The notes under the pieces were generated by a model. It was not told where the DNA came from. It searched no databases and worked only from the letters and a program-made list of their open reading frames with translations. The position numbers and the translations under genes were made by a program. A stretch of DNA of 64,000 nt, from assembly GCA_008477525.1 (NCBI GenBank), contig SPDT01000007.1:2108001-2172000 (forward strand), written 5' to 3'. This document shows positions 1 through 64,000 of the stretch, piece by piece. The DNA comes from Hypomyces perniciosus. Taxonomy: Eukaryota; Ascomycota; Sordariomycetes; Hypocreales; Hypocreaceae. Within the stretch, counting starts at the first letter, position 1, and the number at the start of each line of letters is the position of its first letter.

Positions 1-3000
1 ATGAATACAGGCTTTGCGTTGCCATTTTACGTGAGGGCAATACAATGAAGTGGATAGTATAATGTGGGTGTTGATTGAGATGTTGCTGCCTGTTCGGGAC
101 CCCATAATGAATAACGCAACTTAGTGCATGGGTTAAATACATAAGCAAGTCTGGTGTTGGGTTAGCAGCAAGTGTACTCAATACGAAGTACTTACAACAG
201 ACAGCGACGTTGGTATGAGGGAAAGATTAAACTTGTAGAGCGTCTAGTCCCCAATGTGTTGAGTCAATGGATCGTCTCTCAGGCCGCTTCAATTAGTGAA
301 TTGTTCGAAGTGTATTTGCAATTGTTACAGGGTGTCATCATCTGCCGAATATTCCGAATTTAGTCATTTCATCTCACACATTAAAGAGAAGGAACTCTCG
401 AATTTGTTTAAATTCAGCTAGAGAACTTGTCGATTCAGCAATTAGGTTTGAGACCATAGTCACAATCAACAATGAAGTGGAAGTCTAGGAAGCAGTAAAC
501 CCATCAGGGCCAGGATGTGTCCAGAAAACTGCGGCAGTGATAACGACAACCAACCTGGGCTGATTGGAGATGTAGGCTGTAATTGGACTTCCACCTCACA
601 GATCGGTGATGGTTTTATATGATATGCTTATACAGAGAGCCGGAAATCTGGGAAACACCCATCAACGATGTGAATCAATGGCCTCTCCATATATCCCCCA
701 TGGACACATGCTGAACTTACCAGCACGCTCTCTACTTCAGGGAATCCATTCAACATGGTGGAGACGAGCCGCCATGGGCTATTTAGTGGAGGATACATGA
801 TGGACTGTGAAGATATCTTATTAAAGTACAACGCCAAATGTTTAGCCCATAGGGCCTGGGATAATGCGAGATGGGAATTAAGACATACCGACCATTTCCA
901 TCTGACTTCCGGCAAAAGCTGCACTCAACATCACTCGAATCATTGTAGTAGTGTTGGGGGAAAAGATGGGGTAATTTATCTTCCTTATTAATTAGAGTCG
1001 CTGATAATGATCCATGGCTGAACAACGTTCAAATGAGTACATGTAACAATATATGTGCTCCCAGACAATAGGCCAGCTCGGTGCCCAGCTGGCATGAGGC
1101 TCTGAGACCATACCCTGGGACTGAAGCCAATAGAGGAAACGGCGGAACGCCTCAAGGGAAGAGTTTCCCTAGCGTCTCTTGATACTCAGTATTTTCAACT
1201 TATACACAAATACCCATGATGGTACACGCAGCTGTCACTCTTGAGGCTGACACTTTGTTAAGCCCCAGTTCATTATGTCCTCGAGTATTAGCGTGTTGTA
1301 TGTTCGGGCTAAATCCATGCCGACATCACCGCGTATCAAGGACCTCCAACTGTGCACAACAATGGATTATAGAGGAATTTATAGGTAAATGAGCGAAAAC
1401 ACAAAGGTCTTCGAAGTGTCCGGTTTCTTTCATCTAGTCGAGAGTGGAATAAATGGATCTGACCTTCGCCGTATGCCGAACAAGGCTGCCCCGCAAGTAA
1501 CCATATGAAGGCAGCGGATAATAGTCGATCGATCACACTAAATATATTTCCATGATCCTCACTGTATAGACATCATTTGCCATGCTATCTACTACTTCCT
1601 AGATCAACAATGGAACGGTACACATAATCCAAGGCGGTCATAGCAAAGACATTGGATCACAGTTACCTAGATGCGTTACGACAGTCTACATAGTGCAATT
1701 CATATTACGCCAAATGTCTACCAGTCCAGCGCCACAACCGGGGATATCGGGGCGTTCGCGGCGATGGCGTATGAGTGTCGGATTTTTGAGGAGGCTAAAA
1801 TAAAGAGTGAACAGCGAACCATCGGATCCGCGCGCCGTTTGTGGGGTTTGGGAAATATGCCTACGAGTAGCCTACAACAATTCTTTCACACGTCTGAACT
1901 CCGTACGAATGAGCAGTAAGGATTCAAGTAGCTACTAATAAAGTTGACGCCGCCCAGCTTAGTTATAGTCACCTGGGCATGCGCTAGATTCTTCAAGTCA
2001 AGTCAAGCATGAGCTCGAGATCAAGTCAACGCAAGTTCCGACGGTCACACCAGCATGACAACTATTGCTGAACTATTATTTGCTGTATTTTTTTTTACCC
2101 CAACTAGGGCAGCACAATCCCTGCGGTACGAACGCCTTGTCTCAGCCCAACCAAAGTACTAGCAACACGAACAGCAAAAGACTTGCCCAGGGATCATATT
2201 CACTCACAGTGCAGAGAGTGAAGGGTGAGCTATTCGACGCACCCCTGAATATAGGGAATGGGAATCAGTGACCTAAGCCACATGGGTCATGGAGAACACG
2301 AAGGCCTCCAAGGGGCGGGCTGCGCTGTCGTCAGCGTATCATTGCAGGATCAATTGTCTGACAACCTCAACTGGAATACTATAGAGCAGCTGTGGCCAAA
2401 TGTTGGTTCTAGCAGGTCTGGTCGTTTGTGGCACAATACTGGGGGGAGGGGGATTTCATCACTCGAGGACTCCATAGTTCGCATTCGTTCTCCAGGAGCT
2501 CGTGTGATGGTACTCGGAAAATATCGCAGCACTTGATGCGAACTACGAGTACTATGAGCAGGTGTTTTTTCCATAATATCAGGCGGATTACGACTAGGTG
2601 TCAAGAATAGAAAGCGATTATATTCGTGTGATCGTCAGCCACGCTGACACAATTCCATTCAAGGCTGAGCCCTGACAGTTAGGCGCGGCCACCTTTTGAT
2701 CCGTCAACCGGAACCGCTCCTCCCTTGAACTAGGAACGGTGCTCGTCGTATATGCCACAATATCAATCTATATCCCTGGCGGCAATTTAGGCTTTCAAGA
2801 TAAAGATCCGGGTCCTTCTCGGCATTGTTTGCCCTCTTCCCGAATCATAGTCAGCGTCAACGGCGAGGGCCAAGCCAAATACATACTACTCCGTACTACC
2901 TATAGGTAGTGTTCGATACGTCGCCACGCTCATACGTTGTTATCACCGAAAGGGTGTGACCAACAAAGGCCGATCGATTGATTACTATCGCATACGTATC

Positions 3001-4213
3001 CAGGCCCCTGAGAATGCTGCCGAGAGCGGACCGTTAACCCAATGAGATGTGACATTATGAAGCTTGAAGGTGTGGCGCTTGCTTAACAGTGCGGCTGAAT
3101 TCCGTCTATCCAAGAACCAGTGCGGCGGCACCCTATGGCCCTAGTCTTCATGACAGTCCAAGGCGAAGAGTCTTGTGGAGCTCTCATAACCTCCGAAAGA
3201 TCGGGGTTAATGCTTCATGATATATCTTTGTCAACTTGCTCGGTCTGACGCCAAGCATTTATAACAGTTCAAATCAAACCTCAAGGTACAATTCCCGACT
3301 AGGACCATGAATCCGATTGCGATTGCCGGGTGCAAAACGGGCTGCAGCCGCCTGCATGTGCATGAGTCAAGCCGCGTCGGCATGGGAGCCAAGGCGGAAC
3401 TAGCCTGCAAACGGTCGATATTGTCGGCACCTTTGAAGCCTGTCATGAGCTGATTCATGCTTGGTTCGTCCTAGTAGCACTTCGTAGTAGGCTGTCGCTT
3501 TTGGGGGCTGGTAAGGTGATTGCTGGTGACAGCTCACAATCCCTGAACAACCCTCACACTACGAAGCAGTACTACTTCGTACTCCGCAAGAACTTTCATG
3601 AACAAAGTACGGAGTAGCTGCTCGACATACATTGTCGATGAGATGAGGCACACACATAGCATGCCAACGGCCACTCGGCGTTGCCGACTTGGATGCTCCT
3701 TTGGGCTCACAATAGCGCCCACAGATCTACCAACCTAAGGTTCTGACATGACCTCATGGTTTCATTGGATGAGCAATAGTACTTCTATGCTTTTCGGAAT
3801 AGTAGGTGCGAATTTCGAGAACCATCTGCTACTCCTAGTCGTTGTCTCAGGGCGGTGGCTGACGAAAACTGAAAAATGAACCATGGCTGGTTTGCTTCAT
3901 CCTGGATGCCACACCCCCCAACAACACCCGTTTCCTAATACGGTCTAATACGGTCTAATACGAAGCATTCATACGGAGTACGCAAAGTTTGGCCAAAAAT
4001 AGCACGTGATTGGCCAGTCGAGCTAAGCAAGGCGTCGTCTAGAAGCGGCCTTGTCAGCGTCACTACAATTCGTTAACATCATGGCACTGCCTCGTCTTGC
4101 TGGTGTTTTCCATATATCACGTACTCAGGAGTGAACCGATACCATGGCCGTTCCAATCCGGGTGATAGAGAATTCCGCATAATTCATTCAACGTCCAAGA
4201 CGACAGTTTCGCA
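1..4213. other. Gene-poor leading region
   Basis: No reading frame here has convincing protein character, and I found no tRNA or rRNA signature. Base composition is mixed. The DNA carries several copies of the short motif TACGGAGTA/TACTTCGTA (for example near 2888, 3572, 3606 and 3970) and a small tandem repeat of CTAATACGGT at about 3934-3963. The last few hundred bases must hold the promoter of the regulator gene that starts at 4214. Confidence 0.6.
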
Positions 4214-6187
4214 ATGGCCAGCGAGGAGCCACCCGGATCTCTAGACCAGGAGGACGGCATCGTCCATGGCGGGGCCTGTACAACATGTCGTCGCAAGAAG
4301 CAGAAGTGCTCCCGCGAGGATCCTTGCCGCTCATGCGTGGCTAGCAACAGTGTTTGCATTTACGAAGAAGGCCAGCGCCGCGGCGCCAAACCGGGATATA
4401 TCGAGTCGCTGGTGAAGCGCATGGACACGCTTGAGGCCCTTGTGCTGGGACAATCGCTTCTCTTTGCGCCCAACCTGGCAAATGGAGCGGCCAGTCAAGC
4501 CAGTCTGGAAGAGAGTCTGCGTGCTGTTCGCCAGCAGCTGCTCAATCCGCGCAAACGACCTCGGCAGGGCTCATCGGGACAGTCGTCTGCGGCTTCGGCG
4601 CCTGCGCCTGTGATCAACTACAACAACAATAATATGAGTAACACTGTGGCCGATCAGTCTCCTATGGCGCGTGGATCAAACGCCGACCCTCAATTCCTCC
4701 CTCCGCCATCTATGCTTAGCGAGCTTGTCGACATTTACTTTGCCAAAATCCATCCCTGGATACCCATCCTTCACCAGACCAGCTTTCATGCCGGCATGCA
4801 ATCGGGCGACGCTCCGCCATCAGAAATCGTGCTGCAAGCCATCACGGCAGCAACCATCAAGTTCTACAATGTCGATCATCAGACCAAAGACTGGTATCAC
4901 TCGCGCTGCCACGATGCCGTCGTTTTAGCCTGCATGGATCGGTTCTCGGTGGAGAGCCTACAGGCATGCATCATACTTGCCTTCAACACAATTGGCAATG
5001 GCAGAGGTCCTAGAAGTTGGTCGATTGTGGCGTCGGCGACTCGAATAGTGGAGCAGCTCGGCCTTGCTGTCGAGGAAGAAAACGCTGTTGAGAACAAGCT
5101 GCTGAATAGGATCGGCTTTCTCCCACCAGCCAAGAACTGGACCGAGTCAGAGTCGCTGCGGAGGATCTTCTGGTGCATTTTCCTCATGGACCGGTTCTGC
5201 TCCGTCTCAACAGGCTGGAACACCAGTCTGACAAGTACGGATGTCAAGAGACGACTCCCTGTCGAAGGGTGTTTCTGGAGGGACCGGGTGGAAAAGAAAG
5301 GTCGATATTTCAACATCGCTAGTCACAGTGTTGACCCAGTGGATGAGACCGATGCCTTGGGAGGATTTGCTTATCTCATTGAGGCTACCGAATGCCTTTG
5401 CCGCGTCGCCACCTTTCTTCTACAAGAATCCGTCGACATCTCCACCAGCGATGGCCTCCGCCGGTGGTTTGAGAGGTTTCAAGCGCTAGATGCTATGCTT
5501 GTTAGATGGAAGACATTCCTACCAACGCGGTGGCAGGTCGCCGGCATCGATGCTACAGGCAAAATGGACGAAAACCTGACCTTGGCCCATATCACGCACA
5601 ACACCAGCGTCATCATGCTACATCAAAACATTGCCTACCCAGACGCCAAATTCCGACATCGACTGCCCTCCTTAAACGCAGCCAAGACTTGCGTTGTGGC
5701 AGCGGGAGAAATAGCCACGATTGCTGCCAAATTCATCTCTAACACCACCGTCGTCATTCCACCTACCTTTAGCTTCTGCATGTTCATCGCCGCGCGGGTG
5801 CTTCTCGCCGACTCGAAGCATTTTGGGACTCTTGTTGACCCCAATTTTGAAGCCCTGCTCCAAGGCCTTCGCGAAGCATCCAAACGGTGGAAAGCTGGAG
5901 GCATGTCCCTGTCCACGGAGAACTTGGCAGGGCAATTCGCCGACCGCATCAACGCCGCTTGGAGATCAGGTTCTCCGATCAATGTGCGTTCAGTTGCATT
6001 ACAAGAGGATGGAGCGCCGCCAATGTCATTTGCGAGCCCGCCGATGCCGGAGATCTTCAGAGCGAGCTCAGTCAACCCCCCATCGATTTACGATTTGGGT
6101 GCGGATGATGCTTACAGCATGCCGACAGTGGTCAACCTGGAGGCATTTGATCGCATTTTTACGTGGACAGACGAAATGATAGGATAA
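4214..6187 (+). CDS. Zn(II)2Cys6 fungal-type transcription factor
   Basis: Single-exon gene for a 657-residue nuclear regulator. The binuclear zinc cluster is complete at residues 22-48, with cysteines at 22, 25, 32, 38, 41 and 48 (C-x2-C-x6-C-x5-C-x2-C-x6-C) and a basic stretch RRKKQK between the second and third. A linker and short heptad-like segment (YIESLVKRMDTLEALV) follow, then an N/S/P-rich spacer. From about residue 165 there is a fungal-specific middle homology region (SELVDIYFAKIHPWIPILH). The start is the first ATG of the frame and has a good context (cgcaATGGCC). It lies beside a sugar transporter, an aldehyde dehydrogenase and a GH88 gene, so it is the natural candidate local regulator of those genes (inference). 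Family assignment is secure; target genes are unknown. Confidence 0.93.
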   Translation: MASEEPPGSLDQEDGIVHGGACTTCRRKKQKCSREDPCRSCVASNSVCIYEEGQRRGAKPGYIESLVKRMDTLEALVLGQSLLFAPNLANGAASQASLEESLRAVRQQLLNPRKRPRQGSSGQSSAASAPAPVINYNNNNMSNTVADQSPMARGSNADPQFLPPPSMLSELVDIYFAKIHPWIPILHQTSFHAGMQSGDAPPSEIVLQAITAATIKFYNVDHQTKDWYHSRCHDAVVLACMDRFSVESLQACIILAFNTIGNGRGPRSWSIVASATRIVEQLGLAVEEENAVENKLLNRIGFLPPAKNWTESESLRRIFWCIFLMDRFCSVSTGWNTSLTSTDVKRRLPVEGCFWRDRVEKKGRYFNIASHSVDPVDETDALGGFAYLIEATECLCRVATFLLQESVDISTSDGLRRWFERFQALDAMLVRWKTFLPTRWQVAGIDATGKMDENLTLAHITHNTSVIMLHQNIAYPDAKFRHRLPSLNAAKTCVVAAGEIATIAAKFISNTTVVIPPTFSFCMFIAARVLLADSKHFGTLVDPNFEALLQGLREASKRWKAGGMSLSTENLAGQFADRINAAWRSGSPINVRSVALQEDGAPPMSFASPPMPEIFRASSVNPPSIYDLGADDAYSMPTVVNLEAFDRIFTWTDEMIG

Positions 6188-6481
6188 TACGAATGTTTGA
6201 ATTGAATAATGTGTGTATCGATGGCGATTTGGCGCAATGGTTCGGAATACCTATGGGATACTGGAAAGGGGGGGCCTGAGGGCAAATATGTAGTTTCTAA
6301 CAGTTGAATGGATTGATTCATATTCACGCCCAAGTACGGAGCAGTGGTTGGATCTTGTGGTATCATTTCCTCTCATGAATTGAAGCTAATTAAGTACCAA
6401 GGTGTAAACACCAATTTCTGGGCGAGAAGTGAAATAACTATATAAGTATAAACTGTATGGGCAGCTGTCTTAAAGACAGGT

Positions 6482-8230
6482 TCATACCTCCTCGCTCGTG
6501 TCTCTGCCCAAAATGGTCCTCCTGACAACAGCCTCCGACCGCTTCTCCAGCGACTTCTTGACGGGGTTCGGGGCCTCAAAGACCTCGTTCATCTCCTCAA
6601 GAGTGCGGCCCTTGGTCTCAACAAAGAAGAAGTAGATGATGAAGAACTCAACCAAATCCCAAGCGATAAAAACCAGATAGTAGTAGTATCCGATCTGGGC
6701 AATGGCCACACCACTGGTGTACTGGCCCAAGATTGACGCAGCAGATCCGACAACCTGTCCAATGGCGGTTCCCTTGGCACGCGACTCGGTGGGGAGGGTC
6801 TCGGCGATGTAAAAGGGGAGGAGTGGCACGAGGCAGAAAGAGAAGATGACGCTGAAGAGGTAAATGAAGAAGATACCAGCGTAGCCGGCGGACTTGTTGG
6901 CGTCCACTACGGAAAGCTTCGTGCAGCCAGTGACGATGGCCAAGCAGAAGCACATACCAAGCACACCACTCATAAGGAACGGACGACGGCCGACCTTGTC
7001 AAGGAGTATGGCTCCGAAAATGGCCGCGAACCATGAAACGACAGGGTTGAGCGCGTTCATGAGCAGCTGGGTGTGTGGATCCTCGATACCAATCTGCTGG
7101 ACAATGACTGGGAAATAGTAGCTGACGAGGGCATTGCCAGAGTACTGTCCGAACCAGGCCATGCCGACGACGCAAATCATACGACGGCGAGCAGAGTGCG
7201 TGTTGAACAGATCCCGGTAGTCCCACCAGCGCTTATCTGAGCCCTCGGTGTTGATGCGGGCGTCCATTTCAGCCATCTGCAAACGGACAAAGGGGTTGTC
7301 CCGAGAGCCTTCACCGTGAAGCTCCGCAAGAACATTCTCAGCCTCCTCGCGACGACCATGGGCAACGAGCCAGCGAGGAGTCTCGGGGCAGAACAAGATA
7401 CCGGCGCCCACAACACCGGAGCTGACCATCTGAAGCCAGAGTGGGATGCGGAAAGACCCATCGCCGCTGAGGAAAGCCGTGCCGTATGTGACCCAACTGG
7501 CGATGATGGATCCAACGAAGTAGTTGGTCTGCATAAGACCGGAGAGAGGGCCTCGCCAGTGTGGGTGAGCCATTTCGGCGACGAAGGTCGGGGCAGAGAC
7601 GTTGATGAAGCCTTGGCCGAAACCGCAAAGGAAACGACCGCCAAGGAACATGCCCTGGGAGATGGCAGGGGCCTGGATGCATGTTCCAATGATGACGAAG
7701 ATGCATCCAGTGAAGATTCCCCATCGTCGGCCGAAGTTATCGTTGATGGGACCAGCGAAGGGCAGAGCGCAGAGACTGCCGATGTTGAAGATGGCAAACA
7801 CCAATCCGGTGGCGGAACCAGCTGACTCTCTGATATCGCAATTGAGTTAGAAAAATTGCAAAATGGTTGCATTGGATATTGTTTTTTCACTTACAGTCCA
7901 AAGAAGTTTTGATATTGTGGCTGTTGGATACATATCAGTAATCATGTCTTACAGGGGGAGAGAGTTTCGGTCTTATCGTACCATTGCATTAATGGCACCC
8001 ATGAGAGAGCCATCGTAACCTTGCAGAACAATGCAAAGATAACCGAGCAGTAGAATGCCATACAGTTTGAACATGCGCCTGGTCCAGAGTTGCGGCTCGG
8101 CCTCCTCTGCCAGATGCGAGATATCGATCGCCGCAGCAACGTGGGACTTCTCATTGCTGTCGGTACGCTCAGCTTTCTCCGTATGGAGGCCAGCGTCCGC
8201 CATCTTTTCGTTGTCTGAATGGGTAGACAT
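6482..8230 (-). CDS. MFS sugar (hexose/lactose-permease type) transporter
   Basis: Three-exon gene, exons 7982-8230, 7895-7920 and 6482-7829, joined in frame to give about 540 residues, the usual size for fungal sugar porters. The introns are gtacga...caacag and gtaagt...atcag. Sugar-porter signatures are present: [13 protein letters not shown] in the first membrane segment, FGRRWG, the PETPRWL motif after the sixth helix, [16 protein letters not shown], and [11 protein letters not shown] at the C-terminus. About twelve hydrophobic segments fit a plasma-membrane proton symporter. A second in-frame ATG lies three codons upstream at 8239. It is divergent from the aldehyde dehydrogenase at 8969 and tail-to-tail with the zinc-cluster regulator. 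The substrate cannot be read from sequence; a mono- or disaccharide or uronate linked to the neighbouring GH88 enzyme is an inference. Confidence 0.92.
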
Positions 8231-8968
8231 TTTCCCCATCGATGAAGAGAAAATGCTCGGTAGGTGAATTTGTCTGTTGGATTGGCGATACACACACAAT
8301 AAGAAGGGAAAACGAGGTTGCAACGAAGGTGGTCTTATATTAATAGAGTTGAAGCTAAGTAACAGTACGACTCACGCTCACTCAACACGGCACCTGTGCA
8401 GGGATGAGCTCCCCTCAGCAGGGCAACTAAAATGATGTGTCTTGTACATGCATCAGCGCCTAGATTCCCATGGGGGCCTCCACCAGACGCAGCCGGGTCC
8501 GGGGTGTCTACTAGAATGTGACTAGTAATCCCGGTGCATGCCATTGAGTAAGACGCCACCCTTCTGCAGCCGAAATATGTCCATGAGGCGTCAGGTTAGT
8601 GACCCAAAGCCGGAGGAGGGCGAAACGCCCGGCCCGGCTCCGGGACACCCTACCCCCTCGGCTTCGGGGCTGTCGAGACTGAGATCCTCTCCGATCATTG
8701 ACCGGACTATTTGAATGTTTCGGCCAATAATTGGTAATGCTTTCGTTCATTATTAATTCGATTTTGGGAAACTCAGTATATAAGTGCGATTTGGTAGCGT
8801 AAACGATTTGTGTCGACAAAGGCCCCAAGCTCCCCCTCCATTTGCATAGCTCCCCGCACCTCGTCTCTCTATACTATTTCATTACTCCAACTCATACGCC
8901 CGCAGAGGCACATCTTCCAACCAACAGTGGTTCTGTCTTCTGGTTCAGATCAATACTCAACCATCACA
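8231..8968. promoter_or_regulatory. Divergent promoter between MFS transporter and aldehyde dehydrogenase
   Basis: About 740 bases separate the two divergent start codons. A TATA box (TATATAAG, 8777-8784) sits about 185 bases upstream of the dehydrogenase ATG. A GC-rich patch at about 8606-8665 contains CGGAGG-type and CCCCTC elements resembling CreA (SYGGRG) sites, and another CCGGGG lies near 8490. A CCAAT box is seen in the cggCCAATAATTGG segment near 8722. This suggests carbon-regulated co-expression, but binding is untested. Confidence 0.5.
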
Positions 8969-10405
8969 ATGGCCTCCTTCGAGACCAGACTCTTCATCGG
9001 TGGCGAATTCGTTCCTGGCAAGGCTGGCAAGACCTTTCCCGTCTTCAACCCTGCCACTGAGGAAAAGATCGCAGATGTTCATGAGGCAGACGCTGAGGAT
9101 GTCGAGCTCGCCTTTGCGGCAGCCGAAAAGGCATTTCCCGCATGGCGAGACCTCTCAGCCTCTGACCGCATTGCCAAGTGCTTGAAGCTGGCAGATCTCA
9201 TTGAGCGAGATCAGAATGAGATTGCAAACCTAGAAGCACAGAACATGGGAATGCCGATTTCTTCATATCTTCCGTCCGTCAGAGGATCCGTGGGTGGTAT
9301 CAAGCACACTGTGGGCCTGGCCCATGACATCCACGGAGAGACCAGCCTCAACACCCCCGGGTTTGTCAACTTCACTCTACGACAGCCATATGGTGTTTGT
9401 GCTGCCATCATTCCCTGGAACGTGCCGATTGTCATGTGGTGCGGCAAGGTGATTCCCTGCGTCGTGGCCGGCAACACAATCATCGTCAAGTCATCCGAAA
9501 AAGCCCCTCTTACATCCCTCAAGCTGGCAGCTCTGGCCGCCGAAGCTGGTTTCCCCCCGGGTGTCATCAACATCATCTCTGGCTTTGGGCCTACTACCGG
9601 CATGGCACTATCTAGCCATATGGGCATCCGCAAGATCTCCTTCACTGGCTCCACTCGAGCCGGTAAGTTGATCCTCGAAGCTGCTGGCAGAAGCAACATG
9701 AAGCGAGTGTGTGTGGAGACTGGCGGCAAGAACCCAGCCGTCATCTTTGATGATGCAGACTTGGAAAAGGCCGCAGATGGTGCTGCAGCTAGCATGCGAT
9801 TCAACTCGGGCCAGATTTGCGTGTCCAACTCGCGCGTATATGTCCAAAAGGGCGTCTTTGAGAAATTCTTGGACATTTTCAGCAAGAAGTTTGCTGATGT
9901 CAAGCTCGGTAGCCCCTTGGATGAGGAGACAAACTTTGGTCCCCAAGTTGACAAGTTCCAATTCGATTATGTCATGGGCTTAATTGAAGAGGCCAAGACG
10001 CAAGGGGCAAACTTGGTGACGGGAGGTGCTCGAGCAACGGAAAAGGGCTACTACATCCAGCCTACCATCTTTGCCCGTGTCCCCGCCCAAGCCAACATTC
10101 TCTCCACCGAAGTTTTTGGCCCGGTTGTTGTAGTTCAGCCGTTTGAGACGGAGGAAGAGGTCATTGCAGAATGCAACAACACTAGCTACGGTCTTCACGC
10201 CACCGTTTTCACCAGGGATATTTCGCGAGCTTACAGGGTAGTCAAGGCCTTCGAGGCCGGTATGGTCACTATCAACTGCAGCAGTGAAGTTGGACCATAT
10301 GACATGCCTTTTGGAGGTTGGAAACAGTCTGGCACTGGCAGGGAAAACGCTAAAATGGGTCTTGAATCGTATTATGAGGTCAAGTCTGTAACTCTCAAGC
10401 TGTAG
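8969..10405 (+). CDS. NAD(P)-dependent aldehyde dehydrogenase
   Basis: Intronless gene for a 478-residue ALDH-superfamily enzyme oxidising aldehydes to carboxylates. The frame is open further upstream, but the first ATG is 8969 (cacaATGGCC), downstream of the TATA box. Catalytic residues are visible: the general base Glu250 in VETGGKNP and the nucleophile Cys284 in NSGQICVSNSR. The cofactor-fold segment IIPWNVPIVMW and FTGSTRAGK, and the C-terminal PFGGWKQSGTGREN, are also present. No targeting signal is evident after the chosen start, so it is probably cytosolic. Its position between a sugar transporter and a GH88 hydrolase suggests oxidation of a sugar-derived aldehyde, but substrate specificity cannot be assigned. 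Confidence 0.93.
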   Translation: MASFETRLFIGGEFVPGKAGKTFPVFNPATEEKIADVHEADAEDVELAFAAAEKAFPAWRDLSASDRIAKCLKLADLIERDQNEIANLEAQNMGMPISSYLPSVRGSVGGIKHTVGLAHDIHGETSLNTPGFVNFTLRQPYGVCAAIIPWNVPIVMWCGKVIPCVVAGNTIIVKSSEKAPLTSLKLAALAAEAGFPPGVINIISGFGPTTGMALSSHMGIRKISFTGSTRAGKLILEAAGRSNMKRVCVETGGKNPAVIFDDADLEKAADGAAASMRFNSGQICVSNSRVYVQKGVFEKFLDIFSKKFADVKLGSPLDEETNFGPQVDKFQFDYVMGLIEEAKTQGANLVTGGARATEKGYYIQPTIFARVPAQANILSTEVFGPVVVVQPFETEEEVIAECNNTSYGLHATVFTRDISRAYRVVKAFEAGMVTINCSSEVGPYDMPFGGWKQSGTGRENAKMGLESYYEVKSVTLKL

Positions 10406-11705
10406 GTGACTAGATAGAACACTATTGTAATAATATGCCGAGTATTCCGTACCAAAAAGCCTCCACCAGACAGACAGCTTAAGCTTAGAAGGGTATGCGC
10501 CATCATGGAGATCTTACCACGTGGGAGATTTACAAAATTTCTTACCGAGCTAAGAAACGATCTTGCATTAAGTCGTCCACCCTTCCTCTTAACGGTCATT
10601 CTCGTTACGGGTTATTGGGTTCTGGCCTCATGTTCAGGGGTCACTGGGCATGGGATACAGCAGATGGTGCTATTACTACTTACTCCCTAAGCTCAAGCTT
10701 TCTTCTTTTGGATTTCCCGAGACTATCCATGTCTACTAGTAACGCAAAGCCTTCGGGTCCCGAGAATCTGGTAAAGTGCTCGCAGGGTTGCTCATCCTGA
10801 ACTCCGTCGTAATCCGCGGCCCAAGCTCCGGGCTTTTGGTTCCATCGTTTGAAGAAAATTCCTAACGTGGGTTCATGTGACGATGCCAAATTATTCCTTT
10901 TGTATTATTATATGTCGGCTGAAATATGCCGTTGAACGTTGGCCTGTAGCGTTTTGAAAATAGTCCGAGCGAAGAAGGGCTGATAATACTGCTTAAGGTA
11001 GTACTAGCTAGGATGACAAAAGGTCACGTTGAATACGACTTTACAATAGGTATTGTCCGATCTCGCTCGTATGCTTACTATTTCCCGCGTAAATAATGCC
11101 TGGCGCTAGTCAATTCGCTTGATCAGGTGCAGGAAGGTACTCGTAGCACGCATCTCGTATCAGATCATCACCATCAAGATGAAAGCCCCTGTGATCATCA
11201 CCAGCTTCATTTGTTTGGCTTCAAGAACTGAGCTCCCCACAGCAGCTCCCCGCATTTCGCGCTGCCCCGCGTTCCCCGCATGATTTCTCCATCAATCGTT
11301 CGGAGCCGGAGCAATAAGAACTGCCTCTAGTCTCTGTTGGTGGCTAATTTCACATGGGCCTATTAGGCTATGACGAGCTATTGATCAGAGATCAAATACG
11401 AGTAGTACTATAGCCCAGGTGGCGGCCACGGCGAATTCCCCGGCCCACCCCGAATCCATCGGTTTGTCATCAATGGGTCAATCACATTGTCTGCTCTGAT
11501 ACCGAGCCGGGGAATCCCACGGGCCTGCCGTATATTCATTATCCTCTCGTGTTTTCTGCCGTATACTGCTTTAGATACCTCATACTTGAATCTCTTTTGC
11601 CTGACCCCTGTTCTCTTTCTTCTCCAATATTTGTACGAGGTCCCATCGAGGAGAAGGAGACGAGCAGCATCATCTTTTCATCTATTAGCTGCTATTGTTG
11701 TCACA
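10406..11705. other. Intergenic region between ALDH and GH88 genes
   Basis: About 1.3 kb without a credible gene. It should contain the dehydrogenase 3' end and the GH88 promoter. A pyrimidine-rich stretch at about 11600-11700, just upstream of the GH88 start, is typical of fungal core promoters. I see no repeats or RNA genes. Confidence 0.5.
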
Positions 11706-12985
11706 ATGGGTTCTGTGGGAGAGACTGTAATGGCGCAGGTCAAGCCGCAAAAGTCAGTTTTTTCTGTAGGTGAACTGTCACTTACTTCCTTACCTCAAGA
11801 CATACACCGGGATTGCAAGACCTTTGCACTGAGTTCCTAGGTGATGATGTTGTGAACACTATTATGCGAGTTGCCACGAGGCCACCTCCAGTTGAGGGAG
11901 GCTTTCCACACCATGTTGGCGCCGATGGCAAGACGTATGTCTACGAACCGTCCGAATGGTGGACATCTGGATTCTTCCCTGGCAGTATCTGGCTCGCCTA
12001 CGAACGCTCATTAAAAACATCCTCACCAATTGCGTCCAGCGACATCCTTGCTGCAGCTCTGCAGTGGCAGAAGGGACTGGAGAAGGAACAATTCAACAAA
12101 GAGACACATGATCTGGGCTTCATGATCATGCCAGCTTTCTATAGCGACTATAAACGTGGCGGGAGCACCGCCAGCGCCAGCCGCGACATTATAATTAATG
12201 CCGCCAACTCGCTGGCCTCACGATGGAACGAAGATGTGCGCTGCTTCCGCTCCTGGGACGAGTGCGTCAGCAAGCGCTTCACATTCACAGACAAGGACGC
12301 CGACTTTCTTGTCATCATCGACAACATGATGAATCTCGACCTCTTATACATCGGCTCCGAACTGACTGGCGATCCAGAGTTCGCGCGCCGCGCCACGCTG
12401 CACGCCAAAACAACTCTCCTGCACCATATCCGCTCTGATAACTCGACATACCACCTGGTAAACTATGACGCCACAACCGGCGCCGTCAAGGGCCGATACA
12501 CAGTGCAGGGCTATGCCGACGAAACCGCCTGGTCGCGCGGTCAGGCCTGGGCCCTGTATGGATACGCCACCGCGTACAGGTTCACTAAGGACCCCGAGTT
12601 CCTGGAAGCATCAGTGCGGCTGTCGGAATACTTCTGTCGTCGCGTCGAAGAGGCTGATGAAGTTGGAGCTGTGTACTGGGACTTTGATGCGCCTCGACCG
12701 CCAGCACTGCTCGATACTTCCGCAGCCATGATTGCCTGCTCGGGCATGTTGCTCCATTATCAGCTTACTGGCAATGCCCAGTTCCTGCCTACCGTGGCAA
12801 AGATCATGGCTCATTCTGCGCGCAAGGCCGGAGCTCCCGCAGGCTCGGACTCGATATTAGGCCATGCCACTGTAAACAACAACGGGGATGCGATCAAACC
12901 AGTGCGGGACTCTGGGCTCGTTTATGCCGACTATTACTTCCTAGAGGTCGGCAACAGACTGATAGACTTGGGATTTAAGAGGTAA
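11706..12985 (+). CDS. GH88 unsaturated glucuronyl hydrolase
   Basis: Glycoside hydrolase family 88 enzyme of roughly 400 residues, which hydrates and releases the 4,5-unsaturated uronic acid from the non-reducing end of lyase-generated oligosaccharides. The body is one long exon reaching 12985. Family landmarks include the SEWWTSGFFPGSIW segment, the catalytic Asp in THDLGFMIMPAFY, the second Asp in IIDNMMNLDLLY, and ETAWSRGQAWALYGY. I place the start at ATG 11706 (cacaATGGGT), with a small intron before residue 25. Its boundaries are ambiguous: donors at 11753, 11766 or 11770 pair in frame with acceptors ending at 11799, 11833 or 11819 respectively. No secretion signal is obvious, suggesting intracellular action on imported disaccharides, which fits the nearby MFS transporter. 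Confidence 0.88.
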
Positions 12986-13330
12986 ATAATAATGCATAGA
13001 GACTGTGAGGGGCTATCAGATGTCATATCGGCTATCACGGCCGCCTGTTCCGACTACTACTTGATCGCTCAACTATAAGCGCCATTCCCATTCCCGATTG
13101 GAGTTTGCTGAACACCAAACAAGCCTCATTTCCTAGCATGTAAAATATAGGTAGCTTGTTGTACTTCTGAATAAACACGGTTCTGATTTAAAAAAAAAAA
13201 ACCCAGAAAAGGAACTTAATCAGCTCACGTCTTTAATGTGTTGCCTGCTAGCAGCGCCCTCATCTTAGTCGGACATGACATATGGCAATGAATTGATATC
13301 TTGTAGCTCAGGATGACCAATTGGATCAAA
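12986..13330. other. GH88 3' region with AATAAA and A12 tract
   Basis: Convergent intergenic space between the GH88 gene and the next minus-strand gene. An AATAAA hexamer at about 13170 is followed about 15 bases later by twelve consecutive adenines (13190-13201). Nothing else is recognisable. Confidence 0.5.
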
Positions 13331-14387
13331 TCATAGACCCAATTCAGCTCGATATTCAGCCTGCATCTCCTCACCAATCCGCTCCTGCCTGTCATACGCT
13401 CGCTCTTGTGCGCGCTCCCAGTCTGCCATTGTTGGGTATTCAAACTGATTCCATACATCCTTCAATCTGCGATCACCAGCATCTCGTGATAGTGGCTTTC
13501 GTTCCCACTTATGACGATAGATGCCAGTCAGTTCAATCGGCTCCTCCGGATCCTCCCGTCGGTCATTGGTTTGGTCTCCCAGAATGGGCAAAATATCGAG
13601 ATTAGGAGATTCAGAAGTCAAAAAAACTCCAAGAGTTGTTGCCTTTGTTCGTCGTGTAGCTGGTAGATCCGATATGGAACACCAAATCGATCCGAATGGA
13701 ACCACACAGAATCAGGCCGAGCTTCAGGGTATCTATTTGGGTCGCGCCGATCGAAAAGCACGACTCCGCCAAGGATGCGCGCTTCGGCCCAAAATCCCAC
13801 CATGTCGGCGACGCCATCCGGATATTGATCATGGTCAACATACCAGCCATGCCGGAACAGCGTAGGCCAGGGCTCTGAGAACCAATCCCAGAATCGATCG
13901 TCCTTTGGCGGCACCCAAGAGGAGATTTCATCACCGGTATGGAGACTTATTCCGAGGTTGAACAGTTGGACGGCAATTTCATGTACTGCTTCGGCCACAA
14001 GCTCAATAAGTCGCATCTTAAAGGCCCTCGATCCAGGAGAGGCAGCTCGAAAGTCACTGATCAGCTAAGACCGAATGCATTAAACCATGTTTCTGCCACA
14101 TCAGAACGGATATGAAAAGAGCTTACTGTGGCATCTAATTGTGTTGATCCCAGATCAAAGCTCTCTCGAAACTTGTGTGCTTTCTCCATGACACCGGGAC
14201 ACAAATCCTTGTGGCTACGGTAAATGGGGTGTTTGTCTGATGTGCCGCCGTTGGAAGTGTCTCGGACGACACTGGTCAAGGGCAGTCCATCAATTATCTG
14301 AGCGTATGTTATCTCAGAGAGCTCTGTTGAGAGGACATTTGACATCGCTCGCTTGAAGAAATCGAGATGGGGTTCTCCCAAACTCAT
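13331..14387 (-). CDS. Uncharacterised fungal protein, frame broken at a homopolymer
   Basis: I do not recognise the family. The first ATG of the exon-1 frame is at 14387 (MSLGEPHLDFF), and a strong pyrimidine-rich acceptor just upstream (ttctctcag near 14475) could mean a further 5' exon. A clean intron at 14065-14126 (gtaagc...cttag, phase 0) joins exon 1 to the next exon, which has many Trp and aromatic residues (FWDWFSEPWPTLF, GWYVDHDQYPDG). That frame hits a stop at 13618 just after a run of seven T on the coding strand (13620-13626). The +1 frame continues without interruption into a charged C-terminal part (DQTNDRREDPEEP ... AEYRAELGL) ending at 13331. No intron in correct phase bridges the two, so a single-base indel in the run is the simplest reading. 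No signal peptide or membrane segment is seen. Confidence 0.55.
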
Positions 14388-15866
14388 CTCAACGGTTGTT
14401 TGTTCGCTCTCTGAGTTATCGTGGGCGCGTTGGCGCCGTTCCCTGCCTGCGACGCCATGTTCGATCACGACACTGAGAGAAGGAAAAGAGAAAAAGAACA
14501 CTAAAGTAAGGGTACGTTAGATGCCTATATCGAGAGAAACTTGTGCAGACCAGTTGCGGTTCCAAAGAAAAGATAACTGGGGGTGTTGGAGGGAGATGTT
14601 TGTTTTTAGATTGAGAGGTGGGATTTTGTTTCAGGTCGTCACATGTTGGTCACGCATATCGCGGGGCTAGGCGCTCTGCCTCGAATGTGGTTTCGAAAAC
14701 AGAACGACTTCCATCATACCCTTCACTGCCATCGAATCCCAGAATATCTATCACAGTCTCGCTGTATGCGTACGTCAGTTGATAGCCAATGGCATTATCC
14801 GAGATAGCCTCTTATGCGGCCTCAAATGCACCGTGTCATCGAGATAAAGGCCGGCAAATGATGCCAGCGCCTAGTGAAACGATTGCTGGATCTCCAGCTC
14901 AACCAACACAGCCGCCCGCTCCATGAAGCCTGTTCGTATCTCCGGGTCCTGTCATTTTTTTCGGAATGCGCGCGGTAAGCTCCAGTTCACCCATGCATAC
15001 CCATATGTACGAAGTACGAGGCTGTCCCTTCAAGGTCGCGCGTTGGTCGCATATTATCTACCACTCTACTCGTATTTGTCCAACAGCAAGACGCAACACT
15101 TATTGATAAATTAATAATCATTCCCTGTTCAGCGCTTAATGATGGGCTGTTTTTGTACTTCGTAGTCGCTGATCGATCCTTGCACCGTACAGTCACTCTT
15201 CCCCAAATATTTGCCCGAGGTCCAATTGTTGTAACAGGCCCCTTTTGAAGCCAAGTTGTTGGTTCAGCTCTATGATCTTACACTGAGACGATAATCGTGT
15301 CCTCTAGATGAGCGGTTAATTTTGATAGGCTATGAAGCGTGGATAGACATATTGAGATTTACCCTGATACACTACGAGTCCTTCTTCGCCGAGGCTATGA
15401 AGCGCATACAGCTGCAAAGCGCCGTGGCGGCCGTAGCGATTCCCTGGCGTTGCTAGGCCTGGATGGTCTGCATATGGCCGATTTCGACGGAGGAGCTTTC
15501 GTCGTCTACTCGTTCGTATGAGTCCTGGTCAAGATAGTGGACTTATGGCTACGAGGTCTGGCGTGTACTCCATGTTAAAAAAAGCCGTCTTCTCGCCCTT
15601 CACCTGGCTTTGTTTTTCAATCATCCTTCATTCATTCGACTTCAGCCACGCATCTTCCTTCCAAGTTTTATTTGGCCCTTTCCAGTCTCTCATCGTGAAC
15701 TACGCATCTCAAGTTTGCCTTTCCAGATCACCCGAGTCCTTAAACTTCTTTGTTTGGATATAGGATCATCTCACCTTGTCATTTTGGGGCTTCAACGCAC
15801 TTAAGCCCTGTTCCCAAGGCGATCTTTTCACAACTGTCTCCTGCTCATTTCTACACCAACTTCATC
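14388..15866. other. Intergenic region
   Basis: About 1.5 kb with no reading frame of protein character. It separates two divergently oriented genes and must contain both promoters. Copies of the short TACGAAGTACGAG-type motif occur near 15010. Confidence 0.45.
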
Positions 15867-17230
15867 ATGTCTACTTCGAGGCAAGCTACAAGCGGGCGTT
15901 GGTGGGCTTCGCATCTGGCATACGGAGAAGGTTAAGGATCCGGGTGAAGAGCTTCCGCCTAATTCACTTCGATATCGTCTAGTGAAAGAATCTATCGAGA
16001 TGGCTTTCCGGATCCTTGAGACCCCACAAGGCCGACGGAGCCTGGTGACCATTGCCAATCGCCTTATACACGAATGGGAAAATCCGACAGTGGGAAACCC
16101 GCTGAATCACCTATTCAGTGGACAATCCTTATCGGAGTTGCCGCAATTTGTTGATGGTTTCCTCCGTCGCATCAAGGCGAGGTTTCCTCCAGTTATACTC
16201 AAGTTCCTCAAGGGCGACGCTGCGACAATACGAGCACCTTGGGGAGACAAACAGATGACTACGACGGCTCCCTAGCCGGGCGCTTGGTCCTGAAACAGCG
16301 TTTTGTACAACGACATTATTTTCGCTAGTCAACAGTCGAGAGAAATTGCTGGAGATGCCTTCGAAATCTTGAAGTACCAAATGATCATCTCTGTCGCGCA
16401 TGAGCTTATACATTTCCTGACTGGCTACCTTCTTGGAAGAAACGGTTCACTGACTCCACCCGGTCTAGCACCGCCAGGATATCCCAGTTCAGCGGAAGGC
16501 GAGGCGGGTAGAAAATGGGAATGTATCCTCTTGGGTGGTATTATGGAATGCTATCAAGACAAATCAGACCCTCTTGGCAAGAGGCAGGCCGGAATACCAT
16601 ATCTGATGGAAAAACGACTATCCCGACTCACCAGCACACAAAATGTCGATTCGCGGTATCAAGGAGTTCGTCAGCGGAAGTAAGTTGATGCTTTTGAGGC
16701 ACTGAATTGTTTCCAATTTCTCGTGGTCATACTAACAGTCATTAGACTTTTCCTTCCCAGTTCGATTGGAGTCAAGGTCCCGCCCTACCACGAGGAGAGA
16801 TGTGAAGAAGTTCTCCGTTGAAACTACACACATAAAACCGAGACAGGCCAGATATGCCCCCCTGACCACATCTCCACCGCGTGGCCGCTCCCCAGAGACC
16901 GAAGAAGAGCCCCCCCGCCGCGTGCTTCGATCTAGGTCCAGGCCATCCAGGCCCGCCGGGTCGGGCGCTGGTCCTAGTAGAGAAGCTTACCGTGCTGGGT
17001 TGTATGCTGATGAGCGCGATGATCGCGATTATTACGATGGACAAGCATACTACCGAGGTGTCTCGGATCGTCGAGACACGGATAACAACAGATACGGTAG
17101 CTCTTACTCCCAATCCTATCAAGGTCGGAGTCGTCAGAGTGATCGTGACGGAGATCGCCGCTCTTATTACGCGGAAGAGGTGTATCGAGAGAGTCGTGAC
17201 CGTCGAGAGGAGAGACGGGGCTATTACTAA
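15867..17230 (+). CDS. HExxH-motif protein gene with several frame disruptions
   Basis: Uncharacterised protein with a metzincin-like HELIH zinc motif (16399-16413, in ISVAHELIHFLTGYLLG) and a C-terminal Arg/Ser/Tyr/Asp-rich tail. The coding signal is continuous by eye but changes frame: near the start (about 15925-15930), at about 16240-16255, at the T-run 16301-16304, and at the A-run 16610-16614. The in-frame stops at 16273 and 16291 could instead lie in an intron ending at 16298. The last intron (16680-16745, gtaagt...ctaac...attag) is clean and joins KEFVSG to NFSFPVRLESR. Candidate starts are ATG 15867 or ATG 16000. A protease role is plausible from HExxH, but no third ligand is identified. 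It could be a decaying gene or a mis-sequenced one. Confidence 0.5.
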
Positions 17231-17493
17231 CTAGTACTGGTTGATCTCCTTGCATCGTGTTTTGCTGTTTTGCTGTTTTATCTGAATCTTGAAGAATCTA
17301 AGGCAAATTGAGGAGATTCACAAGTCGACATCATACATAGAAGGACCTAGTCCATATGAAAGTTGATGCGTACATCATCCCCATCGAAGACTTGCAGAAT
17401 ACAGTTTGTAACAAAACATAAGAAAAATCCGAACAAGTTCTCAAAGGCCGTACCACCTCTAATGTTCCTGCTGTTCTTTAAATGGCTTGATAC
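17231..17493. other. Short convergent intergenic region
   Basis: Tail-to-tail space between the HExxH gene and the UstYa gene. It is AT-rich and contains nothing recognisable beyond presumed 3' ends. Confidence 0.4.
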
Positions 17494-18564
17494 TCATTCC
17501 ATGTGGGAATGATGGACCTTGGCGTGCGACTGGTTAGCGGTAGACACCGTATGTATTTTATAAACCTTACCAAATTTTGGATGAACAATATAGTTCTCTT
17601 GGAAAACATCGACCGAATTATCTCGAGAGTATTCCATCACTTTCTTGAAATCCACGCATTGATGTGGTGCAGTCTGATTAACAATTGGCAGCGCGTTGAT
17701 ATCAGTCCACATGTGAGTGATGATGGAAACGTCACCACGACATGTCGCACCCATTCGAAGAACTTCGAGACAATGTTCTGAAAAATCCTGATCAGTTATT
17801 CAACTCCAAATCAATCGTCTGATTCATATTTGGGATGAACCATACTATTGTGCTCGCGATTTGTTTTCAGCTCCTTCTCTGTAGCATTCGGGTGGTAGTA
17901 CTCTGGGGTGAGAGTCTGATAAAGACGTTTCTGGCAAGTTTGTTGGAAAATAGAATTTTTATATAATTTTTAATTGACTTACGACGCAATGCAGTTCGTG
18001 AAATACGTTCAGCATCCCAAGATACCCACCATCTGACAACTTGACTGCTTCATGCTCACGACCCCAACGCCTCACCCACTCGTCGGACACTCTGATGTTA
18101 TTATCTATCCAAATACGTTAGTATAATAGCATAAATGAAACTTGGAGAAAGACAGACATTGTAGTAAATCCTTCCATGCTTGATCAAGTTCCGGTCTCGG
18201 CTCTCCTGTATATATGCCATGTGGCGGTCCTTGAATTGGGAAAACCTCGAGATGCATTTCTTCGCCCACGATATTTGCTGGAGCTATGAATCTCTTCAAT
18301 TTTATGAAAGGTAACAGGCTTTCTGTACGACTTACAATCCACCAGCCCGAACACCGACCCAGTCTGTCTGCCGCGTCGCATCGAGACGACGAACACAGTA
18401 GTGTACATCGCAATGAGTATAACATGAATGAGCCATGCTTTTGACAGGCTTGGTGATGATTGTGTTTCGATTTGGTCTTCCAGCTCGCCATGAACATTTT
18501 CCACAGTCAAAGTCAATCCCTCATCTGAACACACAGGCACGTAGCCCTTCTCTACCCGAGCCAT
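17494..18564 (-). CDS. UstYa-family (DUF3328) oxidase, RiPP tailoring
   Basis: Five exons (18336-18564, 18158-18283, 17983-18104, 17846-17930, 17494-17777) join in frame to give 281 residues, a normal UstYa size. A single membrane anchor lies at about residues 43-61 (WLIHVILIAMYTTVFVV) after a short N-terminal segment. The two family-defining HxxHC motifs are intact: HELHC at 154-158 in GMLNVFHELHCV, and HNKHC at 186-190 in REHNKHCLEVLRMG. The family signature EYYHPNAT lies between them. Known UstYa proteins (ustiloxin, phomopsin, asperipin and cyclochlorotine pathways) catalyse oxidative cyclisation or other oxidation of peptides. The start is the first ATG of the exon-1 frame. The gene is divergent from the repeat precursor gene at 19249, which is the expected partner. 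Family assignment is firm; the reaction is inferred. Confidence 0.9.
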
Positions 18565-19248
18565 CTTCTCAAGGGGCGCAAATGGGCAGAGGACAGCAAC
18601 AGCTACCACAAGAACAGAGAATTTGCCAGAAATATGACTACCACTACGATACTTGGGTAAAATCAACCTTGAAATGGTATCAAGAGGCAAGTCGGAATCA
18701 AGAATTCACCCCACCACAAACTCCCCCGTCTCATTGACAAAAGAGCAAACTCGATGATGGGGTATCCGTAAAGAGCTGACAGCCCTCAAGTCTCTACTTG
18801 GAAGGTGATTTCTTTCCTCATGTATCACGTATGCATGTCGCCTTGGGTTCGGGAATACAGACGCCCGAGCGGCTGAGAGCAATGCATGCGGAGAAGGCCA
18901 TGCATTTTATATACAGACAAGACATTGTGTGCCTTCAGTTCTTGGCATCGTCTGATAGCTGAGCACACCTAACCTACCAAGTCTTCTTCCGTGCAACCCA
19001 CCAATTGTTTATCGGCTAAAAAGTATGGTCTCCTTGAACAAAAGTTCCTGCAGCCAAGTGAATGCTGCTCGATATACTTCTCCGTCGCCAACCGATCAAA
19101 ATCTACAATCACTGGGATATTTGACGCCCAGCCCATGCGGTGCGAGCGTAACTTGAAGTATATGAATGTCTACTTTTCCTGCCTATGCGTCTTGTATCTA
19201 GTAGTTGGCATATGTCTCGAGAAACCAGACTTTAATACTCGTCGCGCA
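18565..19248. promoter_or_regulatory. Divergent promoter between UstYa gene and RiPP precursor
   Basis: About 680 bases lie between the two start codons, consistent with a shared bidirectional promoter. TATA-like elements are seen at 18905-18915 (TTTTATATACA) and near 19158 (AGTATATGAAT). No zinc-cluster palindrome could be assigned with confidence. Confidence 0.45.
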
Positions 19249-19483
19249 ATGAAGGTCGCCATCATCCTCGCCGCCCTGACGGCATGCGTTGCATCGCTGC
19301 CCCGAGGTAGATCAAAAACATTGAGAGAAATTGAGTCCATTTCCATACTAATACTTCATAGCCGAGAACAGCGCCGACGAATCGTACCTCCCACAAAAGA
19401 GGGCAGATGCGAGTGCGGACGAATCCTATCTTCCTCAGAAGCGGGCCGACACCAGCGCAGATGAGTCCTATCTTCCGCAGTAG
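19249..19483 (+). CDS. Kex2-processed repeat precursor peptide (dikaritin-like RiPP)
   Basis: Two exons, 19249-19306 and 19362-19483, encode 59 residues. The intron (19307-19361, gtagat...tactaatac...catag) has a good branch site, and splicing restores frame in phase 1. Residues 1-17 are a classical signal peptide (MKVAIILAALTACVASL). The rest is three tandem units, AENSADESYLPQKR, ADASADESYLPQKR and ADTSADESYLPQ, so each core is bounded by Lys-Arg Kex2 sites and the last ends at the stop. This is the layout of ustiloxin, phomopsin and asperipin precursors, in which Golgi kexin frees short repeats whose Tyr is cross-linked by UstYa enzymes. The core here (SADESYLPQ or a part of it) does not match any dikaritin core I know. 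The divergent UstYa gene supports the assignment. An upstream in-frame ATG would bury the signal peptide and is rejected. Confidence 0.9.
19362..19480 (+). repeat. Three tandem 42-nt coding repeats
   Basis: Units span 19362-19402 (first base supplied by exon 1), 19403-19444 and 19445-19480 (lacking the terminal Lys-Arg codons). The DESYLPQ portion is identical in protein but uses different synonymous codons in each copy (TAC CTC CCA CAA, TAT CTT CCT CAG, TAT CTT CCG CAG). This indicates maintenance by selection on the peptide rather than recent duplication. Confidence 0.92.
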
Positions 19484-19757
19484 AGTGCAAAGACGAGCAC
19501 AGGTGGATCTTGCCTCCCGATGTACATTTAAGTGAGGTTTGCTTGCGGCTGAGCGATCATGGCATCCATCATCAAAAATCCTGGGAGTCTAAGCTCAGAA
19601 CACAATTATTTCCATGAAAACTAGTTCGATTGATTAGCTTGTCCGATTCGTGTATCATGTTCAGGATTATCCAAGTCATTTTTATATAAATGATTATCCC
19701 AAAAGGATATGCTCCAGATAGCATAGGCTCAGCTTTTAATTCCTCCTAGTCAGGGCC

Positions 19758-21460
19758 TTAACCATAACGTACTTGGAGGCCATCCTCCCTAAACCAGTCG
19801 TCTCCGACAGCTTCCTCGTTCGACGCATAATTAATAATTATGCTCTTCGTCGTCGTGTATGCGTGATAGGCCTCCAAGCCATTCTCACTACCAACACCAC
19901 TCGCGTTTGATGCGCCGCCCCATGGACTGCTTGGGTCGTTTCGATGATGTGTATTTACCCAAACAATACCAGAATCGATTTGCTCAGAGACCCTGAAAGC
20001 TTGACTCAAGTCACTCGTCCAAAGTGCTGCGCCCAAGCCAAATTCACTGTCGTTGGCCAAGTCAAGGGCCTCCTGTTCGGTGTCAAAGCCAGCCAGCACA
20101 ATAACAGGCCCAAACGCCTCTTCGCGCCAAATCTTCGTTGTCGTAATATCGCATCTGGAACTCGACGCCAGTATTGTAGATGGGAAAAAGTAGCCTAGGG
20201 AAAACTTTGTGCCATCCAATTCAGACTCGCCAGTCATCCTTTGACCTCCACAAACCACTCTGGCGCCGCCTTCCGTAATGGCATCATTCACGAGCCCTTC
20301 AACATTTGCGAGTTGTCGAGATGCGATGAGAGGCCCCATAGATGACTTTGGGTTAGTAGGCGAGCCCATGCGTCGAGTGATGGACTCAGTCTTGCGCATA
20401 AGCTTCTCTTCGACCTCCGACAGAACACTGTTATGAACAATGATCCGAGTGGCAGCCACACATGTCTGGCCACTTGCGATGAAAGATCCAAAGGCAATGC
20501 CGTTGACTGCAAGATCAAGGTTGGCTTTTTCGAAGATAATCAATGGAGCTTTGCCACCAAGTTCAGCTGTGTACCGAGCCAAATTTCTGCCAACGATAGA
20601 GCCGATGGCCCTTCCAGCAGCTGTGCCTCCCGTGACATCCACTTTTCGTACCAGTGGATGACTGACAAGAGCCTGTCCTGTCGTGGCCCCTAGCCCAGGC
20701 AGGACGTTGAACACTCCATCAGGTAGCCCAGCCTGCTTGAAGATAGGACCCAGGAGAAGGCTTGTCAGAGGCGTCAATTCGCTCGGCTTCAGCACCACAC
20801 TGTTCCCCGCCGCCAGTGCCGGGGCAAGCTTCTTGACAGCGATGAGAAGGGGATGATTGAACGGCGTAATCTGGACGACAACACCAAGAGGTACCCGATC
20901 CAACCAGTTGTGCAGCTTCCCGGTTGTGGGCAGAACAGGCAGTTCCTCAGTCCGAAGAACAGCAGCGTAATACCGGAACCAGCGAATGAGAAAGGGTACC
21001 TGAGCCTCCATTTCACGAATCACTCGACCTGTCTGCTCAACCTCGAGGGGAATGAGGGCCGGGAGGTTCGTTGTGATAAGGTCAGCTGCCCTGTCCAAGA
21101 CATCTGCGCGAGTGTGGCGAGGCGCTTTTGACCAAACCCCAGACTTGAATGCTTTGTGCGCAATTTGAATGGTAGACTCAACATCCTCGGCAGACGCAGA
21201 ATGGCATCTACAATAAATGAATGATCAGACGGGTTCAAAGAATTCGCAGGGAGCTCGTTGCTAGAATTGCATCCAAACACTTACTCTGCAAATGAAGTCG
21301 CAGTGGCGGGATTTTCGATGGCAATACTGGATTATAGTTGTTAGTCGTGATAATCAAGGGTAGGTACATTAAATTGAGCAATCATCGAGGGCGCAACATA
21401 CAGTTCACCGTTTCCAGCCACCTCCTTGCCTCCAGCCCATAGTAAATAAGGCTTCTTCAT
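19758..21460 (-). CDS. Aldehyde dehydrogenase family protein
   Basis: Three exons (21402-21460, 21285-21326, 19758-21207) join in frame to give 516 residues. The protein begins MKKPYLLWAGGKEVAGNGE. It carries the ALDH Rossmann segments (VVVQITPFNHPL), the VTGGTAAGR cofactor loop, the general base in AELGGKAP and the nucleophile Cys283 in ASGQTCVAATR, followed by the EEAFGPVIVL motif. It is therefore predicted active. It differs clearly from the 8969 gene, being another subfamily. It lies 274 bases downstream of the RiPP precursor, convergent with it. Aldehyde dehydrogenases are not core dikaritin enzymes, so membership in that cluster is only possible. Other fungal members act on amino-aldehydes or lignin-type aldehydes; the substrate here is unknown. 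Confidence 0.92.
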
Positions 21461-22113
21461 ATTGAAGCTGGAGATTGATAATGTAGGAATATGTGATCTC
21501 CACTCAATGTCGTGTGCAAGTAAGAAGGTTGTCCGTGACAAGGATTTAAGCAGGGCAGAATTCAAGGAGGATTCAAGGTGCCCGCATCACGCGGGGAGAA
21601 CCGATGATACGCTTCCATCACGTGAAGTTCTCTGGTTCTATGCTATGCTCCTTAGCAACAGAAACCACGAAGTTATCCCCAATTATTATAGCATCAATAT
21701 TGCTACTAAATTTGTTTGTGGATATTGCAAGAACTCAATGGAAGAGAGGTCGCCCTGTGAGATGATAGATAAGCTCGGCCTCTATATTGATCTTTGGCTA
21801 TTTTAGGCGATACCCGTAGGGAAAGAGATCAGGGCAGCCTCATCTCAACAGGGAGGCCCCGGGGGGTCAATTCGATCTCACACCCTTTGGGTCCGACGAT
21901 TCACAGCCCCTGCACAAACAGGAATTGAGGGGCATTATGCATCCCTTGAAAGGGTGGGAAGGTATGCAAAATTCAATATGTCTGATTTGGTTCAAAAGTT
22001 TCGGCTTACATCATATTATGTGCGCGCATAGATAGGTATGCCTCCACAATCCCATGCTACCTAGTTGACTATGCAATGAGAAGAATAAAATACAATTTCA
22101 GAAAATATCACTA
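21461..22113. other. Intergenic region upstream of ALDH
   Basis: About 650 bases with no convincing gene, holding the dehydrogenase promoter and the carboxylesterase 3' end. AT-rich, with no notable repeats. Confidence 0.4.
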
Positions 22114-23772
22114 TTACAGCGTCAGCTCGATGGCATTCTTGTACCAAAAATCACATCTCGACTTCAAGGCACTGTCAACCGGCACCATGTCCGCCGTTCC
22201 TTTGGTCTGGAATGTCAGGCGAGCTGCGGACTTGTCTGCCCACTTGTCCCACTTAGGATATTTGGCTGAGGTGTATTTCTGGCCATTGGGATTGAGATAT
22301 CTGATGAAATTGAGCCAGTAGTGCTGAATCGCGGGAGAAGCATTATTATTGATTCCTCCAGGCTTGTAGCTCTCTGGCGCATCCGGGAAATAGTCCGCAC
22401 CCCATAAGGCGGCCAACTCGACGGTGTGCGGGACACCAAGTCCTGAGGCAACCTGAGCAGGATCCTCAACATTCCACAGGTATGCCCATGCGTCTTTGCC
22501 GGCCTTGGTCACGGCAGAGCTGACATAAAGTCCCGGGCACATGAAACGAGTCTCCTGGTACACATTGCTTGCGTGTCTCCAGTAGCAGCCAACACCAGGG
22601 CAGGTGGTGTTGGGGTTCGGATACAACTCGTTGAGTTCGCCGAGCATCTCAAGTGTGAGACTCGGATATTGGTCTAGAATATACCCGTTGCTCTCAGCGA
22701 GGGTTGCAGTGCTCTTGGGTGCGAATTGGGTTCCGCCATTGGTGTCATCTCCGTAAATCGCCGGTATCTTGATAAACTTTCCCTCCTGGAACAGCCTGTA
22801 TGTGTAGTCCGGAACGTATTCGTTGTCAATGACCGGAAGCCACATGTAGTTGGGAGCCTTGGCACCGCCTGGGAGAGGAATATTGAAGTTCTTCTCCTGG
22901 AGTTCCTCGGCAGTCTTCTTGCGCATACATGCGAGACTATCCTTTCCAACACAACCCACTCGAGTAGCAAATTGCCGATACTGGTACTGCGTTTCCTCGA
23001 CTGTGAAGGTTGAAGCAAAAGATGGAGACTGAGCAATGGCGCCATGGAAGAGGTTGAGATTGGTGCCGTTGTTGGCTGTGAGGTGAAAGGTGACGCTTGC
23101 TCCGCCTGCACTGCTTCCGCCGATAACGACATGGTTCGGGTCGCCACCGAATTTACTGATATATTTCTGCACCCACTCCAAGGCTTTTCGCTGGTCGCGG
23201 AGGCCGTTATTGGTGACTATTTTGTCGCCATCGCTCAGGAAGCCATAGGGCCCTACACGGTAGTTCAGACTGACAACAACGATACTGTGCTTGCTGTTCA
23301 CGATCAGGCCAGACGCATTGGTATTCGGGTTCGAGTTGATGTTGAATCCGCCACCCTGGATGTAGAAGAATACTGGCAACTTGGAGCTTGAAGTGGCATT
23401 AGTCGGAGCCTGGATGTCCAGGAACAGACAATCCTCAGACGTCTTAGTTTCGGTTGGAGAATTACCCGTTCCTAGACAGTACTTTCCATGCTGGTAGAGT
23501 GTCAGCTGGAATAATGCAATAGCAAGAATCTTGGGGGCACGTATTACCTTGTCCGCTCGCTGTACGTCTGTGGTGTGAGGAGGATCCTGGGGAGGCATAA
23601 ACCTCAGATTGCCCAGTGGCGGAGCTGCGTATCGAACGCCCAGCCATTGGCTGACTCCATTTGGAAGCGATTGGCCTTGATATTTTGTGTATTGAAGGTC
23701 AACAGTGTCTGGGACAGCCCTCGCTGTGGATAATAGGATAGCGGACGCAAGAAGACTTGGAACAAACATCAT
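22114..23772 (-). CDS. Secreted type-B carboxylesterase/lipase
   Basis: Alpha/beta-hydrolase of the carboxylesterase type-B family, 533 residues when the 57-nt intron 23491-23547 (gtaatac...ctaccag) is removed. The intron has no stop and is a multiple of three, so retention would insert 19 residues. An N-terminal signal peptide (MMFVPSLLASAILLSTARA) predicts secretion. Family marks are PVFFYIQGGGFN (oxyanion region), the nucleophile Ser in VIGGSSAGGASV, and His in GVPHTVELAALWG. At the usual acid position (N-E-G in many relatives) this protein reads DDTNGGTQF, so the acid residue needs checking. The disulfide-forming segment SEDCLFLDIQAP is present. Substrate unknown; it may hydrolyse plant, insect or secondary-metabolite esters. 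Confidence 0.92.
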   Translation of the reverse strand: MMFVPSLLASAILLSTARAVPDTVDLQYTKYQGQSLPNGVSQWLGVRYAAPPLGNLRFMPPQDPPHTTDVQRADKVIRAPKILAIALFQLTLYQHGKYCLGTGNSPTETKTSEDCLFLDIQAPTNATSSSKLPVFFYIQGGGFNINSNPNTNASGLIVNSKHSIVVVSLNYRVGPYGFLSDGDKIVTNNGLRDQRKALEWVQKYISKFGGDPNHVVIGGSSAGGASVTFHLTANNGTNLNLFHGAIAQSPSFASTFTVEETQYQYRQFATRVGCVGKDSLACMRKKTAEELQEKNFNIPLPGGAKAPNYMWLPVIDNEYVPDYTYRLFQEGKFIKIPAIYGDDTNGGTQFAPKSTATLAESNGYILDQYPSLTLEMLGELNELYPNPNTTCPGVGCYWRHASNVYQETRFMCPGLYVSSAVTKAGKDAWAYLWNVEDPAQVASGLGVPHTVELAALWGADYFPDAPESYKPGGINNNASPAIQHYWLNFIRYLNPNGQKYTSAKYPKWDKWADKSAARLTFQTKGTADMVPVDSALKSRCDFWYKNAIELTL

Positions 23773-26460
23773 GGCATATACGAATACTTCGTATGCGTGA
23801 TCAAAGACTGATGTGAAACATTGCCAGACGACAAGAAGGGGCCAACGATGGCCATTATATAGGGATCTATAAATGAATTTCTACTATTACTTGTACGTGA
23901 GTAATATGTCGTACTACTCCGTACCATGAGTGAGACGGAACCACCATCGGGTCCGAACCCCCTACATAGGCCGACATCTGTCCCGGCGCGTACCAACTGG
24001 GTGGAGAAGTTGGATCCATCTCACGGCATTAGGCGCAACGCTCCCTACAAATCAAAGAAATCAAGTATTAGCTGTAAAGTATTTCCAAAAATCGAATGTT
24101 TTAGTATTTTTCAAAGTATTCTTCTCAACGTATTTCCCCCCCTCTCTTTTTTCTTCTCGTTTTGCTTTTTTTCAATTTAGACTACCTAGGCAACTGATCT
24201 ACAAAAAAAAGAAAAAAAAACCAGGACTATAAAAAGGATATACCTAAACACTGTCACATATTAAGCTTAAAAAATAATCAAAAAATACTAGCTTCATGTT
24301 TATGTTATTCAATATATTATATGATAATTAGGTTTTACCTCTATGCCAGTTTAATATTAATATAATTAATACCTTAAAGTATTATTCGTGAGAAAGTATA
24401 CTTTGCAGCCAGGCTTTTCTACAGACCAGTTAATCAGATATTTATTATAGCATAATGACATTCTAGCTAGTACTAAAGGGGGTTCGCGGTGCCTTGGCAC
24501 TGTATTAGCCTATAATGCCAAAACACTATTAGACCTGCCTTATTAGTAGTACCTTTTCTGCTTTGATCGATTTGTTAGGGGGGCTTTGATGAGGCGATGA
24601 ACATTGGGGCCGCGGACCAGAACTACGGAGAAGTACGGAATACTGCCTTTGAATAAACTCATACGAGGTCCAGGGTAAGTGGCACCGGTGGAGCTGGTAC
24701 CGTCAAGGCTTGCACAGCCTCGCGATCTATACAGTTGTCAAATGTCCAGTGCGCTCAGCAAGATCCGTTACGAACGTGACGTCGAGGTACAAAGACGCTC
24801 AGGCCAGGCCAGGCCACCGTTCAGTACCTGACCTTGTAGTTGGATTGCTGTCTATGGCATATATAAACAAGAGAGGGAGGTTGAGACATCAGTCCCTCAC
24901 AAGGATGGATTCAAGGAGTCTAGATTTAATATCATGAAACTGCTCAGAATTTGTCCACCATACCACCACCATGCACTTCGTATTAGGTATATGGTGATAG
25001 CGACGCTGTGGCGTTAACATCGCAACTCGGAGCAAAAAAGTGTTGGACTTAGCAGATTAGTAGTAAGTAGCAGTCTTGTCTCTTGATAAGCAGCTTGATA
25101 AGCATCCCGACAAGCGCTATGATCGGATGTTCTCAGGTCATAAGGACATGATGATACAAGACGAGATCATCAAGGCCCACCAATATATGCATACGGAGTA
25201 TATAAGTAGAGACCGTCAAGCTAGAGTCACGAATACACCCTTGTCAAAAACCCTTCGTTACCTTCAAAATGCCGCTGCGCCTGCGTCAGACTCACAAAAG
25301 TAGACTCCGTGAGGACCAACGAGATAGCTACTAGTACCGATTCAGTCAGCCCGAGTACTCTAGTGTCCACCGGGCCGACTTAGTGAGAGTTCGGGTATGG
25401 AGTACGAAGTACGGAGTACTACTATAATAACCCAATCAACATGAGATTTGCATAATCCTCCTGTGAGCAGCAAGTCCTTGTCGAGTACATGGAGTAGGTG
25501 AATTTGGCGAATCAAGTCGCAAGCAATTCTATCTAGTACGTGTCGAGATTAGTAGAGATGCGAAAGGCACGCCTCACGGAGTATACCGAGTAGTAGTCTA
25601 AGACAAGACCGCGGCAATCTGGAGACTTATGAGTACAGTGCCACGCAAAAAGTTTCCGTAAACGTTATAGAGTTGCCTTACTCGTATAAAAGTTACCGAA
25701 ACTTTCTTCTCCCCACTGTACAAGAGGGGGTCGATTTTGCCGCCCCTCCAATATGTATCGTATCCATAAACTGCTTCCTACTCGTAAAGTTCCATTCCAT
25801 CAAGGTTTCCGAATAACACCCACGTGGGATATGACGGTCTTTTTAGAACAAAGAATTTAAATGATACGGTCAAGGAAGACGCCACAACGAAGAGGGATCG
25901 GAGTTTGTGCTATTATAGCTATAGTGTATTATTGAAGTCTGTAAGAAGTGAACTGGGAAGAACATAGGCTTAGTGTACCGGGAAACGGGAACATAAAACA
26001 TTCCGAATCATAATGAAAGCTATTTGTTGATGCGGACGAGAACAGGGTTCCGGTTTTCGTTCAGGTTATACTCAACTAGCAGACAACGATTGTGCGGGTG
26101 CAATACCCGAATTACCGATCCCACCCATTTAATGGTAGGGTTACTTCGTAAGGCTCAACTATATTCTTACTAAGACGGAGAAGAGCCCATTAAGTGTAGG
26201 ATTCATTCTCTCTTCTTAATCATTGTGGGGCGTAGATAATACATTGTTAACCTGGCAAATTCTTGTTGTCCTCTAGTAGGGAGTCGCCCATGGTCTCCGC
26301 GTTGGAGACGTGTATCTACTATCTATCGCCGCATGGTCACTATTACATACAAGAACGAATGAGTGCTTTTTACGTCTTCGGAATTTGTATTCGGGTTCTC
26401 GTGATCCCATAAAGTTCTGTTGACTCTCAAGAGGTAGATTAATGTGGTCCAATTTGGTAC
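23773..26460. other. AT-rich gene desert, probably degenerate repeat DNA
   Basis: No credible gene. The stretch at about 24050-24560 is strongly AT-rich with few CG dinucleotides and many TA steps, resembling repeat-induced point mutation (RIP) of an old transposable element. Copies of the TACGGAGTA/TACGAAGTA motif are dense near 23905, 24626, 25190 and 25395-25420. The carboxylesterase promoter occupies the left end. Confidence 0.45.
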
Positions 26461-26490
26461 GTTGACTTTGACGGCACAGCCAATCAAGCG

Positions 26491-27985
26491 TCAACTACTC
26501 TCTTCAAATTGGATAATTTCTTCGTAGCTGCCAACCCTCATCACTGTGCCGTCCTTCAGCCAGACTAAAACGTCCTTATTAGGCCTCATTCTCCCAGCTA
26601 TGGCATTCAAACGGTGAGCAACGATGATCACGGTGTGGCCAGGCTGAACGAACTCGCTTTCCACCACATCATAGATGACGAATTCGGTGGCTGAGTCAAG
26701 TGACAAAGTTGCTTCGTCCAGAAGAAGAATCAACTTGGGGTGGTGACCAGAGACTTCGGCGGACGCAGACAAAACATGTTTTTGAACAATCGCGCGCGCC
26801 ATAGCCATGAGCTGCAGTTACCCCATGGATAATGTTGACAACGACAAAAACTCACAATCTAGTGGAATTGATGGCGCACTATCAGACGTGACGCAAAGTA
26901 GATCCCAAACCCCGACCTTCACGAGCGCAGACAGAAGTACTTCGTCAGAGGCAGAAGAAGAAGGGTCTAAGTTAAAGTGGAAGGTCTCATGCGATGTCAA
27001 GAACGGAGCCTGTGCGATGGCGATAAAATACTGTTGACGAACGATGGAGCGAGGCGTATAAAGTAAGTCGTGTCCATCTACAATAATGGAACCAGTGCTT
27101 TCAGCGAGGCGTACGAAAGCCAGGATGACAGTGCTTTTTCCGCTCCCAGTTCTGCCCCAAAGAACAACTTTCTGACCAGCATGGATGTCAATATTCACGT
27201 TGTGCAGCAATATTGTTCGTCCCCCGTCGTGCTTTGCGTCCAAATTTGTTATCTAAACTTCGCCTTGAGTCGGCCACGAAGCATCGGGTGCAGCGTGGTC
27301 TTGAGCTTGGTCTTCTTGAGGCGTATGCAGCTCCACGTTTCCAAGTGGTGCAATGGCTTTAAGCGATACTTCAAGAGATGCCTAAGATTCGACTAATCGA
27401 ACCAAGGTCGTATTGGCAACCAGAATCGGGTTCAATGTTGCGCCCATGCCATCACCAGTGGTCGTTCCTCTCCACCTAACAGCAATGGCAATGAGACCAA
27501 TCGCAATTCCACTAACAATCAAGTTGAGAACCAGATTAAGCCATCACTGGAGGCACACAAGTGAATAATATGGCCGAAGCGAGTCGTCGAGATTTTCAGG
27601 CTCTTCCTCTCGGCGGCGAAAGTCCAACCGAACGCGCGGATCGTCACAACGCCTTCGACAGTTTCAAGGAACCATAAGTAAACCACCGATTGAGATTCAA
27701 GTTCAAGAACTCGAAACTGACGTGAGGTCCGAAGATATATCTTCTGCACGAAGTAAACAGTGATGATGCATATAGGCAACGAGACCGCGAGCCATTTTTG
27801 AACCCCCATTATTAGCAGCAATTGCATCAACATCTTGAAGATTTCTGGGTACTAAGTCAGCTGTGCCAAGGTGGGAAAGTATGCGACTTGAGCTACGGGT
27901 GCAGAGCACCGATAAAGTAGGCGGCAGCTGCCTATCCACGAGAGAGATGTCATGGCTGAACCTGTATTCTCATTAGATATAATTA
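26491..27985 (-). pseudogene. Remnant of an ABCC (MRP-type) ABC transporter
   Basis: Fragments of the second half of an ABCC multidrug-resistance transporter lie in order on the minus strand. From the 5' side they are a TMD2 piece (RFSHDISLVDRQLPP and the following helix VAVSLPICIITVYFVQKIYL-like region, 27519-27960), then SGIAIGLIAIAVRWRG near 27480, then NBD2 with Walker A GRTGSGKST (about 27140), the Q-loop AIAQAPF, Walker B LILLLDEATLSLD (about 26725) and the switch VIIVAHRL. In-frame stops interrupt it, for example after LVRLVES near 27395 and before the NBD near 27255, and the ABC signature region is broken near 26815. The N-terminal half (TMD1-NBD1) is absent. It therefore cannot make a transporter. 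Confidence 0.75.
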
Positions 27986-28253
27986 TATCCAATGGACCAA
28001 ACTTGGTATTGGAGCCCTGGATCCTGTCGCCATTCATTTCGGCTTGCAACACTGCAATGGATTCGCATAAACCTGCCATATTGGTCGTCAGTCCAACATA
28101 CCTACTACTTCGTAACTGGGCCTCAGCTGGCAAGGGATCTCGAGCTGCTGTTCCAGTCAATTTGCTGGCACAGGAACGCCTTGACCACCGGTTGATCTGC
28201 TTTTGAGGATCTGTCGAGTTGGAAGCTGAGAAGTAAAATGTGGAGAGTGCCAT
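27986..28253 (-). pseudogene. Possible short-chain dehydrogenase fragment
   Basis: A minus-strand open stretch contains TKFGPLDIIISNE, which resembles the conserved FGxLDIIISNAG segment of short-chain dehydrogenases, preceded by a helix-like LCESIAVLQAEM. The glycine-rich cofactor motif and the catalytic Tyr-Lys are absent. It abuts the broken ABC transporter and may be another relic. The evidence is thin. Confidence 0.25.
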
Positions 28254-28461
28254 GGCTAACGCGGTTCACGAAATACGAGTACAAAGATAATGTTGCACAT
28301 GAATTCTTGGCAGCACTTATTAAATACTACTAGTATCGATAAAGCTGCAATAGTTCACATTAACAAACTTACCCCGGTGCATGATCCATCAAACAGTCTC
28401 GCAAGGAAGACAGAATACTACTCCAAACTCAACGCGTAACGGGCATACAACATACACGACT

Positions 28462-28803
28462 ATGGGGGGTCTCTACGATGGCAGGACCTTTCGCTCGGTT
28501 TCAAACACGACTAACGGCGAAGTCGGCCACGAAACGCGCTTCCACTACCACCAAGAAGGCACAATTGTCTGGGGCGAATACACTGGAGGCTCCATCGTCA
28601 AGGGATCCCTCATTGCAGTGGTCCAACCGGATAACAGTCTCGATATGCGATACCAGCACGTAAACCGCAATGGAGAGCTCATGACGGGCCGCTGTTACTC
28701 CACCCCTGAAAGGCTAGTCGACGGCCGCCTTCGATTGCATGAGAAGTGGGAGTGGACAAGTGGTGACTGTTCGTCTGGGGAATCAGTCATTGAAGAGGCG
28801 TGA
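28462..28803 (+). CDS. Small beta-barrel protein resembling bacterial N-acetylglutamate synthase-like family
   Basis: Intronless gene for about 113 residues from ATG 28462 (MGGLYDGRTFRSVSN). The frame also has an upstream ATG at 28381 that would add 27 polar residues. The body (GEVGHETRFHYHQEGTIVW, GEYTGGSIVKGSLIAVV, LDMRYQHVNRNGELMTG, LRLHEKWEWTSGD) matches my memory of a small, mostly beta-stranded family common in bacteria, often labelled as N-acetylglutamate synthase without experimental support. No signal peptide. It sits alone between two degenerate regions. Absence of introns and a bacterial-type family raise the possibility of horizontal acquisition, though other fungi also carry it. 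Function unknown. Confidence 0.65.
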   Translation: MGGLYDGRTFRSVSNTTNGEVGHETRFHYHQEGTIVWGEYTGGSIVKGSLIAVVQPDNSLDMRYQHVNRNGELMTGRCYSTPERLVDGRLRLHEKWEWTSGDCSSGESVIEEA

Positions 28804-29245
28804 TCAGTAAGCCGGGCATGCACCTCGTCGTTCAGAACAATCTGACGCCAATAGACTGAGTCTACTACGACTAGGGGTATCAACCCTTGGATTGGCTTTG
28901 ATGACGTTGGCGATCCTTAGGGAGGTGTCTCTAAGAGATGATTGATGTTGTGCTCGGCAAATTTTGCCTGAAAGAACAAAGCAGCCAAGTGCATGCAAGC
29001 GAGCGTGGTAATACATAGCAAACAGTTCAACCAACACATTTCTTCTACAGTCACCTTTTCGGGAGTGAAGTAGCATCTGCGCAAATGAAAAGCGTATACT
29101 TCGTAGATTTCCTGAAACAGAAAAAGGGTATCTGCATGTATTCTTAATGCACCATAAACATCATGACTATCTAGTAAAACAAGCGCAGAATCAAATCATC
29201 ATCAATCGTATGAAACCCCTTGTGACCATGAAACTCAGTCAACAA
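28804..29245. other. Short convergent intergenic region
   Basis: Tail-to-tail spacer between the small beta-barrel gene and the secreted-protein gene. Nothing recognisable. Confidence 0.4.
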
Positions 29246-29857
29246 TTACAATCCAAAAGCTTCCTTGGCCCTGTTCAAATAGGCCAACCGGTCATCTGTA
29301 ACGGTAACGCCGACGCACTCCATGTACTTTTGGAATCCAGTGTCAACATCCTCTTGCAACGCCGTCCTGACAGACTCCGGGCACTTCGTCGTCAAGAACC
29401 AAGCACCGCTGGCAAAGTTGAATTCGTCAGGTTGCACCAGCGCCAGGATACTGTTTAGCTGGTCGGGACTCAGGCCGTCAACACTGTTGAACTGTGCAAC
29501 ATTATCCTTGACATCATCAAGGCTCTTTGCGTAGAGAAGGTTGAAGCTGGCCATTTGCATGTTGGCAGTGCCCTGTCCTGGTCGGCCAGGGGAAACGTTA
29601 TGCTTGAACTTGAAGTCCACTGACTCGAAAGCCATGAGGGAGATGACAGCGGCCATCTCATTTGGGGAGTAGATCTGGTAGTCCACCATGCTCTTAGCGA
29701 TGAAGGGAGCGGCCTGTTCAGCGGTGCGGCATTCCTTTGTGTCGGTGCAGGCTTCGGCGCCGGGAGCGATCTTCTTGATGATAGGAACAGCGGGGATCTG
29801 CGCCGTGGCGAGGGTGGCGAGGCTCAAAATGAGCGAAGCAGCGGCTGTGAAATGCAT
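29246..29857 (-). CDS. Secreted protein of unknown function
   Basis: Intronless gene for 203 residues. Residues 1-19 (MHFTAAASLILSLATLATA) form a clear signal peptide. Four cysteines are present: two near the mature N-terminus (EACTDTKECRTAEQ) and two in the C-terminal half (TTKCPESV, YMECVGV), suggesting two disulfides. The central segment LMAFESVDFKFKHNVSPGRPGQGTANMQM has a Glu followed by a glycine-rich turn, as seen in lysozyme-like folds, but I cannot prove that. A TATA-like ACTATATG lies near 29925 upstream. The next gene downstream on the same strand order (31037-31711) is a secreted lysozyme, so a shared role in microbial interaction is possible. Confidence 0.8.
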   Translation of the reverse strand: MHFTAAASLILSLATLATAQIPAVPIIKKIAPGAEACTDTKECRTAEQAAPFIAKSMVDYQIYSPNEMAAVISLMAFESVDFKFKHNVSPGRPGQGTANMQMASFNLLYAKSLDDVKDNVAQFNSVDGLSPDQLNSILALVQPDEFNFASGAWFLTTKCPESVRTALQEDVDTGFQKYMECVGVTVTDDRLAYLNRAKEAFGL

Positions 29858-31036
29858 GGTTTCAAGATGTGTGATGAAGGGGGAATTTGGTCGATTTGGG
29901 TATCTTCAACGGCAGGAGGACAGGTACTATATGTTCTTCAAGAACACAATGGAGTGTGCTCGACGAATGGAAGTAGAACAATAAAGACGCCGGGTTCTTT
30001 GTTCGATTGCTGCGGCCAAGCGCGAAGAGAACAAATATAGAAATGACTGAAGGCTCAACAGAAGGCGCAGCAAACAAAAGCGCTGTGACACAAATGAAAG
30101 CAGCTCCAGCTGGTATAGCACAAGAAAAAATGAATGAATACTGAAGGACTGGAGTTGAATGAAGGTGATTTTCCCTACTCTTTCAACTCACAATAGGGGG
30201 TATCCGAGGCTTTTTGTAGAGGCTATGGCCGCGCCCCCCATGAGGTATTCAGGGCATCGTGAATCACGATCAAACAGCCTCACTCTCGCCACGGGTCGCT
30301 ATGTGAATGTATGTAAGGCATGGAATGCAAAGCTTGATTGGGCCAGGCAAAACAAACTAGTTGGTGTCGTTCGTCCAATCGTTGTCTCCAGAGAAAAAGG
30401 GGCAGCGTTTCGTGAAACAGTTGGATAACTCGATTGGGCTGTGAAACACTAGAACCTGACGCTAAAAACGCGAGGAAAACTAGAAATGCCCTGAATACCG
30501 AACCCCAGCCTACTATATACATAATAAGCAAACTCTCAAGAGATCTCCATCTAGAATCTCATGTGTCTCTGGGTCGGGTCTGTGCTGAATACAAAACGAA
30601 ACGAAAACGCTTTGTTCGTACGAACTCTGCAACATCATGACCTGCCTCATCAAGTAACACGGGTGCCACCTGGGCGTCGCAACAACACATCGGACTTGGA
30701 TAACTCGTACAACCAAAATCGACGCGCCAAATATACCAAGCGAGCGACCGGTCTTATTTGCCCCCATTTTTGTGTAGTATTTGGAGAAAAAGAAGTGCCG
30801 TGATTACTAACTTGCGCTGCATAAACATGCAAATTGTTGGTTGATTCCGCCATACGTTGGAACAAGTCTATCAACACTTCTACACGCGTCTTTTTATGAA
30901 ACTTTTTTCTTCTTGCTTGCATGGCTGGACATACAGATCGACCCCAGCGAAGAATGCAACTTCGTATTCCCAAACATACTTCACACAAGGGGGTTGGCAA
31001 TACGTTCAACCCGCACATCCCTCTCTCAAAATCACT
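29858..31036. other. Intergenic region
   Basis: About 1.2 kb with only small, low-quality frames. It contains the promoter of the secreted-protein gene at the left and the 3' end of the lysozyme gene at the right. Confidence 0.4.
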
Positions 31037-31711
31037 CTAACACGCGGCAGGGAGTGCCGGATCAGTCGTCGGAGTGTTAAACAAATCAAGCTCCGCCTTG
31101 CGACGGCGCACAAGCCCCTCAAGCACTTCTCCATTACCTTTATCCCACTGCGGCAGTTCATCCTTCACCACTGTCCCGGGATCCTCTCCAGCGTTGAGGC
31201 GCTGGATTAGAGTTGACGAACCAGCAGCACCACATCCGACATTAAAGGCCCAGCTCACCAGAGCACCGTACTGGTTCGCATTGAGCGTGACTGGCTTCGC
31301 TGTATCGTTGGTGATGCAGTCTTGCGTGACCTTTTCCAGGGACTAGTCAGCGTAAAGTACACCAAGCGAAAGAGGCCGTAATGCATGGAATATTACCGTC
31401 ATGTCTTGTCCAAGAAGAATTTTACCGTCAGCCTCGGATAGAGGGATAGAAAATTGTACACCTGAGCAGGATGCGTCAGAACACAGATGGCCGTAGCCGA
31501 CGGTAGGATGGCCCGTGGCATCGGTGTCTTGTCAGGTGTCAATAACCCCCAATTGCTCCTTAGAAGAACATGTCGGGGACGTACAGATATCTGGCACGAA
31601 CTTCTCAAAGCTGGTGACAAGATCGATAGTCGCTTGGTTGGCTGGAGGTCCAGTGCAGGCTCGAACACTCATCGCAGCCCCAAGAAGATAGACAGAAGAT
31701 AGTTGAACCAT
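31037..31711 (-). CDS. Secreted T4-type (GH24-like) lysozyme
   Basis: Three exons (31585-31711, 31397-31527, 31037-31330) join in frame to give 183 residues. Introns are gtacgt...gacaag and gtaata...gaaaag. A signal peptide (about residues 1-18) precedes ACTGPPANQATIDLVTSFE. The T4-lysozyme catalytic triad is recognisable with the phage spacing: Glu36 in SFEKF, Asp45 in YTDATG and Thr51 in HPTVGYGHLC (9 and 6 residues apart, as in Glu11-Asp20-Thr26). The C-terminal part has ANQYGALVSWAFNVGCG and GLVRRRKAELDLF, typical of this family. The enzyme should cleave bacterial peptidoglycan outside the cell. Cysteines at 19, 58 and later suggest disulfides. Fungal members are generally thought to derive from bacteria or phage. 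Confidence 0.9.
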
Positions 31712-31920
31712 CTTGACAGAATCACTACTCTATAGGAGCGAACGTGCGGTTTGCTCAACACAATCCCTAAGAATTTTAAGGTCATAGACTACAGCCTTCT
31801 TAAGGCCATTTCGCCTGAAGAGGCTCTATTAATTCTAGGGTGGTCCTATAATGCATCCATCATATCATTAATTATATCCAAAAAAGTAGGTTGGTGTGGC
31901 TTTTTTGTAGCTGAATGCCG

Positions 31921-32583
31921 AGCCTCCAAACACACGCACACAGTTTCCAACTACACGCACACATCTAAGCCTAATCAGGCTTACGTCACTTGCTAGCTAT
32001 TTTTAGCCATAAAGATATATCCAAGTCATTTTTTCAAGTTCAAGCTACATAGAGGTTTAAACGCTTGTACTTCGTAGCTGCTGTAGCATTCACAACGCCC
32101 TTCTTCCCGAACCACGTGACCCTTGCGACTGTTGACGCGATACTTTACGATGCTAAAGCCAATACTAGCTTACACCTTTTGTACCGCGTCAAATGCATCT
32201 GTAAATGATAGGAAACTTTAGTGGGCGAGAGAGTTCATTATGACAGTTATAAAAATCGATTTATTATAGATAAAAACGCGTATATCGATGTTATCTTAAT
32301 GACTTTGGTGATGCTGAAATTTTGGTGTTGTAAATTGGCTGTTACTTAGGGCAACGGCTAGATGTAGGGCTAAAAATTTTTCTATGCGAGGTGGTTATAA
32401 AAGGGTAAGCTGCCCCTGAGCCTTAACAATTTTCTATAGCTAGGTAAACCTCTATATAGCTTGAACTTGAAAAAATGACTTAGATGTATCTTTACGGCTA
32501 AAAATAGCTAGTGAGTGACTTAAACCTGATTAGGCTTAGATGTGTGCGTGTAGTTGGAAACTGTGTGCGTGTGTTTGGAGGCT
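31921..32583. mobile_element. Nested inverted-repeat element with 138-base arms
   Basis: Arms 31921-32058 and 32446-32583 are reverse complements over 138 bases with about eight mismatches, nearly all transitions. The spacer is 387 bases, AT-rich and non-coding. It lies wholly inside the larger TIR element, so it probably inserted later, as a MITE-like non-autonomous transposon. The ends read AGCCTCC...GGAGGCT; no convincing target duplication was found. Confidence 0.65.
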
Positions 32584-33172
32584 CCTAAATACCGGTCCTG
32601 GCGCCCTTATATATTTTTTGCTGTAGCCAAGGAGATTTACATTATTTTATCCAAATTATATAAGAAATAACGATTGCGATATAATTACCTAAGCATACTC
32701 TTAATATTCTACTCTTCCTTTAATACATCCACTTTTAATGCAGTCTCCTTAGCGCGCAAAGCTTATATTGCGGCCTCCTGTTTATTAAATATCTTATTAA
32801 TTGCATCTTTATAGTCTGGATTGATTAGATCAAACTACCCGTTAATAAGGGTCTCGCCCGGGGCGTCTGTATTTGACTACTGTAACTTGGGCAGTTCCCT
32901 TAGAGCTGGGGATCTTAGTGGTGTTGTGAGGTTAATGAAGTCGCCCGAGTCTTCCGGTCCCGAGTCTTCCGGTCCCGCGTCTTCCGGTTCCGGGTCTTCA
33001 ATATCTTCAAGCCGGGTAACAGCCTATTAGTATAACCTCCGCATCTCAGTGCCGGACTTGTAAGAATCTAGCTGGCCAATAAACTGTAGCTCAGCCTCTA
33101 TTAAATTTAAAGTTCTTAAAGTTAAAGTCGAAGTTAAAGCTGCTAAAATCCTCGTTATTATAACTGGGGCTA

Positions 33173-33367
33173 TTAATAGCGGCAGTGCTTCGCTGCTTTT
33201 TTATTGCCCTGCGACTTAACTTTCAGGCCTTTATTACAGCGAATAGTAATAGCAGAAGGCCTAGTATAGGCAATAGCAAAAGAGAAGCTGGTGGCTTTGC
33301 TAACGGCATTAATAGCCTCTCGAGCTTCCTTGAAGGTAGCAAAGCTGCGGCCAATAAGCGACTCCAT
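33173..33367 (-). pseudogene. FAR1-like DNA-binding fragment of a Mutator-like transposase
   Basis: A 64-codon minus-strand frame from a true ATG reads MESLIGRSFATFKEAREAIN then a region ending AITIRCNKG. This resembles the N-terminal FAR1/WRKY-like zinc-binding domain of MULE transposases (a helix starting with F-x-S/T-F-x-E-A, later LRC-x-x-G). It stops at 33173 without the catalytic domain. Further degenerate coding (acidic EDSGPEDSGDF and NPDYKDAINKIFNKQEAAI) appears downstream at about 32780-33020, so both ends of the protein survive but the middle is lost. Confidence 0.5.
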
Positions 33368-33598
33368 GATACTTATAGTGATAGTGTAAATGGGGGTTGC
33401 AAAAAGCTTTAATTTAGGGGATTAATTTGGTGGTTGGATAATTTGAATAATTTAGATAAAATATCTTGTATATCAAAGATTTTATGTACTAGGCTAAGAA
33501 AATCCGACACCGGCGATATTAGCTGCAAAGCCACACCGACCCACTTTTTGGATACAATTTATGATATGATGGATGCATTATAGGACCACCCTAATTCT

Positions 33599-34129
33599 AG
33601 CCCTCAATTGAGGATTTCATATAATAAGCTGAATTCCAAGAAGCACCTGCTCAGGATATGATCGTCGCCATGGCCAGCTTCATGAATCCACGCTTTGATC
33701 AAAGGAGCAAACCAAGATCATCAAGGGTGGTAGTGCTCTCCTCGAAATAGTTGATCACTCCCAGTTTTTGGTCTAGCTGCATACCGAGGCCAACCCGATA
33801 GACTAGCTGAACTTTCCATGACAACTTACTCAAATATTAGTAGTAACTATTGGCCTTCGAAGGTGAAAATCAGCGGGAGAATTACCAGCCGATCTCAAGA
33901 ATGCTGACAAGATGGCCTCACAGCTTGTCTATCAACAATACTAGCTATACGTCAGAGGCGTTGCTTTCCCTTGTCTAGGATGTTTAATTGCACGAAGAAG
34001 CTTCGATTGGAGGACGGGCTATAAGTTTGCCTTGGGTAGATCTGCCTGCTAAGCAGAGCATCGTCTTCCAGACGGAGCACCGCAAGAACTTGATCGTCAT
34101 ACTGCCGATCCCTGGCATCACAACCACAC
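33599..34129. other. Spacer between transposon and tRNA
   Basis: About 530 bases with no gene-like frame; nothing recognisable. Confidence 0.35.
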
Positions 34130-34238
34130 GGGCGGATGGTTTAGTGGTATAATTTTCCCTTAGCATCATCCTTCTAGATGACTTTAGAGAGGATATTAAG
34201 CCTGGGAAAGGTCCGGGGTTCGATTCCCCGTTCGTCCA
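34130..34238 (+). tRNA. tRNA-Ala(AGC) with intron
   Basis: The sequence folds as a tRNA split by an intron. The acceptor arm is GGGCGGA with TTCGTCC and discriminator A, including the G3:U70 pair that defines alanine tRNAs. The A box TGGTTTAGTGG and B box GGTTCGATTCC are canonical. The anticodon stem TTCCC (34155-34159) pairs with GGGAA (34204-34208), and the loop is TTAGCA plus T, giving anticodon AGC at 34162-34164. The intervening bases, about 34166-34202 (37 nt), are a 37/38-type intron. The T arm is CGGGG/CCCCG. A T7 run follows at 34268-34274. Confidence 0.8.
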
Positions 34239-34267
34239 TTGTGGTGGATTCGATCCACGAAGAGTTC

Positions 34268-34274
34268 TTTTTTT
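34268..34274 (+). terminator. RNA polymerase III terminator
   Basis: A run of seven T about 30 bases after the tRNA end, the expected Pol III stop signal. Confidence 0.55.
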
Positions 34275-34686
34275 GCGGGTCGGAAAAGTTGTGCCTGGAT
34301 GGTGGATAACCACATGCAGCTCCATATGGGGTTTGGATGATGCTGCTGCAAGGCACGGGCTCTTTTTTATTCATGTAAAATCTCGATTGTCATCTTACTC
34401 CGAACAATTGATGTGTTCGTAAATACTACGTGAACACACTTCCTGGGAAATCTAAAACAAATGTGTCCAAGTCGAATGATCGAGCCAAAGGATAATATGT
34501 GACAGAGAACAATGCTCATATAAGCACCAATTAAGGTGTTCCAAATAAATTTTCACTAAATTTAATCATGACGAATCATAAAAGCTATCATTAGACAACA
34601 CGAGCACAGACTAACCTCGTGCCGTGACGACCACCATATTCCATCCAATTTTCAATCACCAGGGGTATTATTATGCAACATCCAGC

Positions 34687-37600
34687 TTACTCGCCATCCC
34701 AAGTAACCTTCATCGTGGCGGGGAACGGCGAGATCATTCCCCAGTCCTCCGTCAAGAAAACAGAGTGGCCACCAGTTTGAGGAACCTTCCTCAGCTCTCC
34801 CTGGGGTCCAGCGGCCCTCTTCAAGCCCTTCCTCTTGAACACGGCCCTGAATAGCTCGACCAATGCTACTTGGCTGACCTCTTTGCCAATTGTGGTGTGG
34901 GTGCCAGCACCGAACTGGATATAGGCATCCAGAGGGCGTCGAGGGTCAATCTTTTCGGGGTTGGGGAAGTGAGCAGGATCTCGGGCTGTCGAAACCATGT
35001 TGACGAAGACAAGATCACCCCGGTTAATGTTGACCTTGCGACCATCATCCTCGGCCACGATATCGGCGGAGTCGGCTACGTGGCACAGGCCAAACGTGCC
35101 AGCCATGCGAACACCCTCCAAAGCATATCCGAGGAGCAATGAATCACTCTCATCGCTAGATTCTAATGCAAGGCGGTGGAGCTCTTCCACATATTGTTCA
35201 CCTTCAGTCGACAGGTACCAATCGAGTGCTTGAGCGAACTGTTAAAGTCACCATGTTAGCATCATTATACAGTGATTATGGATTCAAAGGATGAAGGTTC
35301 CTTACCAGTCGACCCTGACTTGGTACAAGCGCTGCGGCAGCAGGAAGAATATAGCCCCAAGCAATGTCATGAGCATTCACTCCAACGTTGGACAGACCCT
35401 TCACCATCTCTACACCGCGGGAAGAGAGAACATCGTTCTTAGAATTGCCCGTAAAGAGTCGCAATCCGAGTGACTTCGTGTACTTGACAGTAGTCTCAAT
35501 AGACGAGCCCAACACCTGCGCAAGCTCCTTAGTCTTCTGTCGAAGTGCAAACGACCCGACAGGATCAATGTCCAAGAAGATACACGTGAAGATGGCAGCC
35601 AAGGTAGTGTACAACTCCTGCTCGGAAAACACTCCCTTCGGGTTATCTTTCGTCTTCAAGGGAATGTTGAAAACCTGAGCAACGAAGCGGGCGTGCGCAA
35701 TGTTGCCAATGTCGCGCACCACATCGACATACGACTTGCCCATAATCTCGTACGACTTCTCCACCAGTAGCTTCTCTGCTGTCTTGGCATAGAATGCCTT
35801 GACATGCTTCTTCCAGTCATCCTTGTACAAGTGTGACTCCATGGTCTTGCGATCATTGGGATGCATGTACCGGCCGGTCTGGCCAGCAAGGATCTCAAGG
35901 CCCTCCTGCCACATAGCACGATACTTGTCTGCGTTCGTCAGGATGTGCTTTGCCCCTCCATACGAGGTAACTTCAACGTGAGGAGAAGTGTACCTAGGCC
36001 GGTCAAAGTTAAAGAGTCCCACTCGGTTCAGGCTGGTTAAGATCTGGCGGTTCTCAGAAGGGATGACCATAGGGTAGTGAGCGTACACTGAGTTGTACTT
36101 GAAGTGACGGGGGAATGCGCGAATGAAAAGCTTGTAGAATACGCAGCCGTGGTTAACAGAGAGGTCGTAGTCAACCTCCTTGTAACCCCAGTTGGTGAGA
36201 TATCCGGGGTTGTAGTCAGTAGTATAGTGTCTATCGCCTCGGACGAGGGCCACAGCATCGGACAACACGACACGAGAGATGGTGTAGGTGGGTGTAATAC
36301 CAACACCAGGAACCATAGGCGTCTTGGCCTCCTCGGCGACAATGCCAGGATATAGCTCCACGTAATCGGGGTGTTGGTATAGGTTGCGCAGCGCATCCGC
36401 GACCTCGGGATCAGAGTTGAGTTCTTCAAAGGTTTCATATGCCTTGAGACCGAAGTGTTTGCGGAACTCGTTGAGGCCCACCAGATGCCACTTCCTGCCA
36501 CGGATAATGCCCAGCATTTCGACGGGCTTCATGATGCGCGGGACATTGCGAGCGCCGAAGGAGCCTCCGGGCTGCTCAATGGCGGTTGAAATGCAGTTGA
36601 CAAGATCGTCATCATCGAAACGCCCGTCAGGGCCACGAGCGAATCCACCAAATACGTAGTCAGCAGGGTCCTTGGGTAAAGACATAGCAAACTTCTTGAT
36701 GGCAACAATCAACATGCGCAAATCCATAGTGCCGTAGTTCTCTCCCAGGAGATCGTCATAGAAATCACGAATCCACTCATCATCCATCTCTGAGATGCAA
36801 GAGTGCCAACGGTAGCAGAGATTAAACTCGGCAGAGACACTGTTTCCGACACCTCTATCAGAACCCTTAGCGGTCCCAACAGCCACACCTGACTCCTGTC
36901 GCGGATCCAGGGTCCATTCTGTATCAACTCTGTTCAGGTTGATGATATTCCGCACGTAATCAATGAGGGTGATGTTGATGTACAAACCAGAGGTCACCAG
37001 ACGAGCCGTCTGGAAGAGCTCCTCGTCGTACTTCTTCCATGCTGCGGTCGCCGCATCGCTGTCCAGATTAGGCGCTGGCTTGGCGAACCGATTTCCCTCA
37101 TTAATGGCAGCCAGATTCGCCGCCACATGGTTGTGGACGCGGTTGAACATAATGAGTATAACACAAACACCAGGAGGCATACCCAAGAGTCGCTTATCTG
37201 CAAAGGTGTCAGGCTTCAGCATGCCATCCTTGAACGTTCGAATGGAGTCGCGAGCCTCTTTGCCGTGACCATACAGAGGGGCGAGATCAAGGTAGGATGA
37301 AGAATCGTTGATATTCGGGTCTCGCTCGTTGGTCCAGAAAAGATCTAAAATCTGTGAGTCAAGCTCCAGTGCTTCAGCTGAGATCAGTAAATACCGTGGA
37401 TGATAATGGTGGCCCAATACCACAGAATACTGGAGACATTGTTGGGGCTCTTCTTGAACACATTTCTGGCCATTATAGATTCAAAGACAGCCTCAGGGTC
37501 CGGGAGAGCCCCTATTGGCAACACTCTGGGCTGACATGACCGCGAATATGGTGTACCAGCAGCACCAAGCTTTGGCATTATTGGATTCTACAGGGATTGT

Positions 37601-38180
37601 TAGCAAGTGGACGTTTAATGACAGATGCCTAGAAGTATAGAGCTCACGTTGTTGGATCCATCGGGTTGACGGAAGCGGAATTCATCACCCATGTACAACA
37701 ATGGAGGGTGATCGAGGGAGTACCACAGCTTGTCAATGAAACTGTTGGTAAGGACCTCTTGTCTCTTGGAGTCATTTGGCAGTTTGGCGACGAGCTGGAT
37801 AGTCCTTTCCATGATCATTGTCTTGTCGTCAGCTTGAGTCTCACGCTTCAGCTTTGCCGCTACGATATCCCTCAGGGTCTTGAGATCTAATAATTGATGA
37901 GCTTCACATGATTCATAGCACTGGTAGTATGTCACTTGCCGGCAAAGGTGAGTGTGCTCAAGTCTTGCTTAATGGTCGGCCTGTTCCTGACCGTTCGATA
38001 TGATCCATCGCCCATCTCTGTGGGAAGAGGTCGACGAGAAGCACGGTACAACTGCATCAATCCACCCGCTTTGGCCGACTTGGCCTTCTTAGTAGCCTTC
38101 GCGACAGGACCACCCGGATATTCCGCCACATGGTTTCGATTCGGGACTCCGTTGCCCGCTGGAGCTTTGCTAGAACTCAT
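34687..38180 (-). CDS. Ppo-type fatty acid dioxygenase (psi-factor oxygenase) with inactive-looking P450 half
   Basis: Five exons (37940-38180, 37648-37886, 37395-37587, 35306-37344, 34687-35238) give 1087 residues, matching the Ppo family. The first intron is GC-AG (gcaagt...attag, 37887-37939); the rest are GT-AG. The N-terminal heme peroxidase-like dioxygenase domain has the distal His region RVHNHVAANL and the catalytic Tyr with proximal His in CYRWHSCISEMDDEW, so fatty acid dioxygenation should work. The C-terminal P450-like domain normally isomerises the hydroperoxide. Its heme-thiolate loop reads FGAGTHTTIGKE, with Thr where the Cys ligand belongs, and the helix-I segment reads VPSQGRLFAQAL in place of the ANQxQ-type motif. 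This resembles dioxygenase-only members such as PpoB/10R-DOX-like proteins. Oxylipins made by these enzymes control sporulation and secondary metabolism. Confidence 0.92.
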
Positions 38181-40614
38181 GATTCTCGATGACGGTCGGT
38201 TGTCGACAAAGTTGAGTAGCAGCAGGAAAAACTACAGTGGTTGAGGGGATAAACCCGAGGGGCATGCCGCCATTTTAATTCACCTCCAGAGCTACCCATG
38301 CCGATTCGCCATTCCCCTTCAGAAGATGACGAAACATCGGGTACGAGCAATGCTTGAGCGCCCCTCCATCTCCATTGGTTAGCTGAACAGGCCATTCAGA
38401 CGCAGTCGGACCTGTGAGGGGACGGCCCGCGGACGACGGATGGGTCATGAATTCTCGTGATTACATGCCGAGATCGTCTTTGGGCTGGGACATCACCAGA
38501 TAGGGAACCAATGGAGAGTAACGTGGCGCACATTGGTGTTCCATGTTCCCTCAACAAAAGCACTGCGCTTCCTGATCGAGCAGCGCTTGCTCCCTCTTGG
38601 GAGAAGGACTGGGGTTCTTACCGCAACCTTACTCCTTTTTTACCCCTCCAGGCTCGGATGATGTGTGTGACTGAAGATGAGACATCACCCGGCAAGGTCC
38701 CAGAGAAAATGTCAAAGGTTGGAGTGGTAAATCGTGGTTATCTTGGGTGGCAGGGAAGCCTTCACGCTGCAGCCCCTCCAAGACAGCATGGCTTCGAGGA
38801 GTGTAGCTGATATGCATCCACCAAGTTTGAGATGCCCAGAACGAATATAGTTTCACACGTCCTGCACCATAGATTGGCTCGCATCCTCTAGGTCAGAGTA
38901 GACTTGAATCGATGGCAAGTATACTGTACAACGCGGAATTAAGGAATGTCTTGACCGTCGCGCTGTCTCAGCTGCCCACCCTCTCGTCACTGATGCAAGT
39001 CTGGGTGGCATAGCCTGTCGTCCAGTCGATGAGGGTCCAAGATCTCCGGATGTGACATGCGAATGCCGACCCTCAGTAGCGTACATCCTTGCTGGTTTGC
39101 TAGGGGAGAGGCGACGACCTTTGATAAGTCATGTCAACCTTCTGATCCGCGAAGGCTCGCTTGGAAAGGAAGCTAGCGTCCTCAGAGCCCCATGTGCTCC
39201 GTACTCCGTACTCCGTATTGTGTGCAAACATGCTCATCAGTGGCTCGCCCTTAGTTGTTGCTTGCTTTTGCTGTGGCTGGGCAGCTGTCCAGCTACCCAA
39301 GCTCATGCACTCATGCAGATGAATTGGCCAATCCCATATCTCGGCAGTCGAGTGTGCTCGCGAATGAGGCGGGCATCGGGTGATCTAGCAGTGCTCATAC
39401 TAAGAGGTGCCATCCATACCCTGGTCACTATCTCAGACCTGCATATGCGGGCACCAGCCATTTGCCAGCAGATCATTGCTATGATAAATAGAAACATCAT
39501 CATTTGGATTGGCTCTCTCCAGTCCCACCCCGCCAATTGAGAAATGAGGCGTCTTCGTTGCCAGCTGAATTCAGGCTGCGTTTCCTTGTTCCCCGAACCC
39601 ATGTCCACGCAGATAACTACCTAGATATCCATTCATCAGGTCTTCAGATGTCTGAACTCTGGACGGTTGACGAATGTATGTATTGGATACAACAGGAGAA
39701 CGAGAAGATGGATCGAGACTAACTTCGACCAGATTCTGGGGAAGCACAGCATAAATCACATACATAAGCCATGGTGAAGTGCTCATGTTGCCTGGACTGA
39801 GGCCCACCAGAATCATTGCTTCTTTGGGAGAGAAGACGGACCGTATCACGGACCGTATCGACCTTGCGGTGTCAAGTTCCGGCCCCCCATCGAAGCGCCG
39901 TGACCAGCGCTATTGATAGCTTCACATGTTAGTACTAATTTAGTCATCAAATCCGCTATTTGCTCCTCGGCAAGATACTGCATTATAGTCCCTGATCATA
40001 AACCACACCAAGTTAAGGTGGCGAACAAACTCTGGTCCCTCCCTCTTCTCCTTACAGACGCACCATCCTCTGCTTGGCAACTCACTTGCACACACCAGTA
40101 ATACTATGGGTCGTATGATATTTTTGACCCTTCATGCAGATAACCAACCATCGACGGGCTTCATTATTCAGCTCTGGGCATTTTGCTTGGCGATGGCATG
40201 CCAACTCAGACTCCAAGCATTACCATGGTGATTCAAATACCAGTCTAATGGCCAGTGTCTGCATATTGCACAGGGAGTCACCGCAGCTGACCCTCAAGGT
40301 ACTTGAACTTCAAGTCCGCATTATCGTCTTGGCGAGAAGTTGGCCGTGATGGTCACACAAATGTTAAACACGTCTCATGAATGAATGATACGGTATGGCA
40401 GGTTGGTCACACACGCCCTCTTATCGTCCGCGTGGGACGAATAAGTTCCATTCCATGGAAGTGTAAGATCCACCACATGCCAGAGGGATGCTTCTTCTCG
40501 CCAATGGGAATGTCTATCCTGGGTAACCAATGCGAAGATGCCTTCCCAGTGAGACTGATTTCTTGGTATATTTCGAATCTAAAGGTCACATCAGATCGCT
40601 TTTTTTTTTTTGGT
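38181..40614. other. Intergenic region
   Basis: About 2.4 kb without a recognisable gene. It contains the Ppo promoter at the left, a tandem ACTCCGT motif near 39197-39220, and a T10 run near 40602. Many short frames occur on both strands but none has family character. Confidence 0.45.
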
Positions 40615-42364
40615 TTACTTGGTTCGCAAGTCTACGACTTGTAAAGGCATCTTGTCACTCTGGTATACGTGTCCATGCGGATGGTCAGCCTCCCGGTAGA
40701 GATTATCAATCGAGTGTTGATGGAACGTCTCTGTGTGACTGCAATTCAGAATATGGTCCAGGCCCGGAGGATGTGTGAGACGAAATATGCCGTATCTAGA
40801 TAGATGATCCATCAGCTACATCCCGGTTAACAAGGCCACATCGACTTACGAAGGTTTAAACTTTGGTGCACACACGATTGCAATGCTTTCTGGCATCATA
40901 ACCTGATATCCGGCATGTGTATGAAGATCGCGCGAGCTCATGAAGCACGTTTGAGTTGGGTGTGTGTGTATCCATCCCAACATCAACAAATCCTCGCTCA
41001 TACAGTAATCGAACAGGGCACTCTCGTTCTCCGTTTCACACGTATCAGAAGTTGATTTCTGATCAGGAATGAGAAGGCAGCGTACAAATAGGGCGTTGTT
41101 AATGGGTGTCCCGCAAAGTATGCCGCACATCTCTAGACCAGCTGCAGTTTTCGTTGCAGCAACATCGAGAAATGTTTGGACGAGCTTGCTAGGGAGGAAA
41201 ATAGACCGTATAGGATCACCATTTTCAAGATAGCCTCCTGGCTTGAAAGCGAGTCGCTCCTTCTTAGGGAGAGGCGCCTCCATCGGTGCCTTGGGAGGTA
41301 AAGGCGGTTGGTTTGCGGTGGTAGGCGGTTGCGGGGGAAGTTCTGATGGATAATACTCAGCATGCACCTTTCTCGGAACTTGAGGCGGGACAGCCATCCC
41401 TGGGGACTCAAATGAGTCTTCACGTTGCGCTAGAGAAGACTCAAGATGCTCCTTTGGGGGTCTCGTAGGTTGTGGCCTGGTGGAAGCTGACTGCTGGGTC
41501 CGTTCGTATTCGATAGGTTTCGACTTGGTAAATGAAGGGTAGTTGTAGTGATGCGGAGTTGGCTGAGAAGCAGAGGGTCGGTTTTGGGACCATGAATCAT
41601 CTCGTCGGCTTTCATGGGCCATATTGAGAGTTCGTCTAGTAGCCTCCATTTGCTTTTGCAGGTCAATATCGTCCACGAATGACGCCCCGTCTGCCTTATT
41701 ACTCCACGCTTGAGCTCCATGAGGTATCGATATCCGGTCCTGCCTAACACCGACATGTCTATTGGCTTGTTTGTCTCTATGCCGTCGATCCAACTCTTGC
41801 TGCGCCAAATCCACAGCCAGCTCCTGATGTTCAGAAGCATCGAGGATCTTTGCATTCCCACTCAGACTTGGATCTCTTGCTGCGAAGTCGGCGTAGGCAG
41901 ACGACGTGGTTTGACGCTTGTGGTTGTCAACAGCAGGGCGGCGCGGAGCCATGCGTTCCCATTCTTTACACGCATGTTCGATTCCGGGTTTCAGCTGCTC
42001 TAGGTCTTCGATGACGCGGTCGATCCGTTTTGATAATGGCTTGAAAGACTTTCTATTTTCCGGGTCTTTGAATTGGGGGTGCGTAGGCAAGAGCTTGAGG
42101 ACCAGAACGGAATGTCGATAGAGCATCATGTAGGCTCTCCCGTAATCGCCATCGGACAAGGCGAAGGATGCCTCGGACAGTGTCAGCGCTCTCACATCAA
42201 GAAGCCGGGCGCAAATATGCACACACCTCTTGGTACAGCGTCTCAGCAGCCCGAGTCCAATGCTTCAGCGGAATATTGGTGTTGAAGGTGAAGTTCTCGG
42301 CCTGGGCCACGAGCTCCTTGATGCTCTGCGGGCGGGCCGGAGGCATCGTTGATCGAGCCTCCAT
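40615..42364 (-). CDS. AMSH-like JAMM-domain deubiquitinase
   Basis: Three exons (42227-42364, 40850-42171, 40615-40795) join in frame to give 546 residues. The N-terminal third is a MIT/USP8-dimer-like helical domain (KELVAQAENFTFN, LYQE joined to ASFALSDGDYGRAYMML). The middle is Pro/Gln-rich and probably disordered (PPQPPTTANQPPLPP). The C-terminal JAMM zinc-protease domain has EMCGILCG and the full metal motif HTHPTQTCFMSSRD, followed by the AMSH-type insertion with H and C ligands (HILNCSHTETFHQH) and the family ending GHVYQSDKMPLQVVDLRTK. AMSH enzymes cleave Lys63-linked ubiquitin on ESCRT cargo at endosomes. Vps4, the ESCRT-III ATPase, lies 1.6 kb away. Confidence 0.93.
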
Positions 42365-42871
42365 GGCGGTGGGATTTCGAGGATACAATCACAGAACGTG
42401 TCTCCTAGCCTTGCGTGGTGTTAGAAGCTCATCGTGAGCTGGCCAGGCTGTCGTTGAGGGTCTTGGAATTCTAGAGCTGCCTGGGAGGCAGATTGTCAGA
42501 CCTGACGTAACCACGCTGTGACGCGCTAAGTGGCCTAAAGATAGCGGGGCAGGCAAGGCTGTAATAAGGGACGCATAGCGACAGATTCAGGGACTGGATT
42601 GGATGTAGCTAACGCGAATACCTTAGAAAGGGGTGATGTCTTAAGACCATACAAATTATTGGTAGGTAGTATTAATATTCCGTCAGGATTAATCTTTGTA
42701 TCATACTCGTGAATTCGCAGCATCAATATGCTCTGTGGTGCTTTTTTTGAAGGTGTTTCCCTTGTTTTAGGACATGGCGCCGAGGTTCTAACATACCTAC
42801 GCATCAGATCTCTAGCAACCCATCACCATAGTATGAGCCTCACGTTGGCTCTTCAGTGCTTATTAGATTGT
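42365..42871. other. Short intergenic region
   Basis: About 500 bases between AMSH-like and prefoldin genes, both on the minus strand. It contains the AMSH promoter and prefoldin 3' end; nothing else is seen. Confidence 0.4.
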
Positions 42872-43414
42872 CTACCTGCTTGGTCCAGCACTAGCCCCTT
42901 GCGCTCCAGCCTGAATCTGTATAATCTCCGTCCTCTTCTTCTCAATCTTCTCTTGTGTTTCCTTGATCTGGTCCTCAAGTCTCGAACTATGATTCTGAAT
43001 TAGCTGCTTTCTCTCCCAAATAGCTCACAGCTTGACATCCGTGACTAACATTTCGCTTCCTATAAAGTCCAGACGGCCCTTGACTGTGCTCTCTGCCTCA
43101 AATTTCTCCTGCTTAAGAAGCACAGGCCCTACAAGCTTGTAGATTGTCTCGCCCTCACCCAGCTTCTCAAACTCCTATTTGCTGTCAGTTATTTATGCTC
43201 GGGCGGTGCAATAGGTTGACACTTGCCTGTTGCACACCAATATTCTCTTGTTTCTGGCCTTCCAGCTTTTGCCGTGATGCTACTGAATCTTGAATATCTA
43301 GGGATGGGGCGTGAGTAAGGGCATTGTTGCAGAAAATATGTCTGGAGGCGGACCTTGTTGAAGTTTTTGGAACTCTTCGGAGAGAGACTGCAACTTGGCC
43401 TGGACTTCAGCCAT
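42872..43414 (-). CDS. YKE2: Prefoldin subunit 6
   Basis: Four small exons (43354-43414, 43227-43297, 43050-43174, 42872-42986) join in frame to give 123 residues. The second intron is GC-AG (gcaagt...aatag, 43175-43226). The protein has the beta-prefoldin layout: an N-terminal coiled coil (MAEVQAKLQSLSEEFQKLQQ), a beta-hairpin core with EGETIYKLVGPVLLKQE and the second coiled coil RLEDQIKETQEKIEKKRTEI. Prefoldin delivers unfolded actin and tubulin to the TRiC/CCT chaperonin in the cytosol. The gene is head-to-head with VPS4. The short C-terminal tail (GAQGASAGPSR) is low complexity. Confidence 0.93.
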
Positions 43415-43929
43415 GGTAGGTAGGTAGGACGCAGGAAATTAATGGCAGTATGAAATTAGGATGTCGATTTCGAGTAATCCTTGTCGTTGTATCTCCTCGT
43501 CTCGATCAGGCAATCACTGGATTCTGTGGGCTTGAACAGGCAGCACCATGATAATGGCCAGGCAGTCGTTGATGATGCCCCGCTATCGACGAAGGTCGGC
43601 GATACGCCCCGTTACAGAGGTAAACGTTACCCCGCCAGCGGTCTCGCCGTGTTAATTCCCTACAGGCCGTTTACCTCATCCACTGAGACGACTCCATGAC
43701 ATACCTCTCGATATTGATCTCTTCGCGCCCACCGCTCCACCGATAAGTCGGCCCTATATAAGCATACTCTCTTCAACCAGTTCGTCGGGCCTCTCGACTT
43801 CTCCTTGGACCGTCCATAACCGACAATCCCTCGACGATTCAGGCCCCCCGTCGCAGACTGACCACCGGCCGCCGCCCATTTCACCGCATCTCACCATTCT
43901 CCTCCAGTGGCAATAAATCAGCTGTCATC
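43415..43929. promoter_or_regulatory. Divergent promoter of prefoldin 6 and VPS4
   Basis: About 515 bases between two head-to-head housekeeping start codons. A CCTATATAAG TATA box at about 43752-43761 faces VPS4 roughly 170 bases upstream of its ATG. Confidence 0.5.
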
Positions 43930-45338
43930 ATGTCAACAAACTTCCGTGACAGGGCCATCGCCGAGGTCCAGAAGGCTATCGCTGCGGACCACAACAAGGA
44001 ATACCAAAAGGCCTTCGATCTCTACATGTCGTCGATGGAGCTATGGGTCAAGGCTCTCAAGTGGGAGAAGAACAAGGCCATCAAGGCTACCATGCAAGAG
44101 AAGATGGCCACCTACCTTGATCGCGCCGAGAAGCTCAAGCAGTTTCTGCAATCCGAGACCGAAAGCAATTCCAATGGTGGTAAGGCTCTCATGGGGGTCA
44201 ATGGCTCGAGTACGGGCAAGACCAAACCTTCAGCAGAAGATGAGGACAGCAAGAAACTCCGCAACGCCCTGTCTGGTGCAATTCTGCAAGAGAGGCCAAA
44301 CGTGAGATGGGAGGACATTGCCGGATTGGAGGGTGCCAAGGAGACGCTGAAAGAGGCCGTTGTGCTACCCATCAAGTTCCCTACTCTGTTCCAGGGCAAG
44401 AGACAGGCTTGGAAGGGAATCTTGTTATACGGACCACCCGGAACAGGAAAGAGTTATTTGGCAAAGGCGGTGGCGACAGAAGCAAACAGCACGTTCTTCA
44501 GCATCAGCAGTTCTGACCTTGTGAGCAAATGGATGGGTGAAAGTGAACGGTGGGTCCCTTTTCGATGCTGCCTTGTGTATTTGGGCTCAAACTAACGGCT
44601 GCCTGTTCACCAGTCTCGTCAAGCTGTTGTTCTCTATGGCAAGGGAGAATAAACCGTCTGTCATCTTCATTGATGAAATTGATGCACTCTGTGGTCCTCG
44701 AGGCGAAGGCGAATCCGAGGCTTCACGTCGTATAAAGACCGAGATCTTGGTACAAATGGACGGTGTGGGCAATGACAGCAAGGGAATCCTTGTCCTAGGA
44801 GCAACCAATATCCCATGGCAACTGGATGCAGCCATTCGCCGGCGTTTCCAAAGACGTGTTCATATTGGTCTCCCGGACCCCAATGGCCGTGCAAGGATGT
44901 TTAAGCTGGCAATTGGCGACACGGACACAGCACTTCAGGCTAGCGACTACAATACCTTGGCGTCCCTGTCAGACGGTTTCTCCGGAAGTGATATCAGCAA
45001 CGTCGTGCAGCATGCGCTAATGAGACCTGTTCGCAAAATTCTTCAGGCAACGCACTTCAAGCCTGTATGTCTTTGTTGACTACATAAACCCACCAAGCTT
45101 TGCTAACGATGACCAGGTTGTGAAGGATGGAAAGCGAATGCTGACCCCCTGCTCACCCGGAGACTCTGACAAGATTGAAATGACATATGACGACGTCAAG
45201 CCAGAGGAGCTGCTGGCCCCAGATGTCGCAATCAAGGACTTTGAGATCGCTTTGGCTGATTCACATCCCACAGTGTCCAAAGACGATATTGCGAGACAAA
45301 TTGAATGGACAAATGAATTCGGAAGCGAGGGAGCCTAA
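43930..45338 (+). CDS. VPS4: Vps4 AAA ATPase
   Basis: Three exons (43930-44549, 44614-45064, 45117-45338) join in frame to give 430 residues. An N-terminal MIT domain (about residues 1-75, ending [15 protein letters not shown]) binds ESCRT-III tails. The AAA cassette has Walker A GPPGTGKS at 168-175, pore loop [10 protein letters not shown], Walker [13 protein letters not shown], and arginine fingers in [17 protein letters not shown]. The Vps4 beta domain and C-terminal helix ([38 protein letters not shown]) complete the protein. It disassembles ESCRT-III on endosomal membranes. All key residues are intact. Confidence 0.96.
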
Positions 45339-45898
45339 GGGAACGGGCGTATCTTGGGTGGTATATGGCATAGTGGCGCTTTGAGGAGTTGGTCGGGCAT
45401 CTGGGTGCACTTACACATACACTTTGGTTTTCGGGTGTTATAATGCAGTTGATTTTGGTAAGAAAAGTTAAGCCAAGATGGGGTGACAATCATAAGAGTC
45501 CCCACGACATGGTGGAGAAGTGTAAGCATCCTATGTGATTCCGATACAGGCACTTTGGCGTGTTCAATGGTGTAGTTTTGATATCTTCTTCACCTGATCA
45601 CGACGTCGACAATAGGATAGATGGACGACTTAATCGGAGATTCTATAATATCATATCACTGAACATCTCTGTGTATAATGACGAAATGCCTATATATCGC
45701 AAATTTCTCAGGCTTCATTCTCCCAACGAAATCATTAGTACGTTATAGGGTAACAAAACATCGGTCAAGGCCCGGTGAGGTGGGGCTCACCGAACCTCAC
45801 TTGGAAATTCTGAGATATGCCACCAAAAGTCGCAACTTTCACGACCTACCTTCAACCCCACCTCAATTAAATCGCATGGTCGAACCTGCATATTCTTC
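45339..45898. other. Intergenic region
   Basis: About 560 bases between VPS4 and the mtTFB-like gene; no gene-like frame. Confidence 0.4.
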
Positions 45899-47756
45899 AT
45901 GTTGGGACGCCTACGGGATGGACCGAAAACCTTCGCAAGGCTGCGATGCCAGCCGGCCTTCTTCCAGGCACGAACAACGACCACTGAATCGAAGGCGGCG
46001 TCGATGCTGAAGGCCACAACAGATGTGGCCAAACAGCTTGAAGAGACGGGCATATGGAAACGCACTGGGGGCCGGAAAAAGGCCGGTGTCATGAAGGCAG
46101 TAGAACCCCGGAGAGTGAATATTGTGAGCGAGCAGCTTTGCGGTATGTTACTTCTGTCCTCACTGAAGATATCGAAGGCCTAGAAGGTTGAAGGCTGACT
46201 TTGCGCCAGACGATATTATTAAGTACATAGGTCCGTCACTCGAGCGACATCGAGGATGCGATCTCGTCGATTTGAATCCTGGCACGGGGCTATGGAGTCG
46301 CGCACTGCACAAGTTTCTCGAACCGCGAAATCACGTTATGATGGACCCAGATGCCGAGCTCTATAAACCGTTCCTCGAGGATCTCCTCTCCAAGGAGCAC
46401 GTCCAAATGATCCCAAAGTCCGGTATCGTTTGGAAGGATCTCTTGGAGATGATCCACAGCCATCTTTCACACCACCCCGAGCACCCCAAAGGAACGCCAC
46501 CGACACGAAACGATACGTTGCTCGTCACTGCCAACCTGTCTACGTTTCCCAAAAAGGCGTTCCTTAATTTCGACAGTGTCAGCGTCATGGTCTTGTACCA
46601 GTTCCTGTCTAGTATTCGCACGTCGTCACTATTTCAGAGATACGGACTGATACGCATGCTGGTCTGGATAAACGACGAGGATAAACGCAGGCTGCTCCCA
46701 AAAGCCATCCAGCGTCGGAAACGCTACTCATTCGAGGCCGAAATCTCATGCGATTGGATTCATGAAGTCGCAAGCCCAGATGTTGAGGTTCAAGACCGCT
46801 TTGTTCTGCGCGACGAGTGGATGAACATCGAGTCTGGCTACAAGACGCTGGAGAGAATGATGACACAGGGCATTGAAATGCCGCGAGGGCGGGAAAATAA
46901 GACATACAAAGAATCAATGGCCTCGCCGGGTCTATTGGGCCAAAAACTAGCAGGCGTCCGTCCACCAACGTTCACTCGGCCGTTCAAGCAGGAGCTGGAA
47001 GACCTTGAGAACGAACTTGCACACAGTGGCGAGGAAGTTTCCAAGCGCCTCAAGCATTTGCGTGCGAGGAAGAAAAGTGTCTATGCGGAATCACTTAACT
47101 ACCTAGAGCTCCTTCAAGAACGCGAGGCGATAATGCAGATGTCTATTTCGTCGCCAGACCAGTTTGCGCTGGCCGATGCAGCCTGGAACGAGAAGATTGA
47201 CAATATGAAGAAGAACCCACGGAATGAGTTCAATGTCTTGAAAGACAGTTATCATATTTTCCGCCAAGAGCCATCTGCCCTGCTCTGGGACAGAAGAGCC
47301 TATGAGCCGCTCTCTGTAAAGGATGACGAATTCTTCCCCAACGCGCCAACCGCCCTTCTCGATATCCAGCCCAAGGCTATGCACCCTTTGCTCCTTCAAT
47401 ACGGCCCAAACAGTAATCGTGCCGGAGACATGGGTGAGATCATACTGCGCTTCTGGTTCCAGCAGACCTTATTGCCTTTGCAAAAGGCCATGGACGGGCT
47501 GTGGGCTGGATTCGGCGACCTGATTACCGAATGTCCCAGCGTGTGGGATGTAAACCGGGGCGGATCGCCAATGACGGGTTCTGGAGGTTTGACTGTTCGC
47601 GCGATGAACGAGGCGCAATGGATAGATACCTTGCAGGCGTTCACCGATTGGCCTTTCCGACCGACATATTCACAGTTGCTGGGTAGAATGGTTGATGAAA
47701 GCGATGAATTTGACGAGGAGGATGCGAAATCCAGTGCGACGGGCATGGGGTTTTAG
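45899..47756 (+). CDS. Mitochondrial transcription factor/rRNA dimethyltransferase-like protein (mtTFB/Mtf1 type)
   Basis: Two exons (45899-46142 and 46210-47756; intron gtatgt...gccag) join in phase 1 to give 596 residues. The N-terminus is Arg-rich and devoid of acids (MLGRLRDGPKTFARLRCQP), a typical mitochondrial presequence. Splicing yields SEQLCDDIIKYIGPSLERHRG, then the SAM-fold motif I CDLVDLNPGTGLWSRALHKF and the acidic MDPDAELY, as in KsgA/Dim1-related mitochondrial factor B proteins. A fungal-specific C-terminal half follows, with a coiled-coil-like ELEDLENELAHSGEEV segment and an acidic tail. The protein should act in mitochondria as a transcription initiation factor; methyltransferase activity is uncertain. 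Confidence 0.87.
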
Positions 47757-48125
47757 GTCTTTTATGACAAATATGTACGATATTGCCATGTATGATACGA
47801 GCGGAAATGGATATGATGCACAAGGACTAAACACTGGGGGTTCTTGGCGCAGTGACGGTGGGACAATCTACCCTTCTCGACATGGATATACTTGCGATGT
47901 TGACTGAATTTGCCTGACAAGCTGCAGGTAATCTTTATTGTGTATACATTGGAGGATTTCGGTATAAGACATATATTGGTATGATAAACATTTAGAACTG
48001 CATGGTAGCGTCTGGCAAATAAAACTCATTTATCCGAGTCATCATAAAAGACCGCTCCTTCTATTACATCATGATTTAGTAGGGTTTCATTCTCCCAATA
48101 GGCCCATCACAGATCTTGAAGCCCC
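47757..48125. other. Convergent intergenic region
   Basis: About 370 bases of tail-to-tail spacer, AT-rich, with presumed 3' ends only. Confidence 0.4.
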
Positions 48126-48713
48126 TTAGTTCTTGTTGAAGAAGTTGTTGAAGTCCGAAGGGATCTTCTTCCTGCGGAAACCAATGAGTATTTGTATTAC
48201 ATGTGAGTGGGGGACTACACTTACCCAGTGGCCTTCTCGAACACGCTTCGACCGGCATCGGCAATCTTATGCTCGGTCTGTTGGTTGATGTTGTAGCCAG
48301 CCTTCTTGGCAACAAAACCGACGGCTATGGAGAAGAGAATTGATTAGTTTTCCTTTGTGGTGGATAAAAGAGAGGGAGTACGGGAGGAGCGTACCCTGGT
48401 CGAGGTAGTCCCCAGACTGGTCCTGGTCCTGGTCCTGGTTCTGGTTGTCGTTGTCGTTGTTATTGTTGTTCTGACTCTGGTTCTGGTTCTGGTGGTCGGT
48501 GTTGTCATTGTTGTCGTTTTGGCTCTGGTCCTGGTCCTGGCGGTCCTGGTTCTGGTTATGATCCTGGTTCTGGTTCTGTTCCTGGTTTTGGTTGTCATTA
48601 TTATTATGGTTGTTACCATTGGAGTTGTCATTGTCATTATTGCTGCTGTTGTTGTTCGTGTTGGAAAACTGGCTCTCCGCCACGCTCATGGCCTGCTTCT
48701 TGAGGAAATCCAT
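48126..48713 (-). CDS. Small Asn/Gln/Asp-rich protein with conserved C-terminal domain
   Basis: Three exons (48395-48713, 48225-48324, 48126-48171) give 154 residues. After MDFLKKQAMSVAESQF, about 80 residues consist almost entirely of Asn, Gln and Asp. A conserved module follows: GDYLDQ joined to AVGFVAKKAGYNINQQTEHK, then IADAGRSVFEKATG and KKIPSDFNNFFNKN. The DYLD...EKATGKK module occurs in small stress- or antifungal-induced fungal proteins I have seen, usually with a much shorter linker. No signal peptide or membrane segment. The starts and introns fit well. Function unknown. Confidence 0.82.
48405..48660. repeat. Low-complexity minisatellite encoding the N/Q/D tract
   Basis: On the plus strand this is an irregular array of CTGGTC, CTGGTT and GTTGTC/ATTGTT units. 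It is prone to length change by slippage, so the protein tract is probably polymorphic between strains. Confidence 0.8.
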
Positions 48714-50211
48714 GATGACTGATTCGATAGAGAGAGCTTGACAAGCAAAGTGATGAAGGATGTGTACGAGGAATGGCAATGCCGAATGATGAGGGGGGTT
48801 CCTGAGATGTTGCCGTCCTCGTTCATCTTATACCTACGTGCCATCGTCGAACTAGAGGCTGTCCCTCTGACGGCTGTTCCACCGTCGTTGGCTCTCGAAC
48901 TAGACACTGAGCTAGTCAAGAGCATCATATCCCAACCGAATGACTGCCCCTCCCCTCCTTCATCGCGTTCTCCGGGGAGAGGGGTAAAACTCCATGCCAT
49001 ATGTTCATGGCAAATTGTAGTAGAGGAATGTCCCAGTCAGTGCTCCGCTAGCAGCTTTCCCTAGTGCTTCCTAATTCCAGCACTTGACTCCTCTATACTA
49101 CTAGCAATACTAGTAGAATACAACCCTACTGGTCCTTCCTAGCTTGGACGCCGAGCTTCTTCGGGGAGGAATCCATCCCGTGATATGAGAGACGCTGGGG
49201 GACTCTGCTAAGCAGCGATCTCAGCCTGGCATCTCTTGGACAGCGAAGCTTATCGGGCAATAGAGGAAATTCTGGTCCCCTGGAGGTCTAGATTCATTGA
49301 AATGGGCCAGAGACCGGACGGCTGGTAATCGCCTTGCCGATATTACCGGGAAGATCCATTCGGAGTCTGATGGATCTTCGGAACACCCTTTTCGTATGAT
49401 CTCCGAGGCTCAGAATATGGCGGACTAGGACTCTCACTATCCCATTGCTTTGAATAGATCGTGAATATTACTAAGAGCTGCTAAACACTGGTTGCCTCCG
49501 TATGAACCCCTTTCGGAGCCGACGAGGGGCCAAAGAGCGACGCTACCAAACATCGTCAGCCAGCTAGACATGGATATGGTGCCATTGACGTGCCACTCCA
49601 GCTGAAATGGAGTTCATAGACGCGGTATTTTTCGTCGTCTAACCGCGCTTATTCATGCAGAAGTCAGCTTGACAGGGTGCTGTTCATGGGGCATGACATT
49701 CACAGCTGGAAAACAGACAAAAGATTGCGAATGACGCATTATTCTATTCTTGCAAACAGCTATCCAAAACGGAACACAGAGGTTCGTACAATCGAGAATG
49801 AAAAAAAGTATAGCGCTGTGCTGTTGCCCAAGAAAGGCGTGTCGAACAAAAACAGTCCAACGCCCGCTCATACATGCAATACATACTTGGTATCGGTATC
49901 CATACACTCATTACAATCTGGAATATCATCGCTACGCGTCCGGTCTTCTTTCATCGTGTCGCTCTCCTATGCAGTAAAGCACACGCAAACAAAGGAAATT
50001 GGAAAGAGGGACTTCGGTTCGTCATTATTCCACCCAATTGTTTGGTTTCCGAAAAGATATATCCAGTCATCTCCAGTCGAACTCATTGGTGTATTTGCTG
50101 TTGTCGGTTTTCGTGGTATTCATCCATTTTTTTTTGGTCGTGATGAGAATGAGAATGGCACTACCAGCGCTCTACAATCGGCACTGGTTGTTGTCGTTGT
50201 CGACATTATTG
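48714..50211. other. Intergenic region
   Basis: About 1.5 kb with no supported gene. A long plus-strand frame at about 49680-50240 lacks an ATG start and family character, and partly underlies the MARVEL gene 3' end. Confidence 0.4.
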
Positions 50212-50857
50212 TCATGAGTTGGCAAACACTTGGTACGCCATGATCATGACCCAGAACAAGAATATGCTCCCCGTCAAGGCCATGGCAAAGACCAAATGCC
50301 AGCACTGGCATATCGACCTTTGTTGCAACCAGGCCAGTGTTTCTTGCGTCCTGCCTGTAGGGTTCTCGTTAAATACTCGCAGATTGCAAGTGCCTTGTAT
50401 TGATCCATTAGGACCCCAGAGCTCGAGCGAAACCACGATCAAGCCCACGAGCCACATGACGAATAGCATAAAGGCGCCTATCATGACAATCGCCGGCAGC
50501 AATCTCCGATTGGCTATCAGCCAGAATATGCCGAAGATGAAGAGGATAGCAACTGCGCCGACGGTGATGTAATATGGGAAGTACCTGCGCGAACAAGCAA
50601 CGTTAGCAATGCTGGAACCGAAGGGCTCGAGGGCCAATGGAAACATACCAAGGGATAGGGAGCTCCAGCTGGTTCTGGATTTGGATAAATGTGCCAAACA
50701 CGCCAATGATGCTGCACGAGGCAAGCAGCATGACGAAGATCCAGCAGTTGAGCTGTAGCGGCGGCCAGTTGTATGTGCGGATGTGGCTGTTGGCCACTTT
50801 ATGCCGCTCGTAGACGACTGAGCTCGCGCTCACCATCGATCTCGGAGCCGTCGTCAT
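50212..50857 (-). CDS. MARVEL-like four-helix membrane protein
   Basis: Two exons (50649-50857 and 50212-50584; intron gtatgt...gcgcag) give 193 residues. Four hydrophobic segments are evident: LNCWIFVMLLASCSIIGVFG, YITVGAVAILFIFGIFWLI, IVMIGAFMLFVMWLVGLIVV, and FAMALTGSIFLFWVMIMAYQ. A Cys-containing loop (GTCNLRVF ... QRSICQCWH) lies before the last helix, an arrangement typical of fungal MARVEL-domain proteins implicated in membrane organisation. Likely plasma membrane or endomembrane. Start at ATG 50857 (MTTAPRSMVSASSVVYERHK). Function not known. Confidence 0.82.
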
Positions 50858-53163
50858 CTTGATGGATTGGCTATTCCTTCGCTGTGGTCGTCGCTCAGTA
50901 GAGTAGTGTAGAGTAGTAAGACGGGACGTATGGAGATGGTGAGCCCTCCTCGTCGGCTGTCTCGATGGAACAATGTCCAATCACCCTCAATGAGCTAGGA
51001 CCCGAGGGTTCTTGTTCCCGTTGATGCTTGGCTTGATTCGAAGAATCCACACCACCACCTCCGCTGATTGTTCGTCGCCCACGGCGAGGAGTTACTTGCA
51101 GGAAGCGTCTCTCGTGCAGTCGAACCGGCGCGGAGGTGATATATTTATACTCTCGGGGCCAATGGCCAGTCGCCCTGTGTTCCCGACAAATGCAAAACGG
51201 CGGAGCTCCTCCCCTTGCTGCCACGTCGAGGATCTGTCGGTGCGGCCTCTTGTCCCCCCCTTGTTTGCGGGCACCCAACCAGCCGCAGAGGACAAGGCCC
51301 AGGCCCCCCCACTTGTGAACCTGTGATGGAGTGTGTTGACCACTGATTTGGCTCGTTGCCTATCGCTATTCGTCGGGGAGGGACTCGGAGAGAACGGAGC
51401 GCAAAGCAGGGGCTAGGAGAGCAAATGGCGTGGGCGCCCTCGTGGAGAGTTCGTGATTGAGGCTGCGAAAAAGACGAGGCGATGATGCACGCTGTATGTA
51501 CTCCGTATGTGTGTATATGTTTGCTTAGTGCATTATCTGGGCCTGAGCGTCCACTGGCGGGTGGTCGCTGTTCCAACCTGTCGGCTTCTGGGCTAGCGCC
51601 TTATGGCACCCGCTGCCTCGCCCCAGCCAACGGGCACCTGGAACCGCCTAAAGGCCTCTGAATGGGAGGGGGCTGGGGTCAGCGACACGGCAGGCAATGG
51701 GAGAATCACAACGGCCATTGTCCATGCAAAAACTGGATGTCTGCGAAAATACGATGGCTGGAAAGGCAGTTTGGCCAACGAAAAATAGCCACACAGCACA
51801 CAAAAATAGCATAAAAGACCTGCCCTTGCGAAGTAATTAGGTACCTGTACACACTTACTCTGTACAGCGCTTGACCTTCGCCGAAGCCTTTACCGGCGTC
51901 CACCGCTTTCTTCCCCCCGAAATTGCCCCACGACGGCGGTGTGGACACGGACACGGACATCGGATCTCATCTGCCTATCCCCCGTATTCCGCATGCACTC
52001 CGTACTCTCTAGTCTTCCGGCTCCTGCAAGCTGAAGCCGCGGCACACCGACGGACAATGGTCTACGAGTACGAAGTACTATTACTACATCGTATGAAAAG
52101 GGAGACATCAAGTTCCCCTTGCAACTCTGTGGGCCAAGCAACTAACTGACTCCTCGAGAGAACGTCTCACACTGCAAGCCCTCGCATCTGACCATATGCC
52201 GCAGATGGGGCGTTTGCTTGGCCTTTGGCCGTTGACCGTTCCCAATTGCTGTTGGATGGTGCATCGTTCATCACCTTACAATGGGATCTGGCGAGCTGTT
52301 CGTATGCATGCATGCATTTCGGGCCTCCATTACGTGCATACCGCCGATGGGCCACGCCGCGTTCTCCACCAATAGCTATAAGCAGTATGCTTCCTTGATC
52401 TTCCACGTCTTACCGCCCATCTCATGGTCCACTTGAGAAAAGACGTTTATTTCAACTGTACAATCGTGACCGCCTTTCTCCTCGCATGTTCATCCTGGTC
52501 TGTTCCACTTGCGTGTCACGAGATCCGGCTCCTCGTGGGCTTCAAGTATATACCCAGGTAGTGACTCTTCTTACGAGGTACAAGGTAAGTATCATGTATG
52601 TTGTGCTTGAAAAGCACAGAGTAAACATATTAGACTCATGTAAGGCCTCTGAAAAATATGAGTAATGGCTAGGCTCAATCCTGCTAAAAAGGAAACCCTC
52701 AACCGGCTGCCTCCGGTGTGCCTAGTTGTCATCTGATCATGATGTTCTCTGTCTGAGCTTCTCAAGATAACATCTCCAAGATGCAAGTCAAGAGTTGCTT
52801 TATATTTCTCTACTAGTACGGAGTACACCGTCCACTGTCTTAGAAACTCGACATAAATACGCCCGACAATGCGTCGGCCGAGTCGGCAGTCGGAAAACCG
52901 TCGGCACTCCGTGAGTTCCGCTACAACATCACGAATCGCTTTGGTTCGCACACATTTAAAATAACAAATTCGATTATAAATATCGATATTCGGCACTTCT
53001 AGAGACCCTCTATCTATGAGATCTTTCTACAGGGCCATTTACGGTGTGCCGCCTGTTGTTGAATATCTTGTATATCATGCCCTTGCCCATGCCTGTTTCC
53101 ATGTCATAAAGCCATAAAATGCTACCCATCTCGTACAACAGCAACTTCATTCACCCCCTCCAT
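50858..53163. other. Intergenic region
   Basis: About 2.3 kb without a convincing gene. Copies of TACTCCGTA/TACGAAGTACT occur near 51500, 51999, 52066 and 52816. The right end holds the arginase 3' untranslated region. Confidence 0.45.
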
Positions 53164-54284
53164 TTACAGCAGCGTCTCACCAAGCGCACAGCGCACGAGT
53201 GACGAGCCGGCCCTGACCGTCTCCAGCGCGCCAGCCTCGGTAGTGGCAAGACTAGGGTTCACTTCCACCAAGTCGATAGCAATGAGATTGCCTGTCTGGT
53301 GGACAACTTCGCAGATATAGTCGCCCTCACGTAGAGTAAGGCCGCCTCGGACGGGGGTGCCGGTGCTGGGAGCCCACATGGGGTCGAGGGCGTCGACGTC
53401 GAAGGACAGGTGGATGGGGGTGTCGTTGCCGATGTGGGCGAGAGCCATCTCCATGACACGGCCAATTCCGTGCCTAAATACATCGCGAGTCAGTTCCAAT
53501 CGGGGCAATTCTCCGCGGCAACTTACCTGTCAATGTCGAACATGCTAAAGGCCTTGATGCCGTGCTCCCTCAGGATGCGCTTCTCAGCAGCATCAACGTC
53601 TCGCAGGCCAATATACACCAGCTTCTTGACGCTGAGGCGCATATCGTCCTTCATCCACCCAAAGTACTCTTCCTTCTCCTCCTTGGCAATGCCTGTGAGG
53701 AATGCAACGGGCATGCCGTGGATGTTCCCGCTGTCGCTGCTCTCGGGGGTGTTGATATCGGCATGCGCATCCACCCAGATGACCGCAATCTCGCGGTTCA
53801 GGCGTTCGCGCGTAGCCTTGGCGGTTCCGGCAATGGTTCCAATGGCAACGCTGTGGTCACCACCCAGCGTGAGGGTCAGACGACCCTTGGATGAGTGCTC
53901 ATAGGTCGCCTCGGCGATCTTTCGGTTGACGGCTGAGACGAGAAGGGGATTCTTCATGCCGCGGTAGTCGGGGTCGGACGCGGGCGTGACCTCCTTGTAA
54001 AATTGGACCTGATCGTCGCCATGAAGTTTGTAGCCGAGCTCGTCTCGGATCTGAGTGAGAAGTCCCGACTCAATGAGAGCCGTAGGACCAGCATCGACAC
54101 CGGCTTTGGGCTGTCGTATTATTCATGTCAGTCACGTTCGTTTCTAGGCACGGAAGATAAATTGCGAGAGTAATGGGTGGGAAACCCGCATTGCACTGAC
54201 CTGGCCACCGGAGAAGCCGACAGCGACGACGCCGAGGTCCTCTGGGTGTGTGAGGAAGCGACTCTTGATGGTGCTGGTATTCAT
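53164..54284 (-). CDS. CAR1: Arginase
   Basis: Three exons (54201-54284, 53527-54110, 53164-53473) join in frame to give 325 residues, the usual arginase length. It hydrolyses arginine to ornithine and urea in the cytosol with a binuclear manganese centre. Metal-binding motifs are intact: GGDHSVAIG, WVDAHADINTPESS and LSFDVDALDP; the substrate loop SGNIHGMP is also present. The protein starts MNTSTIKSRFLTHPEDLGVV and splices GFSGGQ to PKAGVDAGP. The three introns' boundaries and phases are consistent. The third exon ends ETLL at 53164. Confidence 0.96.
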
Positions 54285-57200
54285 TGCGTGACAGTTGGAG
54301 CTACAGCTGACACGAGGGAGAAGTTCTTGAACAATCAAAGCGCAAATTATTGGCTATTGGAAGGTCGAGCGAGAGTTGCGGAGCGAGGTTGGAAAGGGAG
54401 AGAGAATGTCTCCATGAAGTCTCGGAGGGAGAGGCGATAGATATAGGCCGCGCCTCCCCAGTGCCCTCTCATCCTACGACCCAGCCTCCATGCCGCGCCG
54501 AGAGGCCTGGAAGGCCCCGGAGCAACAGAACACCCATAGGCTAGGCCCCTAAAGTTAGGAGGTCAAAAGCAAGCAAAAAGAATTTCCATGTGTTGTCGCG
54601 GTGGATCGGGCTAGTACCTTAGAGGTAAAGAAGCAACAGAGCAGAATTGTGAACTAGTAACTTAGAGGTAAAGAAGCCACTGGCCCCTACATATATATGT
54701 ACGCCGTCACGAGAAGGGCAGCGAAATAATGGCTTCAATCGGCTCTGCCGCCGTTCCCGGGACCCCACCGCGGGGCATTTGGAGGGGAGAGTCCGGCGCT
54801 TGTGTTCCAGAGGAGCAGACCGAAGTCAGGGATATGCGCGAGAAAGCGCCTCGTGTATCTGGGGGCGTTATGATTTGTACGTAAGATGGACAATTTGGGG
54901 ACTAAGAGGGAAAGCCGTGTATGGCCTTAATTGGTTGTCTGTCTGTCTGTCTTATCTCATCCTGAGACCGGATGCGCCGAGTTCCCACCTCATATGTATG
55001 TACTTCGTTCTGCCTTGGGAACTCGTTATCTGGACGGCCAGTGTGTATTAGTAGTAGTATTTCCTTCGTGGCTATGAGTTGCCTCGGTAGATGAAACCGT
55101 AGCTAATATTAGTATCACGGCTGTAGTAATATCAGTCAACCCGCCAAGTATTCGGAGTTCATTATTGCTTATCAGCTGTGTTACATCTGCCACCACTATG
55201 ATGATACCACACGCTCCACCAAAAGCCGCTGCTACCCTCGCCTCGTTTTCAATGCCCACACCATCAGCCAAACTGACACATAATTGTTAGGTAATGGTAG
55301 GAATGGTGGGCCAAGACATGTCAAAAATGACAAGCATTTGGGTTTTATTTATTTATTTAATTTCTTTTATCATTTTAATAATAATACTACTAACACCGAT
55401 CATAAGGAATACGACGGAGTAGAACATCAAGTCCATGACCACAGTCGGAGATACGATGTTGTTATCATAACCTCCCCACCACCACCACTACGCAAAGAAC
55501 TCACCCTACAAGTAGTACTAGAGCATATTCAACCGCACGATTAGTATATTGAATGCATATTTTTCTGGGCCCTGGGGTTAAGCTTGTACGTACCAACATG
55601 GGCCAGATTCTCTGTCGAATGATCAGGGACGCTAATCTACTGCATTTTATGATTCTATCCCATAAGAGCAGCAACTATTCCCAACGGAGTTATTCCAGAC
55701 GCATGGGTACAAAATACTACAACGCCCCAATTTTAACTCTAAATGTTTCTTAAGACGTTGGTTCTTACTTCATACGACTGCTACTCAGTCTTGCCTTTCC
55801 ATTTGACGGGTGTTGGGCGTTGGGCTTTACGGCATACGGTCTAGGTGATCCGTAACTATGGGAGTGATAATGCAATGGATTTTCGCCATCCAAGCAGCGA
55901 TTGGAGGGATCGCTCTGTGTTTGTGATATGGGAAAGCAGACAGCTACAAGGTATTTGTATTGGGTCTTCTAGATGTACTCGTACGAACTAGTAGGTAGCC
56001 GGACAGATCTTCGTCTGTGCCACTCTCGGGAATGCATGCACGATGGAACGCTATGCAACCAAAAGCCAGAGAGATCTCAACGCCTTCACATGCAGAGGAT
56101 TGGACGTCTCCTTTCCAACGGTGGCGCGACTTTGCGTCCCCCTCGCGTAACGTAACCGGCCCGGGTTAGCCATTAAAAAAAGGGCGAAGAAGCCATTAAA
56201 TTGGTGGTGTCGTATAATAATGGCGAGCGGGTTTACAAAATGACAGATGTAAGAGGATCTAAGACGAATTGGATGACAGATTGTGGCGGACAGGGCTGAC
56301 TGATATTAGCTAGCAGCACGAAGTACGAAGTAGTACTCCATACTCCGTTGCGTGAAGGAGAGGAGCAACGTTCGGAGTTATCGAAACATATAACCCTGAC
56401 CTAGCTAATATTTAAATTCGTCTTTGAAGTCAGACTCTCTGCCCTTGCAAAGGGACGATGGCGATGAGGTTTTGTGGATAAGGCTAGCAAATGGTATTGG
56501 CAAGGTACTATTATTCGTAAATACTAACCTCCATGGAGATATATTAGACGAGATTACGAGCAGAGAGAAAAAAGCTTACAGCCACGTCACTGTTACGAAT
56601 CATCATCATTTACGGCTGATATTGGAGCCGCCACGAATGACCCGTGCTCCGTAGGATGAATGAACTCGTATTATTGCCGAATGCGAGCCGGTGAGATTTC
56701 CACCCACAGTCTGAGACAATATATTGCACTTCGGCACATGTTTTCTCGTTTGTCGTTATACGGAGGATTCGACATCAACATGCCATCCATGCACTCCTTG
56801 CTAATTGATACCGTAAGACGTACAGAGTACTGGCAATATCTACTCCGTATTCTGAGTGGAATGCCATGGCGAAAACTGCGTGCTCTTCGGATCATGCCGT
56901 CTCCCACAGTGGGGAGGGGTTGTGGAGTACAAGGAGTCAGTGACTCTGAAGAGTTATGTTGACATGTATTCTCCTAGCATTTAATAATACAATCAAAGGT
57001 GTTATCTTGTTAAGAGGATACGTAGCTAGGTACTCAACAGGGGCATGCTGAAGAAGCCAGTGCCAGAGAGTACCCAGGACTAGCGCATAATGCCAGGGGC
57101 CCCCATAGTCATTTTTAAGCTCTTGAGCTGATGATCCATGCAACCATGGCGATAGCGAAGTGGCATCAGCCAAGCCAATCCTCTTGATGACGGAGCTGCC

Positions 57201-57492
57201 AATCTCCAACCCACAGCCCTATTTCCTGATCATCTTTCCTTCTGCCAAGCTGCCTCGTTGCTTCGCGCATACTACCCCAAAGACCATGTGACTGTAGCCT
57301 CCCTCCCTAGAGCCTCCTACTCTTGGCGCATGCGACCGCTCCCTCTCTTGGATAACGCCCCTCGAATATTTCCGCGCGTTGCTAATATACCGAGGCACTC
57401 TATCGCCGATTTTCGACACATTCATACGACTATAGTACAACTCAGCATTACGACCTGACAGCCGCCGAGCGAGAGCTCGAGACACAGCAAAA
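54285..57492. other. Long intergenic region between divergent arginase and GT90 genes
   Basis: About 3.2 kb with no supported gene. It includes an AT-rich tract at 55336-55400 and several TACGAAGTACGAAG/TACTCCGT motifs near 56320-56350. A minus-strand frame at 55026-55271 has two hydrophobic stretches but no ATG. Promoters of both flanking genes lie at the ends. Confidence 0.45.
54611..54680. repeat. Short direct repeat
   Basis: Two copies of a roughly 26-base unit, CTAGTACCTTAGAGGTAAAG at 54611 and CTAGTAACTTAGAGGTAAAG at 54654, each followed by AAGC, spaced 43 bases apart. Only one or two mismatches separate them. Confidence 0.7.
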
Positions 57493-59507
57493 ATGTTCAA
57501 AATACTCCCGCCCGGGCTCTCCATGCGGAGGTCATCTGGGCTTTTGCGGTACATCGTCATAGCAGCCATCATGTTGGTAGCATTATATACATTCCGCAAC
57601 AACACGCTCGATATCGCCCGCTCGAAAAACCCAATCGATCGACCGGTGTCGAAGCCCGAAGTTCCGATTACAGATTCGAAGAAAGTCGGAGCAGATACGC
57701 CGTCCGTGGAGAAGAAACCGACTCAGAAGACACCCCCCACTGGCTCCTCGTCACCCACAGATGGTCACCCGATCGATAAACTTATATACGACGCACAGCT
57801 CACCTTTGCCGAATTGACTTCGAAGGAGTCCAAGACCATACAAGAGGCTGCCAAGGCATATCGCAAACGCCGTGGCCGTCATCCCCCGCCAGGCTTTGAG
57901 AAGTGGTTCGAGTTTGCTCGCGCACACAACGCACTAATTGTCGAGGACTTCTTTGACCAGATCTATCACGACCTTCAGCCTTTCTGGGGTATAGAAGCAG
58001 CCGTTCTTCGCAAGGAATCATGGGATTTCGAGATGACAATCAATGTTCGCAATGGCACCGCTACTGCTGGTAGCGACTTTTTCTGGACCAAGATCTGGCT
58101 CAACATGGTTAAATCAGTCGAACATCTATTACCCGACATGGATCTGGCACTGAATGCGATGGATGAGCCAAGGATGGTTGTACCCTTCGAAGATGTGAAG
58201 GGATATATGGAGAAAGCGGCAACGACGTTCAAAATGCCCAAGGCAAAATCTGTTATTCGCGAGTTTCAACGGCTTCCTCCACCCGGAAAAGGTGACTTGG
58301 ACGTCAAGACCCGCCCGAAGAACTTTGAGGATACAAGTACGTAGCCCTCTTGATTATGGTCTGTCAGGTTTCAGTTTCAAACTAACGTCTCTGTATAGAG
58401 CCATACTGGGCCATTGCTCGACGTGGCTGTGGCCCCGACAGCTTAGCCCAGAAGGTCGGCCTTGAGGAGTGGTTCGACAAGCCTCCCACCATCAATTCAA
58501 AGTACGCCGCGCCACATATGTACAAGGGCTTCGTCTCCAACTACACGCTCTCAACCGAAGTCTGCCACCAGCCAGACTTGCAGACTCTAGAGGGTGTCTT
58601 TATTCAACCACTCTCCACCTCCGCAAGCAAGGTCCTGTTTCCCATGTTTGGCGGTTCCAAATTGGCTGTAAACAACGAGATTTTGCTCCCTGCGCCTATG
58701 TATTGGAACGAAGAAGAACGATTCACTGGCGGTAGTGATCATGGCATCTCCTGGGCTGAGAAGCAGAACAAAGCCATCTGGCGCGGTGTCGCAACGGGAG
58801 GCCACAACAACGAGCATAATTGGCGAGGATTTCAACGACACCGTATCGTCGCAATGAGTAACGGCACTACAGTCTCTCGGGTCGAGAAAGGCGAGGAGCC
58901 GGAGAATTTTGCGCTCCCCGAAAAGGAGTATAAGCTTCAGGCACAAAAGGATGGTAAGCTGGGTGAGTGGATCGATGAATGGACAGATGTCAGCTTCACC
59001 GACCTCAACTGTTCGCCTCAACAAGATGGCAAATGTCACTACAACAACCACTACTTTACGCCGGCTCAGGGCCTTAAGATGGCACAGCAGTTTGATTTCA
59101 AGTTCCTCCCTGATATTGACGGCAACTCGTTTTCCGGGCGTTATCTTGGCTTCCTGCGGTCAACCTCACTTCCTATCAAGTCAACAATCTTTCGAGAGTG
59201 GCATGATAGCCGCCTCGTAGCTTGGAAACACTTTGTGCCCATGGACAACCGATTTGTGGACTATTATGGCATCATGGAGTACTTCCTCGGATACAAGGGC
59301 CACAATGACCACGACCGAGCCGCCGAGAAGATAGCCACTGAGGGCAAGGAGTGGGCAGAGAAGGTGCTGCGCAAGGAGGATATGTCGATCTATGTTTTGA
59401 GACTGCTATTGGAGTACGCGCGTCTCCTAGACGATAAGAGGGAAAGCCTGGGCTGGGTAGACGATGTCCTCAAGGATCCCTCGTTGGAGAAGACATGGAA
59501 ACGGTAG
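57493..59507 (+). CDS. GT90 (CAP10/CAP59-like) glycosyltransferase
   Basis: Two exons (57493-58336 and 58399-59507; intron gtacgt...tatag) give 650 residues. A type II membrane anchor (YIVIAAIMLVALYTF, about residues 20-34) is followed by a Pro/Ser/Lys-rich stem, so the enzyme is probably in the Golgi lumen. The CAP10 domain has CGPDSLAQKVGLEEWFD, NKAIWRGVATGGHNN, the QRHRIVAM segment, and the diagnostic DGNSFSGRYLGFLRSTSLPI with STIFREWHDSRL and WKHFVPMDNRF. Family members transfer xylose or glucose to cell-wall or capsule glycans and proteins; donor and acceptor are unknown here. Confidence 0.92.
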
Positions 59508-60282
59508 TGATGACATATCCCGCATGCAGGATGACCAGGTATGATGATCTATGGACTTCAGGCAATTCGCTTTGGATAGGCTGGTGGCGGCGTTTGGCGT
59601 GCAGGCTTCTTATTAGGTACACTGTCGTATTGGTGAGTAAATACCCATGGGATGGGCTGTGAGCTGTTTGTACGAGTAGCGAACGAGAAATAGGTGAACG
59701 GGAGACAGCAGTAGATACAGCATCGGGCCGGTTTTTTTCTGGTACTACGGAGTACTCCGTACTATCAATGCATTGTTCCTTTCCTTGAATTCCATCATGT
59801 CTGGAGTGACGTACTAGATCATAGCCATACATCCAATTCCAGTAATTGATGATGGTTTGTCCTGGTCATACAGCTGAATTTGGCTAATACTGGCCTGCCC
59901 ACTGGAAACTTTCGTTCAATAGGGGATGCGGTACTTCGTACTTCGTAGTGCGCTGTTGCACTTCGTACAGGGCCTCAAGCCGCTATTATCAGCCGCTGGC
60001 GAGAGCCTGCAGCCCCCGTTAGCGTGTCGCTCGGCTGGGCTGCGGGCGCCCGGGGTGGTGGCTCTGGCAACGGCGCCCAATCCACATTTTCCCTGACTGG
60101 GGCCCAAGACGGATTCAAGGCTTGAGCGCGCCGCCAGAAGCAAAACCACCATCCACCACATCTCTAGTCTTACTCCTTTGGCTATATATCGTATCCCAGC
60201 TGGTATCATCGCCCCCCCGCCCCCTTGCGGCTCGTCCAAAGCATTCGCCCAGACCGAGAGAGAAACATCCCCAAGATGCACC
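59508..60282. other. Intergenic region upstream of the MTOC gene
   Basis: About 775 bases. Dense TACTTCGTA/TACGGAGTACTCCGTA motifs at about 59741-59762 and 59930-59965 form near-palindromes. A TATA-like CTATATATCG lies at about 60181-60190, roughly 95 bases before the MTOC gene ATG. Confidence 0.45.
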
Positions 60283-63200
60283 ATGGCTGGCGCGGATGAG
60301 ACCAACGCCCACGATCCCGAATCGCTTCCCTCCCCGGCAGCGCGTCTCGAGGTTGACGGCGCAGATACTCCAGCTCGAACGCGGACGCGGACGCAGACGA
60401 TATCCATATTTGAAGCCGCGAAGATGAGCGAGCCGTCGCCTCGGCAGCAGGCACAAAGGCACGAGAATGTGTCGACGGCATCGCAGGACGACAGCGTACC
60501 TCCCAGACGGTCCCCAGCGCAGGCGCAGATGACATTAGAAGTGCCAACGGCCACTAGAGGGGGGCTGTTAAGACCGCTGGAGGCAGAGACCAGCTACATT
60601 GAGACAACAGCGATAGAGCCTACCATGGCCCCTGATGAAACAATATCAGAAGAGGCTGTTCGGGAACACTTCCAGGACATCGAGTCTAGCTTCTTGCCCA
60701 CCTTGTCGCCCGTCCCCACGGGTACTACGAATTTCCAAGGTGGCATTGACGATACCTACGTGTTTGATTCCCCGACAAAAAAGGCGCCTAGGCAGCCCAT
60801 TCGACACCATATTGAGCCAGAACCCGCGCGTGAGCCAGAACCAGAACCTGAACCTGAACCTGAGCCTCAACATGAGCCTCAACATGAGCCCGAGCCTGAG
60901 TACGAGATCGAGCCAGAACCGGAGGCGGATTTGACTGGTGTCAGCAATACCACCTCAAACTTGGAAAACTTCGACTCGTCTCCCACAACGGCTGCAGCAG
61001 CCAGGTCCATCTCTCGCGCCGCAAGTATGGTGTACCACCCCCCGAAGGAGCCCATGACCGAGGATGAAGAAGACGACCGAGATATCCAGGAAGACTCCTT
61101 CATTTCTAGCGCGGATGACCCAGACCAGGACAATTCTCTATTACAGTCCCAGATGCTCTCTGATCGGTTCGATGCGGGAGACACCCCTGGGTTTGCCCTA
61201 CGCGGCAAGCGGCCCAAGTTCCTCCGCAGTCGCTACGGCAGCCAGCGATCCTCGACCTCATCGTTTGTCACCAACCCTGAATCTCACGACGGGAGCGACG
61301 CTACCGTTGGCCTTGGTTTGGACTATGCCTTGCACTCAGGGGGAGCCGTACCTGCTCTGGGTATGCCCCGAGCCCCGACTCACCTCCTTCCGAGATCGAT
61401 CAGCATGGGAAGTATGGTCTCGGGCTTTGGCACTGATGAGTACGGGGATATGACAACGCAGCAACTCGAGACGCTCGCCGAAGTTGACACCCCCGAACGA
61501 TTCCGAGAAAGTTATATGATGAGGACCCCCAAGGCCAAGGACAACATCAGCACCGCTCCAACGGACATAGTAATAGCCCAGCATGTCAAAAATGTGCAAG
61601 TCCCCGAATCGCTGCAAAGGGAATTCAAGTTCAAGAACGGGTTGGAAACGCCACGTGGACCGCCGAGTGTTGCCATCAGCACAAAAACGGAGAAGAATAG
61701 CAAGAATCTGACGTTGAAGGAGCAGAGCAGCACAATTGAGAGGCTATCCAAGGAAAATTTTGATCTGAAGCTCAAGGTTATGTTCCTGAGTGATCGATTG
61801 GATAGGTTGTCCGAGCAGGGCATCAAGGAGATGATTCAAGAGAACGTCGAACTTAAGATGAGTCTTGCCGTTCAGCAGCGTGAGAATAAGCTTCTACGGC
61901 GAAGAGTTAAGGATCTTGAAAAGCAAGTGAGGGATGAGGAGGCAAGACCCAGCACAGCACGTAGTGCTGCATCTTCAACAGACCAGACTGCTCGAATGGG
62001 AGATGAAGGTGCTCAGGAGAGAGAGGCAGAGCTGGTTTACCTGCGCGAGCGCGTGGAGGCATACGTCAAAGAGATTGAGCGTCTGCGAGACGAGCACACC
62101 AACAGAGAGTCGGAAAAGAGGAAGTTGGCAGACATTGTCAAAGCATTCGGTGAGAGGACGGGCGACAATCTTGGTCGTCAGGAAGAGGCCGATGTTTGGA
62201 AAGACCTGCTGGAACAGGAGACTGCTCGCAGAGAGCAAGCGGATGAAGACAACAGAAAGCTACGAGATGAGGTATTCCGACTTAAGAAGGAGTTGACCGC
62301 TGCTGCAACTGCAGGCATGATGCATCATACAACAAACATTTACAACATCACTAAGAAGCCCCGGGATCGGAATGGATCGCCCAGTCGTCCAGTGTCTGGT
62401 TTATCTGGAGAAGGAGACGGTTCCCACGCCAACTTCAGCGCTGCTAGCACCCTTGTTGACGAGCTACGCCGAGAGAGCGAGCAGTTGCGTCATGAGAACG
62501 CCGAACTTCGCCGCGAGGTTGGTGCCCAGACCTCCATGCTCACCTCTAGGAATCGAGAAAAAGAGCGTCTATATCAGGAGATAGAAGACCTTAAGATGGC
62601 CCAACGACGTGGAGGTCCTGCGCCTTCCACCATTGACAGTCTCCTCGAGCGATCCGCCTCCCGTGCAGGCGGGCATGAACGATCACAATCTCGTGGAAGT
62701 CTCAGGACGAGACAGACATCAGTTGAGGAGGAGGCTGAGCGTGAAGAACTGGAAAACAAGCTCGCAGACCTACGGGACAAAGTCAGCGAGGTCAAGCTCT
62801 CCAACCAAGACTTGCAGAGAGAGCTGGATAAGTGCATGGTGGATTTCGAAGAGCTTGCCAATACTAAGCGCGAGGTTGAGGACCATGCTACGAAGTTGCA
62901 AGAAGATGTGGACAATTTGACAAGCGATCTGATTGCTTTGCAAGCAGAACGAGATGAGGCCTTGCGAGAGCAAAACGACCTGGAGAACAGCTTCGAGGAG
63001 CTTCGCAATGAGGCGCAGCAAGAAATCGACACACTGGATGCTGAGGTCAATCGACTTCAAGAAGACCTGAACGATCGCTCCGAAAATTTCGAAAGTCTGC
63101 AGAAAGAGATGCGAAAGATGAGCGAGGCTCTCCTCGGCCTGGAAGATGAACAGGAACACAAGCTCCGCCACATCCAGCAACTGGAAGAAGATCAGGCCAG

Positions 63201-64000
63201 CCAAGCCCACCGTATTCAACACCTCGAGCAGGAGTTGGAGTCTTCTAACAAGGAACTTGAAGAACTGGAACACAAGCTCCTGGAAGCCAATGAGAAGAAC
63301 CAGCGTCTCTCAGTTCAGCAAGAGTCGTCGCAGGGTGAAATTGCCTTCCTCCGCGAAGAGCAGGAGGCTGACAAAATTCGCATTGGGGACCTGGAAGCAG
63401 CCCTTTCCAACGTTGAGCGTTGCCTCGAGGATGAGAAAGAACGAGTAAAGGAGCTGGAGACCCGGATGCAGGAAGATCGTATACAGTGGGAAGACATTAC
63501 CACGAAGAAGGATGCGGATGTTCAGCAGATATTTGCAAATCTCCAACGAGATGCTGCTGGTGCTAAGGACGAAGTTAGGCGGTTGCGTAAGAGTTTGTCG
63601 TCTCGTGAAGTCGAAGCAACGGAGTGGAAGGAAAGGTTGTTGGAGCTTGAAAACAATTTGAGAGAGGCGCTGGGTGACTTGAATGGCACCCGTTCCTCGC
63701 TCCTTAAGGTACGTTTTGCACTGTTTGTCCCCGAGTTGACCAAATGCTAACATACTTGGCCACAGTCCATAGCGAGGATGCAGCGAGAACTCGAGAACAC
63801 CATTCGTGAGCTCGATACTTCCAAGGCCTCTTTGGTCGAGAAGGACCGCATTATTAAGCAGCGCGATTCACTCCTGGAATCGCACGCTCTCGAAACTCGC
63901 AAAGTCACCGAGCTGCTTGAAAAGGAGCGCGTTGCCCACCGCAATACCAAGTCTCAGTTTGAATCGTTCCAGAAGACGCATCAGCATCTCAGCCGGACTG
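60283..64000 (+). CDS. apsB: ApsB/Mto1-type microtubule-organising centre protein (partial, 3' end beyond window)
   Basis: Exon 1 is 60283-63708 and exon 2 starts at 63766 and runs past the window edge; the intron gtacgt...ccacag is phase 0. At least 1220 residues are visible. The N-terminus is disordered, with an EP-rich repeat (AREPEPEPEPEPEPQHEPQ). At about residues 480-540 lies the centrosomin CM1 motif (NLTLKEQSSTIERLSKENFD and LKLKVMFLSDRLDRL), which recruits gamma-tubulin complexes. Nearly everything after it is coiled coil (for example EIERLRDEHTNRESEKRKL and LEQELESSNKELEELEHK). The protein should act at septal or cytoplasmic microtubule-organising centres. Start chosen at ATG 60283 (caccATGGCT); upstream in-frame codons lack an ATG. 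The C-terminal localisation domain is not in the window. Confidence 0.88.

What the first reader, a model, noticed from the sequence alone, without database searches (positions are those of the whole stretch)
17494..19483. Apparently undescribed dikaritin-like RiPP locus: UstYa gene divergent from a Kex2-repeat precursor
Seen in sequence: a spliced 59-residue product with a signal peptide and three ADxSADESYLPQ units separated by Lys-Arg, 685 bases from a UstYa protein with both HxxHC motifs. Known: UstYa proteins oxidatively cyclise Kex2-released Tyr-containing cores (ustiloxin, phomopsin, asperipin families). Inference: the Tyr in ESYLPQ is cross-linked to a neighbouring residue, giving a new macrocyclic peptide. 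This core does not match any I can recall. The minimal two-gene form, without an evident tyrosinase or methyltransferase, is also unusual.
Basis: partly seen in the sequence, partly recalled or inferred. Interest (0 to 1): 0.92.

Follow-up and report, generated by a model that had tools for sequence, protein, structure and literature searches.

The report
Fungal repeat-peptide gene beside cyclase gene
A fungus carries a small gene for a secreted protein made of three near-identical peptide units, next to a gene for a copper-enzyme relative of the kind that modifies such peptides; relatives of both occur in other fungi, so this looks like an undescribed member of a known family of fungal peptide natural products.

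Summary
A two-exon gene (19249-19306, 19362-19483) encodes 59 residues: a signal peptide, then three 12-residue units ending SADESYLPQ, joined by Lys-Arg. It lies 684 bases from a divergent UstYa/DUF3328 gene with both HxxHC motifs, corrected here to six exons, 18564-17459, 275 aa. It is not chance: the 9 variable columns of the 27-base core all fall at third codon positions, without amino-acid change.

The unit is conserved: relatives with ADESY(L/D)P(M/Q) units occur in Colletotrichum lupini, C. incanum (misnamed 'internalin') and three proteins without species names. C. incanum also has a UstYa relative.

Most likely this is a UstYa-modified Kex2-repeat peptide, a new member of the dikaritin/ust-RiPS kind. 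The modification itself (crosslink, desaturation or hydroxylation; on Tyr, Pro or Ser) is inferred, not shown. 'Unusual two-gene form' is not supported: asperipin-2a has one UstYa and no tyrosinase, and a survey found DUF3328 genes most often directly beside repeat precursors. I found no text on this core among the papers held; supplements and figures were not searchable.

The parts
19249..19306 (+). Precursor exon 1: signal peptide MKVAIILAALTACVASLPR (last codon split)
   Evidence: first 18 residues identical to a stretch of C. incanum P0049; no signal-peptide predictor was run
19307..19361 (+). Precursor intron, 55 bases, GTAGAT...CTAAT...TAG
   Evidence: not tested by RNA
19362..19483 (+). 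Precursor exon 2: three units AENSADESYLPQ, ADASADESYLPQ, ADTSADESYLPQ joined by KR, stop right after the last Q
   Evidence: relatives
17459..18564 (-). UstYa/DUF3328 gene, 275 aa; exons 18564-18336, 18283-18158, 18104-17983, 17930-17846, 17777-17571, 17517-17459; HELHC at residue 154, HNKHC at 186
   Evidence: Pfam PF11807 E 8e-45 (on the 281-aa model)
18565..19248 (.). Shared upstream region of the two divergent genes, 684 bases
   Evidence: From the two start codons; only short repeats, judged chance-like

Best explanation
This is a small ribosomal-peptide (RiPP) locus of the dikaritin/ust-RiPS kind. The 59-residue precursor enters the secretory pathway by its signal peptide. Kex2 cuts after Lys-Arg, the basic residues are trimmed off, and three near-identical dodecapeptides ending -SADESYLPQ are released. 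The membrane-anchored UstYa protein, with its two HxxHC motifs holding copper in the lumen, oxidises the conserved ESY(L/D)P(M/Q) part, most likely by joining the Tyr phenol to a nearby side chain in a small ring (loss of 2 H). The acidic ADE stretch probably serves for recognition and is removed by other proteases. Shown here: both genes, their arrangement, selection on the unit, conservation of the unit in relatives, conservation of the copper motifs. Inferred from the family: Kex2 release, copper chemistry, the fact of a modification. The exact bond is a guess: by analogy with ustiloxin and phomopsin (Y-x-I-x, Tyr bonded to the third residue), the invariant Pro at the third place, or the invariant Ser before Tyr, is a likelier partner than the variable L/D.
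For: Silent-only divergence of the cores. Relatives of the precursor with the same unit, 5 at E 4.3e-30 to 5.6e-12; A, D, E, S, Y and P do not vary in 24 ADESY units counted (the units were picked by the string ADESY, so only the Pro and the flanks are a free count; one C. lupini unit reading SADEWVLL was not counted). UstYa with both motifs; H154, H157, C158, H189, C190 invariant and H186 at least 90% in 35 sequences. C. incanum has both a UstYa relative (P0004) and a precursor relative (P0049). CctR, another DUF3328 protein, binds two coppers through the motif and is membrane-anchored; the cyclase AprY is copper- and oxygen-dependent (PMC12435403, passages). 65.6% of repeats of precursors beside DUF3328 genes contain Tyr, against 38.2% of others (PMC7329392, section 7).
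Against: No transcript or product. Whether UstYa and precursor are neighbours in Colletotrichum could not be checked. UstYa relatives were found in many genomes (46 proteins) but precursor relatives only in 2 named species, perhaps because such genes are rarely annotated. 8 of 24 units in the precursors are followed by (K/R)xR rather than KR or RR and 1 by RH, so plain Kex2 cutting does not explain every junction in relatives. DUF3328 enzymes are not confined to RiPPs (PMC12048977, section 22).
Confidence: 0.74

Rival explanations
1. The peptide is modified by UstYa but not crosslinked: UstYa desaturates, hydroxylates or halogenates the core, for example at the invariant Pro.
For: A phomopsin DUF3328 protein, PhomYe, is credited with dehydro-Pro (PMC10880069, passages); CctR is a hydroxylase (PMC12435403); the Pro is present in all 24 units counted.
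Against: The Tyr is as constant as the Pro, and Tyr is enriched in DUF3328-linked precursors (PMC7329392). Sequence alone cannot decide.
Confidence: 0.3
2. The repeat protein releases unmodified linear peptides that act as signals, and the UstYa beside it acts on something else.
For: Of 7878 Kex2-repeat proteins 78% have no DUF3328 gene near them (from PMC7329392); DUF3328 proteins also serve polyketide and nonribosomal pathways (PMC12048977).
Against: The pair share a 684-base divergent upstream region, and this is the only UstYa match in the window and the only Kex2-type repeat found in it. The UstYa and the precursor have both kept relatives in C. incanum.
Confidence: 0.15
3. It is an alpha-type mating pheromone precursor.
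For: Signal peptide plus repeats joined by KR.
Against: The units have no Trp or Cys and AD, not XA or XP, follows KR (pheromone features from PMC6339444, passages); all but three pheromone-type precursors in the survey lack DUF3328 neighbours (PMC7329392).
Confidence: 0.02
4. The repeat frame is a chance reading of non-coding DNA.
For: No RNA evidence; the repeat frame is open for only 43 codons; no hit for the short query.
Against: Silent-only core divergence, no array at DNA level, a relative at E 4.3e-30, signal peptide start identical over 18 residues to that of C. incanum.
Confidence: 0.01

Closest known systems
Asperipin-2a pathway of Aspergillus flavus (aprA, aprY, aprR, aprT)
   Same: Kex2-repeat precursor with Tyr in the core and a single UstYa-family protein; no tyrosinase or methyltransferase (PMC6514808, passages)
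   Different: Core FYYTGY, bicyclic product; the cluster also has a reductase and a transporter. I identified no such partners here, but only 18 chosen reading frames of the window were scanned
Ustiloxins and phomopsins (dikaritins in the strict sense)
   Same: Signal peptide, repeated units cut at KR, acidic residues before the Tyr of the core, UstYa-family protein with the double HxxHC motif (PMC6514808, PMC7329392, passages)
   Different: Cores YAIG/YVIG and YVIP; 2 and 5 DUF3328 genes; tyrosinase and methyltransferase. Here the core is (S)Y(L/D)P(M/Q), one UstYa, and no tyrosinase match on the contig
Epichloecyclins (gigA, Epichloe)
   Same: Few repeats (four), KR sites, oxidative cyclisation on Tyr (PMC6514808, passages)
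   Different: Seven-residue ring and methylated Lys; the sequences were not compared here
Kex2-processed repeat proteins (KEPs) with a DUF3328 neighbour, 1758 of 7878 in 1461 strains (PMC7329392)
   Same: Architecture and gene order; DUF3328 most often directly next to the KEP gene (section 7)
   Different: Whether this unit is one of the survey's 838 types is unknown; its tables are supplements that I could not open

Membership tests
Dikaritins, broad sense (repeat precursor plus DUF3328; PMC12048977, PMC9632046) | Gene for a DUF3328/UstYa protein with two HxxHC motifs | tested here: met
   Pfam E 8e-45; HELHC 154, HNKHC 186; conserved in 35 sequences
Dikaritins, broad sense (repeat precursor plus DUF3328; PMC12048977, PMC9632046) | Nearby precursor with signal peptide and tandem repeats of at least 10 residues separated by kexin sites | tested here: met
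   Three 12-residue units joined by KR, 684 bases away. The signal peptide is judged by eye and by relatives, not by a predictor
Dikaritins, broad sense (repeat precursor plus DUF3328; PMC12048977, PMC9632046) | A peptide product oxidised by the DUF3328 protein | not testable with these tools
   Needs mass spectrometry and a deletion strain
Dikaritins, strict five-gene definition (as cited in PMC12048977) | Tyrosinase gene in the cluster | tested here: not met
   No PF00264 match on contig C4; 4 matched pieces, on C22 and C16 only (exon-by-exon search)
Dikaritins, strict five-gene definition (as cited in PMC12048977) | Several DUF3328 genes in the cluster | tested here: not met
   One UstYa match in the window; the next on the contig is about 35 kb away
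Dikaritins, strict five-gene definition (as cited in PMC12048977) | Methyltransferase; transporter or peptidase | tested here: inconclusive
   None seen next to the pair in 18 chosen frames; an ABC-transporter piece at 26821-27252 and a sugar transporter at 6485-7846 lie farther off
Kex2-processed repeat proteins (KEPs) | Secreted protein with at least three similar units between KR, RR or KK sites | tested here: met
   Three units, KR between them
Alpha-type mating pheromone precursors | XA or XP dipeptides (STE13 signature) after KR, W/C-type peptide | tested here: not met
   AD follows KR; no W or C in the units (features from PMC6339444)

The most novel reading that the evidence does not exclude
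ADESY(L/D)P(M/Q) is the core of an undescribed, unusually well conserved fungal peptide shared by Colletotrichum and at least one lineage outside it. A lone UstYa makes a bond not seen before (Tyr to the invariant Pro or Ser), and the sequence is held fixed because the product is a signal or effector read by a partner, whereas dikaritin cores are usually very diverse.
Probability: 0.25. Interest if true: 0.62.

Novelty: new member of a known kind. Interest (0 to 1): 0.43.

Why it matters
It adds a core family, with named relatives, to a class whose cores are mostly unassigned. One UstYa and one short precursor are the only recognisable parts, so it could be a simple test bed for what a single DUF3328 copper enzyme does to a peptide. 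It also shows how such precursors are missed: the one here is short and split by an intron, its own-length search finds nothing, and its C. incanum relative is filed as 'internalin'.

Tried and rejected
A precursor search with its own length (59 aa) found nothing; only a search with a wider length range found the relatives, so the first alone would have led to a false 'unique' verdict. Chance frame: rejected by the codon test and the relatives. Alpha pheromone: rejected by unit composition. The UstYa match about 35 kb away (C4:2090388-2090630) as a partner: no Kex2-type repeat was found in the loci around it (L011, L012), so it is treated as separate. Tyrosinase partner: no match on the contig. 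A genome-wide MFS search scored only 9 of 334 candidates, so it says nothing about a nearby transporter. Scans of viral contigs with P0050 (11 pattern matches) and of bacterial and archaeal genomes with P0002 (18) confirmed no relative. Solved structures by sequence: one weak hit, E 0.046, judged chance. Fold search with the P0002 model: 83 matches at E <= 10, none at 0.001; the model is weak (mean pLDDT 65). The shared upstream region gave only short repeats.

Literature: SYLPQ occurs in 4 papers, unrelated by title, and ESYLPQ, DESYLPQ and SADESYLPQ in none. ADESY, DESYLP, SYLPM, SYDPM, YLPM or ESYLPM occur in 296 papers, of which 40 were listed; none of those is on fungal peptides by title, and a paper printing SADESYLPM should hold several of the terms and rank first. 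Four topic searches listed 8 of 8, 6 of 6, 20 of 21 and 10 of 11 papers; a fifth listed 25 of 3,633. Seen as passages: PMC6339444, PMC6514808, PMC7099791, PMC10880069, PMC12186524, PMC12435403, PMC9632046; PMC12048977 passages plus section 22; PMC7329392 passages plus sections 6 and 7. The rest were seen as listings only. Supplementary tables, where the repeat-protein surveys keep their sequences, could not be opened, so the unit may already stand in one.

Full report
WHAT IS THERE. The window belongs to a 44.0-Mb genome in 23 contigs (contig C4, 2108001-2172000); from the relatives of its genes it is evidently an ascomycete fungus, not named. On the plus strand a two-exon gene, 19249-19306 and 19362-19483, encodes 59 residues: MKVAIILAALTACVASLPR, then AENSADESYLPQ, ADASADESYLPQ and ADTSADESYLPQ joined by KR, ending right after the last Q. 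The 55-base intron has a CTAAT box about 10 bases before its end; of the six GT-AG pairs tried that join the same two frames, it alone keeps both the whole signal peptide and three full units. On the minus strand, 684 bases away, lies a UstYa gene (PF11807, E 8e-45). The protein is then 275 aa, with HELHC at 154 and HNKHC at 186.

IS IT MORE THAN CHANCE. The three units share SADESYLPQ exactly, yet their DNA varies in 9 of 27 core columns, all at third codon positions; over the full 36 bases 14 columns vary, 12 at third positions. Placing as many changes at random keeps the residues in a fraction of 1e-5, 0 and 2e-4 of 200,000 trials for the three pairs. Tandem Repeats Finder lists no array there. 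So the units are old copies held by selection on the peptide. For contrast, a second precursor in this genome (below) has six units that vary in 7 of 54 columns, 5 at third and 2 at first positions, a young or homogenised array. A six-frame scan for Kex2-type repeats over the window and 26 loci of the same genome found just these two places (loci L007, L009 and L010 repeat the window's own). Those loci were mostly chosen around UstYa genes, so the scan does not measure how often such repeats lie elsewhere.

RELATIVES OF THE PRECURSOR. A search with the 59-residue protein gave 12 candidates and no hit at E <= 10. Scoring the 40-residue repeat part while admitting longer proteins gave 5 hits among 437 candidates, E 4.3e-30 to 5.6e-12: P0047 Colletotrichum lupini (205 aa), P0049 C. 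incanum (167 aa, 'internalin protein'), and P0048, P0050 and P0051 without species names. All carry (S/N)ADESY(L/D)P(M/Q) units. In 24 ADESY units of five precursors (P0051 left out as a near-duplicate of P0050; a further C. lupini unit, SADEWVLL, not counted because units were picked by the string ADESY) the Pro two places after Tyr never varies; the residue after Tyr is L 19 times and D 5 times; the last is M 21 times, and Q only in this window's 3 units. Next come KR or RR in 12 of 24, (K/R)xR in 8, the protein's end in 3 and RH in 1. The first 18 residues of the window's signal peptide are identical to the stretch that precedes the repeats in C. incanum.

RELATIVES OF THE UstYa. 46 proteins scored E <= 0.001: Colletotrichum species at up to 71% identity, and Pochonia, Purpureocillium, Conoideocrella and Bisporella at 65-69%, then more distant ones. 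In an alignment of 35 (window plus 34 of the 46; 12 left out by me, among them short, fused and incomplete models) H154, H157, C158, H189 and C190 are invariant and H186 is at least 90%; C200, C228 are invariant too. In the tree of those 35, the window protein falls with 13 Colletotrichum rows, Purpureocillium, Pochonia, Conoideocrella and Bisporella in a well-supported group of 18 (96/97), outside the Colletotrichum rows; its exact place in the group is not well supported (86/82 with Bisporella). C. incanum has both a UstYa relative (P0004) and a precursor relative (P0049); whether they are neighbours I could not check. A model of the relative P0002 (the window's spliced protein was not accepted) is of modest quality (mean pLDDT 65, pTM 0.50): a helix at 38-65, then helices 152-167 and 178-201, which carry the two motifs. 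No solved relative was found by sequence (one weak hit, E 0.046) and none with confidence by fold.

HOW IT PROBABLY WORKS. In CctR, a DUF3328 hydroxylase, two coppers bind per monomer, alanine mutants of the HxxHC pair are inactive, and the enzyme is proposed to be anchored by one helix with its catalytic part in the lumen; the asperipin cyclase AprY is copper- and oxygen-dependent too (PMC12435403, passages). That fits this protein: N-terminal tail, one hydrophobic helix, both motifs, two further invariant Cys. The precursor would meet it in the secretory pathway, where Kex2 cuts at KR. In ustiloxin and phomopsin, ED stands before the Tyr of Y-x-I-x and the ring joins Tyr and Ile (PMC6514808, PMC7329392, PMC6339444, passages). 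Here DES stands before Y-(L/D)-P-(M/Q). If position 2 is again free and position 3 fixed, Pro, or the Ser before Tyr, is the likelier partner. That is analogy, not evidence. Desaturation of Pro, as credited to a phomopsin DUF3328 protein (PMC10880069, passages), or hydroxylation fits the sequence data as well.

HOW NEW IT IS. A 2020 survey of 1461 strains listed 7878 Kex2-repeat proteins, 1758 with DUF3328 neighbours; these are most frequent at the adjacent gene, and 65.6% of the repeats of those precursors contain Tyr (PMC7329392, section 7). Venturia inaequalis alone has nine such clusters (PMC9632046, passages). A single UstYa without tyrosinase is known from asperipin-2a (PMC6514808) and is called not uncommon (PMC12048977, passages). 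So the arrangement is the ordinary one. What seems new, as far as the searches show, is this core family and its spread; those searches cover open-licence main texts, not supplements, figures or most subscription papers. Under the strict five-gene definition of dikaritins the tyrosinase and several-DUF3328 tests are not met; under the broad definition both sequence features are met. The product is undemonstrated.

LIMITS.

Noticed in passing
L020:7223-7687 (minus strand; contig C23:5060001-5070000 of the same genome): A second Kex2-repeat precursor, 154 aa, six near-identical units NNYPKYGTAGDFEAVN... joined by KR, about 1.5 kb from a UstYa match at C23:5069181-5069687.
   Followed up: partly
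Genome G000, contigs C4, C7, C8, C23: 17 UstYa (PF11807) matches over the family's cut-off, many being exons of one gene, in several clusters; apart from the window's and the L020 precursor no repeat precursor was found in the loci fetched around them.
   Followed up: partly
P0049 (Colletotrichum incanum): The precursor relative is filed as 'internalin protein', a misleading name; the 57 residues before its signal peptide look like a wrongly called start.
   Followed up: no
26821-27252, minus strand: A piece of an ABC transporter (PF00005, E 9.3e-12), about 7 kb beyond the precursor; whether the gene is whole was not examined.
   Followed up: no
34690-37480, minus strand: Frames with animal-haem-peroxidase (PF03098) and P450 matches side by side, as in fungal fatty-acid oxygenases of the Ppo kind (name recalled; matches).
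   Followed up: no
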